Shown here in pieces: positions 1-64,000 of a DNA stretch of 64,000 nt. This DNA is from Clusia tigrina. Lineage: Eukaryota; Arthropoda; Insecta; Diptera; Clusiidae. Made by a program: the position numbers and the translations under genes. Where the stretch lies: positions 229,959,194 to 230,023,193 of the forward strand of contig OV050031.1 of the NCBI GenBank assembly GCA_920105625.2, given 5' to 3'. Below the pieces are notes generated by a model that had not been told where the DNA came from, did no database searches, and worked only from the letters and a program-made list of their open reading frames with translations. How positions within the stretch are numbered: the stretch's first letter is position 1; each line of letters begins with the position of its first letter.

Positions 1-64
1 TAGAACTGTTCAGCTTATACAATTTATTTCTGCCACTTTTTAAAAATCAACTGAATTCCCTTAC

Positions 65-614
65 CTTGTGGCTGGTTCATCAAGTAGGGCAACCAGAAAT
101 TGCCACAACTGCAGCGATCCACGCCGTTGAGTAACTGCTTGGCTTGTGGAAATAGCATTGCTGGCGTAGATACTTTCAAATTTAATATCTGGATTTGTGG
201 ATGATACTGTGGTGGAGTCGACATTACTGGGGCGCAGTGAGTAGCTAGATGAAATCGTGGAGTTGTGTTGACTACCGTATTTAATATCGCCATCTGCTGA
301 GGTGGAAGCTGGCACAGCGAATGATGGCGAGAGTTCTCCAGTTGTCCGTACATTGTATGCGGGGTTTGTCTGCGAATTATAATGCTGATAGACACTGGAG
401 GCACTGGTGGAGATGACCCCCGAATGGCTGAATTTAAATGCCGACGAGTGCGGCGTCAAGTGTGGATGCTGTTGAAGTAGATTGGTAGACTGCGCATGAG
501 AATGGTGATGGTTAAGGTGCGTTGTTGAATCAGGATGTTCTATTTTGGTATTGTGAAACTGGTGTCCAATAGGGAGAGTCGTAGTTCCAATTGAGTTAGT
601 GCAAAATGCGCCTT
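65..614 (-). CDS. Ets96B: Ets96B-like ETS factor, exon carrying start of ETS domain
   Basis: Internal coding exon of an ETS-family transcription factor (nuclear, binds GGAA sites). It ends with RRGSLQLWQFLVALLDEP, the first helix of the ETS domain in the form typical of the PEA3/ETV1-4-5 group. Drosophila Ets96B is the fly member of that group, so the symbol is by family resemblance. The rest of the ETS domain lies beyond the left edge. The donor is GTAAGG at 64-59, leaving phase 2. The acceptor (ctctag) is at 616-615, and the first two bases complete a codon begun by the exon at 7485-7667. The exon is 550 bases (2+182x3+2), and frame is kept across both known junctions. The translated stretch is Ser/Thr/His/Gln-rich, as expected for the disordered region N-terminal to the ETS fold. 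The main uncertainty is the exact paralogue. Confidence 0.8.
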
Positions 615-1306
615 CTAGAGTAAAGTTTAAGTTATATAAAAGTAAAATAAGATTATTTTAAAGTAGATAGAACATAGATCTCTTAAAATAGAAAATATAG
701 TTATAATGAACAAAAATGTTTGTTGATAATGGAGCTTGGAATGCAGGCTTGTAGCATAGAAATCTTGGTTTAGATCTGTGATTTTTCTCTTTATTTTCTG
801 TTTGCTGATGCTGGTGACCATGACGTATTGCAGATTTTTATTGTGATCGGTATGGTATGTATTTTTATTTTCATTATAAAATTTATGATTACACAGGGGA
901 ATAAAAAAATTGTTTTTTCTGCGGCATAAGTTTATGGAGTCAATTTAGATCCATATGATTATGAAGTACTCACCCTATAAATTATTTTGTTTGAATTGAC
1001 GGATGATATCGTATATTGTAGTGATATTTCTGGGCATTTAAATATAATGGGCCTTCCAGTATACCAATCAAAAGACTGGCGACTTTTCTTAGCTAACTTA
1101 AAAAAAGTTTAAAATGATTGTTACTGCATAATGGAAATAAATTAGCTTCGATTCCGATAATCAATCCAGGTTATTCAACTACTCTTAAGGAAGAATATCA
1201 AAATATTAAACTTGTTTTCGAGAAAATTTCATTTCATCACCATCAGCGACCAGTGTGTGTAGATTTAAAAATAGTACATTTTTTATTGGGTCAGCAAATG
1301 GCGGAT
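615..1306. other. Intron sequence of the Ets96B-like gene
   Basis: AT-rich sequence between the ETS exon and the inverted-repeat element at 1307. I see no coding, RNA or repeat structure in it beyond short A/T runs. Confidence 0.6.
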
Positions 1307-2198
1307 ACACCAAATATCTCTGTTTTCTTTGTCTGTGGGACAGTGTGAAAAATGAACTCTGGAGCAGGAAAGACTGGCCGTCGAGAATGAACATGACTGT
1401 AGGAAAAGCTAACATCGTTCATGAACCGTTTGTCCTTTAGACCATGTGGCAAACGTATTAGTAATATTCTGAATTTACAATAATAAATATCCTTTGATTT
1501 ACAATATGAGCTAAAAATTTATTCAATCGTCAATAGCTCTTGTTAGTATTATATTAGATGAATACACCCAGTTATTTCTATCTTAGGATATATAACTCGC
1601 AACCGGTATGCCAGACAACGTACTGCGGTCAAATTAACTAGAAAATATAGAGGGTTTCAGTCTTATAATAAAGAGTGCATGAGGAATCTTTGGGTAACCT
1701 GTAATCTGCTGTTAGTTTCGGTTGCCATCAAGAATATCAAGGCAATATGGGCTAGTCTCGCAGCCAGCCGCAGTGGAAAAAAAATTAATTCATTTAAATT
1801 TGTGGCCCATGAAAAATTCCTGGCTTAAACCTTTTTATACCAAGACCAGATAATGACTGACAAATATATTTGCAGCAATCACCATTTTACTACCACAAAG
1901 TAACTGTTTTATTAACAAACTGTTTTATGAGTCCAAGTTTAACCAAAGAACATCAACGTAACGTGAAACAGAAAATCAGATATTTTTTCCTTCTTCTTGA
2001 TGAGACTTCTTATTACGTTGATGTTCTTTTGTTTAACATGTAGTGGTGGAAGAATGATTTTTTCTCGACTGATCAACGGTTCATGGACGATGTTAGCTTT
2101 TCCTACAGTCATGTTCATTCTCGACGGCCAGTCTTTCCTGCTCCAGTGTTCATTTTTCACACTGTCCCACAGACAAAGAAAACAGGGATATTTAGTGT
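1307..2198. mobile_element. Inverted-repeat (foldback-like) element, about 120-bp arms
   Basis: The segments 1307-1427 and 2075-2198 are reverse complements with only a few mismatches, for example the arm core GGAAAGACTGGCCGTCGAGA on each strand. The central 650 bases have no long reading frame. This is the layout of a non-autonomous DNA transposon with long terminal inverted repeats. No clear target duplication is visible (flanks ggcggat and aaaaggt). A smaller element with its own ends (1944-2030) is inserted next to the right arm. Confidence 0.7.
1944..2030. mobile_element. 87-bp mini transposon with CAAAGAACATCAACG ends and 7-bp TSD
   Basis: The ends are inverted copies of CAAAGAACATCAACGTAA (the last base at 2030 is T instead of the expected G). 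Perfect 7-bp direct repeats GTTTAAC flank it at 1937-1943 and 2031-2037. There is no coding capacity. The same ends occur at 51329-51356, 61885-61912 and 53637-53703, so this is one member of a repeated family. Confidence 0.8.
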
Positions 2199-3019
2199 AA
2201 AAGGTACGAACGTACCTTATTCACTGAAAGGGGCGGAGCCTGGTGAAACTGCTGGAGTGGCGCAGAGGCCCTGAGGTTGTTGCAACCCCGAAGGGTTCGA
2301 ATGCAGCCAAAGCAGACGCCAATGTGGCCCTGAGATGTCTCGGCTCTCTTATCTTTCTGCTGTTAATCCAACTACTGCCCGGCGAAATTTGAGTTTGTGG
2401 CGGGGAAAAAGTTGCATAAACGACCATACAATCTGGAGTTTCTACGGCCATGCTCTCCTATATGGGGTATTTTATAGGCTATCAGCCTCTGGCTGTGATT
2501 GGACGGAGGAGAACAGATCGTAAGATGGTTGATGCAGAGATTAAGCACTGCTTCTTATGAAACGGGTAATCGTCTCGAGTCCAGAGGCAAACGTGGGGGC
2601 TATGAGACGAAGGACGGAAGCTTATAGGTGAAGTGCTCGTCTATGGCTAACTTCGAATGGATCAAGACAGAGGTAGATAAGATGCCCGCTTTGGTAAACT
2701 CTCTTCATTATATACAAGGAGAAGACTAAAGACCCTGGGAAGGCTATCGGATGGTTTCAGGATTCAGACCTGACTAAAAGTATGTCGATGTTCTGGAATC
2801 GAGGTACGAAAACCGTCTTAACCCGTTATTTGGGAAGATTATATTCCAAGTCTTCCAGAAAAAATAACCTAGGCATGTCTACTGGTGTTACCATAACCAT
2901 AGGTATATCAAAGATGTCTTTGTTGTCTTGGGGGTTGAAGGGGGATAAGGTACTATATGACGAGAGTTCCAGTAGACCAACAACCAGTCTTATAGTATCC
3001 TCTAGTTTGTCGCTAAGAC
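2199..3019. other. Intron sequence, probably decayed LINE 5' part
   Basis: This stretch is less AT-rich than its surroundings and precedes a recognisable LINE endonuclease on the plus strand. Short open stretches exist but no motif can be named. I treat it as probable decayed LINE sequence rather than host coding sequence. Confidence 0.3.
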
Positions 3020-4115
3020 TTGGTAGCCGCCAGAATGAGTTACAAATGCATTCATGGAGGGTCGCACTTCGTGATTGCCTCTGCTTTTTTTCCCTATGAC
3101 GCGCTTCTCCCACAACCCCGAACGCAGGCGGCGGACTTGCCCAGTATACCATCCGGGAGAGTAGTAAATGCAATGAGCGGGGGTTGCTGCTTTTCAATTA
3201 TGTCGTTTCCTCCACCCTTAATATTCAAAACATGGGTTGTCAATCTACCTTTGCCATTGCTAGGAGGCAGGAAGTAATATACATGACTCTATCCAACAAG
3301 AGGACTTCTTTTAAATATATTTCAGCAATATCGAATCATTGGGTGCCACGGCTAGATTAGTTCAGATCCTTCAGAAGGGTCGCTTTGGAAACCTGATAGT
3401 ACTTTTACAGAAAGGCATAATGAGAAAATTTGTTTATTATTGGAGTCCCACTTCCCTGGGAATCAGGGTGCAGTCGCCCAGCAGCCACCAAATATTGAGC
3501 ACGAACTGCATAGAGCGACTGCTTCTCGGCGCGACTGTGGCGAATGTAGATGCTATTAGATATGCGATTGCATATTTTGGCAACTTCAAATCGCCCGTCT
3601 GGATGGCATTTATCCAGTCTTGCTGAAGCAGAGCATAAAGTGATTACTGCATTGAGGAGTATGATGTAGCCTACTTAATAGCAGGAATCTCTCTTATGCA
3701 GATTTGAAAGAACGTGCAGTATACTCTGAATAATATTGACACATGGTGTGCGGCAAATAGACTTTCGGTAAACGTAGTGAAAACGAATTTAGTTATCTTT
3801 ACTCGATTGGAGGTCAACGGATTTGTTCAGCCAACAATCAAGGGGATATTCAGTTATACAGCGAGGTGAAATATCTGGGGGTGGTCCTGGATAGTAATCT
3901 TCTCTGGAAATCATACGTTGAACTAAAGGTTGCAAAAGCAATGGTAATTTTTTGGCAATGCAAAAGACTTTTTGGTGTTTGGCTCCTTCGAAAGTCCTTT
4001 GGATTTATAAGGCAATGATCATATCCTACGCATCGGTAGTCTGGGGAAAAGATTGGGATGGAGTCTGCTCTATCTAGATTACAGAGAACTGTGGTTATTT
4101 GTTGGTGTTTCAGAA
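3020..4115 (+). pseudogene. Decayed LINE endonuclease/reverse transcriptase (R1/LOA-like)
   Basis: Broken plus-strand remnants of a non-LTR retrotransposon. An endonuclease tail (ERGLLLFNYVV, then IQNMGCQSTFAIARRQEVIY) lies at about 3170-3290. An RT start block (FGNFKSP then, in another frame, LDGIYPVLLKQS) is near 3580-3640. RT thumb/connection motifs (NIDTWCAANRLSVN, VKYLGVVLDSNLLWKS) lie at 3735-3910. Each piece is in a different frame, with internal stops. Motif style fits the R1/LOA group of insect LINEs. It lies inside the large Ets96B-like intron on the opposite strand. Confidence 0.7.
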
Positions 4116-7100
4116 GTATTTGTGTCTACAGTGACAGTTAGTGAGCACGTATTTAAAATTCATACCAGCACGTCAACGCTGTTTATCTGGGCATTTGGAT
4201 TTATTCAACTGTGGAGTATTCTTCCATTACAAAGCCAGCGAAAAATTTTGATTTCTGATGTATATGTTCATGTATAAAAATTTAACTTACAAGAATGCAT
4301 CATAAGTGCTGCCTTCTCATATATACTACTCCATTTCTATTGATACTTCTACCCAATTTAAATTTTTACGACCAAGAAATGGTTTGTATGAAGGGGGTAG
4401 GCTAATATAGCTCTTTTTGTTGTTTGTCTTTCCTAAATGGCCTAGGTATTTAACAGCATTGTATAATTTAAATATCTCACTTAATTCAGTACATGAACGC
4501 ACGCACAAACAACGCACGCACAAACAACCACTCATTGATAGCATATTCAATATGGCACATTTTATCAGTGAGTCAAAGCCTGCTTGGTGGCAATGTATCT
4601 GCCGTTTATGTGTAATCAGTACACTCGGCGGAAATACATTGTTCCGCTCTACTCTGCTGTCATTAAAAATGCAGAAGATACCTTGCATAATCCATGAGCA
4701 AGTGTCGAGAAGTAAAAACATCATCAACAAACCATTAAATCTGTTGGAACGGAAGGAAATAGTCCCTTAGGATTGCTGCTGCTGCCGTGATAGACTGACT
4801 ATCATGGGTAAGACCGGATGAAGGAAGGGCGCGGTCGGGTGGTTATGCGGGCAATGCACGGCCAACCAGAATGGCGGGAAAAGGAGGTTATTAAAGATGA
4901 TGCTGGCGGCGAGTGCATTCTGCCTACGGTGTGAATATTTCAATAGGAAGTGATTGTTCGTAAGGAAATTCATAAAGACAACATTTTTTCAAATTGAATT
5001 TTCCGCGGTAGATTATCGGCATGGCCGAGATATGGTATTGCTGTCAATTGGATTATTTGTTGTTATTGCTGTTGTCGTAAATCGTGCACGGTGCTCTTTA
5101 TTAAAATATATTTTAAATGCGAAATTGAATAAAAACAAATTGAGTTATTAGTACGTGAACAGGATACGCAGTACGCGGTCCGCATGCACAACAGCATTAC
5201 ATCAGCGCAATGGAGAGGGTTGGACAGGTGTGTGTGTATATGCTTAGATTTTGTAATTTAAATAAATGAACGCTTCTGTTGTGAAAATTCGTGTCTTATT
5301 ATGATGTGGCTTACCTTCGTCGCTCTTTTTTAAAATCCCCGCGGGTGGCGATGATGGAAATCTTTATGGCAGAGGAGGCATATTTCGAAAAAAATATATA
5401 ATAAAATCTGAGTTTAGCTTAAAACGATAGATACAATAATTTATAATCTGGATTGACATTCGTTTGATCTGTGTACGAAAACTGCAAAATTATCAATGCT
5501 TCCTTATACCTAGTCATAGACATATACGAGTACGTAAGCACCGGCCAGCCTTAAAAAATATGCTATTGGTGATTGCAAAAACGCTATTTATCTATGTAAG
5601 TTGTAAGTGACGCAGCTGCCGCCACTCTAGTCACCCAATTCTCCACTCACCACGACTTACCTGTAGCAATACGAGTGTGTCACAGCAGGAATGTCGAAAA
5701 AAGATGACGCTCTTTCATGGCGAACTCCTTTGACGTTAACTGCAAGAAATATTCTGAGCTTTAGCTTTTGTCAGATAATGTTAAATATTAATACACTACG
5801 GGATACTTTTGTGCTGTGAACGACTACTTGCAGGGGCATGCTTTGGTGCACTGGCTGTGACCGGGTGAGCACAAATATGGGACTGACAACTGCATAATGA
5901 GTTAGCAAAAAAAAAAGAAAACACAAGTGGTTACAATGAAAATCAAAACGAACACCGTGCAAATCGATGACAGGAAAATTGTAGTAAACGATATCAGCCC
6001 TGGAGGAGTAATTTCTGTTCTTACTGGTAGCTTCCTATTTCACAGATTTTCCATATTCAGAATGAAGGAAGTAATTTTTGCGGTAAAAGAAAGTGAGAAT
6101 AGAATAAGTCTGAGCAAAGGTGGCTAAGCCGCCAACGGCATATGTAATTTGGATTTGGCTGACAGCTGTGGAAGCAGTTTGGCTAAACCTTATTGGAGCA
6201 TACTGACAAAATTTTAACTGAGAGTCAATGAACCTACGAGTCTTAGTGAAGTTAAGGAGCCTTAATGTACATTATACAATTTCAATCATGGCCTTACTAA
6301 ACATTGATACAGCCGTTAACAATCTTTGGAACAAATCCGTCACCCTGTTCTTGAATTAATCAGCTGCTAACTATATAACTATCCATTGTAAATTCGGCAT
6401 TGTCACTACTGTAAGAATAGTGAACAGATTGTATCTCCTATCTTCTCCTGTTGGCCATTACAGAAGAAGCTAGATATGTTCATGGAGGTTGTATTATACC
6501 ATAAGCGTTTTGGAATATGTTAGAAAAGTCGCTATAACTATAAGAAAGAAATGGGGAATGCAACCTCTTGTAACCATCTCAGAGATCAGGACTTTCAATT
6601 GACGGTGGATTTGTTTTATTGCAGAAACTGTAGTAGAAAGGGCACTCGTCAAAGTTTCCATAGTCAACAATTAGGACTAAAGCTACACGCATGGTAACCC
6701 TATTTAAGAGGAAGTGGGATAGAGGGAAAAATCTCAAATCTGATTTAATAAAACTATTGAATTTCGATATGCTGTATTAAGATACTCTTGAGTTCGAAAG
6801 AATTTAAATATACAAAATGTAAATTCCGCTCTATCCAGGCACATGTATAAAATTCAGTAAATGAATTCGTATCATCCATTAGAAGATACGTCCATGCGAT
6901 TAGACCTTCTTAATAAGAAACATTTCCGCTACAAAACTGTTTGGCGATTTTATAAGGGTGCTTCACAATTGTTAGATAAAGTTTCACTATTTCTGGAGAA
7001 GATATTTATTGGAATTTGCCATTTGCTGCTTTTACATAAAGCTCAGCAACGAGAGTGTAAGGGCAATGTGGTTTTTAAGGCTAGGCCTATATATGGATGC

Positions 7101-7484
7101 AAATTCTTTTGGGACGTTTTTTATGTATATACAAAGTATATTGAAGTGTTGGATCCAATTTCCAATATATCAGAGAATACATAAAATTACGAGTACTTTG
7201 GCATCGTTTTTAACAAAATTAAGACAACAATGCCAGTGGCAATAATTCATAAAGAAATTAATAAATGAACAAGACAAACACAAACAATCAACAAGCAAGC
7301 AAAATCTATAACACACACATGCACACACTGTCGATACATACATGCATATAAGAAGAGCAAAGTTCAAACAGCATATAAAATGAAAAAAAGAATACTTTGG
7401 TGGGGTTGGCAGGCAGGATTTTAGCCGAAACTGTTAACATGCTCACTAAGCGGGCTGTGGCGGGTGTTGCCTGGACGCGCTTAC
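4116..7484. other. Remainder of the large Ets96B-like intron
   Basis: Mostly AT-rich non-coding sequence. A short tandem acgcacgcacaaacaa repeat lies at 4497-4530. Open stretches of 60-130 codons on both strands at 4326-4770 and 6861-7250 show no recognisable protein motif. Confidence 0.5.
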
Positions 7485-7667
7485 CATTGTACCTTGCGTT
7501 CAGATAACCTTCGGTGGAGCCCTCTAACCCGTATTTAGCAATCGATGATGTAGCGGGAGACGTGTACATCACCAGCTCATCGGCCAATGGATGAGTGCTG
7601 GGATGATGAGGATGGTGGTGATGGTGGTGGTGATGCGCATGGGCATACCAATGTTCCCTAGTCAAGT
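7485..7667 (-). CDS. Ets96B: Ets96B-like, middle exon (His-rich)
   Basis: Coding exon on the minus strand between acceptor tgcag (ag at 7669-7668) and donor GTAAGC (7484-7479). It is 183 bases and enters and leaves in phase 1, matching its neighbours at 7771-8113 and 65-614. The product has a low-complexity run of eight His (7608-7640), then a Ser/Thr-rich stretch around YTSPATSSIAKYGLEGST. The link to the ETS exon rests on phase, strand and composition, because no domain lies in this exon. A 6.87 kb intron separates it from the next exon. Confidence 0.7.
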
Positions 7668-7770
7668 CTGCACAATTTAGGAATATAATAATAAAAAAAT
7701 AAATGCAGAAATACACCAAGAGCAGGCTGCGCTAGAGAATTATGCTCGAAATTGGTCCGGCAATACTCAC

Positions 7771-8113
7771 CGCTGGTGTGCATCGCCGGTGTTTGTGCTG
7801 TTGTCGAGCTTAGCACCGGAGTGGTAGCTGTACCACAGCAGGACAACTTCTGGGTGGATAACTCCGTGTTGTGTGCGACATCGACAATCGTGTTGGTATG
7901 CACTTCGGCGCATTTTTTGTGGTCCGGTGAGGTGCGGCTGCAGGCTGTCTTGATTATGGTAGACTGAGAAGACAGTGTGCCGGATGAAGCGCACAGCGTC
8001 GCCACAGTAGGTGCTGAGTTGGGCTGAGCCTGAAATGCTATACTGTTGACATTTTCCAACTGCGTCAAAGATTGTTGAAGGCTATCCAGGGAAGTATTTG
8101 CTGAGTAGCTCGA
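7771..8113 (-). CDS. Ets96B: Ets96B-like, upstream exon
   Basis: Minus-strand coding exon with donor GTGAGT at 7770-7765, separated from the next exon by a 103-base intron. The 343 bases leave phase 1, as the next exon needs. The product is Ser/Thr/Gln-rich with no recognised domain, fitting the N-terminal activation region of PEA3-type ETS proteins. The 5' boundary is set at an acacag acceptor (8115-8114), which gives phase 0. An in-frame ATG a few codons further upstream could instead be the start, so this end is uncertain. Confidence 0.6.
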
Positions 8114-9629
8114 CTGTGTATAGCGGTGTAGCATATAAGATAAATGGAAACTATATATGAGAAAGGTATTTTGCGGCTTTATCACCTTTAAGAGTGCTTA
8201 TGCATTTTAATTTAAATTCCTTTAAGATGATTAAACTAGTTGGAAAGGGTATTCGAGGTTGTCGGTTGAGCGGAGTCTGCCAACTAATTACGGAAATAAC
8301 TCAATCCTTGGCAGGAAATAGACTTCAATTTCTCAACACTCAAATGGATGTCAATAATACTTGCTGTAGCCCTTAAAATGCGAATTTCACCAAGCGACTC
8401 CCACAGAAATGACTTGCAAAACACAGGAAGTGGTTGTGGCAATTGAAAATTGATGTGAAACTCGCTCAGATAGGAATGCGTGCGGGAGTCTTAAAAAGTG
8501 AGGCTGAAAGTTGCGTCAAGGGAAGAACATGTTGAAGAAAATTGACAAGAAAGCGAAGTGGGGTCAAATGACACTCATATCAGACGCAGTCCAATTTAAC
8601 GTCGTATGACTTTCTTCATGCTGAGAGGCGGCCTATTTAATGCATTTTCACTCCAGGTGATTACAAATCCACTCGTACACAAAAAATAACCAAATGAAAG
8701 AAAACAATACGCTCAAAAAGAAAAATCTGAACGCATGTATGGGCGTCGTAATTAGTTTAACAGCTTATTCGTTAGAAACAAAACACAAAGCTCGGTCAGT
8801 CGCGTGTAGCATCGTGGAGCGCTGGGACGGAGGGCAATTAAGTAATGAGCTGTGTACAAATAATCGACACTGCCAAGCATTGTCACCGGCAGACCATCGC
8901 CATTACTGCTATTACCGTGGGTAAACAAAGACGAGTTGGAGTTGGTTGCAGCTGGTGGCCAAGTAGTCAGTGTCACATTCGTATTCAAGGAAAAGGTTAC
9001 CAATTAAATAGGTGAGAAGTGCCGTCAGACGGACATGTTGAATTGGTGTGCATTTCACTGACACTGAGTTCTCTGAAAGAAGAATATACAGGCACGTTAA
9101 CGTGGAGCAAGTGCTTTAAAGACAGAAGTTGTTCCACTTACAACTCCATGGTGCATAAGCACCAATTTCACTAACATTTGCTGCAACTTCGCGAAACGAG
9201 TCGGACGGGTTTACCTTAGTTAGATACTTTCGACATTTTACTCTTGTTCCCCAATCACAAGACCTGAATTTTATTTAAACATTGGCAAAATTATGTTTTT
9301 GATTGGAACCCTCTTTGCAAGTTTTCAGAAAGTCTCGCGTTTGATGGTTTCTGCATTGTGAACCTTGGCAATGAGTCCGCTTCGGAATGTTGTTCTTGGG
9401 CAATATGGGAACTGCATAGCAGTGAGCCCCTATCAAAACTATTGGAAGTAGTAATTGAAATCAGTGAAATCTGAAACCAGTATTATCACAAGAGACTTCG
9501 CAAGAGACTTCGGACACGCTGTAACAAAGAATATTATAAATATATACTAGGATAGCCAGGCGGCCAGGAAGTCAATTAACTCGGTGGAACTGAAATAATG
9601 CTGATATCAGAACCATTTTCATGGTACGC
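8114..9629. other. Upstream of the Ets96B-like exons; no clear gene
   Basis: Apart from the weak candidate exon at 8887-8960, I see no supported feature. Further 5' exons or the promoter of the Ets96B-like gene may lie here or to the right, but I cannot place them. Confidence 0.4.
8887..8960 (-). CDS. Possible further upstream exon of the Ets96B-like gene
   Basis: A weak candidate. The minus strand is open over a Thr/Asn/Ser-rich stretch (around TNSNSSLFTHGNSSNGDGLP). It ends at a possible donor GTGACA (8886-8881) in phase 0, which is the phase needed to join the exon at 8113. An acceptor-like ccaccag lies near 8961-8967. Composition resembles the neighbouring exons, but the donor is poor and no domain supports the call. 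Confidence 0.25.
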
Positions 9630-10260
9630 TAATATGGGTTCCGCGGCATAGGGAAATTGAGGGGACCTGTAGGGCTGATGAGCTAGCCAGACGGGGCACC
9701 AACCTTCCTTTATGCACGGACAGATGCAAGATTGGAATACCAATTGCTACCTGTAAACTGATGCTGAAGGATAGGGTCGTACGTGAGGCCAATGGGTTTT
9801 GGGCACATGAGGGCTCTTGCTTAACGACTTGGCTAATATAGCCGGTGCTTAATAGTAGGAAATCTAGAGACTTGCTTGCCCGGTCGAGAGAAGATATCTC
9901 TAAGGTCGTGGCTGGTATAATCATTGGCTGTTCGGCAGGCATGCTATCAGACTGGGAGTATTCTCTTATGAATACTGCAGAAGCTGTGGGGAAGAGGAGG
10001 AGGAGGAGACTGTGGAACATCTCTTCTGTAGGTGCCCGGATCTGACTAGAAGCAGAGCGGGTTCATTAGGCAAATATGCTTTTAATTCTCTTACAGAAGT
10101 CGCCGGCGCGAAGGTCAAATAAATCTTGCGCTTTATTAGGGTTCCGAAGTGGTTTGACGAGTAAATCAGAGGTACGTTGTTACGCGGTGATATCACAATG
10201 GACCTACCCGGTGAACTCGCACGCACAGGGAAAGGTAAAGGGTATTTCGAAGTCGGTCTA
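9630..10260 (+). pseudogene. LINE RNase H and C-terminal zinc-finger fragment
   Basis: The plus-strand translation contains the RNase H block IWVPRHREIEGTCRADELAR. After frame breaks it contains RHAIRLGVFSYEYCRSCGEE and VEHLFCRCPDL, a C-x2-C...H-x4-C finger typical of the end of R1/LOA-type LINE ORF2. Stops and frameshifts interrupt it. It resembles the other end of the same LINE type seen at 3020-4115, but exons of the host gene lie between, so the two are separate insertions or rearranged copies. Confidence 0.7.
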
Positions 10261-12572
10261 ACTAGACTTCAGACTTCTTTATTCGCTTTATCTATTTATA
10301 TTATTAACCTCTGTCCACTCCTGAGGTCGTGAAAAATCAGAGCGATTGGATAAACGGAACATGCCATCTCCTACACAACTTAATTGTTTCAAACCGAATA
10401 GCTTCACCTTTAATGAGAATCACAGACTTCAAATTCTATACTCCGATATAGACGGTACTACTATTTTACTACTACAATACAAAATATGAGCTACTGGGAG
10501 CCAGCATTTTACGCTCTTAACGATCACGGTTCTGTTCTTCATTGTCGCTGAAGTTGGACTACACTAACTTCAAGATAATCTAACCTATATATGATGTATA
10601 AAATACATATAAAGTAGGCATACTAGTTAAACCATATGTCAATAGAGTGCGTGGCAACGGAGTCAAAATGTCAATTTTTGGTTTAAAGTTATAACTGGCT
10701 TTGTGATACATCATGTGAAATTCTATCAATGAATCTTATATAGGAGCCAAGTTAAGAAAATGTGTGAAAAAGCAAAAGTATGCTGCCTACAATTCGTCCA
10801 TAAATTTTGGATAGGTATTAAGTCATGAACATATGTTAGTGGTGGGCGAGGCAGTAAACACAATATATACTGCACACAGTCTGCATAAAATCTAGTAGTA
10901 CGAATCAATCTTAACTACCAAATCTTATTACTAAATCATTTATTGGACTAAAGTTGTTGTCATTTTAAAGAAGTTGTCTATATCTGTATAAATGCGTTGT
11001 AGGCAAAGCTTTCGAAAGGACTCATATGGTTATCTGGTTTTGTCGAAAGGTCGAGGCTACAGTTTTGCAAAGTTTTATTGAGATATTCCCAAAGGTGTGC
11101 AAAAAAGTTGGTCACAGATTGACTGACAAAGTGCAAATTGGTTCAGAAAGTGACGCTGATTATTTATATGAACAAATATATTTCAACTGCATAAATTTAG
11201 TACACCATTTTCTCTTTTTAAGGGTAGAGGGTATAAAAACAAATATATAAGCGAATACCACCAGTTTTACACTTTAAATACAATTTCTACAATTATAAAA
11301 TAATTTATTTGTGGCATATGTCTTCACAAATCGTACACTTACAAAAGTGTTTTTTACATAAGAATAAGTGACAAATGCCTAGATTGATTCGATTACACTA
11401 GTAAAATATTGACGCTTACATGTTTTTACTGCTTAACAAAAGCATAACAAATGTATCTCAAAGCACTGAAGACTGTTGTGGAGGATGATTGCAATGTGTG
11501 GATGACAATTACATATATGAGTTTAATTAGTCAAGCAGAACCGCGTTTACTTTTAAAACCTGTGTCTGCATATTGGTTCAAAATTCCATTTACATTTGTC
11601 GTTGTTCGAGAGCTTTCTTTCTTTAAACTAATGAAAATTGCTTTCTTATAGTATATGTATATAAATGAACAGGCATCTCAAGCACTTACGGTGCACGGGT
11701 ATTTAAGCCTACCAAAGCAGAACGTATCGCATGCGCATGAGCAACCAGCCTCTCCATAGACATTGTCTTTGCCAAATACTACACTGTAGCGACAAGGTAT
11801 ACAAAATATATAATAACATGGCAAGACCATTCACACGTAAGTACTCGCATGTGGCAGCCACAGTTAAAATGTAATTCATAACAAGTATCTGGTGGAACGT
11901 TAGTATGTGGATAATGAGCCTTTAAGTACCCGTCAAATGAATAACAAACATTCGTAATTTTCTTATACAGGTAAGTGCATAGTAATTGACAATTAATTTT
12001 GAAAAGTCGTTTTCGCAATAAATATTTGCATGATTATAATTGTGGCATGATCCCCGCTGACTAGCTGTGGTGCAGTTCCATGCCACGATCAACTTTAAAC
12101 TGAAGTAACCTCTTTTGTGAGGGTTCAGTGGATCTCGAGCTCACGTATGTACTCGTATATTCGCTGCTGCCTACAGACGCATGGGAATACGTTACGAAAT
12201 AAAAATACGAGCTGTATATGATTGTGTGTGACGAAGTCTGTGGATTTTGAACTCAGTCTTCACTAGTTAGTATTCAAATTCCAGTCGCAAGTCTCACTCG
12301 CTCAATTTGATCTGCGAGTACTTTAATGTGAGAAACGGCGATTTTCTTTTCCGTTCGCAGCTATGCGTAAATGTGTTGTTGTGAATATGCGGCGTGGAAA
12401 ACACTTTCACTGAAAAGATGAGGTAGGCAGGCGGCACTGGACTATTTTGCGGCGCTTTTAGAGCGTCTTTGGTAGTGAAGTGGAAGAGAACGAAACGCGA
12501 GGTCGATCGCATTTGTAAAATTGTTAATAAACTCAGATTTCTTTGTTTTTTTTTAAATTTGTGAGAGATACA
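10261..12572. other. Intergenic / 5' region of the secreted-protein gene
   Basis: AT-rich, with no coding pattern. The last 250 bases before 12573 are presumably 5' UTR and promoter of the plus-strand gene, but no confident TATA or initiator can be assigned. Confidence 0.4.
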
Positions 12573-12675
12573 ATGAAAGGACGATATTGTCCGTTCGTGC
12601 TTCGTCTGCCTATATTGGACAAGATATTTATAGGGATTGCGCTTATTAGTGCGGTGCTCTTCAATGAGTTTGGAG
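12573..12675 (+). CDS. Secreted JHBP/takeout-like protein, exon 1 (signal peptide)
   Basis: ATG at 12573 opens MKGRYCPFVLRLPILDKIFI, a basic N-terminus followed by a hydrophobic core (GIALISAVLF), which is a signal peptide or signal anchor. The frame meets a stop shortly afterwards, but a GTAAAT donor at 12676 ends the exon in phase 1. The exon at 15408 needs exactly that phase: the split Asp codon g|at is completed by it. The 103-base size and composition fit a leader exon. The next exon starts without an obvious leader of its own, which supports the join. Gene identity rests on exon 2. Confidence 0.6.
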
Positions 12676-13865
12676 GTAAATAGTTTTTAAAACTTGAGTG
12701 AACAAAATTAATTTGCGTGTGTGCAAACATAGTGATATTAAATTCATTACAAGATGAACGAATTATGTGAATTTTTAATAATTTAATGAATGAAATGCTG
12801 GTTTCCAAAATTTTAAAATTGAATCATTATTTTATGGTTATATAAATTATGATAATTTTAATAATAAATACATTGATAGAAAATTTTAAAGTAATTAAAC
12901 AAGCCTAGCTAGTTTAGTCCACGTTGAATGACTAAGGTGCTGGCTTAACTAAAAGAATTGTGGAGCAGATATAAAAGAGCTTTTTCGAAACCTGCGGTGC
13001 CCTGCCTCTAAATATTGATTAATTGCCACATCTGTATATACCCTTTTCCAGGGAAGTTGAAAAGCTACTATTCGTAATAATTTTACAGCTTTTGTCCGGT
13101 TTCTTCGAAAGGCAATGAACTATCTAGGAGTCTTGATGATATCTAGGAGACTAACTGCTGTTTAGTCTTTGAGGCACTATAGTAGGGCTATGTTTTTCTA
13201 GATATGACGCAGGTTGTGAGTCTTTTCCATCGTCGTCTTGCAATATTGTAGTAGTGTGACTCTAGTTCCGCTTTAATCTTGCTGAACGGAAACTCAGCTG
13301 GAAATGTTAGTAGTATTTTTCTCATTAAATATAATCTACCAACTTGAAAATATTTTCATTTTGGATATCATAATCGAAATGTCGCATTAGAGACATCGGA
13401 GAAAGAAAACCAAAGACCTGCCTTGACAATCTAAAAAAATGCCTGTACTTTATTTGTGCGGACATATGTTGAGCCAATCTCTTAGGGTGTAGACTGTAGG
13501 GTAACCCATAGTCGGTCTTCTTTACTATGTGTTTTAAAGATAATGAGCATTGGCTACTAAATTATGCAATCGAAGGGAAGCGCATTAGGAGCCCATGTGT
13601 AAGCATTGATACTACTTGACCTCGGAAGCTTACGAAATAACTACAACTTCCAACAATTCCTGTACTTTGCATCACTTCAAAGTTGAACCAATCTTCTCAC
13701 TACCAGGTTATGTGGTTGGTAATTTTACATTGCGTTATTCCCACAACAACGCATTTTCTTTTTTGTACTGCTGTAAAATAGGCTTTGATTGAATTTTATC
13801 CATGTTTCTAATTGCTTTTCTGAAGCTTCTCTATATAGTTAAGCGAGCTGTCGTATTGAAGATTT
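12676..13865. other. Intron of the secreted-protein gene, left part
   Basis: AT-rich intron sequence up to the LINE tail. No further feature is supported. Confidence 0.5.
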
Positions 13866-14640
13866 TTTTTATTTTATTTTTTTTATTTTTAAAAAAGTTT
13901 ATACACAAATAAATTTAATGCTAAACTTATTACCTAGGCAACTAACAACTAAGGTCTTCGGCCTAACTATTAATAAAATTAACTAGTATTAAACTAATAA
14001 AAGTATATACATATATATTTTATATTTATATGTCAAAGTAAATCTGACAGAGGTGGAGCAGTGAAGTTACGTCTTTTATGTTTTCTGTGGATATATTTTG
14101 TAATGCATGTGGTAACATGATTTGTTTAAAAAAATGTAGTTGTTTTTGAACCACAGTCGGGCAGCTGTTGATGAGATGGACTATTGTTAGTGTGTGGGAG
14201 TTGCAAAGTGGGCAAGTTGGTGGTAATGTTCCTTCAAATAAATATTTATGTGTGATCAATGTGTGCCCAAGACGGATCCTTATGTATTTTCGTAAGTTCA
14301 ATTTGGATATGTTACTTGGGTATCTGGATGCATTCCCGTCTGGGTTAATTAGTTTATAATTGTGCGAGTATTGAGTCCAGTTTTGTTTTCGTTGGATAGA
14401 ATGGTATGCATTTATTTGGTTTTTTAAGTCGCTTCTGCTGTATGTGGGATGAATTAAAAGTGGTGCACTTGTAGCATATTTTGCGGCTGCGTCGGCCAGG
14501 GTATTTCCAATAATTCCAGCGTGTCCCGGTATCCACATTATTTTTGTTTTATGGGGAAGTGTGATTAAAATATCACGAATTTTGCATATTGTTTCGTCTC
14601 CGTGTGATGGGTTTTGAACAGCTTTGAAGATATAGATACT
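13866..14640 (-). mobile_element. 5'-truncated I-like LINE 3' end, in intron of the secreted-protein gene
   Basis: The minus strand encodes the RNase H end of ORF2: KAVQNPSHGDETICKIR, then MWIPGHAGIIGNTLADAAAK (14538 downward), then a C-terminal finger (CPLCNSHTLTIVHLINSCP, about 14150-14220). The last frame stops at 14026 and is followed by an A/T-rich 3' tail of A-and-T runs near 13866. Truncation at the 5' side near 14640 is the usual outcome of incomplete reverse transcription. It is antisense to the host gene and wholly inside its 2.7 kb intron. Motif style suggests the I or Jockey group. Confidence 0.8.
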
Positions 14641-15407
14641 AGTTACAAACAGTTCAGCCTATTAACTGCTCATACTCGTGCAGTCGACTAAATTAGTGCT
14701 TTGACGGAGGCACGAATGAACTTCTACAAGTGGGAAGATTCTTGTTCTACTCTTTACCTTTAAAAAGGGGAAAAAGAGTATATTAAGTTTGTGCGGTTTT
14801 TCAACCACCAGAAGCAGGCGTGGAAGATTATCAGAATCATATTCTGAGCAATTTTGATTTTGTCGAAGCAAATTTATGGTATAGGTCTTGGAAGCTATGT
14901 AGATGTGACTCCTACTAAATACTATGCAAAATGTGGGCGGTATGCATTTACATCCAATCCCACTGTTAACACATATTCGTAACTTAAGATCTAGCAGTAT
15001 GTGGATATTATAAAGCCATCGGCAACAAATGGGGTTGATCAGATAAAGGAAACGCCCACTTTCCCTAGTATTAAACACCTCACAAAAAATGGGTGGGACA
15101 TTTTGAGAACCAAGAACTCTATTGATACATACTTAGGACCTATACAAAATCCTTTGAACAAATTATATATGAATAAGTAGAATGACGCTACAAAGTTATT
15201 CACAAGAAATGAAGACGATCAGACAAAGGCCACACCTTCCTCCCTTATAATCAACTGATGATGATATATGAATAAAATATAGTAGTAATGCATATCGCCA
15301 AGGTTTATCTCGCACTCACATGTCAAGGGTATCTCGAACTCAGTCTAAGCCTACTTCATCTTTCGTTACTTGTTTTGATATGATTTCCTGTATTTCAATA
15401 ATTGCAG
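14641..15407. other. Intron of the secreted-protein gene, right part
   Basis: A 138-codon open stretch on the minus strand (14662-15078) has no recognisable motif. Two related GATCAGA(T/C)AAAGG(A/C) phrases (15038 and 15218) suggest an old internal duplication. The segment ends at the acceptor of exon 2. Confidence 0.4.
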
Positions 15408-16699
15408 ATATCTTTGCGCATCACTACAAACAGCAGCGTTGTTCGAATCGACTGCAGAATGCTTTGGAACACATGCGTCGACGTAATATACAATTAAAAT
15501 CGTCCCGATCGCTTCCCGAGCAGACGCCCTACACACTGTATCATGAAATATATGGGCACAATGGTGATCACGATAATGACAACTTTTACACAAACGGTGG
15601 AGACCGAGGCTATTATGCGAAGAACATTTTCCAAGGCACTAAAACACAAGTCGCTGATGACCTTAAAGATGCCTATGAGCCACTGTCCAGCCAGCGACAA
15701 CCTCACTATTTTGTTGTTTCACGTGTAGACGTGGAAGATCTCAGAGTCAAAATACCCCAGAAGGCCCCCTCACGTTGGGTCGAAGTAGACAAATGCAAGT
15801 TTAGTACAGAGAACTCAACTTTGGACACCCGCTTGATATTTCCCGATCTGACAATTAGTGGAAAAATTGTTCTGCAACCATCCGGCGGCAAGTGCAACAT
15901 GATTCTGCGTCTGCGACACGCTGGCATTGAATTTCGCACTGTGCCAATTGGCTTCGACACTGCTGCAAATGAAGAATCCCGTCGCATGAGCTCAGCGTCC
16001 GTACGCACTGATTCTCATTTTGCTGAACCCGGTTTTATTTCCGTATTTGCTCATGGTTGCCAAGGTCAAAGTGGTAACTTGCGTCAGATTTCAAAGCGAC
16101 GTTTTGGGTTCGCGGGTACACAAACGACGTCACTCGAACATGAATTCTTTAAACCACAGGTGATTTTTGGAACCTACAACTCAAATCGCGGCGGCAAATT
16201 ACAGAACCTTGAGGAACCTATTTACGATATTCGTAGCGAAAGTTACGTACAGAAATATTTGAGGAAGAACAGCGAAGGTTTGAATTGGAATAATAAGCAC
16301 TTCGATTCAGAGAAGTTAAATGAAGGCAACGAGAATATCTTTTATCGTAAGCAAACGCGATATAGACGAGCTTTGAATGGAATACCATATCGCAGAAATA
16401 TGAAGGACGAAATAAACTTTCAAGACGACATCCTTAACATTGACGACAATCTCCAAAAATTTATACAACCAGATGCTCGCGCTTTTGCAAATATTTTTAC
16501 CGGTAGCGATGATGAGGGTACATTGTACTCAACATCTGGGCATCGAGGCGAAGTGGGCGACGCTCTCGTAAATGAATTGGAGAAGCTGTTCTCAATGGGT
16601 GTGAGGGGTTTGCTGACGACTTATATGCAAAGGGCCCTGCAGCCTGCCATAAAGGAAACCTTAATGGAGAACATGGGTTACACACTCAGTTATGGGTAG
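15408..16699 (+). CDS. Secreted JHBP/takeout-like protein, main exon
   Basis: A long exon following an acceptor ttgcag (15402-15407) with a good pyrimidine tract. Joined to 12573-12675 it gives 464 residues. The N-terminal part is low-complexity and polar. The middle part (TRLIFPDLTISGKIVL, GGKCNMILRLRHAGIEF) and C-terminal part (ARAFANIF, LVNELEKLF, LQPAIKETLMENMGY) resemble the lipid-binding fold of the haemolymph juvenile-hormone-binding/takeout superfamily, though the protein is much longer than the usual 250 residues. If correct, it would be a secreted carrier of hydrophobic ligands. The family call is tentative; that it is a real gene is better supported. An alternative start, an ATG at 15320 reading straight into the exon, is less likely because it runs through the splice acceptor and gives no typical leader. 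Confidence 0.7.
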
Positions 16700-16774
16700 A
16701 CACTCAAATATGCTTTAAATTCACTAGATATAAGTTATGCTAAATTACAATTCACTAAATACTTAAAATTTGTT

Positions 16775-16780
16775 AATAAA
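16775..16780 (+). terminator. Polyadenylation signal AATAAA
   Basis: A canonical AATAAA lies 76 bases after the stop of the secreted-protein gene and is the first good candidate for its 3' end processing. Confidence 0.5.
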
Positions 16781-17299
16781 ATTGTAAAAGCGGAATTATC
16801 AATTATCACACAAGACATTGTATATGAAATCTCTATGATTTCATCTCGTAACCATTAATTGGAATTTGCATTAATTTTGCACTGCAACTGCTTACCAATT
16901 TTATTGCATCCATGGGGTGCAGAGTATTCACAGATTCATAAGTTTGCTGATTTAGCAGGAGTTCAAAATTGGGGGAATGATACAAATTTAAATGCTTTGA
17001 CATTGGAATTTCCTTTGATTCATTGTACATCACAAGTGCATTTTTCCGTTACACTACAAGCCTAAGTTCTACACTGAATCAGTGCGTATGAATATGTATG
17101 TAGTCACTAGCACTTTGGACCGACACGTTTCACTATGTACGTCCGATTCGATTCATATTCCTACAGACACTGTTGGTCCAATGACGACGACCACATTACT
17201 TTGCTTTCACATTTGCCTTGTGGGGAGGAGTAACGTCACTGCGCATGTATATTTCCTCCTCTGAAAATTTGCTATTGGCTATTCCACTTCCTTACAATT
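16781..17299. other. Intergenic sequence
   Basis: AT-rich, with no feature seen beyond the poly(A) signal just upstream. Confidence 0.5.
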
Positions 17300-17802
17300 A
17301 CCTTTTGCTTATTATGTTTCGTATGTAACCAATATCCTCTTATATACAAGTGTCCAGGAAGGTATTTGCATAGGACTACGAGTTATACATACGTGTGTAT
17401 ATAAAAAATCAAGTCCTTTTAGTAGCATTATGCAATTGTAAATCTCATCAGAGTTAAATCCCACTAAATATTACACATATACACATTACGTATACATGGA
17501 GAGAATGGAATTCTACTCGCATAGAAATAAATTATATCCTGGCATATACCTTATTGCTTATTATGTTTCGTATGTAACCAATATCCTCTTATATACATAC
17601 AAGTTTCCAGGAAGGTATTTGCATAGGACTACGAGTTATACATACGTGTGTATATAAAAAAATCAAGTCCTTTTAGTAGCATTATGCAATTGTAAATCTC
17701 ATCAGAGTTAAATCCCACTAAATATTACACATATACACATTACGTACACATGGAGAGAATGGAATTCTACTCGCATAGAAATAAATTATATCCTGGCATA
17801 TA
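17300..17802. repeat. Direct tandem duplication, period about 249 bp
   Basis: Two nearly identical units lie head to tail (about 17300-17548 and 17549-17802). Each starts near GCTTATTATGTTTCGTATG and ends near TTATATCCTGGCATATA. Differences are a handful of substitutions and small indels (gtgtcc/gtttcc, one extra atac), so the duplication is recent relative to nearby relics. No coding content. Confidence 0.9.
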
Positions 17803-18379
17803 AATTGTACGTGGTTATTAAACTAGTTTCAATGTGGTAATATCCATTCATAAAACTTTAACCTTAAATTAAAAATTCATACTAGTATGTATGTCTGCAT
17901 TTATATATTTGAAATATTCGGACAGTATAAATATTAATTTTTCATTAAGATTTCCTTAACAGCATACTAGACCGCTAAATATGTATATATGTATGCACAT
18001 ATATAAATTCTGTGTCACTGTATGATCAATGTCACTATTAAGCATATGATTATAGAGAACTTACAATTTGCAGGTGGTAATAGGCGGTAATCGACAGAAA
18101 TAACGTGATTGAAATTTAATCCTTACGCAATAAGGAACGACTGTAAATAGAGAACAACAGACGGGATTCTTATACATATGTATGTATGTGTCCAGCTCCA
18201 TTTACCCGTCCCTCAGGGCCTTCGCCATGACTTGTGTATCAATATTTAAGTACGATATACTCATATACTCTATCTCAAAGCATGAAGCCTCCTTGCCACA
18301 TCTGTCAAAATCAATTAAATATTGGCGAAGAGCTATAGATCCGTGAAAAATAGCTGTGCAAGTTTCTCTCCGTTAGACT
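17803..18379. other. Intergenic AT-rich sequence
   Basis: No gene or structured repeat recognised. Confidence 0.5.
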
Positions 18380-18488
18380 CTTATGTATTTCTCCATTCAT
18401 CTCAATTTCGTTTATTTTGAACAGTATCTAATCGCACATTGCTTATGTTTGACAAATCCGGTACGAAATTCACCTGGAAGTAAATTTA
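18380..18488. repeat. Dispersed repeat, copy 1 (partner at 59708-59825)
   Basis: It shares phrases such as CTCAATTTCGTTTATTTT, CGCACATTGCTTATGTTTGA and GGTACGAAATTCACC in the same order with 59708-59825. It is interrupted on its right by the Harbinger relic at 18489. It is probably one end of an unnamed transposon. Confidence 0.7.
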
Positions 18489-19018
18489 CCTTGCATTAAC
18501 CTCAGAGTGCCGACGCATTTTGACGTCTACGGGCAAAGTGAGATGTGGGGAGGGGAAAAGTTACGTGAGGCGAGATTTTTTATTTTGTCAAAAATTTCTG
18601 GATTCATTTTGACATTTGCTGATTTGACGTTTGCTGATGTGAAATTTACTGATTTCTCATTTCATGTATCAACACGCAAGAATAAAATTTATTTTTAAAT
18701 AATGAATTCGAACCGTATACAAACAATGAAGCTCATATCGCTTTATGAGCAAAATCCATTTGCTGTATAATACGACGTCCGAAGAATACGCCTTTTTTTG
18801 GAAGTCTTTTTATCTTTTAAAAGCTCCAAAGCTGCAGCGTTAGCATTATTTAACAACGTTAAAACACAAATACTTTTTTCCTCACTATCACTAGTTTTTA
18901 AATGAATTATTAATTTTCTTCTGGAATAGATTTATGTTGCTAAAAGAAGAACAAAAATATTCTGACAACTAGCAAACGTCAAAATGAGTCGGCTTTCTGA
19001 GGCTAATGTGAACATGGT
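18489..19018. mobile_element. PIF/Harbinger-like relic with both gene remnants
   Basis: Imperfect terminal inverted repeats (left ATTAACCTCAGAGTGCCGAC, right end reading CACATTAGCCTCAGAAAGCC on the minus strand) match those of the element at 57193-58108. The minus strand near the right end carries a decayed copy of the same N-terminal transposase exon, with its start codon lost (ATGAGTGAT has become CTAGTGAT at about 18895). The plus strand near 18745-18780 reads LYEQNPFAV, the start of a MADF-like domain. The element is internally deleted. Confidence 0.7.
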
Positions 19019-19071
19019 CTTAGGTTGAAAGAGCTGACAGCGAACGGTCCATTAAAACCGTCAAGTACGTC

Positions 19072-19117
19072 ATGACCAGAGAAGAAAGAGAATCGAAACC
19101 TTAACGTCAAACGCACA
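19072..19117. mobile_element. Left end of a hAT-like MITE (truncated)
   Basis: CAGAGAAGAAAGAGAATCGA, followed by an AACGTCAAAC phrase, matches the left ends of the MITEs at 50421 and 59837. GTCATGAC sits immediately before it. The rest is missing, probably removed by rearrangement near the LTR element at 19178. Confidence 0.55.
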
Positions 19118-19177
19118 CGGACATGTGTGTGAATTCACCGTGAAATTCATTGTGAAAATATAAAATTTATGTATATA

Positions 19178-19333
19178 TTTGGCTGCTCGCGTGCTCAACG
19201 TTGCGTTGCCAATAAAAAACAGAAATATTTGTTATATCGTATATTTAACATATAATAAAATACGTTCCTGTGAATTTATTTGTTATATCGTAAATATAAT
19301 AAATGATGGATACGTTTCTATAAATTTCTAGAG
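19178..19333 (-). repeat. 3' LTR remnant of the split CsRn1-type element
   Basis: On the minus strand it reads TTGGCAACGCAACGTTGAGC then ACGCGAGCAGCCAAA, matching the LTR at 44301-44540. The first part of the LTR is missing, and the remainder carries a local duplication around TTTGTTATATCGTA. It lies directly after the pol stop at 19339. Confidence 0.7.
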
Positions 19334-19338
19334 AATTT

Positions 19339-22300
19339 CTAGATGGCGCGCGGAACTAACGCCTGCTTGCGTTGGCGTACCCGACAACTGGGTGGGGGTA
19401 GTGGTGTCGCCACAGGTATTCCTCCCCCAGTGATCGGCGCAGGAGGCGCGGAGAACGATACCCGTTTCGTCGGTCGACTCCCCGGCTGTGGTGAGGGTTG
19501 GTCCCATGAGCGCGGCGGTGGTTGACTCCTCAGATGACTCCGTGGATGGATCGCTGGCGGTGACGACGATTGCGGCGATGGCGATCGGGTTGGCGTTGGT
19601 GATCGGGATGGCGATGGAGATCGTGATAGCGATGGTGATCGGGATGCCTGCAGCGATGACGACGATGTTGAGTCACTCACCTCGAGGTGGGCCGGCTTCA
19701 AGCAGTCAGTAGAGATGGCTTTCTCGACGCCGTTCAAGTCGATGATGAAACTCTTGTCGTTGACCCGGCGGATTACCTAATGGGGGCCCGTATATGGCGG
19801 CTCGAGTGGCCTCCGGATTTTGTCAAGCTTGCAGAATACATGCGTGCAGGTGCGCAATTCTTTGAAGACGAACGGCTTCTGTCTCGAGTGGTTGGAAGCT
19901 GGTACTGGCCTCATCGCTTTGACCAGCTTGCGCAACTGCTCGACGAAAACCGGTTGGGTGGTAGGGTCGTTCTGTTGTCCGAAGAATCCCCCGGCAGGCG
20001 GAGTTGGGAGCCGAAGAGCATCTCGGCTGGAGTTGCTTTGAGGTCCTCTTTGTACGCCGTCCGCATCCCCAATAGCACTGTTGGCAAGGCGTCTGGCCAT
20101 GGTGTGTCTGGACTGCACATCAAGGCCGCTTTTAGTGTGCGGTGTAGTCTCTCCACCATGCCGTTTGACTGTGGGTGGTAAGGCGTTGTGTGAACATGGT
20201 TAGCACCCGTCATTTTCGCGAGAGCCGTGAATAGCTCCCCCTCGAATTGACCCCCCTGGTCGGAGGTGATGGTGAGTGGCATGCCGAAAGTGCAGACCCA
20301 ACTGTGGAAGAACGCTCGTGCGACGGTCACAGCTCGAATGTCCGGGAGTGGGACTGCCACCGACCATCGGGAAAAGCGGTCGATGATGGTCAGGCAGTGC
20401 GACAGTCCTCTCACCAGCGGTCGCTTGATCAGGTCAACATGAACGTGGCAGAACCTGTCATTTGTCTCCCCGAAGCTTTGCAACTCGGCGCGATTGTGGC
20501 GATGGACCTTCGCGCGTTGGCATGGTTGGCATTCACGGGCCCAGCGGAGTGCGTCCTTGCGCATGCTTGGCCAGAAGTATTTCGCCACCAGACGTTTCGC
20601 CGTTGCTCGACCACTCGGGTGGGATGATCCGTGTACGATGCCAAACGCCGCTCGACGCAGGTTGGGTGGCAAATAGGGCCGTGTCGCCTCATCGGTAACC
20701 AGACAGTAGATCTCGCTGTCGTTGAAAGCGAGGCGATCCAGTTGGATACGCGGGTTCTCCAGCAGGTGAGGCAGTTCCACGTCAGAAGCTTGCTCCAGGC
20801 TAATAGTGGCTTCGTCGAGGATGGAAGGCATCGAGACGGTACAGGTTCGCGAAAGTGCGTCTGCCACAACGTTTTCTCCCCCGGGAACGTACACAAATCG
20901 TGCGTTGAATTGGAGGACGTAGTCCAGGTGCCGGCTCTGCCTCGGCGTTGCCTTGTCCGAGCGTTGGTGTGCGGCGAAGGCGAGCGGCTTGTGGTCCGTG
21001 TGGATTGCAAAGACGTGTGCCTCCAGGATCCTCTTGAAGTGTCTGACTGCGGCATACACCGCGAGCAACTCCCTGTCGTAGGCGCGAGTTTCTGGGGGAT
21101 TGAGCTTCCTAGAGAAGAACCCCAGAGGCTTCCAGGTCCCATCGGGTTGCTCTTGTTTGAGTGCCGCTCCGATGACGGTGTTCGATGCGTCGGTGTAGAC
21201 AGCGATTGGCACGGTAGGCGAGAGGAAAGCTGAATTTGTGGCCGCTGCGATACTCGCCTTACACTGCTGGAATGCCTGCTCTATTTGCGTCGTCCAGCTA
21301 ATCGCCGCCTTCTTCTTCGTGAGGCTCCTCAGAAGTTCGTTAAGCGGGGCCTGTAGTTCCGCAGCGTGCGGTATACACCTGCGGTAATAATTAAGCATAC
21401 CCAGGAAACGTCTCAGATGGGTAGAGTCTGTCCGGCTTGGAAAAGCGTCGATCGCCTCGATCTTTGGGCGCGGGGGCTTAAACCCCTCTTTCGAGACCCG
21501 ATACCCAGCGAATGTAACTTCCTGAGCACCGAGTTGGCATTTGTCCAAGTTGATGCGTAGGTTCGCCGCTTTCAGCGTCTCCAACAATTGACTCAAATGG
21601 TGCAGGTGCTCGTCATGCGTCTCGGATGCGATGAGCAGGTCGTCTACGCAGCCCTTCACGAAGGGGAGTTTCCTCAGTAGGTGATTAATTACCCGCTGAA
21701 GCGTTTGCGCGGAGTTACGCAGGCCTAATGGCATACCCACGAACTCGAAGAGGCCGAAAGGTGTTGTGACTGCCGTTTTCGGGATGTCAGCTTTGGCAAC
21801 CGGGATTTGGTAGAAGGCTTTCTGCAGATCGATTACAGAGAATACTTTTCCCCGGCTCTCCTGGATCAGGTTCTCGATGATCGGTAGAGGATATCTGTCT
21901 GGCAAGGTACACGCGTTGAGGTGGCGGTAGTCGCCAGTGGCTCGCCAGTTTCCATTCGGCTTTGGTACCATGTGTAGCGGACTACCCCATGGGCTCGATG
22001 ATGGGCGTACCACCCCCTTGTCGAGGAGGTCAGAGAACTCTTCTTTGGCAGCAGCGAGTCGTTCACCGACGAGTCTACGGGGGCGCTCGTAAACGGGAGG
22101 GCCCTCCGTGACGATGAAGTGTTGTACCGGCAAGTCTGGTACAGTGGCCATGACCCCTGCTGGTGAAGCGAGTTGCAGGAAGCGCTGGACGAGCTCTCTA
22201 TACCGGTCGCCGTGTGGTCCCACAGGTGCATCAATGCGAGCCACTGTGGAGATGCCGTAGATTCGAGCCGAGTCCATGCGGCCCCTTGCCGCGATATCTT

Positions 22301-22607
22301 CCCTTCAAGTCTACCAGGAGCCCATAGTATGCCAGAAAGTCCGCCCCGAGAATGGCGGTTTGCACATCGGCCACAGTGAACGCCCAAGTAAAATCCCGCC
22401 GCAGGGCGAGGTTCAGCTTCAGCGTGAGCTGCCCGTATGTGGCTATCGGCGACGAGTTGGCGGCATACAGCGTTAGGCTGTTTCGCTGTAGTTTGCGGGC
22501 GACCGTTCCCCTCGGCAGTAAGGAGACCACTGAACCCAAGTCCACGAGAAAGCGAGTGGATGTTGTTCGATCCGTTACGTGTAGGCGTTTTTCGGTTGGT
22601 GGACGGC
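19339..22607 (-). pseudogene. Disrupted pol of the split CsRn1-type element
   Basis: On the minus strand the order is protease, RT, RNase H, integrase and a Pro/Ser-rich tail. Differences from the younger copy show decay. The protease motif DSG is DLG, and the RT box YVDD reads CVDD (about 21640-21650). A frame break near 22270 separates protease from RT, and others lie near 19990 and 19750 in the integrase C-terminal region. The longest open part (19911-22277) runs from RT into integrase with the second Asp (TSDQGG) and Glu (ERLHR) still present. The 5' part is cut off by the inserted element at 22608. Confidence 0.85.
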
Positions 22608-23112
22608 TGTTGTGAGCTAGAATCAAGCTGCCTGCGCGTAGTGTCTCACAGCATCGACTCCTAACAGATGCCACACATTCTGTGTGATTAGCATGTGTTA
22701 AAGTCACTTAAGAAAGCAGATATTTTTAGGGTGCGAGTATTTAGAATTAATATTACCTATGTAATATTTATTATGTAAACTTTTAGGGTGCTACAGTTTT
22801 GCAGTCGAGCCACCGAAGGGCATTCAAAGTTAGAATGCACCATCAACATATCAGATTGGCGTAGGTCAGTTGGCTTGACCAACTGACACCAATTAACAGG
22901 TGCGAAACTGGAACACCAGAAAGGTCAGTTTTTGTATTGTAATTGTGAATTGCAAATAGTATATAAGAGTTAGTATTCTAAGAAATTATGGCTTGTGATT
23001 TTAAAAACTAAAAGTGTAATGTAGTGATTTTTACAAAGAGTGATTTAGGCTTTTCAGATACACGCGCGCAGCAGAAGGACGTCCCCCGTCAAACAAGGAC
23101 AATACCCCAACA
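22608..23112 (+). repeat. 5' LTR of the gypsy-like element
   Basis: Starts TGTTGTGAGC and ends ATACCCCAACA. It is nearly identical to 32872-33371. Confidence 0.95.
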
Positions 23113-23115
23113 TTT

Positions 23116-23135
23116 TGGCGCAGCCGGTAGGATAC
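23116..23135 (+). promoter_or_regulatory. Primer binding site, tRNA-Ser-like
   Basis: TGGCGCAGCCGGTAGGATAC starts three bases after the LTR. It resembles the tRNA-Ser-complementary sites of 17.6/297-type elements. The tRNA assignment is from memory of that family and is tentative. Confidence 0.6.
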
Positions 23136-24232
23136 AACGTCGAGTGCCAGGAAAAGAGCACTCCTACGCGGGAATCCACCAACAGGAAACCATCAGGATA
23201 ACCATCCCAAAGGAGTTCAATGGAGGGTAAAAAAATGGTAAGTATGCTTATAGTAGGACATTCTAGTATCTAAGTGAATTTTGTCGACGATTCTTCGGTG
23301 GCCGTGTGGGCGCTTTTGCGCCGGTCATGCAGAAGAAGCAGCATTGGGGCTGATTAGCCGCTGCGGTTAGGTGACAATAGGTCGATCCAAAAGAAAAAAT
23401 TTTACTTACGGTCAGGTTGTATAGGGTTGTTCCACTGAGATTAGGCTCATACTTTTTAATACATTTTGTTTCAGCATTCTCGGGGAATGTGGGACGTGTC
23501 TGTTTATTCACGGATTTTGCGTTATTGAATTGCGAACTTGTGTATACCGGTTGGTTTGGTTCGGAAAGAACGTGCCACGGTATAGGGTTCGTACGGTTAT
23601 GATAGGGGATTTGTGTTTGTTTGTCGGTAGGGACATTTATATGATTCAATTTATATTGTTTTGAAATCAAAATAAAGATTGATTTAAATATTTGGCATTT
23701 TGAGTTTAGGGTATTAGGTGAAGAGGTGCAGACAACACGTGTTGTTGCATCAAAGTTTTCGAAGTTCGGAAACTACGATAGCAATGTTGAAGAAAACATT
23801 TAAATGCTATTATTATGTGGCGCATACGTTACGGGTTTATTTTTAAATATGGATTCAAATTTCCGGGAATGAATCAAGACACTTTTGCCGGTAAATTAAA
23901 TTTCGGTTTTTACAAACATATGGCCTTTTCTATGGATTTTTGGGAGTTTTAAAGATGGTGAGTGGAAAACAAGGAGTATTTGTGAAGAAGTCAAGGACCA
24001 ATTTGCTTTGATGGAAGGACTTAATGGACGCGGGTAGACAGCGGAACTTTGTGATGGAAAACAAGTATAGCAGAATATGCATATAAAGATAGAATTTACG
24101 GTGGAATGTTTTTTTTTAATAACTCTGTTTTGAATCATTAAGTAAAATCGAATAAAATATTGTAACAAGTTTTAACAATTATTGGATTTTTATTTGTAAT
24201 TGGGATACGCCATCTGTTCTGGCATTTGGGAT
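23136..24232 (+). other. Untranslated leader of the gypsy-like element
   Basis: About 1.1 kb between the primer site and gag with no convincing plus-strand coding sequence. A 135-codon antisense frame (23263-23670) shows no known motif. Confidence 0.5.
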
Positions 24233-26539
24233 ATGACGAAGGAAGCGCAAGGATTACTGCTGAGGCAGGAGCAAATTGGCGAAGCGATTGAAGAACTGGT
24301 CCGTAATTTTAAGAAAGACGGCAGGTTACGTAAGGACAACGTGTATTACCGCAAGCGAATAACACAGTTGCATGATCTGGGGAGAGAGTTCAACAATAAT
24401 CACGGACTGTTGTTGCCTCACGCAGTTGAGTACGGCAAGGGAAAATATTTTGCGGAAAATTACGCAGACTACATAAATAGTCTGGTCAACGAATGGGCAG
24501 ATACATTTAGTTCTGAATTAGAGGGACTAGGGCAAGAGATTGTGAGTTTGGTTTCGCCAGACGAGGAAATAAGGAACAGATTGAAATCAATAAAGTCAGA
24601 GGTGAAACTGTTTACTGGGAAAATAGTTGACCAGTTCGAAGCGAGTACGATCAGGGAAGAAGCTCAGGAATTGTGGAGGCAGGCGAACGCCGGAGGCGCT
24701 GTGTCACCGTTAGAGGTAGCGGATCAAGCCTTGACGGCAATCCAAAAAAGAACAGAAGAAAAGTTGTTCAGTTTTCATAAGAAAGCAGAAGATTGGAGAG
24801 CACAAAAAGAGTATCTGGAGAAGAAGGTAAAGGAACTTTCTCAGAGGTTGACGGAAACAGAGGAAGCAGCAACGCTGTTGGAAAAGGAGTGTGCGGAATT
24901 GAAAAGAGGACGGGCGACCAATAGGACCTCACTGAATAGGGAGAGATCAAAATCAGCATCAGCTGGATTTACGCAGACAGTATTGACATTGCCTCCGGAA
25001 GTTCGTTGGCCGGAATATTTAACACCAGAAGGGATAAGCCGCATGGTGAAGCCAAAATTAGTACTTAATGAAGAAAAGCAAGCGGAATTTTTGTTTGGCG
25101 CATCTGAAGTCGGTGTCGAGCCTTTTTCTCCGGGAAGCCCGATAAATAATAAAAATCAGGGATATCCGCCAAAGGAGCCGGAAGCAGTATCCGTGCAGCA
25201 AAGTTCCGATACTGTGGGCAGTATTTCGCCTGCACGAACAAACGATCGAAGAAAAATTAGTTTGAATCCGTCACTGACCAATTACCTCTCAGATCTGGGA
25301 GAAGAGAATTTGGAAACTACCAAAGAGATTAATAAAGCTAAGGTTTTACCAGCAATTGAGAAAACACAAAGTTATAAAATGGGCATTCTGCAAGTTGCTC
25401 ATGCGGTGGAGAAGTTGGTGCCCATGTTCTCAGGAGTCGAGTTTAATGACCTGAGAACTGAGATCCGGCGCTTCAAAGAAGGTTGTGAGCTAGCGCAACA
25501 GAGTGTTTCGGAAGCGGACGGGGAACACTTAATAAAGTGTATTAGGCAAAGAACCACAGGTGATGCGTTTGATTTACTGGTGCATAGCTCAGTAAGCACC
25601 CTGGCAGAATTATATGCACTTTTGGATAGGACGTATTTAAAACAAAAGTCATACGACTGTCTTGTACGGGAAATACAGGAATCAACTCAGAAACCAGGGG
25701 AGGAATTGAGAGCCTGGGGACGAAGGCTCCAGTCTCTGGGGAGCGCTGCTGAGACGGAAGCCAACAGGCAGTTTCCAGCAAATGTTGCAGCATACAAGGC
25801 TCAAGTAGAACGGACTATGATTTCTGTGTTCAAGGCAGGCCTGATAAATAGGGATTTAGCTAATTATACTCTTACTCTCACGCCGAGGAGTATGGCAGAG
25901 TTAGTGGAAGCGGTCTCTTTAGCTGAAGCAGCAATACAACAGCGAACGGCAACAGGTGGAATCTGCTGGACTGATGCTCCTGCAGAGGTAGGAACAGTAC
26001 AGCAGCAAAACAGATGTGGAGTCGGTGGATTGATAGGCCAATTTCCGCAACAAAGAGACCAAGAATTCTTAGTTGAGAAGTTTAAGGCAAGGAAACCCAT
26101 TTGCTCATTCTGTGATAATCCAGGGCATGCAAGGGATGAATGCGTTACACGGAAAAACACGCCCTATTGTATGGAGTGCCAAACATATGGTCATGAGGCA
26201 AGTAGACAGTGCCAAGTAGACACTAAATGGAATCAGAGTAAAAGGCAGCCAGCAACGAGTCGCCCGGTTCCACCCTTGAGGGACAGCAGGGGTAACTTCA
26301 GTAGTCCCAGAGTTAATTCAACAGAAGGAATTAACCAAGGAAGAAATCCTTTCAAAACTGGGAGTGGTCAGCAGCGACCAAATTGGAATTCCAGAAGTGA
26401 AGCAAGAATAAGCAACACCAAACAGGGGTTAAGATGCTTCTCATGTGGACAGATGGGACATCGGGCAGCGGAATGCAGGGATAGACAATCCCAACAAAGG
26501 AACCAGGGAAACTTCCAGCGGCCCAGTCGAGGCCAATAG
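24233..26539 (+). CDS. gag: Gag of the gypsy-like element
   Basis: Structural polyprotein that packages the RNA. The start is the first ATG in frame (24233, MTKEAQGLL); the open frame begins slightly upstream without an ATG. It encodes 768 residues, long for insect gypsy Gags. The N-terminal third is charged and helical with a coiled-coil-like stretch (about 24780-24900). A capsid-like region follows (FSGVEFNDLRTEIRRF onward). Near the C-terminus are zinc knuckles CSFCDNPGHARDEC (26101), a second Cys/His cluster YCMECQTYGHEASRQC (26166), and CFSCGQMGHRAAEC (26437). The frame is uninterrupted. Protease and pol follow in another frame after a 140-base gap. Confidence 0.9.
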   Translation: MTKEAQGLLLRQEQIGEAIEELVRNFKKDGRLRKDNVYYRKRITQLHDLGREFNNNHGLLLPHAVEYGKGKYFAENYADYINSLVNEWADTFSSELEGLGQEIVSLVSPDEEIRNRLKSIKSEVKLFTGKIVDQFEASTIREEAQELWRQANAGGAVSPLEVADQALTAIQKRTEEKLFSFHKKAEDWRAQKEYLEKKVKELSQRLTETEEAATLLEKECAELKRGRATNRTSLNRERSKSASAGFTQTVLTLPPEVRWPEYLTPEGISRMVKPKLVLNEEKQAEFLFGASEVGVEPFSPGSPINNKNQGYPPKEPEAVSVQQSSDTVGSISPARTNDRRKISLNPSLTNYLSDLGEENLETTKEINKAKVLPAIEKTQSYKMGILQVAHAVEKLVPMFSGVEFNDLRTEIRRFKEGCELAQQSVSEADGEHLIKCIRQRTTGDAFDLLVHSSVSTLAELYALLDRTYLKQKSYDCLVREIQESTQKPGEELRAWGRRLQSLGSAAETEANRQFPANVAAYKAQVERTMISVFKAGLINRDLANYTLTLTPRSMAELVEAVSLAEAAIQQRTATGGICWTDAPAEVGTVQQQNRCGVGGLIGQFPQQRDQEFLVEKFKARKPICSFCDNPGHARDECVTRKNTPYCMECQTYGHEASRQCQVDTKWNQSKRQPATSRPVPPLRDSRGNFSSPRVNSTEGINQGRNPFKTGSGQQRPNWNSRSEARISNTKQGLRCFSCGQMGHRAAECRDRQSQQRNQGNFQRPSRGQ

Positions 26540-26679
26540 ACTGGAAAGCCAAAAGAAAGAAAGTAATAATAAGGCCGGAAGTACGTGGGACTAGTAATGT
26601 AGGAACTACAGTCCAGGAGAAGGAGGAGCAGGAGGCTCTCCAGTATCACGAAGAGTTAGGGAATGGATACACGTCCATA

Positions 26680-27078
26680 TTGGGAACAAAAGGAGGTTGC
26701 TTCGCTATGAGCAGGATAGGTGATGCCTTCATCGAGATGCCCTGCGAGGAGGCGGTGAGTGGAAAGCTAGTGCTATTAGTAGATTCAGGGGCGGACACTA
26801 GCCTCGTAAAATCTACTGTTTTACGGAAGGGGCTAGACATTAATCAAATGGACTTAAGAACGCTTAACGGAGCGTTTGGAGGGTGCATTAGGACATTGGG
26901 GTCGCTCAGAATAGGGCACAGTGGAGTTAAGGGTATGAGTTTTAGAATGCACGCAGTGGAAGTCGATAGGAAAGGTATCCCGGCTGATGGGATAATTGGC
27001 CGCGATAATCTTTGGGGACGCACCATACTGGATGCGCTCGACAAGCAGTTATCATTCTATGATAACAATAAGCATTGA
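26680..27078 (+). CDS. Protease of the gypsy-like element
   Basis: Aspartic protease domain with the active-site motif LLVDSGADTSL (about 26785) and the flap/C-terminal IIGRDNLWGR. It is in the same frame as pol but ended by TGA at 27076-27078, 18 bases before the downstream frame starts. It is in a different frame from gag, so it would need frameshifting or a separate start. No ATG opens the frame. The stop is most simply a disabling mutation in one protease-pol frame. Confidence 0.8.
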   Translation: MGTKGGCFAMSRIGDAFIEMPCEEAVSGKLVLLVDSGADTSLVKSTVLRKGLDINQMDLRTLNGAFGGCIRTLGSLRIGHSGVKGMSFRMHAVEVDRKGIPADGIIGRDNLWGRTILDALDKQLSFYDNNKH

Positions 27079-27096
27079 ATCCTTACTTTTCCATTA

Positions 27097-29937
27097 ATGT
27101 CATGGCAGGAAGGAACCGTGACTAGGGTTAAGAAGTGTGGTATGGAGGTAGTAAACGGAAGGTCAACCAGAGTAGTTACTATGCATGTAAATACGAAACT
27201 TAGGACTGTTGTTTTACATAAGCAGCAGCTAGCGGAGGGCGTATATATGGGGGAAACCATAACGCACGTTGACAAGGGTAAGGTGTACGCTTGCGTACTC
27301 AACGCCTCAGAAAAGGACTACTATATGGATAAGGATTTTAGGCCTAAGTTCACTAGTTATGATAATTTTAAGGAACCGAATTATAGATCGGTAAATCAGA
27401 TTAAACAAGTTGATATAAGAAAAAGAATGGAGAGAGTGCTAGAATCACTGAAGTTAGACCCAAGCGTAAAATCAGAAGAGAAGGCATCAATAGAAGCCAT
27501 TTGTGCGTCATTCCATGACATATTTTTGCTGGAAGGAGACCAGTTAACATATACACCAGAGGTAGAGCATGAAATACCTACTAGAGTGGATCAAGCACCA
27601 ATTAACCAGAAACAGTACAGATTGCCGCAAGCTCACAAAGATGAGGTAAATAGGCAAGTGGAAGGGATGTTAAAGGATAACATAATTTCACCGAGTATCT
27701 CGCCTTGGAACTCACCAATAATTTTGGTACCAAAGAAGGGAGGTACTCAGGGTCAGAAGAAGTGGAGAATGGTCGTCGATTTTAGGAAATTGAACGACGC
27801 CACTATCAAGCACGTGTTTCCGATACCAAGGATAGAAGAGATTCTGGATCAATTGGGACACAGTAGATATTTTTCTACACTTGATTTAGCGAGTGGCTAC
27901 CACCAAGTTCTGGTGGATACCCAAGATAAGCTGAAAACCGCGTTCAGCACCGGTTTAGGCCATTATGAGTTCAATAGAATGCCGTTTGGATTAACAGGAG
28001 CAACGGCTACCTTCCAAAGGCTAATGAACCATGTGCTAACAGGCTTGCAAGGGTTAGATTGTTTTGTGTATCTGGATGATATTGTAATTTATGGGAAGAA
28101 CTTGCAGCAGCATTCGCAACGCTTGTGCAAGGTGCTCCAGAAATTACGAGAACACAATTTGAAATTGAACACGGAGAAGTGTCAATTTTTGCGAAGAGAG
28201 GTGGTTTATTTAGGCCATCGTTGCTCAGAGGCAGGAGCACTGCCTGACCCGCAGAAGGTGGAATGCGTTAAAAATCTAGCGATTCCGAGAAACAGAAAGG
28301 AAGTGCAAGCATTCCTAGGACTAGTGAACTATTATAGAAAGTTCGTGGAAGGACTAGCCGGAATTGCGTTGCCAATTAATAAGTTGCTACGTAAAGAAGC
28401 AAAGTTCGAATGGACAGAGAGATGTCAGCAAGCATTCGAGAGGCTAAAGGAAATAACTAGCTCGCCACCAATTTTGGCGTACCCCGACTTTGAGCAAACT
28501 TTTTTGTTGACCACTGATGCTAGCAATGAAGCATTAGGGGCGGTATTGTCACAAGGGGAAGTCGGTAATGACCGACCAATAGCATTCGCAAGCAGAGCGC
28601 TTAGCGACACGGAGAAGAGATACTCCACAATAGAAAAGGAATTTCTAGCCATAGTATGGGCTACAAAGAATTTTAGGGCATATCTGCTAGGACGCCCATT
28701 CAAGATATATACTGATCACCAGCCATTGAGAGGCATAGCCAATTTGAAAGACCAAACGTCTAGGCTAGCCAGGTTCAGACACAAATTGTCTGAGTATGAT
28801 TTTGAAATCATATACAAACCTGGGAAAAAGAATCTGAATGCGGATGCACTCAGCAGAGTACCGCAGGCACAGAAGGTATCAGTAGTGCAAACGAGGGCCA
28901 AGGCACGGTCAGATAAGGAGAAGGCCGAGAGAATTCAAGGGGATAAAATTGATGCAACAAGTAATGTTAGCAATGCTGGTGACGCTGCTAATGAACAAAG
29001 AGCCAGTAGTGTGGAATGGCTGAAGGATATAAAGGATATCCAGGCTGTGTTAAAGGGTTTCCATGATTCACCCCTAGGTGGACACCAGGGATTCTGGAAA
29101 ACCCATGACAGAATTAGGCGAGTATACGGAGGGAAGGGTATCCTCAAGGACATCAAGAAGTATATAAAGAGTTGTCCAAAATGTCAGGCCAACAAAAGTT
29201 CTCGGCTGACAAAGATGCCAATGGTGTTAACTGATACACCAAAACAGCCATTTGATAAAGTTCATATGGATATTGTAGGTATTTTACCTGAGAAAGTTTC
29301 GGGAAATAAATATATTTTGACGTTCCAAGATGATTTCTCAAAGTATATGGCGTGCGTGGCTATACCCGATGCTGAAGCAGGTACGGTGGCCAAGGCTTTC
29401 TTTGATGAAATAATAGCACGATACAACATACCTAAGGTTTTGATAACCGACAATGGTTCTAATTTTGTATCGAAGCTGTTCTCGGAAACATGTAAAATGC
29501 TGGGAGTTAAGAAGTTGCACATAACACCATATCATCCACAGGCGAATGGCTCATTGGAACGTAATCATCGACCTTTGGCCGAGTACTTGCGCAGTTTTGC
29601 CAAGGAAGACGGCTCGAATTGGGATCAATGGTTAACCACTGCAATGCATGTACACAATAATACGGTACATGTATCAACGAAGCAAACTCCGCTCTACGGG
29701 TTTGATTTTAACATGCCAGCAAATCTGAAGCGCAAATGTGCGCCAGTGTACAATGCTGATGACCCGAATAAAGTGCAAAAGTATCAGCTACAGCGAGCGC
29801 ACGAGTTGGTCATAGAAAATCAGGATTGCGCTAAACGAGTAGCCAGGGAGGCCTATAACAAGGTACTAAACCCAGTCGTTTTGAACGTGGGTGATCAGGT
29901 ACTCATGAGGAATCAGGCTAGGAGAAACAAATTCTGA
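27097..29937 (+). CDS. pol: Reverse transcriptase, RNase H and integrase of the gypsy-like element
   Basis: RT copies the element RNA, RNase H removes it, and integrase inserts the DNA. RT lies at about 27580-28150 with FVYLDDIVIYG (YLDD catalytic box at about 28068). RNase H carries TTDASNEALGAVLS and the YKPGKKNLNADALSR end. Integrase has its HHCC finger (HDSPLGGHQGFW ... CPKCQ) and core D, D and E in HMDIVG, TDNGSNF and NGSLERNHR. All catalytic residues I can check are intact. The frame closes at a TGA (29935-29937) inside the integrase C-terminal region; WIGPYVVAEI follows directly in the same frame, then a frame break near 30010. The tail is therefore lost. Confidence 0.9.
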   Translation: MSWQEGTVTRVKKCGMEVVNGRSTRVVTMHVNTKLRTVVLHKQQLAEGVYMGETITHVDKGKVYACVLNASEKDYYMDKDFRPKFTSYDNFKEPNYRSVNQIKQVDIRKRMERVLESLKLDPSVKSEEKASIEAICASFHDIFLLEGDQLTYTPEVEHEIPTRVDQAPINQKQYRLPQAHKDEVNRQVEGMLKDNIISPSISPWNSPIILVPKKGGTQGQKKWRMVVDFRKLNDATIKHVFPIPRIEEILDQLGHSRYFSTLDLASGYHQVLVDTQDKLKTAFSTGLGHYEFNRMPFGLTGATATFQRLMNHVLTGLQGLDCFVYLDDIVIYGKNLQQHSQRLCKVLQKLREHNLKLNTEKCQFLRREVVYLGHRCSEAGALPDPQKVECVKNLAIPRNRKEVQAFLGLVNYYRKFVEGLAGIALPINKLLRKEAKFEWTERCQQAFERLKEITSSPPILAYPDFEQTFLLTTDASNEALGAVLSQGEVGNDRPIAFASRALSDTEKRYSTIEKEFLAIVWATKNFRAYLLGRPFKIYTDHQPLRGIANLKDQTSRLARFRHKLSEYDFEIIYKPGKKNLNADALSRVPQAQKVSVVQTRAKARSDKEKAERIQGDKIDATSNVSNAGDAANEQRASSVEWLKDIKDIQAVLKGFHDSPLGGHQGFWKTHDRIRRVYGGKGILKDIKKYIKSCPKCQANKSSRLTKMPMVLTDTPKQPFDKVHMDIVGILPEKVSGNKYILTFQDDFSKYMACVAIPDAEAGTVAKAFFDEIIARYNIPKVLITDNGSNFVSKLFSETCKMLGVKKLHITPYHPQANGSLERNHRPLAEYLRSFAKEDGSNWDQWLTTAMHVHNNTVHVSTKQTPLYGFDFNMPANLKRKCAPVYNADDPNKVQKYQLQRAHELVIENQDCAKRVAREAYNKVLNPVVLNVGDQVLMRNQARRNKF

Positions 29938-32871
29938 CCTATGTGGATAGGTCCGTATGTAGTAGCAGAGATCCGAAGCCCAGTTACAACAGTCGTACGA
30001 TTAAGGGAAAAAATAAAAAGCTACATAATAATTTGTTGAAATTATTCCACGTTAGACCACACACCTAGATTCATGTGTTAATAGTGTTTTACAAGTGTAA
30101 ACACAAGAATAATAACATAACCAAGTACGTGTGTGTATCAAATAACACACACAGCACCGATTTTCAGAGTCAATGCCAGTAAAAGTGTGCCGCTTAAACT
30201 CGGGCAAGTAAAATTGACGTAATGAAAATCTGTTTAGTAAGCACTATTGCCGAATGAAGGCAGTAGAGAAGAATATTTTTTTTGTTGTACGTAGTAAATA
30301 ATAATAAACGGGTTCATTGCACGTATTTTTAAAATAAAATAAAATAATAATACATTCGTGGGTAAGTAATATAAAACTTCGAAAATGTACGTACATACAT
30401 ACGGCGGTGTATGCACTGAATTTTGACGCTTGAGCGTTAACGCCAAGCGGCGGAACTGCTGGTGAAGTAAGTATATATACGAGAATGTATATATGTGTAT
30501 AAGATAAAGAATGAATGTACGACTGTATATTTAAAGAAGTAAGTATTCTAGTTAAGAGGAATGGGTATGTACGTATGTATATTTTTGCAGATACTGCAGT
30601 AGGCTGTATGTAAATATACAAATCTTTTTTCTGTTCTTTAATTAGGAATTTAGTGTATGGGTAAATGAAGAAAGGCATATTAAAGGAATATGGGTATAGG
30701 TTAATTGATAAAATAGTGCCTTGAATGTATGTATGTAGCCATGTACGATCTAGGAAGAGACGATCGTTAATGGATATATACATATCAGGCTAGAAGTAAA
30801 TTTAAATAAAAAGTAATTGTATGCGAGGAAAGACATAGTCATGCAATGGACAAAGTTTTGACACAAACGGGATTATTTTATATAATCTGGTTTTTGTCGG
30901 AGGACAAATGAATTTGTTCAAAACTGAAATGAGTGGTAGCTCACGTGTTAAAAAAGAGCACGAAAAATTAATCAGAGCAAAACTGATGCCCTATATGGCT
31001 ATGAAAACACATAGTCCAGTCCTCTTTTCCTCCAGGATACGGTAGCAAATCCGATCATGTAAGGGGAAAAGACGAGTGGACGCAAATTGAATGATATAAC
31101 ATTCAATTATAGGAAAAACATGTTGTAGAAATATTGTTTTTTGTTTATATATTCAGGAATAGCGTATGTTTAAGAAAAGTTAGAGATTAAAAAAATTATA
31201 AACTGTGTAAAAGTTCAGATTAAAATTAAAGGTAGTTTAGAAAATAATTAATTTTTTAAAATCAAACTTTATAATGAAATAAGTGTTATAATAAAAAAAA
31301 AATACAAATCATACTAAATCAGAAAATTATACCCAAGAGTATATATAGTACATATAGTGTATTTATTTAAATATAATATAATTTTGAAATTCATCTATTA
31401 AATTGACTTATGAAATGTTCGACAAAAATTAAACAGAGAAGAAATATCAGACTAGAATGTATACTAGAAAATTAAGAAAATTATTGTAGGTGTTCTCTAA
31501 ATAACTCTGATGATGTGAAGCGAAGCAGGAAATTCCGGGAACAGCGGATATTGGAATACGGTGCGGACTAAGGGACCAACATAGTATTCGGAAAGATGCG
31601 TTTTTGAAAAACAGAGATTTTTGGCAGTTATCTAAGGTTTGTGACCCCAAGGATGCCAACATATTAGATTGGGGATGAATGGCGACGGATGTAATTTTAA
31701 TTTTGCGAAACGGGATATGGCCGCAGCATTTGAACGCGTTGTGGATGAGTTCTTGACTAGCAACGAAAAATAAACAAGTTTCCTTGCAGAGTCATGTTTT
31801 GAATTGGACAATTTTATAGTACAATGTCCACCCAGTGTATCACAATCTCAACAGAATCGATTTTGGATAAGTTGAAGATGGGTAAAAGCTTAAGGTGGGT
31901 GACTGAAACCACCACCAAATAAAATAAGCAGAGGAGATTTGGCTCACGGAAGTTAATTGCTTCATTGAATTATATGTCCAATCTAGGGTATGAGCATATG
32001 AAATGTGATTTACATATGATTTAATACAAGAGGACACAGAGACTGGTGACCGACCAGAGTACACAAATTACATCATTAAACGTGTATCTCAGAAAAATAC
32101 CGATTGTCTCCACATCAAAGCCAAACGATGTCAAATACCATTATGAGGAAGCTCAAGAGAAACAATTCCACCATAAAACGCATTGCTGCAAAGGAAGAAA
32201 GTGTATTGTAATCTCTCATGTATTCCAAATGTTTTTTACAAGTTGAATACTATAAGCAGAGGCAGTACCACTTACAGCCGTGGGGCACACTATATAAATG
32301 GAAAGAAGAAGGCCACTAAAAGCAAAGTTTTAATGGCCAACCAGATCGCCAACCTATAACATCTTTGTACGTACCGATCCAGAAAGAAGGGAGGGGTATG
32401 CAGAGTTCATCGAGGGACTTCACTCTCGCAGGACGGACGTTACCAGGACCAACAATTGCAGAGGACCCTATTTATAAGATGCGTAGCTAAATATGTAATT
32501 AGTTTGTAATTTTGTTTGTATATACGCCAGTGAGAAAAGAGTCGATGAAATATAAAAAGGGGAATATAACTAAAAAAAAAAGATAGAAATAAAAGAACAA
32601 AATAAAACAAAAGGAAAAAAAGAAGAAAAAAAAGATAGAAATAAAGGAACAAAATAAAACAAAAGAGGAAAAAAGAAAGGAACACAAAAGTAAAAAGAAC
32701 AGAATACAATAATCGAACCCAAATAAGGCGAATTTGAAAAAAGAAAAACTATACATATGTACTATAGGATTAAGAAAATGCACAGATTGTTTAAAGTGCA
32801 GAAAAGAGAAAAATACTGTAAGATTCATTAGAAGTTAGTTGCACTAACTTCTTTTAGAAAGAGGGGAGGGA
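29938..32871 (+). other. 3' region of the gypsy-like element, no recognisable env
   Basis: The first 120 bases are the broken end of integrase. The remaining 2.7 kb has many stops in all plus frames. A purine-rich stretch at 32570-32690 contains a roughly 56-bp direct duplication of AAAGATAGAAATAAA-type sequence. The polypurine tract agaaagaggggaggga (32857-32871) abuts the 3' LTR. Confidence 0.6.
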
Positions 32872-33371
32872 TGTTGTGAGCTAGAATCAAGCTGCCTGCG
32901 CGTAGTGTCTCACAGCATCGACAACTAACAGATGCCACACATTCTGTGTGATTAGCATGTGTTAAAGTTGCTTAAGAAAGCACATATTTTTAGGGTGCGA
33001 GTATTTAAAATTAATATTACCTATGTAATATTTATTATGTAAACTTTTAGGGTGCTACAGTTTTGCAGTCGAGCCACCGAAGGGCATTCAAAGTTAGAAT
33101 GCACCATCAACATTTCAGATTGGCGTAGGTCAGTTGGCCAACTGACACCAATTAACAGGTGCGAAACTGGAACACCAGAAAGGTCAGTTTTTGTATTGTA
33201 ATTGTGAATTGCAAATAGTATATAAGAGTTAGTATTCTAAGAAATAAAGGCTTGTGATTTTAAAAACTAAAAGTGTAATGTAGTGATTTTTACAAAGAGT
33301 GATTTAGGCTTTTCAGATACACGCGCGCAGCAGAAGGACGTCCCCCGTCAAACAAGGACAATACCCCAACA
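32872..33371 (+). repeat. 3' LTR of the gypsy-like element
   Basis: Starts TGTTGTGAGC right after the polypurine tract and ends CCCCAACA, followed by the CGGC target duplication. Confidence 0.95.
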
Positions 33372-34413
33372 CGGCCGGCGTCGTTCGCCCAAGTCGGCGT
33401 CGGCAGCGCTAGTTTCCCGACGGCGTCGAGGCGGCGGCAAAACCACACGGTGGTCGGCACTGCTGTGCTATCGCCCCGTATTTCAGGTGGTACCAACATT
33501 GGCCAGGCGCTCTGAAGCGATCTCGGTGCCGGCTGGGGCTGCGGGTATCAACGCGAACCCTCTGAAGTGGGGGCGTTATTTTATGCAGCAGCTCTTGATT
33601 CTCCAGCGTTAGTGCCACGAGCTGTGCCACTGACTGGCGCAGTGCGGCAAGCTCTGCGTGCACGGAGTTACCCGTTGAATCGTGCGACGATCTGTTCGCG
33701 AATGGAGAGCGGGGGCTCGGAGACGAGAGTGGAGGTGACGTAGCCGCCACTGTAGGTCTATTAACGACCAGCTCGTCAGCTGCCTCTGCGAGCTCCTCCA
33801 GGCTGGTACCTTTCAAAATCTTCAGAAGCGTTGACAGCGGCATCAAATCGAGCCACTTCACTCGGATGACGTCATCCGTGGCCCTGTCACCTGCCAAGGC
33901 GCCCATCTGCCGCAGGAGTTGAGACGGCTTCCTGTCACCCAGTTCGAGTTGGGTGAGCAGCTTGTGGAGCTGTCGATCCGCCGAGTCGGTGAGGCTATTT
34001 AGTATGGCTGCCTTCAGCGCCTCATACTTCCCCACGGGCGGCACTGTGCGGAGTACATCCGCAACCTCGGAAATAGTCTCCGGGTCGAGCGCCACAACTA
34101 CTAAATTGTAACGGCTGTTGTCGTTGCGCACATGGTGGACCTGGAACGCGGCCTCTATCTGATAAAACCACAGATCGAGGTTACTCATCCAGAAAGGTGG
34201 GAGCCGGCAGCTGTTCACTGCCTCGATCGCGGGCGGCGACGAAAAGGAGGCGTGTCCCCCAGGTTCCCCTGCACGGTGTGGCGGCGGGTGTGTCGGTAGC
34301 AGCAATGGCGTTGGCATAGCCAGCTGTGCGTGCGCATGCACGTGCGGTGGTTGTGGCTGCTGGTGCGGAGCGTACGTTGCTTGAGTCGGCGGCTGCTCCG
34401 GTGGTGCCGGCGG
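33372..34413 (-). pseudogene. gag fragment of the split CsRn1-type element
   Basis: It encodes a Pro/Ala-rich start, a capsid-like region (LPPFWMSNLDLWFYQIEAAF) and the unusual CHCC finger CWYHLKYGAIAQQCRPPC of CsRn1-lineage Gag. A three-residue deletion lies near LMPLS relative to the younger copy. The 5' end stops at 34413, exactly at the TSD of the DNA transposon; the missing start is at 44195 onward. The 3' end stops at 33372, at the TSD of the gypsy-like element. Confidence 0.85.
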
Positions 34414-36461
34414 TATAGATTAAAATAGATACGCAACTCTTCTTCTTCCTCATCAGCTGTTGAAAAAAATCAATTTTTTTCCTTATCCGTGTGAAACAAT
34501 AACAACACAATATATAGCGGCCATGCTATGGTGAGAAAGTAAAATTTGCTACAGCTGACGCTAAACATGGGAGTAGAATTTTGTGTTTCGTGGCGTAAGA
34601 ATACATATTATTTTGTAGGGTATTCTTATGTTTCATATGTATGTTATATTTACATATGTTGCGAAATAAATTCTAATCCTAATAAATAAAGCTAACAGTA
34701 TATTGGGATCACGTCTTTCCCAGTAAGAAGATATGGAGGGGTCTTCTGAAAAATCCGCTATCTGCTCAGTTACCTTTGTAATGCGCGTATAGTGTGTGCG
34801 AGAATATATACATATATATATATATATATATATGGAAAATAGCACAATATATATATATATGTTAGAGCGTTGCTCGGCAAGACGCCATTGAGCAATAACT
34901 AACTGTGAGCCAAGGAAAGGCTGATTGCAAGAAAAATGCAGTTCGTTTGAGTTGCCAATTGGAAACTGATTTGTTTAATTCCCGAGCAGGGTATTTATAT
35001 AATTTGTTTGAGTTACAAATTCGATAACAATTCTCGATTATTCTAATTGGTTTATGTCTAATCCCTTTCGCTTAAGACTAACTCAAATTCCACACAAAAT
35101 ACAAAACAAACTGATTCACCAATGACTGCACGCTAGGATTCTAATTACGTTGCACATGCCAAGTGTCATAGTGTCGCAGTGCAGCGGATGGGTGTGTCTT
35201 ATGTATTGGTATAGTTTGGATGTGTAGAGTTTGCGTAGGTAGTTTTTGTATTATCTGTATAAAGTTTCCTAGTCATTATGTGTGGAAAGCCTTTTTGTGA
35301 CAAAAACTGCCACAATTCCCTTAAACCTTATATTTAAAATCCAACCTTTTAGAAAATTAAGACTTTGTCAGATCATAATTCCTGACATCTTTTATAGTAA
35401 TGGACTTCAAAAAATTTCGACCTCTTTCAAAAACGCCTGTTGATTCGAAGATCCAGTAAACATGGAAATATAATTATTGCTATTAAAAATATTATTATTA
35501 TTAAGTGTTCATTTAAGTCGATGTAAAATCCAAAGTAATGTGAAGGCTGTAAATGTTGCTACTCTGAACGCTTAAGAATCAACTGTTTTCAGAATAAAAC
35601 ACTTCGTTGCAAGTACCAATAAGATAGAATGTGACCAGGAAACACTGAGACGGTAAAAGCCTTTTGATTAACAATTTTTCTTTAGTAAAAAGTTTCCATT
35701 TTAAGGAAAAAATAACGTAGCTCTTTTATTCAACCTTGGTTTTTGCCATTATTGCCAAATTTTTAATTAAATCCATATTAATGCTATTACCCTCTTGGTG
35801 TATCTTGGCTTTGGCAGCTTATATGGAAATTCCCGTTTGTTTTTTAAAATTCCGCAATTTATAACCAATCAATGTTAGTGGTGAATACTTACAATTATTC
35901 AGCGTTGGAAAATTCACAAAAAAAAAAAATGGATGAAATAATTTTGACTACTATGAACTTGTGTGTAATAAAAAAAATTTATTTCTTAAATAAACTTTAT
36001 TAGCGTATTTATATTTCGAATTAAATAAAATATAACTAAAAAGAAAATGATTAGTGAAATAGTGTGGTCTGTTATTTATATTTACGAGAATTCAAAAGTG
36101 ATTCAGATAATATTGCAATAGATAAAGCTAAAAGAACACTAGCAACTAAGGCCTTCTACTCAAAGAGAAAAAGATTTACAAAAGAAGCATTTCGCATGAG
36201 GTCGTGACTGTGAGACAAAATTTTTTTTATTTCAAATCATGTTTCTTTATCACTCGTCCTTAACACTTCCTATTTATTGTCTGAGGTAGTAAAAAAACTA
36301 TAATAAAATTTAAAATTTTATCTGCCTCAAGACGCATTTTAGCTACGTAAATTCAATTTGAGATAAAATCACATATCCTTCTCTTACAATTAATTTAAAT
36401 TAGATATAAAAGTATAACTGCAACATTTTTTTAATATTTCGCAATATAAACAATCACATTC
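34414..36461. other. Left part of the TIR DNA transposon
   Basis: AT-rich, with a short (TA)n run at 34808-34832 and no long frame. Near 36128-36190 the plus strand reads LATKAFYSKRKRFTKEAF, which has an inverted relative at about 54000-54060. Confidence 0.6.
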
Positions 36462-37859
36462 TGTTACCGCCGAACGGAGTATTTTAAATTATTTGATTTC
36501 TATTTTTTCCTACTGAGTGTTTTGCTTATCATAGAATTTTTGATATGTTTCTCATTACATATGTATATAGTTTTTTCCCCCTTTTGTCTATATATTCTCT
36601 TATACGCATTTATATTTGGTAGCCTTGGAATAACTGTTAAATACTGTTTTAAAAAAAAATAGCTTACGCGTTTAGAGACTTGGAAGAGTACAGTCAGTTC
36701 GCGTTTGTATATGGAGGAATAAACAAGAATTTTTAAAGTCGTGTCAAAAACGGTTTAAAACCTTATTTAATTTTTATGTAATGTATAGTTTTACGAATAA
36801 AATCTTATTCAATGGGTCTGTGATTGAACGTGTAAACACGGCTAAAAATCTGGGAGTTATATTTGATGGCACTCTAACATGGAGTAACCACGTTGCTGCC
36901 ACGGTTGGCAAAGTTTACGGTATGCTGCGTTCACTGTGGTCAACGCAATATTTCACCCCACAAGGAATCAGAATGCTGTTGGCTAAGGCCTACCTTCTCC
37001 CAACATTGCTGTATGGTTGTGAAATTTTTGCGAATTGTGATGCAGCTAGCAAACGAAAGCTTAATGTCCTATTTAATAATATAACAAGGTATATTTATGG
37101 CTTGACTAGAACAGATCATGTATCCACTTTATCAAGGCAAGTTTTTGGGATCACATTCGATCAACTCTTGGAGTCTAAGACTATCATCTTTCTTCACAAG
37201 ATTATTTACACCCGGGAACCTCCATATTTGTTTAGATGTCTCAGGTTCACACGTTCCTGTCGTTGTAACCAACTTGTCCCGTGCAAGCACTCGTCTCTTA
37301 TGTCTGATCGTCAGTTTTTCGTGTATGCAGTAAGACTCTGGAACTCACTTCCTGTACGGCTGCGAAGTATTGGCAACACTGTACAGTTCAGGAATGAACT
37401 TGAGGGTTACTTTCGGGCGCGGTGAATTTCTGGGCAATCTGTATTGCTTTGTTCATAAATTGTGATCTGTATTTATCTTATTGTTTATTGTTTTGTTGTT
37501 ATATTTCTTAATTTAATATTTAAAGAACGGAGAGTACGTGTAACAATATTTAATTTTAATTGTTTAAATCATCCACTTATATAATTTTATAATTTTAAAA
37601 CTTTATAATTTTATTTGTGTAAATCAATTTCTTTTATAATTTATATTTCATTTTACCTTGGAATGAATTGTTCCAGTTAAGTTAATTATTGAAAATATAT
37701 ATATACTTCATGTCGTTAGGACATCTTAAAAAGGTTATTACCTTAATGTCCTAAGATCAATTTGTAGAGATAAATAAATAAATAAAAATATTTGAAAATC
37801 GACCCTTCTTTTAAAAACTTGTCGAGCGCGGACTCGGGATTGTGAAACCTCCTTTCACA
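36462..37859 (+). repeat. 5' LTR of the BEL element, interrupted by a LINE fragment
   Basis: 36462-36811 and 37791-37859 match the 3' LTR end to end. The intervening 980 bases are the LINE fragment. Confidence 0.9.
36812..37790 (+). mobile_element. LINE 3' fragment inserted in the BEL 5' LTR
   Basis: An open frame to 37425 encodes the end of a non-LTR reverse transcriptase: NLGVIFDGTLTWSNHV (thumb), LLPTLLYGCEIF, and the C-terminal FVYAVRLWNSLPVRLRSI. The sequence then runs through a 3' UTR to an (AAAT)n-type tail at 37770-37790. The 5' truncation and short-repeat tail are typical of LINE integration. The coding end is intact, so the insertion is not very old. No clear target duplication is visible. 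The frame fuses with LTR codons upstream (from 36781), which is accidental. Confidence 0.85.
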
Positions 37860-37990
37860 AATCTTTAAAAATTCTTTTAAATTGCAAAAACACGGTTCGT
37901 GATAATTAAAGTGAACTTTACGCGTTTCGCGAAAAATAAAACAAAAAACTTAAAGAAGTGTTATAAACTGATCCGTTCGAAAACGCAAAT

Positions 37991-40900
37991 ATGTCCGCCA
38001 CGGATGGCCTAAACCAGTCGGACAGCGTACACCACTGCAAAAAGTGTGACCAAGCGGATGATTCCCGTATGGTGCAGTGTGATAAGTGCGACATGTGGTA
38101 CCACTATGATTGCGTCGGAGTAAATCATGACATAGCTGATATAAGTTGGAGCTGCGGATGCGGTAATCCCTTGTCAGTAGCAGTCACATCGAGTTCGAAT
38201 GCTCCTCCGACAAATGCGCATAATAATGTTCCACCAAAAGTCCAACAAATTCAGCCACAGGCGACGTCCTCCCCCCAAATCGTGTGCAGCCAATTATATC
38301 AAACAAAAAATACATCGGATCCATCCGAAGTAATTAAAACGATCGTATGGAACAATGGACAAGTTGCCGAACAGACAGTTGGAAACATTGGAAAAGTTGC
38401 CGTCCAAGTTGAAGCAGAAGCACAACAAGAAGTAATGGAGAAAAACGCACAGCAGCCGCAGTCGGCGCCAATGGTGAGTTTTCGCTCTGCAACTCGAACA
38501 CAGCCAATGTATACAAGTGAGCCGAACTTTTATAATGTTGGGCCAAGAGAATATAATGTTGCGCCAAGCGGATGTAATGTTGCGACACACATATATAATG
38601 TTGAGAAACACGCAGAGTTTGCTAAGAATACTCAGCAACATCTAGAGTTTGCTACGAATACTCAGCAACATTCGTTGTTTACGTTTGACAGCCAACCACA
38701 TTTTCTATCAAATTCGCATCCAGCTTCTCAAAAAGAAGAAAGTGCAAAAGCATGTGAATTGCGTTTAGCTATGCTGGAAGAAGAGACAAAACTTCAAAAA
38801 AGTTATTTAGAAGAAATATATAAAATATTGTCACAAGCTCAAGGGATTTCCTTGATTAAAAGCGATAGTTGTCCCCAGTCAATACCTACCAAAATGAAGC
38901 TGGCAGCCAGGCAAGCAATTCCAAGAGAGCTGCCGCATTTTCATGGTGATCCTGAGGAGTGGCCTCTGTTCATAAGCAGCTTCAATACCAGCACAGAGGT
39001 CGCCGGGTTCACGAATGTCGAAAATTTAATGCGATTACAGGCCTGTCTTAAAGGAAAAGTACGGGAAATGGTGAGGAGCAAATTGCTACTACCAGCAATG
39101 GTTCCAGAGATAATTCACACTCTAAGGATGTGCTTTGGTAGGCCAGAGTATATAATTGAAAATCTCATCGACAAGGTAAGAAAAGTGCCACCATTAAAGG
39201 ACAGATTAGATACACTTATTGATTTCGCTCTTTCTGTGCGCAACGTTTACTCAACGATGGAGGCTTGCCGCATGGACGCCTACATGAACAACCCTATGCT
39301 GGTAAGAGAACTAGTAGAGAAGCTTTCGAACCAGTACAAAATGTCTTGGGCTATGCATCCTAAACAAAAGGAAGTGCCATTGGTGAAGGTGTTTAGTGAT
39401 TGGCTTTATGCGCTCGCGGAAGCTGCCAGTCAAGTGGTTTCGCCTACAACAACAAAACGCAACGGCCATGTCAACACGCACATTCAAGCACTCAATGTTC
39501 AGCAGAAATATGACTGCGGGAACTGCAAAAGCAACGGGCATAAAATTGCTCAATGTGAGGAATTCAAGGAGCTGAATATTGATCGCAAGTGGGACGTGAT
39601 ACGATCACTGAAACTATGCCGTCAGTGCCTCAACACACATCGTAGGCGCTGCCTAGTCAATCGGGTCTGCGGAATCGAAAGCTGCAATGCGAAACACCAT
39701 CAGCTCCTACATAGAAGCAAAGTCACCAGTCAACCGACCACAACGAGCGAAGGCGCTGCATCCATCGCGACCCTGAATTCGCACCACAACGCTCGCGAAG
39801 AGGATAGTTCATTTTTCCGCATACTACCGGTTCGTATCCATGATGCGAACAAATTTTTTGATACCTTTGCATTTCTAGATGAAGGGTCATCAGTCACGTT
39901 GATTGACGAAAAGGTTTTCAAGTATCTCAACTTGAAAGGCGTGCTGAATCCCTTGTGTTTGCGCTGGACCGGGGATAAAACTCGTTCTGAAGAATTTTCC
40001 ATGCGAACCACATTGAAGGTGGCCAATCGCTTCACGATGCAAGGGGTTCACACAGTCAAGAACTTGGGCCTTCCAATGCAAACTGTCCACATGGAGAAAA
40101 TCATCACGCAATTTCCCTACTTGACGGGGTTGCCAATGAAGTCCTACGTAGATGCAAAGCCAACAATTCTCATCGGGTCCAACAACTGGCATCTAGCTGT
40201 GCCGCTCAAGATTCGTGAAGGTGCTTGGAACCAGCCCATAGTCACCAAAACGAGACTAGGTTGGGCGCTACAAGGTCGTTGCTCAAGTCAGTCAGCAAAT
40301 TCGTACTTAAACATACACACGTGTGGCTGCAGCGAGAAGTACGAGCAACTACACGATCTTGTCAAGGAGCACTACAAGCTAGATGCACCATCACCCACAC
40401 AGCTGTTGTCGCACCAAGATAAGCGAGCTATGGAGATCCTCGATACAACTTGTAAGAGGGTGGGCAGCCGATTCGAAACTGGGCTACTCTGGCGCTACGA
40501 GCACATCGATATGCCGGAAAGCTACGATACTACATTGGAACGTATGATTTGCTTGGATAGACAATTTCGTAAGGACCCATCGCTGAACGCAGCAATGCAA
40601 AAACAAATCGACAACTTGCTGAATAAAGGCTACGCAAGACGACTAAGTGCCGAGGAGTTGCATGCAAGCACAGATCGCGTCTGGTATCTGCCAATTTTCA
40701 CCACTAGGAATCCGAATAAGCCCGACAGAGTGCGACTAGTATGGGACGCAGCCACGAAAACAAAAGGCGTATCATTGAACGACATGCTCCTCAGCGGACC
40801 TGATTTGCTGACTCCACTGGTGGAAGTTCTTCTTGGCTTTCGACTTGGGCGAGTGGCGATTTGTGGAGATATCGCCGAAATGTTCCACCAGATAAGCGTG

Positions 40901-42595
40901 AGTAGCAGTGACATTCATGCTCAAAGATTTTTATGGTGTGAAAAAGAGGATACGATCGACAGCCCTGGAACGTACGTCATGCGCGCGCTGACGTTTGGTA
41001 TAAGCTGCGCCCCATGCATTGCTCATTACGTGCGCAATAAAAATGCCGATGAGTTTGCGCAGCAGTTTCCCCGTGCCGTAGACGCGATTAAGATGCATCA
41101 CTATGTAGACGACTTTATTGATAGCGAGTACAGTGAGCAGGCAGCGTTGCAATTGGCAGAAACGGTAAGAAAAATACACGCAGCAGCAGGTTTTCATATA
41201 CGCAACTGGTCTTCAAACTCCACATTCGTGCTAACGCATTTAAGCACCGACCACGCGGTAAGCCAGGAACCGGTCGAGCTGAGCACAAACGAGAAGATAC
41301 TTGGAGTATTTTGGGACCCAAAAAAGGACATGTTCAAGTACGCGCTGAGGTTTGCCAGGCTGAAAAGGAATGTTTTATCAGACAACGCGATACTCACGAA
41401 GCGTGAGCTCCTTCAAGTTTTGATGTCTATATTTGATCCGTTAGGATTCGTAGCACAATATACTATTTCACTAAAGATTCTTCTTCAGGAAGTCTGGCGA
41501 TCGAGCATCGATTGGGATGAAACTCTTCCTGACGAACTGGCTCGGATGTGGTGCCAGTGGAAGACGATGCTAAAGCAAATAGCAGCGGTTGAAATTCCAC
41601 GATGCTTCTCACATTCTTTAAATGAAGCTGATGACGTCAAACTGCATACCTTTGTGGATGCAGGGGAGTATGGCTATGCAGCGGTATGCTACCTGCGAGT
41701 TCGATGTGGCAGCAGCATGAATATTTCATTGGTGGCAGCAAAGTCCAAGGTAACACCACTTAAGCCTGTATCAATTCCACGGCTCGAGCTACAGGCAGCA
41801 ATCACAGGTGTGCGCCTGGCAAACCAAATACAAAGCGTTCCTCGATTACGTATTTGCAGAAAAGTGTTTTGGACTGACTCAGCTATGGTTTTAAAATGGC
41901 TCCGCATGGATCGGAACGTTGAATATTTTTCATCCTGGCGCCGCTTGTATCGCGCATTAGGGATGTTCATTCTTTACGTGGAGAAGCTGAGAGCAAGAAT
42001 CAGATCAGTGTGTGCTCTCCCCGAAAAGCCCACGTTCGAAATGATCCAAGCAGCGAAGACGATCCTCATCAAGCAAGCGCAACTCAGCGAATATTCCCAA
42101 GAAATAATTGTCTTGAAAAGTGGTAAGAGTATTGAGAAGAACAGCAAATTAATTTCCTTTAATATCTTTCTAGGCGATCATGATGTCATTCGTGTTAAAG
42201 GGCGCACAGAATTTCTAAATCCACACGACGTGATCGTGCTGCCCAGCAACAGTAACATCACCTATCTGATCGTCAAGGAGATGCATGGGAAATATCATCA
42301 CTTTTCCCATGAGACAATTATTAATGATATTAAGGGTCAATATTTCATACCACGGCTGCGCGTGCTGTATCGTTCTGTTCGAAGCAGCTGCCAACATTGC
42401 AAAAATAAAAATGCGATGACGATGACACCTCAAATGGCCGCAATGCCAGCTGCCAGACTTGCGAGTTTCGAGCGCCCATTCACTTACGTCGGGATTGATT
42501 ACTTCGGCCCAATGTTTGCTACGGTTGGAAGGAGGCGTGAAAAACGGATGGGGCGTTATATTTACCTGCCTCACGGTTCGAGTGGTGCATATTGA
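37991..42595 (+). CDS. BEL/Pao Gag-Pol polyprotein with N-terminal PHD finger, frameshifted in integrase
   Basis: Starts at ATG 37991 and gives 1534 residues up to a frame break. Residues 14-58 form a PHD-type finger (CKKC, CDKC, WYHYDC, CGCG). About 310-400 is the BEL capsid-like region (LPHFHGDPEEWPLFISSF). About 507-575 are Cys/His knuckles, and 625-640 the protease motif FLDEGSSVTLID. RT follows with HHYVDDFIDS at about 1036-1045, then RNase H near FVDAGEYGYAAV (about 1220). The integrase HHCC finger is at about 1427-1470 and the first core Asp in GIDYFGP (about 1500). One extra base near 42550 (cggatgggg) shifts the frame, which then stops at 42595. The remainder of integrase continues at 42560-43304. 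Confidence 0.92.
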   Translation: MSATDGLNQSDSVHHCKKCDQADDSRMVQCDKCDMWYHYDCVGVNHDIADISWSCGCGNPLSVAVTSSSNAPPTNAHNNVPPKVQQIQPQATSSPQIVCSQLYQTKNTSDPSEVIKTIVWNNGQVAEQTVGNIGKVAVQVEAEAQQEVMEKNAQQPQSAPMVSFRSATRTQPMYTSEPNFYNVGPREYNVAPSGCNVATHIYNVEKHAEFAKNTQQHLEFATNTQQHSLFTFDSQPHFLSNSHPASQKEESAKACELRLAMLEEETKLQKSYLEEIYKILSQAQGISLIKSDSCPQSIPTKMKLAARQAIPRELPHFHGDPEEWPLFISSFNTSTEVAGFTNVENLMRLQACLKGKVREMVRSKLLLPAMVPEIIHTLRMCFGRPEYIIENLIDKVRKVPPLKDRLDTLIDFALSVRNVYSTMEACRMDAYMNNPMLVRELVEKLSNQYKMSWAMHPKQKEVPLVKVFSDWLYALAEAASQVVSPTTTKRNGHVNTHIQALNVQQKYDCGNCKSNGHKIAQCEEFKELNIDRKWDVIRSLKLCRQCLNTHRRRCLVNRVCGIESCNAKHHQLLHRSKVTSQPTTTSEGAASIATLNSHHNAREEDSSFFRILPVRIHDANKFFDTFAFLDEGSSVTLIDEKVFKYLNLKGVLNPLCLRWTGDKTRSEEFSMRTTLKVANRFTMQGVHTVKNLGLPMQTVHMEKIITQFPYLTGLPMKSYVDAKPTILIGSNNWHLAVPLKIREGAWNQPIVTKTRLGWALQGRCSSQSANSYLNIHTCGCSEKYEQLHDLVKEHYKLDAPSPTQLLSHQDKRAMEILDTTCKRVGSRFETGLLWRYEHIDMPESYDTTLERMICLDRQFRKDPSLNAAMQKQIDNLLNKGYARRLSAEELHASTDRVWYLPIFTTRNPNKPDRVRLVWDAATKTKGVSLNDMLLSGPDLLTPLVEVLLGFRLGRVAICGDIAEMFHQISVSSSDIHAQRFLWCEKEDTIDSPGTYVMRALTFGISCAPCIAHYVRNKNADEFAQQFPRAVDAIKMHHYVDDFIDSEYSEQAALQLAETVRKIHAAAGFHIRNWSSNSTFVLTHLSTDHAVSQEPVELSTNEKILGVFWDPKKDMFKYALRFARLKRNVLSDNAILTKRELLQVLMSIFDPLGFVAQYTISLKILLQEVWRSSIDWDETLPDELARMWCQWKTMLKQIAAVEIPRCFSHSLNEADDVKLHTFVDAGEYGYAAVCYLRVRCGSSMNISLVAAKSKVTPLKPVSIPRLELQAAITGVRLANQIQSVPRLRICRKVFWTDSAMVLKWLRMDRNVEYFSSWRRLYRALGMFILYVEKLRARIRSVCALPEKPTFEMIQAAKTILIKQAQLSEYSQEIIVLKSGKSIEKNSKLISFNIFLGDHDVIRVKGRTEFLNPHDVIVLPSNSNITYLIVKEMHGKYHHFSHETIINDIKGQYFIPRLRVLYRSVRSSCQHCKNKNAMTMTPQMAAMPAARLASFERPFTYVGIDYFGPMFATVGRRREKRMGRYIYLPHGSSGAY

Positions 42596-43304
42596 GATAG
42601 CCCACACCTTGGACACTAGCTCCTGCATACTGTGTATTCGTAATTTCGTAGCGCGTCGAGGTGTACCAAAAGAAATTTACACGGATAATGCAACAAATTT
42701 CAAAGCATCTGCGAAGATTCTGCAAGAAGAGGCCTGGCGCATTGATTATGCGGAAATCGAAGCCAAGTTCGATGACATCCAATGGAAGTTCAACCCACCT
42801 GCCGCCCCCCACATGGGTGGCGCTTGGCAGCGGCTAATCATATCGATAAAAAACGTTCTAGCAGCAATGTATCCTGAGCCCAACTTCAACGACGAGACGC
42901 TCCGAAGTGCACTGTTCGAGGTCGAATATACAATAAATTCAAGACCGTTGACTTTCGTTTCACTAGAGTCGTGTGATGATGAAGTTATCACTCCTAACCA
43001 TTTATTGCTAGGCTCAACCAACGGTTATAAGCCGATTGGATACGGTGGTGATCTACGACATCGTTATCATCAAACCCGGATATACGCCGACCGATTTTGG
43101 CAAAGGTGGCTAAAGGAGTATACGCCTGAACTAACTCGGCGGTCGAAATGGTATACGAAGCAACCACCTCTAAAGGTCGGCGACGTCGTGGTCATCGTGG
43201 ACGACAACCAGCCGAGAAACAAGTGGCCAAAAGGTATAGTTCAGGAAGTTGTCATCGCAAAGGATGGCCAGGTACGACGAGCTACAGTGAAGACGCTGTC
43301 CTAG
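42556..43304 (+). pseudogene. Integrase C-terminal part of the BEL element, frameshifted off Gag-Pol
   Basis: It continues the integrase core in the +1 frame after the break near 42550: TCLTVRVVHIEIAHTLD, IYTDNATNF (second core Asp) and PHMGGAWQRLIISIKN. In BEL integrases this last block normally reads GGAWER with the catalytic Glu; here it is Gln. The C-terminal binding domain (LKVGDVVVIVDD) follows, and the frame ends at TAG 43302-43304, close before the polypurine tract gagggggagac (43348-43358). Confidence 0.85.
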
Positions 43305-43359
43305 ACGTCAGTAATCAACTGGAGTAAGCGCGTTTGGACTCGCTTACGAGGGGGAGACA

Positions 43360-43778
43360 AGTTACCGCCGAACGGAGTATTTTAAATTATTTGATTTCTA
43401 TTTTTTCCTACTGGGTGTTTTGCTTATCATAGAATTTTTGATATGTTTCTCATTACATATGTATATAGTTTTTTCCCCCCTTTTGTCTATATATTCTCTT
43501 ATACGCATTTATATTTGATAGCCTTGGAATAACTGTTAAATACCGTTTTAAAAAAAATAGCTTACGCGTTTAGAGACTTGGAAGAGTACAGTCAGTTCGC
43601 GTTTGTATATGGAGAAATAAACAAGAATTTTTAAAGTCGTGGCAAAAACGGTTTAAAACCTTATTTAATTTTTATGTAATGTATAGTTTTACGAATAAAA
43701 TCTTATTCATTTGAAAATCGACACTTCTTTTAAAAACTTGTCGAGCGCGGACTCGGGATTGTGAAATCTCCTTTCACA
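43360..43778 (+). repeat. 3' LTR of the BEL element
   Basis: 419 bp, nearly identical to the split 5' LTR. It begins after the polypurine tract and ends TTTCACA. Confidence 0.9.
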
Positions 43779-44194
43779 CCTTCAATACAGTTATAAGTTA
43801 ACAATAACAAAAAAGGTTCTTACAATTTTTTTTCTATACATGGAAGTTATTTGGCAACCATAAACTAGTTCTAATTGATTAGAAAAGACAAATAATTATT
43901 CAGCTTATTATAATAAGCTGAATTGTAGTACTGAGTTCATTTAATGTTATATTTTTTCATTAATATTTCAGTATATTGATAGTAATATGAATATACAACC
44001 TATTACAAAATTATGTACTTCGGTAACACTCTTTTGTAATAGGAGTAAATATGGTGTATAAGTAGTTTATTCACCGAGGCCACTAGTGCTAACAGACCTC
44101 GGTGAAAAATGAGATTCTCGCATACTATTGCAATCCATTTTGCATTGATTTTGTTGTTAGATTCGGCAAGCTGTGTATCTATTGGTAATCTATG
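43779..44194. other. Right part of the TIR DNA transposon
   Basis: It contains a perfect 26-bp palindrome (43898-43923), a 12-bp inverted repeat CCTATTACAAAA (arms near 43999 and 44030), and a hairpin TTCACCGAGG (arms near 44070 and 44096). A short frame from ATG 44109 starts with a signal-peptide-like stretch (FALILLLDSASC) but runs directly into the transposon end. Confidence 0.6.
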
Positions 44195-44540
44195 GCCGGC
44201 GGCGCCGGTCCTGAGGCCTTTGGCGAGTGCGTCGTGTGCTGGTTATATAATATACCCCTCTGGGTGGGGCGAATACGTGTATCACGTCGGGGTCACCAAT
44301 TTGGCTGCTCGCGTGCTCAACATTGCGTTGCCAATAAAAACAGAAATATTTGATGAAATACGTTTCTGCAAATTTCTAGAGATTGTGTTAAGTCCAGTAA
44401 TTAAAATAACTTTTAATTGCACAAAACGCTATATAACACGTCACCACAGCTTCAGCACAGAAAGAGAAAAAGGGTTGAATGAAAGGCCGGAAACACGAAG
44501 TGTGTTGTTCAGCAGCCAACGGCTAGTTCCGCTTGCCCAT
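44195..44540 (-). repeat. 5' LTR, primer site and gag start of the split CsRn1-type element
   Basis: On the minus strand, LTR sequence (44301-44540, first bases replaced by a TA array) is followed by the primer site TGGTGACCCCGACGTGA at about 44283-44299. A leader and the first gag codons (reading about SGPAPPA) follow. Sequence stops at GCCGGCGG, where it resumes at 34413 on the other side of the DNA transposon. Confidence 0.8.
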
Positions 44541-44541
44541 A

Positions 44542-44604
<63 letters not shown>
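44539..44604. repeat. (TA)n microsatellite
   Basis: About 33 TA units between the old LTR at 44301-44540 and a short unique segment. Confidence 0.95.
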
Positions 44605-44606
<2 letters not shown>

Positions 44607-44667
44607 TTTTGCGTTTTTCCCAGCAGCCGTATCTGGAGATATGATGGCACCAACACATATAATGTAA
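44605..44667. repeat. Inverted partner of 49897-49961
   Basis: Reverse complement of 49897-49961 with one mismatch (for example GATACGGCTGCTGGGAAAAA on the minus strand). Both copies face the younger CsRn1-type element and adjoin TA arrays. Confidence 0.85.
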
Positions 44668-44677
44668 AAGTTATGTT

Positions 44678-44682
<5 letters not shown>

Positions 44683-44753
<71 letters not shown>
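44683..44753. repeat. (TA)n microsatellite
   Basis: About 35 TA units, ending where pol C-terminal sequence begins. Confidence 0.95.
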
Positions 44754-44756
<3 letters not shown>

Positions 44757-44836
44757 GCGACACCACTACCCCCACCTAGTTGTCGGGTACGCCGACGCAA
44801 GCAGGCGTTAGTTCCACGCGCCATCTATTAACACGC
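44754..44836 (+). pseudogene. pol C-terminal tail of a CsRn1-type copy
   Basis: The plus strand reads [20 protein letters not shown] then PRAIY and a stop, the same pol end as at 19339 in the split element. It is followed directly by an LTR (44837). It is the 3' end of a second internal region, so this LTR is shared between it and the element to the right. Confidence 0.8.
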
Positions 44837-45196
44837 TGTCGCTGTCGCACAGCGTGTTTGTGGGTAAACCGGAACTAGCCTGTGTTGGCTGCTGAGCAAC
44901 ACACTTCGTGTTTCCGGCTTTTCCATTCTTCCTTTTCCGTTCGCAGCGCCGGAGCCGTGCGCACGTTCTCATTTTCTGTGCTGAAGCTAGTGTGGAGCGT
45001 TTTGTGAAATTAAAATTTATATTAAATACTGGACTTAACAAAATTCCTAGAAATTTGCAGAAACGAATTTTATTTTATGTATACGATACAACAAATACGT
45101 CATAGTATATTTTAAATTTAATAAATTAAAATAAGCATTTATTTCTTATATTCTTTCTCTTTTTATTGGATACGGTACACCCGAGCGTAACCCAAA
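44837..45196 (+). repeat. 5' LTR of the young CsRn1-type element
   Basis: Begins TGTCGCTGTCGCACAGCG and ends CGAGCGTAACCCAAA, just before the primer site. Confidence 0.9.
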
Positions 45197-45197
45197 T

Positions 45198-45214
45198 TGG
45201 TGACCCCGACGTGA
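45198..45214 (+). promoter_or_regulatory. Primer binding site, tRNA-Trp type
   Basis: TGGTGACCCCGACGTGA is the tRNA-Trp-complementary site characteristic of CsRn1-lineage elements. Confidence 0.85.
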
Positions 45215-45231
45215 TATAAAACACGCATAGG

Positions 45232-46257
45232 ATGCTCCACTCGCCAACAGCCTCAGGACCGGCGCCGCCGGCACCACACCAGCAGCCACAACCATCGCAC
45301 GTGCATGCGCAGGCACAGCTGGCCATGCCCACGCCATTGCTGATACCGACACACCACCTGCCGCCACACCGTGCAGGGGAACCTGGGGGACACGCCTCCT
45401 TTTCGTCGCCGCCCGCGATCGAGGCGGTGAGCAGCTGTCGCCTCCCACCTTTCTGGAGGAGTAACCCCGATCTGTGGTTTTACCAGATCGAGGCCGCGTT
45501 CCAAATACACCATGTGCGCAACGACAACAGCCGCTACAATCTAGTAGTTGCGGCGCTCGACCCGGAGACTATTTCCGAGGTCGCGGATGTACTCCGCACA
45601 GTGCCGCCCGTGGGCAAGTATGAGGTGCTGAAGACGGCAATATTAAATCGCCTCACCGACTCGGCGGATCGACAGCTCCACAGACTACTCACCCAACTCG
45701 AACTGGGGGACAGGAAGCCGTCCCAACTCCTGCGACAGATGCGCTCCCTAGCGGGTGACCGGGCCACGGATGACATCATCCGCGTGAAGTGGCTCGACCT
45801 GATGCCGCCGTCAACGCGACGGCTACTCATCAAAATCCTGAAAGGCACCAGTCTGGAGGAGCTCGCAGAGGCAGCTGACGAGCTGGTCGACAACGGACCT
45901 ACAGTGGCAGCTACGTCACCTCCACTCTCGTCTCCGAGACCCCGCTCTCCACTCGCGAACAGATCGTCGCACGATTCAACGGGTAACTCCGTGCACGCAG
46001 AGCTTGCCGCACTGCGCCAGTCAGTGGCACAGCTCGTGGCACTAACGCGGGAGAATCAGGAGCTGCTGCGTAAAATAACGCCCCCACTGCATAGGGGTCG
46101 CGCTGAAACCCGCAGCCCCAGCCGGCATCGAAAACGCTCTACAGCGCCTGGCCAATGTTGGTACCACCTGAAGTACGGGGCGACAGCACAGCAGTGCCGA
46201 CCACCGTGTATCTTTGCCGCCGCCGTGGCCGCCGCCTCGACGCCGTCGGGAAACTAG
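45232..46257 (+). CDS. gag: Gag of the young CsRn1-type element
   Basis: 341 residues from ATG 45232. A Pro/Ala/Gln-rich leader is followed by a capsid-like domain with LPPFWRSNPDLWFYQIEAAF and LDPETISEVADVL, an Arg/Ser-rich hinge, and the CHCC finger CWYHLKYGATAQQCRPPC near residue 310. That finger replaces the normal CCHC knuckle and is a signature of the CsRn1/Kabuki lineage. The frame is intact. It overlaps the start of the pol frame by about 100 bases, where a -1 ribosomal shift would be expected. Confidence 0.9.
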   Translation: MLHSPTASGPAPPAPHQQPQPSHVHAQAQLAMPTPLLIPTHHLPPHRAGEPGGHASFSSPPAIEAVSSCRLPPFWRSNPDLWFYQIEAAFQIHHVRNDNSRYNLVVAALDPETISEVADVLRTVPPVGKYEVLKTAILNRLTDSADRQLHRLLTQLELGDRKPSQLLRQMRSLAGDRATDDIIRVKWLDLMPPSTRRLLIKILKGTSLEELAEAADELVDNGPTVAATSPPLSSPRPRSPLANRSSHDSTGNSVHAELAALRQSVAQLVALTRENQELLRKITPPLHRGRAETRSPSRHRKRSTAPGQCWYHLKYGATAQQCRPPCIFAAAVAAASTPSGN

Positions 46258-49200
46258 CGCTGCCGACGCCGACTTGGGCGAACGACGCCGGCCGACCACC
46301 AACCGAAAAACGCCTACACGTAATGGATCGAACGACATCCACTCGCTTTCTCGTGGACTCGGGTTCAGTGGTCTCCTTACTGCCGAGGGGAACGGTCGCC
46401 CGCAAACTACAGCGAAACAGCCTCACGCTGTACGCCGCCAACTCGTCGCCGATAGCCACATACGGGCAGCTCACGCTGAAGCTGAACCTCGCCCTGCGTC
46501 GGGACTTTACTTGGGCGTTCACTGTGGCCGATGTGCAAACTGCCATTCTCGGAGCGGACTTCCTGGCATACTATGGGCTCCTGGTAGACTTGAGGGGACG
46601 ACGCATCGTAGACCCCCTTACCAACATCGCGGCAACGGGCCGCATGGACCCGGCTCGAATCTACGGCATCTCCACAGTGGCTCGCATTGATGCACCTGTG
46701 GGACCACATGGCGACCGGTATAGAGAGCTCGTCCAGCGCTTCCTGCAACTCGCTTCACCAGCAGGGGTCATGGCCACTGTACCAGACTTGCCGGTACAAC
46801 ATTTCATCGTCACGGAGGGCCCTCCCGTTTTCGAGCGCCCCCGTAGACTCGTCGGTGAACGACTCGCTGCTGCCAAAGAAGAGTTCGCCGACCTCCTCGA
46901 CAAGGGGGTGGTACGCCCATCATCGAGCCCATGGGCCAGTCCGCTACACATGGTACCAAAGCCGAATGGAAACTGGCGAGCCACTGGCGACTACCGCCGC
47001 CTCAACGCGTGTACCTTGCCAGACCGATATCCTCTACCGATCATCGAGGACCTGATCCAGGAGAGCCGGGGAAAAGTATTCTCTGTAATCGATCTGCAGA
47101 AAGCCTTCTACCAAATCCCGGTTGCCAAAGCTGACATCCCGAAGACGGCAGTCACAACACCTTTCGGCCTCTTCGAGTTTGTGGGTATGCCATTAGGCCT
47201 GCGTAACTCCGCGCAAACGCTTCAGCGGGTAATTAATCACCTACTGAGGAAACTCCCCTTCGTGAAGGGCTACGTAGACGACCTGCTCATCGCATCCGAG
47301 ACGCATGACGAGCACCTGCATCATTTGAGCCAATTGTTGGAGATGCTGAGAGCGGCGAACCTACGCATCAACTTGGACAAATGCCAACTCGGTGCCCAGG
47401 AAGTTACATTCGCTGGGTATCGAGTCTCGAAAGAGGGGTTCAGGCCCCCGCACCCAAAGATCGAGGCGATCGACGCCTTTCCAAGCCCGACAGACTCTAC
47501 CAAGCTGAGACGTTTCCTGGGTATGGCTAATTACTACCGCAGGTGTATACCGCACGCCGCGGAACTACAGGCCCCGCTCAACGAGCTTCTGAGAAACCTA
47601 ACGAAGAAGAAGGCGGCGATTAGCTGGACGACGCAAACGGAGCAGGCATTTCAGCAGTGCAAGGCGAGTATCGCAGCAGCTGCAGATTCAGCCTTCCTCT
47701 CGCCTACCGCGCCAATCGCTCTCTACACCGACGCATCGAGCACTGCCATCGGAGCGGCACTCAACCAAGAGCAACCCGATGGGACCTGGAAGCCACTGGG
47801 GTTCTTCTCTAGGAAGCTCAGTCCCCCAGAAACTCGCTACAGCACCTACGACAGGGAGTTGCTCGCGGTGTATGCAGCAGTCAGGCACTTCAGGAGGATC
47901 CTGGAGGCACACGCCTTCACAATCCACACGGACCACAAGCCGCTCGCCTACGCCGCACAACAACGCTCGGACAAGGCAACGCCGAGGCAGAGCCGACACC
48001 TGGACTACATCCTCCAGTTCAACACACGATTTGTGTACGTTCCCGGGGGAGAAAACGTTGTGGCAGACGCACTTTCGCGAACCTGTACCGTCTCGATGCC
48101 TTCCATCCTCGACGAAGCCACTATCAGCCTGGAGCAAGACTCTGACGTAGAGCTGCCTCACCTGCTGGAGAATCCGCGTATCCAACTGGATCATCTCGCT
48201 TTCAACAACAGCGAGATCTACTGTCTGGTTACCGATGGGGCGACACGGCCCTATTTGCCATCCAACCTGCGTCGAACGGCGTTTGGCATCGTACACGGAT
48301 CATCCCACCCGAGTGGTCGAGCAACGGCGAAACATCTGGTGGCCAAATACTTCTGGCCAAGCATGCGCAAGGACGCGCTCCGCTGGGCCCGTGAATGCCA
48401 ACCATGCCAACGCGCGAAGGTCCATCGCCACAACCGCGCCGAGTTGCAAAGCTTCGGGGAGACAGATGACAGGTTCTGCCACGTTCATGTTGACCTGATC
48501 AAGCTACCGCTGGTGAGAGGACTGTCGCACTGCCTGACCATCATCGACCGCTTTTCCCGATGGCCGGTGGCTGTCCCACTCCCGGACATTCGAGCTGTGA
48601 CCGTCGCACGAGCGTTCTTCCACAGTTGGGTCTGCACTTTCGGCACGCCACTCACCATCACCTCCGACCAGGGGGGTCAATTCGAGGGGGAGCTATTGAC
48701 GGCTCTCGCGAAAATGACGGGTGCTAACCATGTTCACACAACGCCTTACCACCCACAATCAAACGGCATGGTGGAGAGACTACACCGCACACTAAAAGCG
48801 GCCTTGATGTGCAGTCCAGACACACCATGGCCAGACGCCTTGCCAACAGTGCTATTGGGGATGCGGACGGCGTACAAAGAGGACCTCAAAGCAACTCCAG
48901 CCGAGATGCTCTTCGGCACCCAACTACGCTTGCCGGGGGAATTCTTCGGACAACAAAACGACCCTACCGCCCAACCGGTTTTCATCGAGCAGTTGCGCAA
49001 GCTAGTAAAAGCGATCAAGCCAGTACCAGCATCCAACCACTCGAGACAGAAGCCGTTCGTCTTCAAAGAATTGCGCACCTGCACGCACGTATTCTGCAAG
49101 CTGGACAAAATCCGGAGGCCACTCGAGCCGCCATATACGGGCCCCCATAAGGTAATTCGCCGGGTCAACGACAAGAGCTTCATCATCGACTTGAACGGCG

Positions 49201-49514
49201 TCGAGAAAGCCATATCTACGGACTGCTTGAAGCCGGCCCACCTCGAAATGAGTGACTCAACATCGTCGCCATCGCTGCAGGCATCCCGATCATCAGCGCC
49301 ATCCCGATCATCAGCGCCATCCCGATCATCATCGCCATCCCGATCGCCATCGCCGCAACCGTCGTCATCGTCAGCGACAAATGACCCGCCAGCGATCCAT
49401 CCAAGGAGTCATCTGAGGAGTCAACCACCGTCCCGCTCAGGGGACCAACCCTCACCACAGCCGGGGAGTCGACGTCGCTGTCGCACAGCGTGTTTATGGG
49501 TAAACCGGAACTAG
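46155..49514 (+). CDS. pol: Pol of the young CsRn1-type element
   Basis: An open frame of about 1119 codons in the -1 frame relative to gag, with no ATG of its own at the left end, so it is presumably translated by frameshift. Protease: FLVDSGSVVSLLP (about 46345). RT: FVKGYVDDLLIAS (about 47265) with GLFEFVGMPLGL. RNase H: YTDASSTAIGAAL (about 47725) to VPGGENVVADALS. Integrase: finger HGSSHPSGRA ... CQPCQ, and core residues in CHVHVDLI, TSDQGGQF and ERLHR, all present. The frame runs past a Pro/Ser-rich tail into the 3' LTR and stops at 49514. The normal final residues (seen at 44754 and 19339) are deleted. It may still be active, depending on whether that tail matters. Confidence 0.9.
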   Translation: MLVPPEVRGDSTAVPTTVYLCRRRGRRLDAVGKLALPTPTWANDAGRPPTEKRLHVMDRTTSTRFLVDSGSVVSLLPRGTVARKLQRNSLTLYAANSSPIATYGQLTLKLNLALRRDFTWAFTVADVQTAILGADFLAYYGLLVDLRGRRIVDPLTNIAATGRMDPARIYGISTVARIDAPVGPHGDRYRELVQRFLQLASPAGVMATVPDLPVQHFIVTEGPPVFERPRRLVGERLAAAKEEFADLLDKGVVRPSSSPWASPLHMVPKPNGNWRATGDYRRLNACTLPDRYPLPIIEDLIQESRGKVFSVIDLQKAFYQIPVAKADIPKTAVTTPFGLFEFVGMPLGLRNSAQTLQRVINHLLRKLPFVKGYVDDLLIASETHDEHLHHLSQLLEMLRAANLRINLDKCQLGAQEVTFAGYRVSKEGFRPPHPKIEAIDAFPSPTDSTKLRRFLGMANYYRRCIPHAAELQAPLNELLRNLTKKKAAISWTTQTEQAFQQCKASIAAAADSAFLSPTAPIALYTDASSTAIGAALNQEQPDGTWKPLGFFSRKLSPPETRYSTYDRELLAVYAAVRHFRRILEAHAFTIHTDHKPLAYAAQQRSDKATPRQSRHLDYILQFNTRFVYVPGGENVVADALSRTCTVSMPSILDEATISLEQDSDVELPHLLENPRIQLDHLAFNNSEIYCLVTDGATRPYLPSNLRRTAFGIVHGSSHPSGRATAKHLVAKYFWPSMRKDALRWARECQPCQRAKVHRHNRAELQSFGETDDRFCHVHVDLIKLPLVRGLSHCLTIIDRFSRWPVAVPLPDIRAVTVARAFFHSWVCTFGTPLTITSDQGGQFEGELLTALAKMTGANHVHTTPYHPQSNGMVERLHRTLKAALMCSPDTPWPDALPTVLLGMRTAYKEDLKATPAEMLFGTQLRLPGEFFGQQNDPTAQPVFIEQLRKLVKAIKPVPASNHSRQKPFVFKELRTCTHVFCKLDKIRRPLEPPYTGPHKVIRRVNDKSFIIDLNGVEKAISTDCLKPAHLEMSDSTSSPSLQASRSSAPSRSSAPSRSSSPSRSPSPQPSSSSATNDPPAIHPRSHLRSQPPSRSGDQPSPQPGSRRRCRTACLWVNRN

Positions 49515-49828
49515 CCTGTGTTGGCTGCTGAGCAACACACTTCGTGTTTCCGGCTTTTCCATTCTTCCTTCTCCGTTCGCAGCGCCGGAGCCGTGCGCAC
49601 GTTCTCATTTTCTGTGCTGATGCTAGTGTGGAGCGTTTTGTGAAATTAAAATTTATATTAAATACTGGACTTAACAAAATTCCTAGAAATTTGCAGAAAC
49701 GAATTTTATTTTATGTATACGATACAACAAATACGTCATAGTATATTTTAAATTTAATAAATTAAAATAAGCATTTATTTCTTATATTCTTTCTCTTTTT
49801 ATTGGATACGCTACACCCGAGCGTAACC

Positions 49829-49832
<4 letters not shown>
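49474..49832 (+). repeat. 3' LTR of the young CsRn1-type element
   Basis: Matches 44837-45196 at all but about four positions. It ends ACCCAAA and runs directly into a (TA)n array. Confidence 0.9.

Positions 49833-49896
<64 letters not shown>
49833..49896. repeat. (TA)n microsatellite
   Basis: About 32 TA units adjoining the 3' LTR. Confidence 0.95.
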
Positions 49897-49899
<3 letters not shown>

Positions 49900-49961
49900 T
49901 ATATGTGTTGTTGCCATCATATCTCCAGATACGGCTGCTGGGAAAAACGCAAAAGCAGCAA
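49897..49961. repeat. Inverted partner of 44605-44667
   Basis: Reads ACATTATATGTGTTGTTGCC onward, the reverse complement of the segment on the other side of the element. Confidence 0.85.
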
Positions 49962-50029
49962 ATTATTCCTTGCCGCAAAACAATTTTCAAATTATAACGG
50001 TAGCCAATGTCAAAATCAAGTGAAGTTGG

Positions 50030-50213
50030 GCATAGATCACAAAAACGTGGGTCCACTCAAAATCGTTGTCAATCCCCTCAAAATCATGGTGTGTTCGCTG
50101 AACTATAGGAAAAGCACACAAAGTACTTCCAAAGAATGTTCTTTGGTACTATATTCACTAACACTGCATACGCTGGCAGCGAAAGAGACATTATTTTCTC
50201 TATATTCTCTGGT
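50030..50213. mobile_element. hAT-like MITE, altered copy
   Basis: It contains the family's internal phrase TCCACTCAAAATCGT (twice, diverged) and the right end TATTCTCTG followed by GTCATGAC. The left terminal repeat is missing. A short CAAAGAA/TTCTTTG palindrome lies at 50132-50147. Confidence 0.6.
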
Positions 50214-50420
50214 CATGACATACAATTTTCCACTGACGGTTAAGGTGAAATACACATATTCGTATAAATGGCGACCCAGTCAGCACTTCGCCGTCTACGC
50301 AACGGACAAAAGTTAGGCAACTCCCAACTTCTGGCGTACGTCGAGAACAAGAATGATAAAATAGAAGATTGCGCCAATGCTGGTACGAAAATTTCCCTTC
50401 TCTGCGCAGGTCGTCATAAG

Positions 50421-50589
50421 CAGAGAACACAGAGAAAGGAAAGTCTTTTTCGCTTCCAGCGTCCGGAGCGGACACACCACGATTCTGAGTGGATTCACCA
50501 CGATTTTGAGTGGATTCGTGTATAGCGTCTGTCTGCTTTATTTCGCTGCTTTGTCGGTTGACGTTTGTTTCTTTTCTCTGTGTTATCTG
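50421..50589. mobile_element. hAT-like MITE with perfect 8-bp TSD
   Basis: 169 bp. Terminal inverted repeats start CAGAGAACACAGAGAAA on the left and the right end reads CAGATAACACAGAGAAAA on the minus strand. It is flanked by GTCATAAG on both sides (50413-50420, 50590-50597). Internally, GATTTTGAGTGGATTC-type units repeat. The TSD length and CAG ends point to the hAT superfamily. Confidence 0.8.
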
Positions 50590-50597
50590 GTCATAAG

Positions 50598-51154
50598 GCA
50601 AGAATGATAGATAAGTCTCTATTATTTTTGGTCATAAGGTACATACGAAATGAGAGAACAGCCAAAATGCATATATTTATGTGATAATTTGTGCTTAATA
50701 TTAAAATTTGCAATATTTATTGCATTTTATGATATTATTTATAACAATAAATGTGAAATAATATATTTCAACAATACTCCATGCAAATTAGCCAAGTATT
50801 TGGATTCAATGCTGTATTTTGCTTAAAAATGTCACCCACATATTTAATAACTTATTTTCCTTTGGAAAACAAGAAACTTGCACTCATTTTTAGAATTCCA
50901 AACTGAGCATTACATTTTTAATTATATAAATATTTATTAAATCTCCACAAAAATTTACTTTTTCTTTCTTGATACGTGAAAATCCGTTATGGTTAAGTAA
51001 TTTTTTTCGAAAGGTTCTTCAATAGTTTTTACTCGTTTACTTGCAGGTGCATTTGTTAAGTTATATATAATTCAAAATAATTAAAATCCTTTTAATACAA
51101 CAATGATTGCCTTTGCACATGCATTTTTCATATCACCAAATATTTTAAAGTATC
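50598..51154. other. AT-rich sequence, possibly body of a THAP-type transposon relic
   Basis: No long frame is present. A minus-strand ATG at 51131 opens a few codons that resemble the start of the THAP-like frame at 60217, weakly. Confidence 0.35.
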
Positions 51155-51229
51155 CTATGACGTCACAGCCAATCAGCTGTGCTGTGTTTTTGTTGAGAGA
51201 GGAATAGCGGACCTGCGCAAGGCGTAATC
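51155..51229. mobile_element. Terminal fragment of a THAP-type element, shared with 60066-60140
   Basis: On the minus strand the segment GCGCAGGTCCGCTATT, followed by a TCTCTC phrase and then GGCTGTGAC, matches 60074-60135 in order. This is a repeated transposon end in inverted orientation to the other copy. Confidence 0.6.
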
Positions 51230-51328
51230 TTTTTTTCTATTAATCTTGCGTCGAGAAGTTTGACAGCCATTGGGTGAAATTTTTTCAATTGATTTTAAAT
51301 TCACGAATGTTCAGTAATTGAATAATAC

Positions 51329-51356
51329 CAAAGAACATCAACGTTGATGTTCTTTG
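51329..51356. mobile_element. 28-bp palindromic mini-insertion with 7-bp TSD
   Basis: CAAAGAACATCAAC followed by its exact reverse complement. Direct repeats ATAATAC flank it on both sides (51322-51328, 51357-51363). The arms match the ends of the 87-bp element at 1944-2030. Confidence 0.8.
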
Positions 51357-51363
51357 ATAATAC

Positions 51364-52013
51364 GTAATGCAACAAATATATTACTAATATTTTTTACGTT
51401 AACTTCAGAAAAAGTATGCACTTAAGATTTTTTGACTTCTCAACTGAAATCTTGAAAATTGAATAGTTTGATTTTATAATTTTTTATTATTTTGAAGATT
51501 GACAATTTTTGCGAAAATGCCTTATTTCGTTTCAAAAACACATTCTATATTATGAAATCGAATACACTCACAATTTCATACGTACATATATGAATGAATC
51601 AGTGTCGATCATGAAATTTAGAATTTCTTTGATTTCATAAAATTTACCTATTTTTGTAAAAATAGAATTATTGGTACTCCAGTTTTTACTGACTTTGAAA
51701 GTTTTGTTGTAATTATAATAATTATATAATATATAAACAAAACAGATTTCCCTCTACTGAGTATGTTTGCCAATCATTCCAGGCGAACAGAAATCGAAAA
51801 CAGCATCACACTTCACATTATCAAATTATTCTTTAATTTCATATTGATATCTAAATTTGAAAAAAGTCTTCTTTGCTCTTATTTCCGGTTTCGCACCCTT
51901 CAGAAGTCCCTACCTGCAGAATTATAATGTATAAATGTATGTACATACACACGTGCTTCTCTTTGTTTTTGTTTTGCATTTGAGCATGCAAACATACATA
52001 CATACATATGTAT
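51364..52013. other. AT-rich intergenic sequence
   Basis: No feature seen. A short CATA microsatellite lies just before the LTR remnant. Confidence 0.5.
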
Positions 52014-52274
52014 TGTAACGACTCTTCTTTTTGCCGGGGTAAAACTCAGCGGAGTCCAGGGGTCGTATACAGAATTATTTATTCTTTCTGACTACAGTAG
52101 ATTCCTAGCGAGTTCTGGAACTCGCGTGACTTGAGAAGATCCGGAACGCGTTACTAGTGAAGGACCTGGGTGAGTACCGGAACACGCGTGACTAGCAAAG
52201 GATCTGGGCGAGTCCTGAAACTCGCGTGACTTGAGATAATCTGGAACGTGTGACTAGCAAAGGATCTGGGCGAG

Positions 52275-52855
52275 TGGGAGAAAATCCTTACTGAACAAGC
52301 TCCAATTTGTCCAGGAACGATTGCTGTTGCGGTACCACAGAAGCGCACGATCCGTTAGGAGTTCAGGCATAGTACGTGGAAGCATATCTATGCTGAGTCC
52401 GTATACATCTGCAAGTTCTTCCATACGCTCGATAAAAGCTAGTGGGTCACGCCCACCGTCAAAGTTAAGAGACCACTTACGTACTTGGTCAATGACAGCG
52501 GCGTACTGTGTAGACCTGTTGTTTTGTTGATCCATTGGTGCAGGTGAAACGTAGGGATGCTGTGGTATTCCCCGTACCTCTGGATTCCATGTGTGTATAT
52601 GCCTGGCTTGTCCACTTCCAGTGTTTCGCTGGGAACTATGGACGCAGCCGGCCTTGGTGATGTGCTTTTAACATACCTGCATTGCAGATTCATCAACCGG
52701 TATTGTTGGTCCTGAGTTAGTACCGTTTCTGTGAAAAATTCAGAAAGCCGCTTTCGGAGGTCATTCACTGTGCCTGTAGCTTCCAAACCGAATTCCTCCG
52801 CAAATATCACATACTCTTCTTTCCATAGCAAGTACACCCAGCTTGTTTTCCCCAT
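52275..52855 (-). pseudogene. gag: gag fragment of the deleted LTR element
   Basis: The minus strand starts at ATG 52853-52855 (MGKTSWVYLLWKEE). A frame break near 52530 separates this from the capsid-like block WSLNFDGGRDPLAFIERMEE and LLTDRALLWYRNSNRSWTNW, a pattern typical of Ty3/gypsy Gag. The end is joined directly to LTR repeats at 52274. No zinc knuckle or pol remains. Confidence 0.8.
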
Positions 52856-52926
52856 CCTGTGACTTTCCTGGTTAATGGTGAAGACTATGGGTGGGCGTCA
52901 GATGCGTTGATTTCCTTGTTTTTATA

Positions 52927-52944
52927 GTCCCTGCTCGGGCGCCA
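52927..52944 (-). promoter_or_regulatory. Primer binding site, tRNA-Lys-like
   Basis: On the minus strand TGGCGCCCGAGCAGGGAC lies one base after the LTR. It closely resembles tRNA-Lys-type sites known from other retroelements; the assignment is by memory. Confidence 0.6.
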
Positions 52945-53040
52945 CTGTAACGACTCTTCTTTTTGCCGGGGTAAAACTCAGCGGAGTCCAGGGGTCGTAT
53001 ACAGAATTATTTATTCTTTCTGACTACAGTAGATTCCTAG

Positions 53041-53400
53041 CGAGTCCTGGAACTCGCGTGACTTGAGATGATCTGGAACGCGTGACTAGCAAAGGATCTG
53101 GGCGAGTCCTGGAACTCGCGTGACTTGAGATATTCTGGAACGTGTGACTAGCAAAGGATCTGGGCGAGTCCTGGAACTCGCGTGACTTGAGATGATCTGG
53201 AACGCGTGACTAGCAAAGGATCTGGGCGAGTCCTGAAACTCGCGTGACTTGAGATGAGATGATCCGGAACGCGTTACTAGTGAAGGACCTGGGTGAGTAC
53301 CGGAACACGCGTGACTTGAGATGATCCAGAACACGTTACTAGCGAAGGACCTGGGTGAGTACCGGAACACGCCTGACTTGAGATAATCCGAAACGCGCGA
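53041..53400. repeat. 62-bp tandem repeat inside the LTR
   Basis: Units starting GGCGAGTCCTGGAACTCGCG recur at 53101, 53163 and 53225 with diverged copies on either side. Two further partial units are in the 3' LTR remnant (52110-52274). Confidence 0.9.
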
Positions 53401-53636
53401 CTAGCAAACAGTTGTCAGTTTATTTTGAAGAACGAATGAATGAATGAATGATTCCCCGCATTTTTCGACTTTATACATTTTTGCTCGCCTACTATTGTTT
53501 TATTAGTTTTCGTGTGAGTGAAATTTGTCAGTGGGCAAATTTCATTCTCACAGTATTTAAGTCCGTGCGTGTAAAATTCACAAAAAGATTCAAAATTCTG
53601 TAGTTATCATGATTTGTAGTGTCGCCCATTTAACTC

Positions 53637-53703
53637 GTAACGTGAAATATAAAGTCAAATATTTTGTTCTTGATGAAGCTTCTTATTACGTTGATGTTCT
53701 TTG
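53637..53703. mobile_element. Partial relative of the 87-bp mini transposon
   Basis: CGTAACGTGAAA, a variable middle, CTTCTTATTACGTTGATG and TTCTTTG match 1958-2030. The first 13 bases of the left end are missing, where the deleted LTR element abuts. The right flank is GTTAAAC. Confidence 0.65.
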
Positions 53704-53710
53704 GTTAAAC

Positions 53711-55105
53711 CTTCTATGACCAAACTAAAGAGCAGGTCAAATACATATTTATTTTTACAATTTGTTTGTTCATAATATTAAGATAATCCCGAATTACGTA
53801 AAGAAAGAAAATTATTGCAAAAATTTCTAGAATATCTTTATACTTCACTGCACAAGAACAGTTTTTTTTACTAATGAACAAAGTGTATACTTTTTCTTCC
53901 ATTAGCATAGTAAAGTTGTTGTCGGATTATTCGTATTCTTCAATTACTGAACAATAATAATAAATAAAATCAGAACAATTCTGCCCCGGACCTCATTTTA
54001 AAAATGCCTCTTTCTAAAAAAATCTTTTTCTCTTCGAGTCGAAGGCCTCAGTGGCTAGCACTCATTCCCCAACTAACTCATTGCGATCATAATTAATTAT
54101 GGTGAAAGATATAAAAATAATAAAATCAAGATAAAAAATATTACCCAATGGCTATCAAACTACTCGACCTACTGCAAAAGTCGCCCAATTTTTGTCAGTT
54201 GAGTTGAAATATGTAGAAGTTCTGATTAGGTCTCGCTTCATAAAAATTCATGTATTTCAACTAGACTGTCATTTGAAAACTATCACGTGACGACTCTGAT
54301 AAATTTTATGAGCCTTTTTCAGCAAGAGGCAGCCTACCAATCTCCACAAGTATCCTTTTAATCAATCAAATGATTACAGGAATGGGTGCACCAACAGAAA
54401 CTTCAAAACCAATCAAACTAATTACTCACACATGTATGGTTTTATATGTAGTATATTCGTATTCGTTTAACTTTTATTACATGTACATAAGTATGTATGT
54501 ATGTATATTGATCATGGAGCATGGTGTACAGATTACATGCAAGGGGGTTGTAATTAAGTAGTACTAATTAAAAAATAGTTGTAAAGGAAACATATTACTT
54601 TAATTATATGTAATGAAATATATAGAGGCTATAGCTATATTAGAATGCAAATATAATACGAACGTAAGAGCAGAATGCAACTTTAATCGTTGCATCTGAA
54701 ACGGTAAGGAAGGCTCCCAAAAGTGACAACAAATTAGTTTGTCAAAATAAAAAGTTATAAAAATCTTTCGCTTCTGCATCCATATGCAACTTTTCTACCA
54801 CGGGCGTTGTCATGTTTACTGCATACACATATACATATTCATCCACGTTTGCTCGATTGCTTTTGCCATATAATAAAAAGGAATAACAATATATGAGATA
54901 AAAATATAAATTCATACACAAATTTAACAAAATAAAGTGAGCATATATAGTTATTCAATTACGGATTTGATTAAAATACTAATAATTAAAATAATAATAA
55001 TAATTATATGTAATAAATTGGAACAATTTTGGAATACAGTAGATACGGTCAATTAGATTGAATATATACGAAATTCTTTCAACATTATTAATATACGACG
55101 GCAAC
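53711..55105. other. Intergenic sequence, 3' side of AP-2mu
   Basis: AT-rich. At about 54000-54060 (minus strand) lies a relic reading VLATEAFDSKRKRF that matches the plus-strand relic near 36128. No gene is supported. Confidence 0.5.
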
Positions 55106-55803
55106 TTAACATCGCGTTTCATACAATCCGCTGCGTCCAATATAACGCACCCATTTTACAACATCGTGATCGGAATAATTGAGTTTGGGCTCAAACACTT
55201 TGAGGTAACGCACTTTAAAGCCAGATGGTGCAAATGGTACCTCAAAGTTCATAGAAATAGGCGGACGTGTCCACTTCTTCTTGGTGTCCGTTTCGAGTAA
55301 CTCAATTTCAGCGGAAAGTTGAGTTTCCTTCATGCCAGCCATACGTTTGATCTTCCAAACGATAGCGTTCTCTGAAGCCTTATACTTTGCTTTACCTTTC
55401 AAGCAAATCAATTGTACTCCTGAAGTGTTTAGGGGCGTAGGTATCTTTACCTCGATTTTCTGTCCTAATAGGGATGGCTTAAAATTTGACTTCAGAACTA
55501 CTTTAACCTCCATCTTGGTGCGACCTACTTCTCGTACCAATGGAATAACACGGAATGGCAACGAAATATCTTTCGTAGTGCGATAACGCATCAATTCAAA
55601 TTCTCCGTCCGGTGGTATGAAGCTGATTGAATGCTCCGTCTCGAACTTGCTCAATTTAACGCACTGGTGAAACTGGCAGTCGTCAATTACTACGACAGGT
55701 TTACCAGAACGCGAAGTTTCCGCCTCAGAGTTTCCAGAAAGTCCTCGTCCTTTCGATTCCATAACAATCTTGTCGTTAATACCAAATTTGCATTCAGGCA
55801 TAC
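55106..55803 (-). CDS. AP-2mu: AP-2 mu, exon 4 (cargo-binding domain, stop)
   Basis: Medium subunit of the AP-2 clathrin adaptor, which works at the plasma membrane, binding PIP2 and Yxx-phi sorting signals during endocytosis. The four exons (56733-56557, 56501-56223, 56052-55893, 55803-55106) join in phase to 437 residues, the usual length. This exon encodes most of the mu-homology domain: [60 protein letters not shown] and the conserved end [12 protein letters not shown] followed by TAA. The acceptor attcgtag leaves two bases completing a Gly codon from exon 3. Sequence is very close to the animal family throughout. I see nothing damaged. Confidence 0.97.
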
Positions 55804-55892
55804 CTACGAATATATTGATTGTAATTTAAGCTTATTAAATTCAACTTTAATAAATATATAGTTAATTAAAGACATTGGCGATTCTCTATTAC

Positions 55893-56052
55893 CCGATAAA
55901 TAAGACTTCATCACAACTTTTCCAGCAACATGGGCCGATAAAACTTGTCCTTGTGGACTCATTAGTAAATTCACGTATTCCAAGACGTCTAGGAAAAGTT
56001 CATTTCGACGATACTTGATGCCCTCCCGACGCCATCCAATCTGACCCGTCAC
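55893..56052 (-). CDS. AP-2mu: AP-2 mu, exon 3
   Basis: Encodes [20 protein letters not shown] through to [10 protein letters not shown], the linker and start of the mu-homology domain. Thr154 in SQVTGQIGW corresponds to the phosphorylated linker Thr (Thr156 in mammals) used by AAK/NAK-type kinases. Acceptor gcatag, donor GTAATA (phase 1). Confidence 0.96.
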
Positions 56053-56222
56053 CTATGCAAACAAATAACGAAACATTTAGCAACATCACAACTAAAAGCA
56101 CAACTAATATGGCAACTCGTAATTATAGAGAATATAAGTGGGGTAGGCCGGAGAACTGTTGAAGAAGGAGGTCTCCAAGCACTCAGCCAATGTTGCACAT
56201 TGTACTATCAACTCGTACTTAC

Positions 56223-56501
56223 TTGAGATGTTATTTGCATTTGCTCCTCTTTCGTTGCCGACTTTATGCCTTGTTGTGTGATGAATGTCTTTAACGTTCC
56301 GGAATCTGTATTTTGCGGATACCCAAAGTCAAGGATCTCATCGAGCAACTCATATATGAGAACGAAGTTATTCTTAATATTCTCCTCGGAAATTTTTCCA
56401 AAATATGATTGCATTACTTCAATGATCTTTAGAAGGAACTCGAACACCATCGCAGCGTTGACATTTTGTTTTGTGACGGCTGCCAGCCAAATGTTGGCAC
56501 G
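56223..56501 (-). CDS. AP-2mu: AP-2 mu, exon 2
   Basis: Encodes [20 protein letters not shown] to [10 protein letters not shown], the second half of the N-terminal longin-like domain that packs against the beta subunit. Acceptor ctttatag, donor GTAAGT, phase 0 at both ends. Confidence 0.96.
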
Positions 56502-56556
56502 CTATAAAGAAACAGTTATAAATGAGGTGAACTAACTCTCTTCTTTCCCATCCCAC

Positions 56557-56733
56557 CTTAATGTGGAAAAAGCTGGTGCGAGCAATATTGGTTACTGGGG
56601 AGCGGACCTGCTGACGAGCATGAATAACGTTCACGCGGAATGCGTCCACTGCATTGCGTCCGATGTCGTCGCGATAGACACGACTGATGAGCACCTCACC
56701 TTTGTGATTGTATACGAACAAACCACCAATCAT
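56557..56733 (-). CDS. AP-2mu: AP-2 mu, exon 1 (start)
   Basis: ATG at 56733-56731 gives [20 protein letters not shown], the conserved N-terminus of the family. It ends FFHIK before donor GTGGGA. The 56-base intron is typical of flies. Confidence 0.96.
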
Positions 56734-57192
56734 TTTGGTCTCCGCACAAGCGCAAGTGTCAATCCGAATAATCAAAACAAAATCTCTTTAGAAAATTAGG
56801 GTCGCTTGAAATTTTTGATTGGCAATGAACGGCCTAACTACTTCTATTTAAATTTACACCGAATATCGATCAACACCCACTTTTCACTGATTATGCCAAT
56901 GACAGTTCCTGAATAGTTCCAGTGCTGTTTCTTCCACGGAAAGATTAAAATGGAAGTTGTAGCGTTGCAATTTATTGGCTACAATGCTTGTATTCTAACC
57001 AAATTTAACATCCAATTAATGAAAGGTACAGAATGACATAAAAAAGAATCGCTAAAAGTAACATAACAGAAAATTATTATTTCTGTAGTAAATTCAGTTT
57101 CTGTTTGCGCTGCTCGTAGAGCCACATAAAACAGAAACAAATACAGACGGCGAAACAGAATTCACAAAAAATTAAGCAGAAGTGTACTTCAC
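56734..57192. other. Probable 5' UTR/promoter of AP-2mu
   Basis: Non-coding sequence upstream of the start codon. No confident core promoter motif is seen. It ends at the Harbinger relic. Confidence 0.4.
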
Positions 57193-57379
57193 TGACCATG
57201 TTCACATTAGTCTCAAAGAGTCGACTCATTTTGACAAGAGTCCGCACTCTCGTGTTCATACTAAAATGCTGTCTGAACACCGCGGCGTCATTTTGACGTT
57301 TCCAAATTGTCAGAATATTTTTCTTTTCCTTTTAGCAACAAAAATCTATTGCGAAAGAAAATTAATAATTAATTTAAAA

Positions 57380-57673
57380 ATGAGTGATAGTGAGGAAGAA
57401 AGGATTTGTATTTTAATGTTATTAAATAATGCTAGCATTGCTGCTTTGAAGATATTAAAAGAAAGGGAGACTTCCAAAAAAAGGCGCTTGTGGGTAAAAG
57501 ACTGGAAGCTGAGAAGGGCACGTAAAGGTAAATTTTATCTTCTTCATCAGGAGCTAAGGTTAGAGGATGCCCAATCATACAGAAAATATTTGCGAATGAA
57601 CGAGGAATGTTTTTCGGAGCAGCTCATACACTTCTTCTATGCATGCTCCACTTTTTTTTTTATTTTAAAATAG
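57380..57673 (+). pseudogene. Harbinger transposase N-terminal fragment
   Basis: From ATG 57380 (MSDSEEERICILMLLNNASI) the frame runs into KKRRLWVKDWKLRRARKGKF, then LHQELRLEDAQSYRKYLRMN. This RRxWVxxW ... ELRxED ... YxxYLRM pattern is the conserved start of HARBI1-type transposases. The frame then degenerates at a poly-T run (57650) and stops at 57671, before any DDE residue. Confidence 0.8.
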
Positions 57674-57689
57674 TATTTTTTTCCCGCAC

Positions 57690-57875
57690 ATGTATTGGTT
57701 TCTTATAGTTTTAATTTTAGTTTTCACTTCGTATGCAGGTGCTTCTGGTCTGAGTAGCCTCAACTTCGAAGTAACGCTCTCCAAAACCTTCAACTTTTTT
57801 ATACGGTCTTTGTATTCTTCGGACTTCGTATTGTAGAGCCATGGATTTTGCTCATAAACTCATTATTTAAAAATT
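57690..57875 (-). pseudogene. MADF-like (Myb/SANT) protein fragment of the Harbinger element
   Basis: The minus strand reads YEQNPWLYNTKSEEYKDRIK, a short spacer, and EVKTKIKTIRN. This is the Trp/Tyr/Lys pattern of MADF DNA-binding domains used as the accessory protein of Harbinger elements. It starts without a Met and is truncated. Confidence 0.65.
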
Positions 57876-58108
57876 AATTTTATTATTCCGCGTTGATACA
57901 AAAATACACCAGCAAATGTGAAATTAATAAATTTCACATCGGAAAATGTTAAATCTGCAAACGTCAAATCAGCAAATGTCAAAATGAGTCCAGAAATTTT
58001 TAACAAATTAAAACATCTCGCCTCACGTAACTTTTCTCTTCCCCGCTTCCCTCTTTGTCCGTAGACGTCAAAATGAGTCGACTCTTTGAGGCTAATGTGA
58101 ACATGGTC

Positions 58109-58352
58109 ATTTGCTAGGACGATAAAGAATTTTGACATATTTATTGAAAAATCAATAAATTATAGCGCTGATATGGAAGTGAATTGGAGATGTATAATGA
58201 AGAGGAACTGTATGAAAGCGTTTGTAAGCTTTGGGAACAAGCAACAGGGAAATTAAGTTACCAATTAATTTCCTAATCTGAACAACCTAATAAAATAGGA
58301 ACAACATTATTTTAATATGTTTTCATTCCAATTTTTACAAATATCCAATATT
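58109..58352. other. Spacer between two DNA transposon relics
   Basis: AT-rich; no feature. Confidence 0.5.
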
Positions 58353-58355
58353 TAA

Positions 58356-59252
58356 GGTCTGGTTAGTCTTGGCGAAACAAAACAAACTTGTCGTTCCAAA
58401 AAAGTCGTGTGTAGCGAATAGTCTTGACGTGGAGAAGAAGAAGAGCGAATGTTAAAGCAAATATTTAGAAGCTGCTCAAATTTTCTTTTGTAAATTAATA
58501 AAGGCCTGTTTAGTCTTGACAAAACAAACGTAGTGTAACAAAACAAAAATTCCGAAGCGAACAGCTGCTTACAAACAGTATGTAAATCAATGGGTGCATT
58601 CTGGCAACCTATCGGTTGCCTATCGGGTGAGTGAAACAGCGCACTTGGTTTGTGAATAGGATGCTACAAAAATTTGTCACTTTATTCGTAAACATCTGCT
58701 CTACAAACAGCTGTGCTATGTGTTGAGTACGGTAGCGAAGAAAATTTCCGCTCAAAGAAATTGCGTCCGCTCAACCAGCTGATTGCAAAAAATTCGGAGA
58801 AGTCTGATCAGTTGGTTATCCGATGGGGTGCCAGAATGCAGCCAATGTGAGCGATTAGTCTCTTACGGAGAAAGCAGGTTGCAGATTTTTTCTTGGCGTG
58901 CTTAAATGCTTTGAAGACATTTGACAATTTTGATTACTTTTTACTACTTCGTTGCGATACACGATGAGCAGTCGAGTTGACAACAGAGAATGTGACGGAT
59001 GTGTTTTCAATATTTTCCTTTAATTTAATTTAGAAGAATTAAAGATGTTCTTTCTATATTTTTTCTACATGTTACCACATGCAGCCATTACTTTTTCATT
59101 TTTATCACCTTTTCCGTTTATTTTCATATCTTTTCACCTTATTAATTTATAAAAGAAAATTCGAGCAGGCGCTAAATATTTGTTTTGACTGCCGCTCCTC
59201 TTCTGGTTTTGTAACGATGCGTTTGTTTTGTTTCGTTAGGACTAACCGGACC
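58356..59252. mobile_element. TIR element with TTA target duplication
   Basis: The left end AGGTCTGGTTAGTCTTGGCG and the right end (minus strand) AGGTCCGGTTAGTCCTAACG continue into GAAACAAAACAAAC on both sides. TTA precedes the left and follows the right end. Longer inverted similarity extends inward (58430-58500 against 59140-59215). A second similar end (AGGCCTGTTTAGTCTTGAC) lies at 58504. The 3-bp TSD suggests a PIF/Harbinger-type MITE. No transposase. Confidence 0.65.
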
Positions 59253-59707
59253 TTTACGGACAAAACCTTACAAGCTACAAATTTTAGATCATTAAAATGC
59301 ATTTATATTGCTAGGAACAGCAATTACTTTAATGTTTTTCGCTTTCTGCCGCCAAACCCTCATTTTATTTCGTTAAATTTTGTATCTAATCTATTAAAAT
59401 TTCGTTTGTTGATTTTGTTTCTGTTGCAAATGTACAAGATTCAGTTTTTGTTGCCGTTTCTGCTTTTATGTCACTTTATACCAAGGCTTCAAGAACACAT
59501 TTTTTTAAACCAATTTTCCCTTAGTAGCTGTCAAAATTGAAATTATAGAAAAATGCGATCAAAACATATATGCAAACAATGATTTGAGTGAATAAGAGTT
59601 TTTAATTGTTATTTTTGTGAAGTTGTGAAAAGTAAAAGAAATTATGAGTCTATTTAAGTATTAAATATATATTATAGAAATTGTGCACCACTTTAAGCAG
59701 CTCTTAT
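59253..59707. other. AT-rich intergenic sequence
   Basis: The plus strand is open through about 59540 but the peptide is hydrophobic low-complexity, with no motif. Confidence 0.45.
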
Positions 59708-59825
59708 GTAGTTCTCCATTCCTCTCAATTTCGTTTATTTTTAACAGAATTTATTCGCACATTGCTTATGTTTGACAATTCAGGAGGTACGAAATTCACC
59801 TTACAGGCACCATGTAAGTAATTTG
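59708..59825. repeat. Dispersed repeat, copy 2 (partner at 18380-18488)
   Basis: Collinear similarity with the left copy. A hAT-like MITE sits just to the right here, a Harbinger relic in the other copy. Confidence 0.7.
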
Positions 59826-59836
59826 ATCGTCTATAT

Positions 59837-60028
59837 CAGAGAACACAGAGAAAATAAACTTAAACGTCAAACTGCAGAGCAGCGAAATAAAGCAGGCTGA
59901 CATTGTACATAAATCCACTCAAAATCGTGGTGAATCCACTCAAAATCGTAGTAAATCCACTCAAGATCGTGATGTGTCCGCTACGAACACTGGCAGCGAA
60001 AAAGACTTTCTTTTCTCTGTATTCTCTG
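59837..60028. mobile_element. hAT-like MITE with perfect 8-bp TSD
   Basis: 192 bp. Ends CAGAGAACACAGAGAAAA and, on the minus strand, CAGAGAATACAGAGAAAA. Flanked by GTCTATAT on both sides (59829-59836, 60029-60036). Inside are three tandem units of AATCCACTCAAAATCGTGG. Confidence 0.85.
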
Positions 60029-60065
60029 GTCTATATGCAAGAATGATAGAGATGATTACACCAGA

Positions 60066-60435
60066 TTACACATTGCGCAGGTCCGCTATTAATTTCTCTC
60101 TGAGTTTGAAATTTAACTGATGGGCTGTGACTTCTTGGTAGCTCAAAAAATTATAAATAAATAGTGCAGATTGTGTATTCTTATTAAATAAGAAAATAAA
60201 GAGACAATTGTTAAAAATGAAGTGTGCGGGGGCAGGTTGCAAAAACAAGAATGGAAGTATATTTGTAATATATTGTTATATTTATTTCACCGAAAAATGT
60301 TGCAAATAAAATAATAAATGTTTCTATTTTTAATATTAATGTATGCTAGTTTGACATTTCGCTTTGCAACCAGGCTACTGTGACGTAGATGCGCAGAACG
60401 AAAATGTTTGTACATCACTTTGCGTAATCTTTGTT
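60066..60435 (+). mobile_element. THAP-type transposon fragment
   Basis: The terminal region matches 51155-51229 in inverted orientation. ATG at 60217 gives MKCAGAGCKNKNGS, whose Cys spacing resembles the first finger half of a THAP domain, but it stops after 30 codons. The right boundary is a guess from the repeated GCGTAATCTTTGTTTCTATT phrase near 60424. Confidence 0.45.
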
Positions 60436-61059
60436 TCTATTATTTTTTTTGAAAGGCACTATACAATTGCTTCAGGTGGCGAGAGGATCACATCAAATAA
60501 TTTATTTGTGTGCAGCATCTTTATTCTGTATTTCCAGTTTCCAAACAAGATTCATACTCCTTCCTCAAGAATAAATTGTCGATATCTCCACAATCTTTCA
60601 TCAGCTACATTTCCAGCTCATGCTTTTTCTTATTTTTGCATTTTGCTTCCGAGCTCTTTCTCAAACTATTTCCTAATTAGCTGCACTTTAGGGCTGCTCA
60701 TAGCGTTAATTTTTTGATAGCCATGTTTTCGTCTGAGTTTTTACTTCAGTTGGTACAGACTCAATGTATACATCTACCAATTTGTGTTTATATATCATCA
60801 CTAGAAGCATAGATAGGGTAATTGTTTTAGGTGGGGTCTCCAAAGTTCATTATATGGAAGGGAGGCGTATCCTTCCTATGATCGACCCCGAATCTTGTAT
60901 ATGGCTTTGTAGGGACCATGGCTGTAAAATAGCACTCCCATTTTTCGTGTGGTGTTTAATGTTAGTACCCGCAACCTTCGTGTGAAATTATGTTGATAAA
61001 TCTTTGATAGGAACTTAGTAATGATTTTTAGTTAATTGTGGGCGTGGCAGTAGTATTAT
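60436..61059. other. Unassigned sequence
   Basis: A short open stretch at 60764-60985 has no recognised motif. Nothing else is supported. Confidence 0.4.
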
Positions 61060-61313
61060 GATCTCCATATTCTGCACACACACACTACTATGGACTCCAT
61101 GTATATTTCTTTACCCAGTGCTCGTATTGAACAGTTCAGTGTATAGTTTGCGCTCTTCAATCGTTCAAGTATAGTTTTTCTTTCCCTTCTCACTTCTTTA
61201 CAGTGATTAAAAAAAAAAAAAACAACAGCAACAACAAAATTGTGTGTCACTGTTACCCTTTTTCTGGGTAAATATATGTATATAAAACAATTAAAGAATA
61301 ATTTTCAAACATC

Positions 61314-62519
61314 ATGGCTTCCTCCTCTGGAGGAAACAGATTTGAATTGCTAGACCCAGACAGAAAAAGAAAAAAAGCAAATATAAACATCGACAACCAA
61401 CACGAATCTGCTCTGAAAGTGTCCAAGAAATTACATTTACTCGAGACGGCAATTCATTGATTTTCACAAAAAATGAGAAACAAACAAATAAATTCTTAAA
61501 AGCAACAAATTTAGGTGGAATATGTCCGATAGCAGCAAGTTTACACCCGATTCTAAACACAGTAAAGGAGTTGTGTTTGCACCACCACTACGAGACTTGT
61601 CCGAAACAGAAATTCTTGACGGACTAAATAATCAAGATGTAGTAGAGTTCCAAAAAATTAAAAAAATTATTGATGGTAAAACTGTGAATACCTCTCTTGA
61701 CATTATATCATTCAATAAATACGAACTCCCAAAAGAGGGTTATAATATAGGGTTCCTTAAATACAAAGTAGAAGCATACATTCAAGGTCCTCTGCAATGT
61801 AAAAATTGCCTGAAGTTGGGACACACCAAAAAATTTTGCAAAAGTGAAGCAAAGTGTGAAATCTGCGCGTCTGCAATCCATAACCAAAGAATATCAATAT
61901 TGATATTCTTTGCCATGACCCAATACCATGCACCAACGTCGAATGTATAAACTGCAAAGGTGCTCACAGACCAAATAACAGAAACTGCCCAAGCATCAAG
62001 CGAAGGCAAGAAATTCTAAAAATAAAAACAACAACAAAATGTACATACCAAAATCCCGCACAAACTGTAAATTCAAAACCACAAAACTACGAAATTCCAG
62101 TAGAAATACTAGAAAAAGCGATTGAAGAAAGATGTAAACGTCTCTCTTTCCCAAAACCTCTATCTTCCACAATTTCAAATTCAGCAAAGGCTGAATCCCC
62201 TTTACACACAACTTCACAAACAACAACAAATTTCAACAAGAAACCAATCTCTACTCTCCCAACTCCACCCAATACAAACAACTTTCAATCATTCAATACA
62301 ATAGCAAAGCAATTTTAGATCAAACACTCACACATAACCAAAAGAAAAACACATACATATTCAACTACCACCAAAACTATATCAAACCCAATATTGAAAC
62401 CAGCACTTATTAAATACGATGAAATTCATGTAAGCGATTCAGATTCACCTAGCTCGCCCCATAATTCAATTTTATCTGGAAGCACTAGCCCCTCGTCTAG
62501 TGACAGAGAGATGAATTGA
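61314..62519 (+). pseudogene. LINE ORF1 (Gag-like, zinc knuckles), frameshifted
   Basis: Starts at ATG 61314 (MASSSGGNRFELL). One frame break near 61440 leads into a frame with VKGVVFAPPLRDLSETEIL and the knuckles CKNCLKLGHTKKFC and CEICASAIH, as in I-factor-type ORF1. The second knuckle is split by the 28-bp palindrome at 61885. Afterwards CINCKGAHRPNNRNC continues in another frame, and the C-terminal Ser/Asp-rich end (DSDSPSS) stops at 62519. RNA-binding chaperone by family. Confidence 0.8.
61885..61912. mobile_element. 28-bp palindromic mini-insertion in LINE ORF1
   Basis: CAAAGAATATCAAT followed by its exact reverse complement. It is flanked by CCATAAC (61878-61884) and CCATGAC (61913-61919), a 7-bp duplication with one mismatch. 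Removing one repeat and the palindrome leaves a continuous C-x2-C-x4-H-x4-C knuckle, which supports a true insertion. Confidence 0.85.
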
Positions 62520-62573
62520 TGCTTTTATTTTTATTAGATTAATAATAATAATAAGCAATAATCTCTGATTGTT

Positions 62574-62708
62574 ATGGTCCTAAAAATTCTGCAATTGAAT
62601 TTAATCTGCTACTATAATAACTTACATGAGGCCCAAATATTAATTAATCATCATTCACCACACATTATAGCCATACAAGAACCTCACCTCACAGCCACAC
62701 AAATAATC
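62574..62708 (+). pseudogene. Start of LINE ORF2 endonuclease (truncated)
   Basis: ATG 62574 gives MVLKILQLNLICYYNNLHEA and HSPHIIAIQEPHL, the Asn and QE motifs of the AP-type endonuclease opening ORF2. It is cut off by the element at 62709. Confidence 0.8.
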
Positions 62709-63493
62709 CAAAATACATTTACCAGGTATTATTAATTGAGAGAGTGAGAGGAAAACAGTCATAATATGTGTCAAATCTGCTCTCTTAACGAATGTTGTAT
62801 ACGAAAACAAACTAAAAAAGGGAAATTAATAAATTATTGTGCTTGGAAACAAGTAAATTATTGTCGTCAGCTTCCAAAGTGTAGTGAAATCACTTAAAAA
62901 TATATATAAACAATAATAAATAGAAAAATGGTGCATTATCGTTCCTGCTCTTTCCAAATTCGGTGCCATCAGTTTTTTATGGTACATTGGAAAACCGTTT
63001 GCAGCCGCTTTCTTCATTGGAAAATGTGTGCAATATTGAGCAAGGCCCAGTGACTAAAAGACCAAGGCTCTCACAATGTGCAGTTCCGTCAGTTTTAAAT
63101 AATTTTCAGGAACTCTGTACTTCGAGTATTAATGAAGATTGCTGCACTCAAACCGAGTAAGTACATTTTGAATTTAAATTGCTGTACACATGTATTTTAG
63201 AATTAAATTTTTAAATAAAAAATTATCAACTCAAAAAAAAAACAGAATAATAGGCAATAGTAAATTATTAAAAATATAATTTAAGTGTATTAGTTGTTAT
63301 ATGTGTGTATGTATAATTTTGTTTTTAAATAATAATAAAAGAAAAAAAACCCAAAAAAATAGAGGGCATTTGAGCCCGAAAATAGCGGCCAAAATTTACA
63401 AAAGAAGCAATCATTTTGACACTTATTATGACTGAGAGAAAATTACATTTGGAGAGCGGTCTTCTATTAATAATACCTGGTAAATGTATTTTG
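62709..63493 (+). mobile_element. P-like (THAP) transposon, deleted
   Basis: 785 bp with terminal inverted repeats CAAAATACATTTACCAGG (extending to TATTATTAAT). It is flanked by 8-mers AAATAATC (62701-62708) and AAATAAAC (63494-63501), 7 of 8 identical. It contains coding sequence ending a THAP domain. THAP transposase plus 8-bp TSD fits the P superfamily. The catalytic region is absent. Confidence 0.75.
62940..63156 (+). pseudogene. THAP-domain end of a P-like transposase
   Basis: The plus strand reads FPNSVPSVFYGTLENR, matching the AVPTIF-type box that closes THAP domains. A polar linker follows, reaching INEDCCTQTE and a possible donor GTAAGT at 63156. The zinc-binding start of the domain is missing, so this is a fragment. 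Confidence 0.6.
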
Positions 63494-63639
63494 AAATAAA
63501 CCTAACACTGCGGCCACACGTGCCAGTAATTAGCTGCCAGTTGAGAATACATATTATTTTCGAAATTTTGCTGCCAGTGGCCACGGAGGCCACACGTGCC
63601 AGTGCAAGTTCATTTTTAAAATATCATCGTAGGGAAAGG
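63494..63639. other. Sequence with repeated GGCCACACGTGCCAGT phrase
   Basis: The 16-mer occurs twice (near 63513 and 63588), with GCTGCCAGT phrases between. Possibly an old inverted or tandem transposon end. Confidence 0.4.
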
Positions 63640-63765
63640 TTCTCCCTACAGTAGCGTTTTTATAAGTTAGAACCCGTTTTGCAACTGTTTTTTTAAGGTG
63701 CGCCCATACATTTTCAATGGGGTTTATATCAGGGCTTTATGCTGGTGTGTCTATGACTATATAGT
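63640..63765 (-). pseudogene. Tc1/mariner transposase C-terminal fragment
   Basis: The minus strand reads PA(stop)SPDINPIENVWAHLKKTV, the block around the third catalytic acidic residue (Glu in ENVW) of Tc1-type transposases. A stop lies within it and the rest of the protein is not recognisable. Confidence 0.75.
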
Positions 63766-64000
63766 ATATGCAATTATATAGGAGTTTTTTTTAAACATTA
63801 TTTACTTTTAGTTTATTAGTTTCTTCTTTCGTACCATTTAGGGTCATTTTTGTATGGCGCATACGAAGCACAGTTATTTTGGTATTAGTATTTTTTTATT
63901 GTTTTCAAACTATTATACACTTTTTTCTTATTTGTAGTACCAAAATGTCCAACTCTTACATTACAACAAAAAATTTTGTGAAAATATGTTTTGTAGTTGG

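Follow-up and report, generated by a model that had tools for sequence, protein, structure and literature searches.

Transposons of the P superfamily are the closest described systems for the palindrome considered here. The Drosophila melanogaster P transposase makes cuts staggered by 17 nt. Each flank thereby retains a 17-nt 3' tail derived from the transposon end, and the two tails are joined during repair (Chan et al. 2010, PMC2895639). In section 7 and Table 1 of that paper, P excision junctions read duplication, stub, microhomology or insertion, stub, and duplication. A join at AT was found in 14 isolates and, as we read the published letters, forms a perfect 30-bp palindrome; fillers copied from the flank are attributed there to Pol theta end joining. 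Galileo, another member of the superfamily, makes a 7-bp duplication (GTANTAC/GTATTAC) and has long inverted repeats and a P-type transposase (PMC4168063, PMC3573991, PMC2775673). A third member, 1360/Hoppel, also duplicates 7 bp, with the target motif GTTNAAC, and both P and the hAT element hobo duplicate 8 bp (PMC3276498). The term "excision footprint" is also listed for a genome-wide study of DNA transposons in rice (PMC4423477).

We analyzed a stretch of 64,000 nucleotides from Clusia tigrina (the window), which contains a 28-bp palindrome that is very probably the excision footprint of a P-superfamily, Galileo-like transposon. One LINE copy carries a 35-bp insert with a 7-bp duplication; sister junctions with short stubs occur elsewhere in the genome, as does a P-type element bearing the same tips. 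All of the footprint loci come from this one genome, and we infer the preceding stage, in which a full element occupied the site.

The likeness to P excision extends to the junction anatomy, the stubs set by tail length, the palindromic join and the flank-templated fillers (PMC2895639). The P junctions derive from the experimental element P[wa], with an 8-bp duplication and 17-nt tails, whereas those described here are natural loci with a 7-bp duplication, stubs of about 18 nt and tips of a different sequence. Galileo shares the GTANTAC duplication consensus (PMC4168063), as well as long inverted repeats and a P-type transposase, in a comparison that covers features other than the tips; unlike the present case, the excerpted descriptions of Galileo contain no excision footprints (PMC4168063, PMC3573991, PMC2775673). 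The likeness to 1360/Hoppel lies in the 7-bp duplication and in GTTNAAC, which is close to GTANTAC, and leaves the terminal sequences aside (PMC3276498). The rice study concerns plant genomes, and the likeness there is at the level of the term only (PMC4423477).

A palindrome in one LINE copy

The sequence CAAAGAATATCAATATTGATATTCTTTG is its own reverse complement over all 28 bp and is directly bounded by two 7-mers that match at 6/7 positions. The features of the locus are as follows.

61492 to 62318, plus strand: LINE ORF1 remnant with putative zinc knuckles, its frame shifted by the 35-bp insert (from the reading frames)
61878 to 61884, plus strand: 7-bp target duplication, left copy (CCATAAC), with one base altered (from comparison with LINE copies)
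61885 to 61912, no strand: 28-bp perfect palindrome, very probably two terminal-repeat stubs joined head to head as an excision footprint (lacking a counterpart in 29/29 other LINE copies)
61913 to 61919, plus strand: 7-bp target duplication, right copy (CCATGAC), identical to the empty site (from comparison with LINE copies)

The palindrome sits in the second of three C-x2-C-type motifs of the LINE ORF1. There the 35-bp insert, consisting of the palindrome and one 7-mer, shifts the frame: upstream, the frame runs into a stop behind ..APTSNV; downstream, it reads HDPIPCTNVECINCKGAH. An intact copy of the LINE (L052) encodes CEVCASAIHDPTPC, with the spacing C-x2-C-x4-H-x4-C. A Pfam search of the ORF1 of that intact copy gave zero matches, so we call the motif a putative zinc knuckle by its residue spacing alone.

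Related LINE copies were sought in the same genome (1.21 Gb, 666 contigs) with positions 61700 to 62100 as the query, which gave 42 matches, with 40 of 119 candidates scored. Of the 30 loci extracted, one was the window, which left 29 for the empty-site comparison. All 29 lack the 35 bp and read GCAAT followed directly by YCATGAC (CCATGAC in 5 and TCATGAC in 24). The insert is therefore real, and since the empty sites read YCATGAC, the right 7-mer is the original one and the left has changed by one base. A sequence-only reading of this DNA had described the palindrome, a near-perfect 7-bp duplication and an interrupted reading frame, all of which are borne out by the palindrome's identity with its reverse complement, the flank match and the frame shift. 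It had also proposed that related LINE copies without the 35 bases would reveal an insertion, and this is what the 29 copies do.

In a scan of the window for perfect palindromes of at least 16 bp, excluding those made of A and T alone, the longest were two of 28 bp, the one above and one at 51329 to 51356. The second is listed here with two other members of the same family.

1944 to 2030, plus strand: element shortened to 87 bp by internal deletion, sharing these tips, flanked by GTTTAAC (1937 to 1943 and 2031 to 2037) (from a tip match)
51329 to 51356, no strand: second 28-bp perfect palindrome, CAAAGAACATCAACGTTGATGTTCTTTG, with an ACGT center, between perfect 7-mers ATAATAC (51322 to 51328 and 51357 to 51363) (from the palindrome scan)
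53553 to 53703, plus strand: right terminus of a longer family member, with the right flank GTTAAAC (from a sequence match)

Fragments of the family's 2,362-bp element lie at 51425 to 52003, adjoining the footprint at 51329 to 51356 and upstream of the right end at 53553 to 53703. The 87-bp insertion and its flanks (1937 to 2037) match a second place in the genome over 115 bp at 96% (L131, G000 C2:147204134-147204328). Its 7-mers are the same, in reverse orientation, so the site was duplicated after the insertion. A further perfect palindrome of 26 bp, ATTCAGCTTATTATAATAAGCTGAAT, at 43898 to 43923 has edges without matching 7-mers. The window also contains an open frame at 55106 to 55825 on the minus strand, whose product may resemble mu of the AP-2 clathrin adaptor complex.

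Facing tips across the genome

When up to 3 mismatches are allowed, the genome has 11 matches to the palindrome pattern and 0 to its reversed control. Against viral contigs the pattern gave 0 matches, and the 18-nt end pattern was found in 39 viral contigs (L001-L039). A literal literature search for CAAAGAACATCAA listed one honey-bee paper.

Facing 13-nt tips, CAAAGAAYATCAA and TTGATRTTCTTTG, were then counted by span over the whole genome: 52 places at 26 to 56 bp, 2 at 57 to 86 bp and 2 at 87 to 116 bp, with 0 for the reversed controls in each span class. Thirteen matching nucleotides were required on each side and the stub range covered starts at 13 nt, so deeply trimmed scars are missed and 52 is a lower bound. 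Fifty of the 52 places were listed; 46 of these were parsed, leaving out four further copies of one duplicated locus on C3, and 5 loci from the mismatch search brought the number to 51. Removal of 7 same-event duplicates, judged by flank similarity, gave a set of 44 independent loci.

The junctions in this set are 28 bp long at 12 loci, 31 to 40 bp at 25 and 42 to 54 bp at 7. There are 17 different lengths in all, and the 32 loci that are not 28 bp fall into 16 of them. The host duplication is found on both sides of the junction: the flanking 7-mers agree at 7/7 positions in 24 loci, at 6/7 in 13 and at 5 or fewer in 7, giving 37/44 with an agreement of at least 6/7. The same level was reached by 118 of 2,000 random pairings and by none at six shifted offsets. 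By position counts over the 44 loci, the duplication consensus is GTANTAC. The sequence-only reading had suggested a search for palindromes with 7-bp flanking repeats elsewhere, and the outcome, well above these controls, upholds its view that a transposition-type event left two terminal repeats joined head to head, as do the facing tips themselves.

Two footprints lie inside repeated units, with five copies at C2:122171547-122201778 and six listed at C3:120582079-120634490 (G000); that is, these are scars later copied along with the host sequence. One host repeat holds two different junctions (L091/L092 versus L100), which suggests separate excisions at one site, although later change could also explain the difference.

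Junction anatomy

Stub lengths were measured against the end of the 2,362-bp element, a sequence common to both of its ends well past 18 nt. At 86/88 junction ends the element end is kept for 21 nt or less. The remaining two ends keep 26 and 27 nt; they belong to L088 and L103, each with one long stub, and these two loci are better regarded as internal deletions than as footprints.

All joins of two 18-nt tails, CAAAGAAYATCAACGTAA, were enumerated. With C at position 8 of the tails, ACGT, located 2 nt from each tip, is the sole overlap exceeding 2 nt; it is the longest near-tip overlap in the enumeration, and its product is a palindrome of exactly 28 bp. The commonest junction observed is also 28 bp (12/44 loci), 9 of them with the exact ACGT. 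The other predicted near-tip joins each occur exactly once: TA at 32 bp (L098), T at 33 bp (L116) and the blunt join at 36 bp (L102). Tails with T at position 8 have an additional ATAT overlap 8 nt from the tips, for which a 16-bp product is predicted; a genome search with strict letters in both 7-mers did not find this product.

The longer junctions contain fillers, of which 11 were tested. Those of L106, L117 and L086 contain direct copies of the left flank, of 19, 19 and 11 nt (0/200 shuffles each), which take in the 7-mer as well as the first part of the stub. A clear template was not found for the other 8/11. In addition, a 63-bp locus (L130) has a 19-nt copy of the right flank, judged by eye. 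Taken as a set, the junctions have stubs that go no further than about the length of the 3' tail and varied joins with microhomology or templated fillers. By analogy with P, Pol theta end joining may have produced the flank-copied fillers.

The center of the palindrome at 61885 to 61912 is ATAT, that of the loci with the same arms is ACGT, and that of L041 is ATGT. At positions 14 and 15 of the 88 ends, CG occurs 67 times, CA 10 times, TG twice and TA twice, both instances of TA being in the 61885 to 61912 locus. We favor a loss of both CpG cytosines, which kept the palindrome perfect, over an element end that already carried AT.

The parent element

The genome has 353 exact matches to the 18-nt tip (206 forward and 147 reverse; control, 0). 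The P-type transposase domain PF21787 gave 150 scored matches of 737 candidates, and 0 of 14 control genomes matched. One tip on C1, among those listed, lies by its coordinates about 3.2 kb beyond a transposase match, and the stretch around it contains near-identical inverted repeats running past the fetched edge. From the repeat offset the opposite tip was expected near C1:142984955; it was found at 142984950 with one mismatch in 18. The whole element is 6,197 bp long and has the palindrome's tips, inverted repeats of 1.78 kb (1,784 bp, 99.4% identity) and the flanks CTACTAC and CTATTAC. Between the repeats, where the frame is broken, separate open pieces (in L132) match PF21787 (1.2e-15 and 2.7e-05) and PF21788 (7.3e-13).

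The presence of the tips and the P-type domains in one element links the arms of the palindrome to a Galileo-like transposon of the P superfamily. The element has P/THAP9-type transposase domains between inverted repeats, as well as a target duplication within the 7 to 8 bp expected of such a parent; the 7-bp GTANTAC duplication and the long inverted repeats are those of the Galileo group. We call the parent Galileo-like on the strength of the duplication, the inverted repeats and the P-type domains. Mutator elements make target duplications of about 9 bp, and both Mutator and hAT (8 bp) were set aside as parents on duplication length.

Within the family, the 2,362-bp element has zero open frames of at least 110 amino acids, and internally deleted copies of 87, 113 and 72 bp exist. 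A region of 0.19 Mb at C1:171130335-171324323 (G000) accounts for 50 of the 100 exact tips listed, many of them spaced about 3,125 bp apart, which suggests a tandem array containing the transposon tip. Positions 1 to 1298 of L127 (G000 C1:92036000-92037297) hold two long minus-strand open frames that, we presume, are akin to Transib/RAG1-like transposases.

Discussion

The course of events can be reconstructed as follows. An element ending in CAAAGAATATCAACGTAA.. would have inserted into the LINE and duplicated CCATGAC. A transposase would then have cut the element out with a stagger of about 18 nt, each flank keeping that end as a single-stranded 3' tail. The two tails would be alike, each with a self-complementary ACGT 2 nt from its tip, and microhomology end joining could pair ACGT with ACGT, so that trimming of the 2-nt flaps, fill-in and sealing would give CAAAGAATATCAACGTTGATATTCTTTG. 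Presumably, both strands of the CpG at the center later decayed, turning CG into TA, a step invoked because the window copy has ATAT and not ACGT, and the left 7-mer lost one match. Variable centers and lengths (28 to 54 bp), short stubs and flank-copied fillers together fit what the repair of excision breaks leaves behind. Against the footprint stand the 7/44 loci with poor duplications, the 8/11 fillers lacking a clear template, the deletion-like loci L088 and L103 and the missing 16-bp product.

The sequence-only reading had seen in the palindrome an object that moved in by transposition, with two terminal repeats head to head and a transposase supplied from elsewhere. Its transposition-related origin, 7-bp target duplication and head-to-head repeats stand, but the arrival of the 28-bp object as such is not supported, in view of the varied centers and lengths, the stubs of at most 21 nt at 86/88 ends and the 3/11 fillers that are copies of the host flank. 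Such a minimal nonautonomous element would account for the recurrence of the 28-bp form with 7-bp duplications at 12/44 loci. However, a MITE should present a homogeneous body at many sites, and 32/44 junctions have other lengths, 16 of them different; a moving body would not carry three fillers copied from its own host flank, and end joining of the tails already predicts the 28-bp form. A length of 28 bp would probably also be too short for a transposase to pair two ends. We consider a minimal element very improbable. Most likely, a larger element entered, made the duplication and later left, the reverse of the event first proposed.

The existence of 87-, 113- and 72-bp copies, and the 26 to 27 nt kept on one side at L088 and L103, would fit a different history, in which a MITE shrank to its tips through extreme internal deletion in copying or gap repair and the cut ends were never directly rejoined. 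This we regard as less probable still: the size continuum it predicts is absent, with 52 places at 26 to 56 bp and 2 each in the next two 30-bp classes, and 86/88 ends stop by 21 nt even though the element ends share sequence well past that point. Palindromes can also form locally through template switching or hairpin synthesis, without any transposition, and the 26-bp palindrome at 43898 to 43923, with its unmatched edges, may illustrate that route. For the palindrome at 61885 to 61912 such an origin is extremely improbable, since its arm is a transposon tip that is present, with 7-bp duplications, at dozens of places. On the preferred reading, an excision footprint, the 28-bp palindrome is best explained as having no function of its own, being a scar that shifts the frame of one LINE copy.

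The excision-repair reaction itself is already known. A natural collection of P-superfamily footprints was not found in the open-licence papers searched, and as far as those searches went, three things are new: the set of natural junctions, the value of about 18 nt estimated for this family, and the match between predicted and observed joins. It is conceivable, though unlikely, that ACGT 2 nt from the tail tip is kept by selection and directs closure of the donor break toward a single microhomology join that is short and precise. If so, P-type ends would evolve under selection for the closure of the scar, and the genome would be an archive of repairs.

An odd palindrome is thus explained by a known reaction, with dozens of natural P-superfamily excision junctions in one animal genome. 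Short palindromes with target duplications are not necessarily minimal mobile elements and call for caution. The junctions show how a Galileo-like transposase cuts, about 18 nt in from the element end, and make end-joining habits, such as the choice of microhomology and the copying of fillers, readable from natural loci without experiment.
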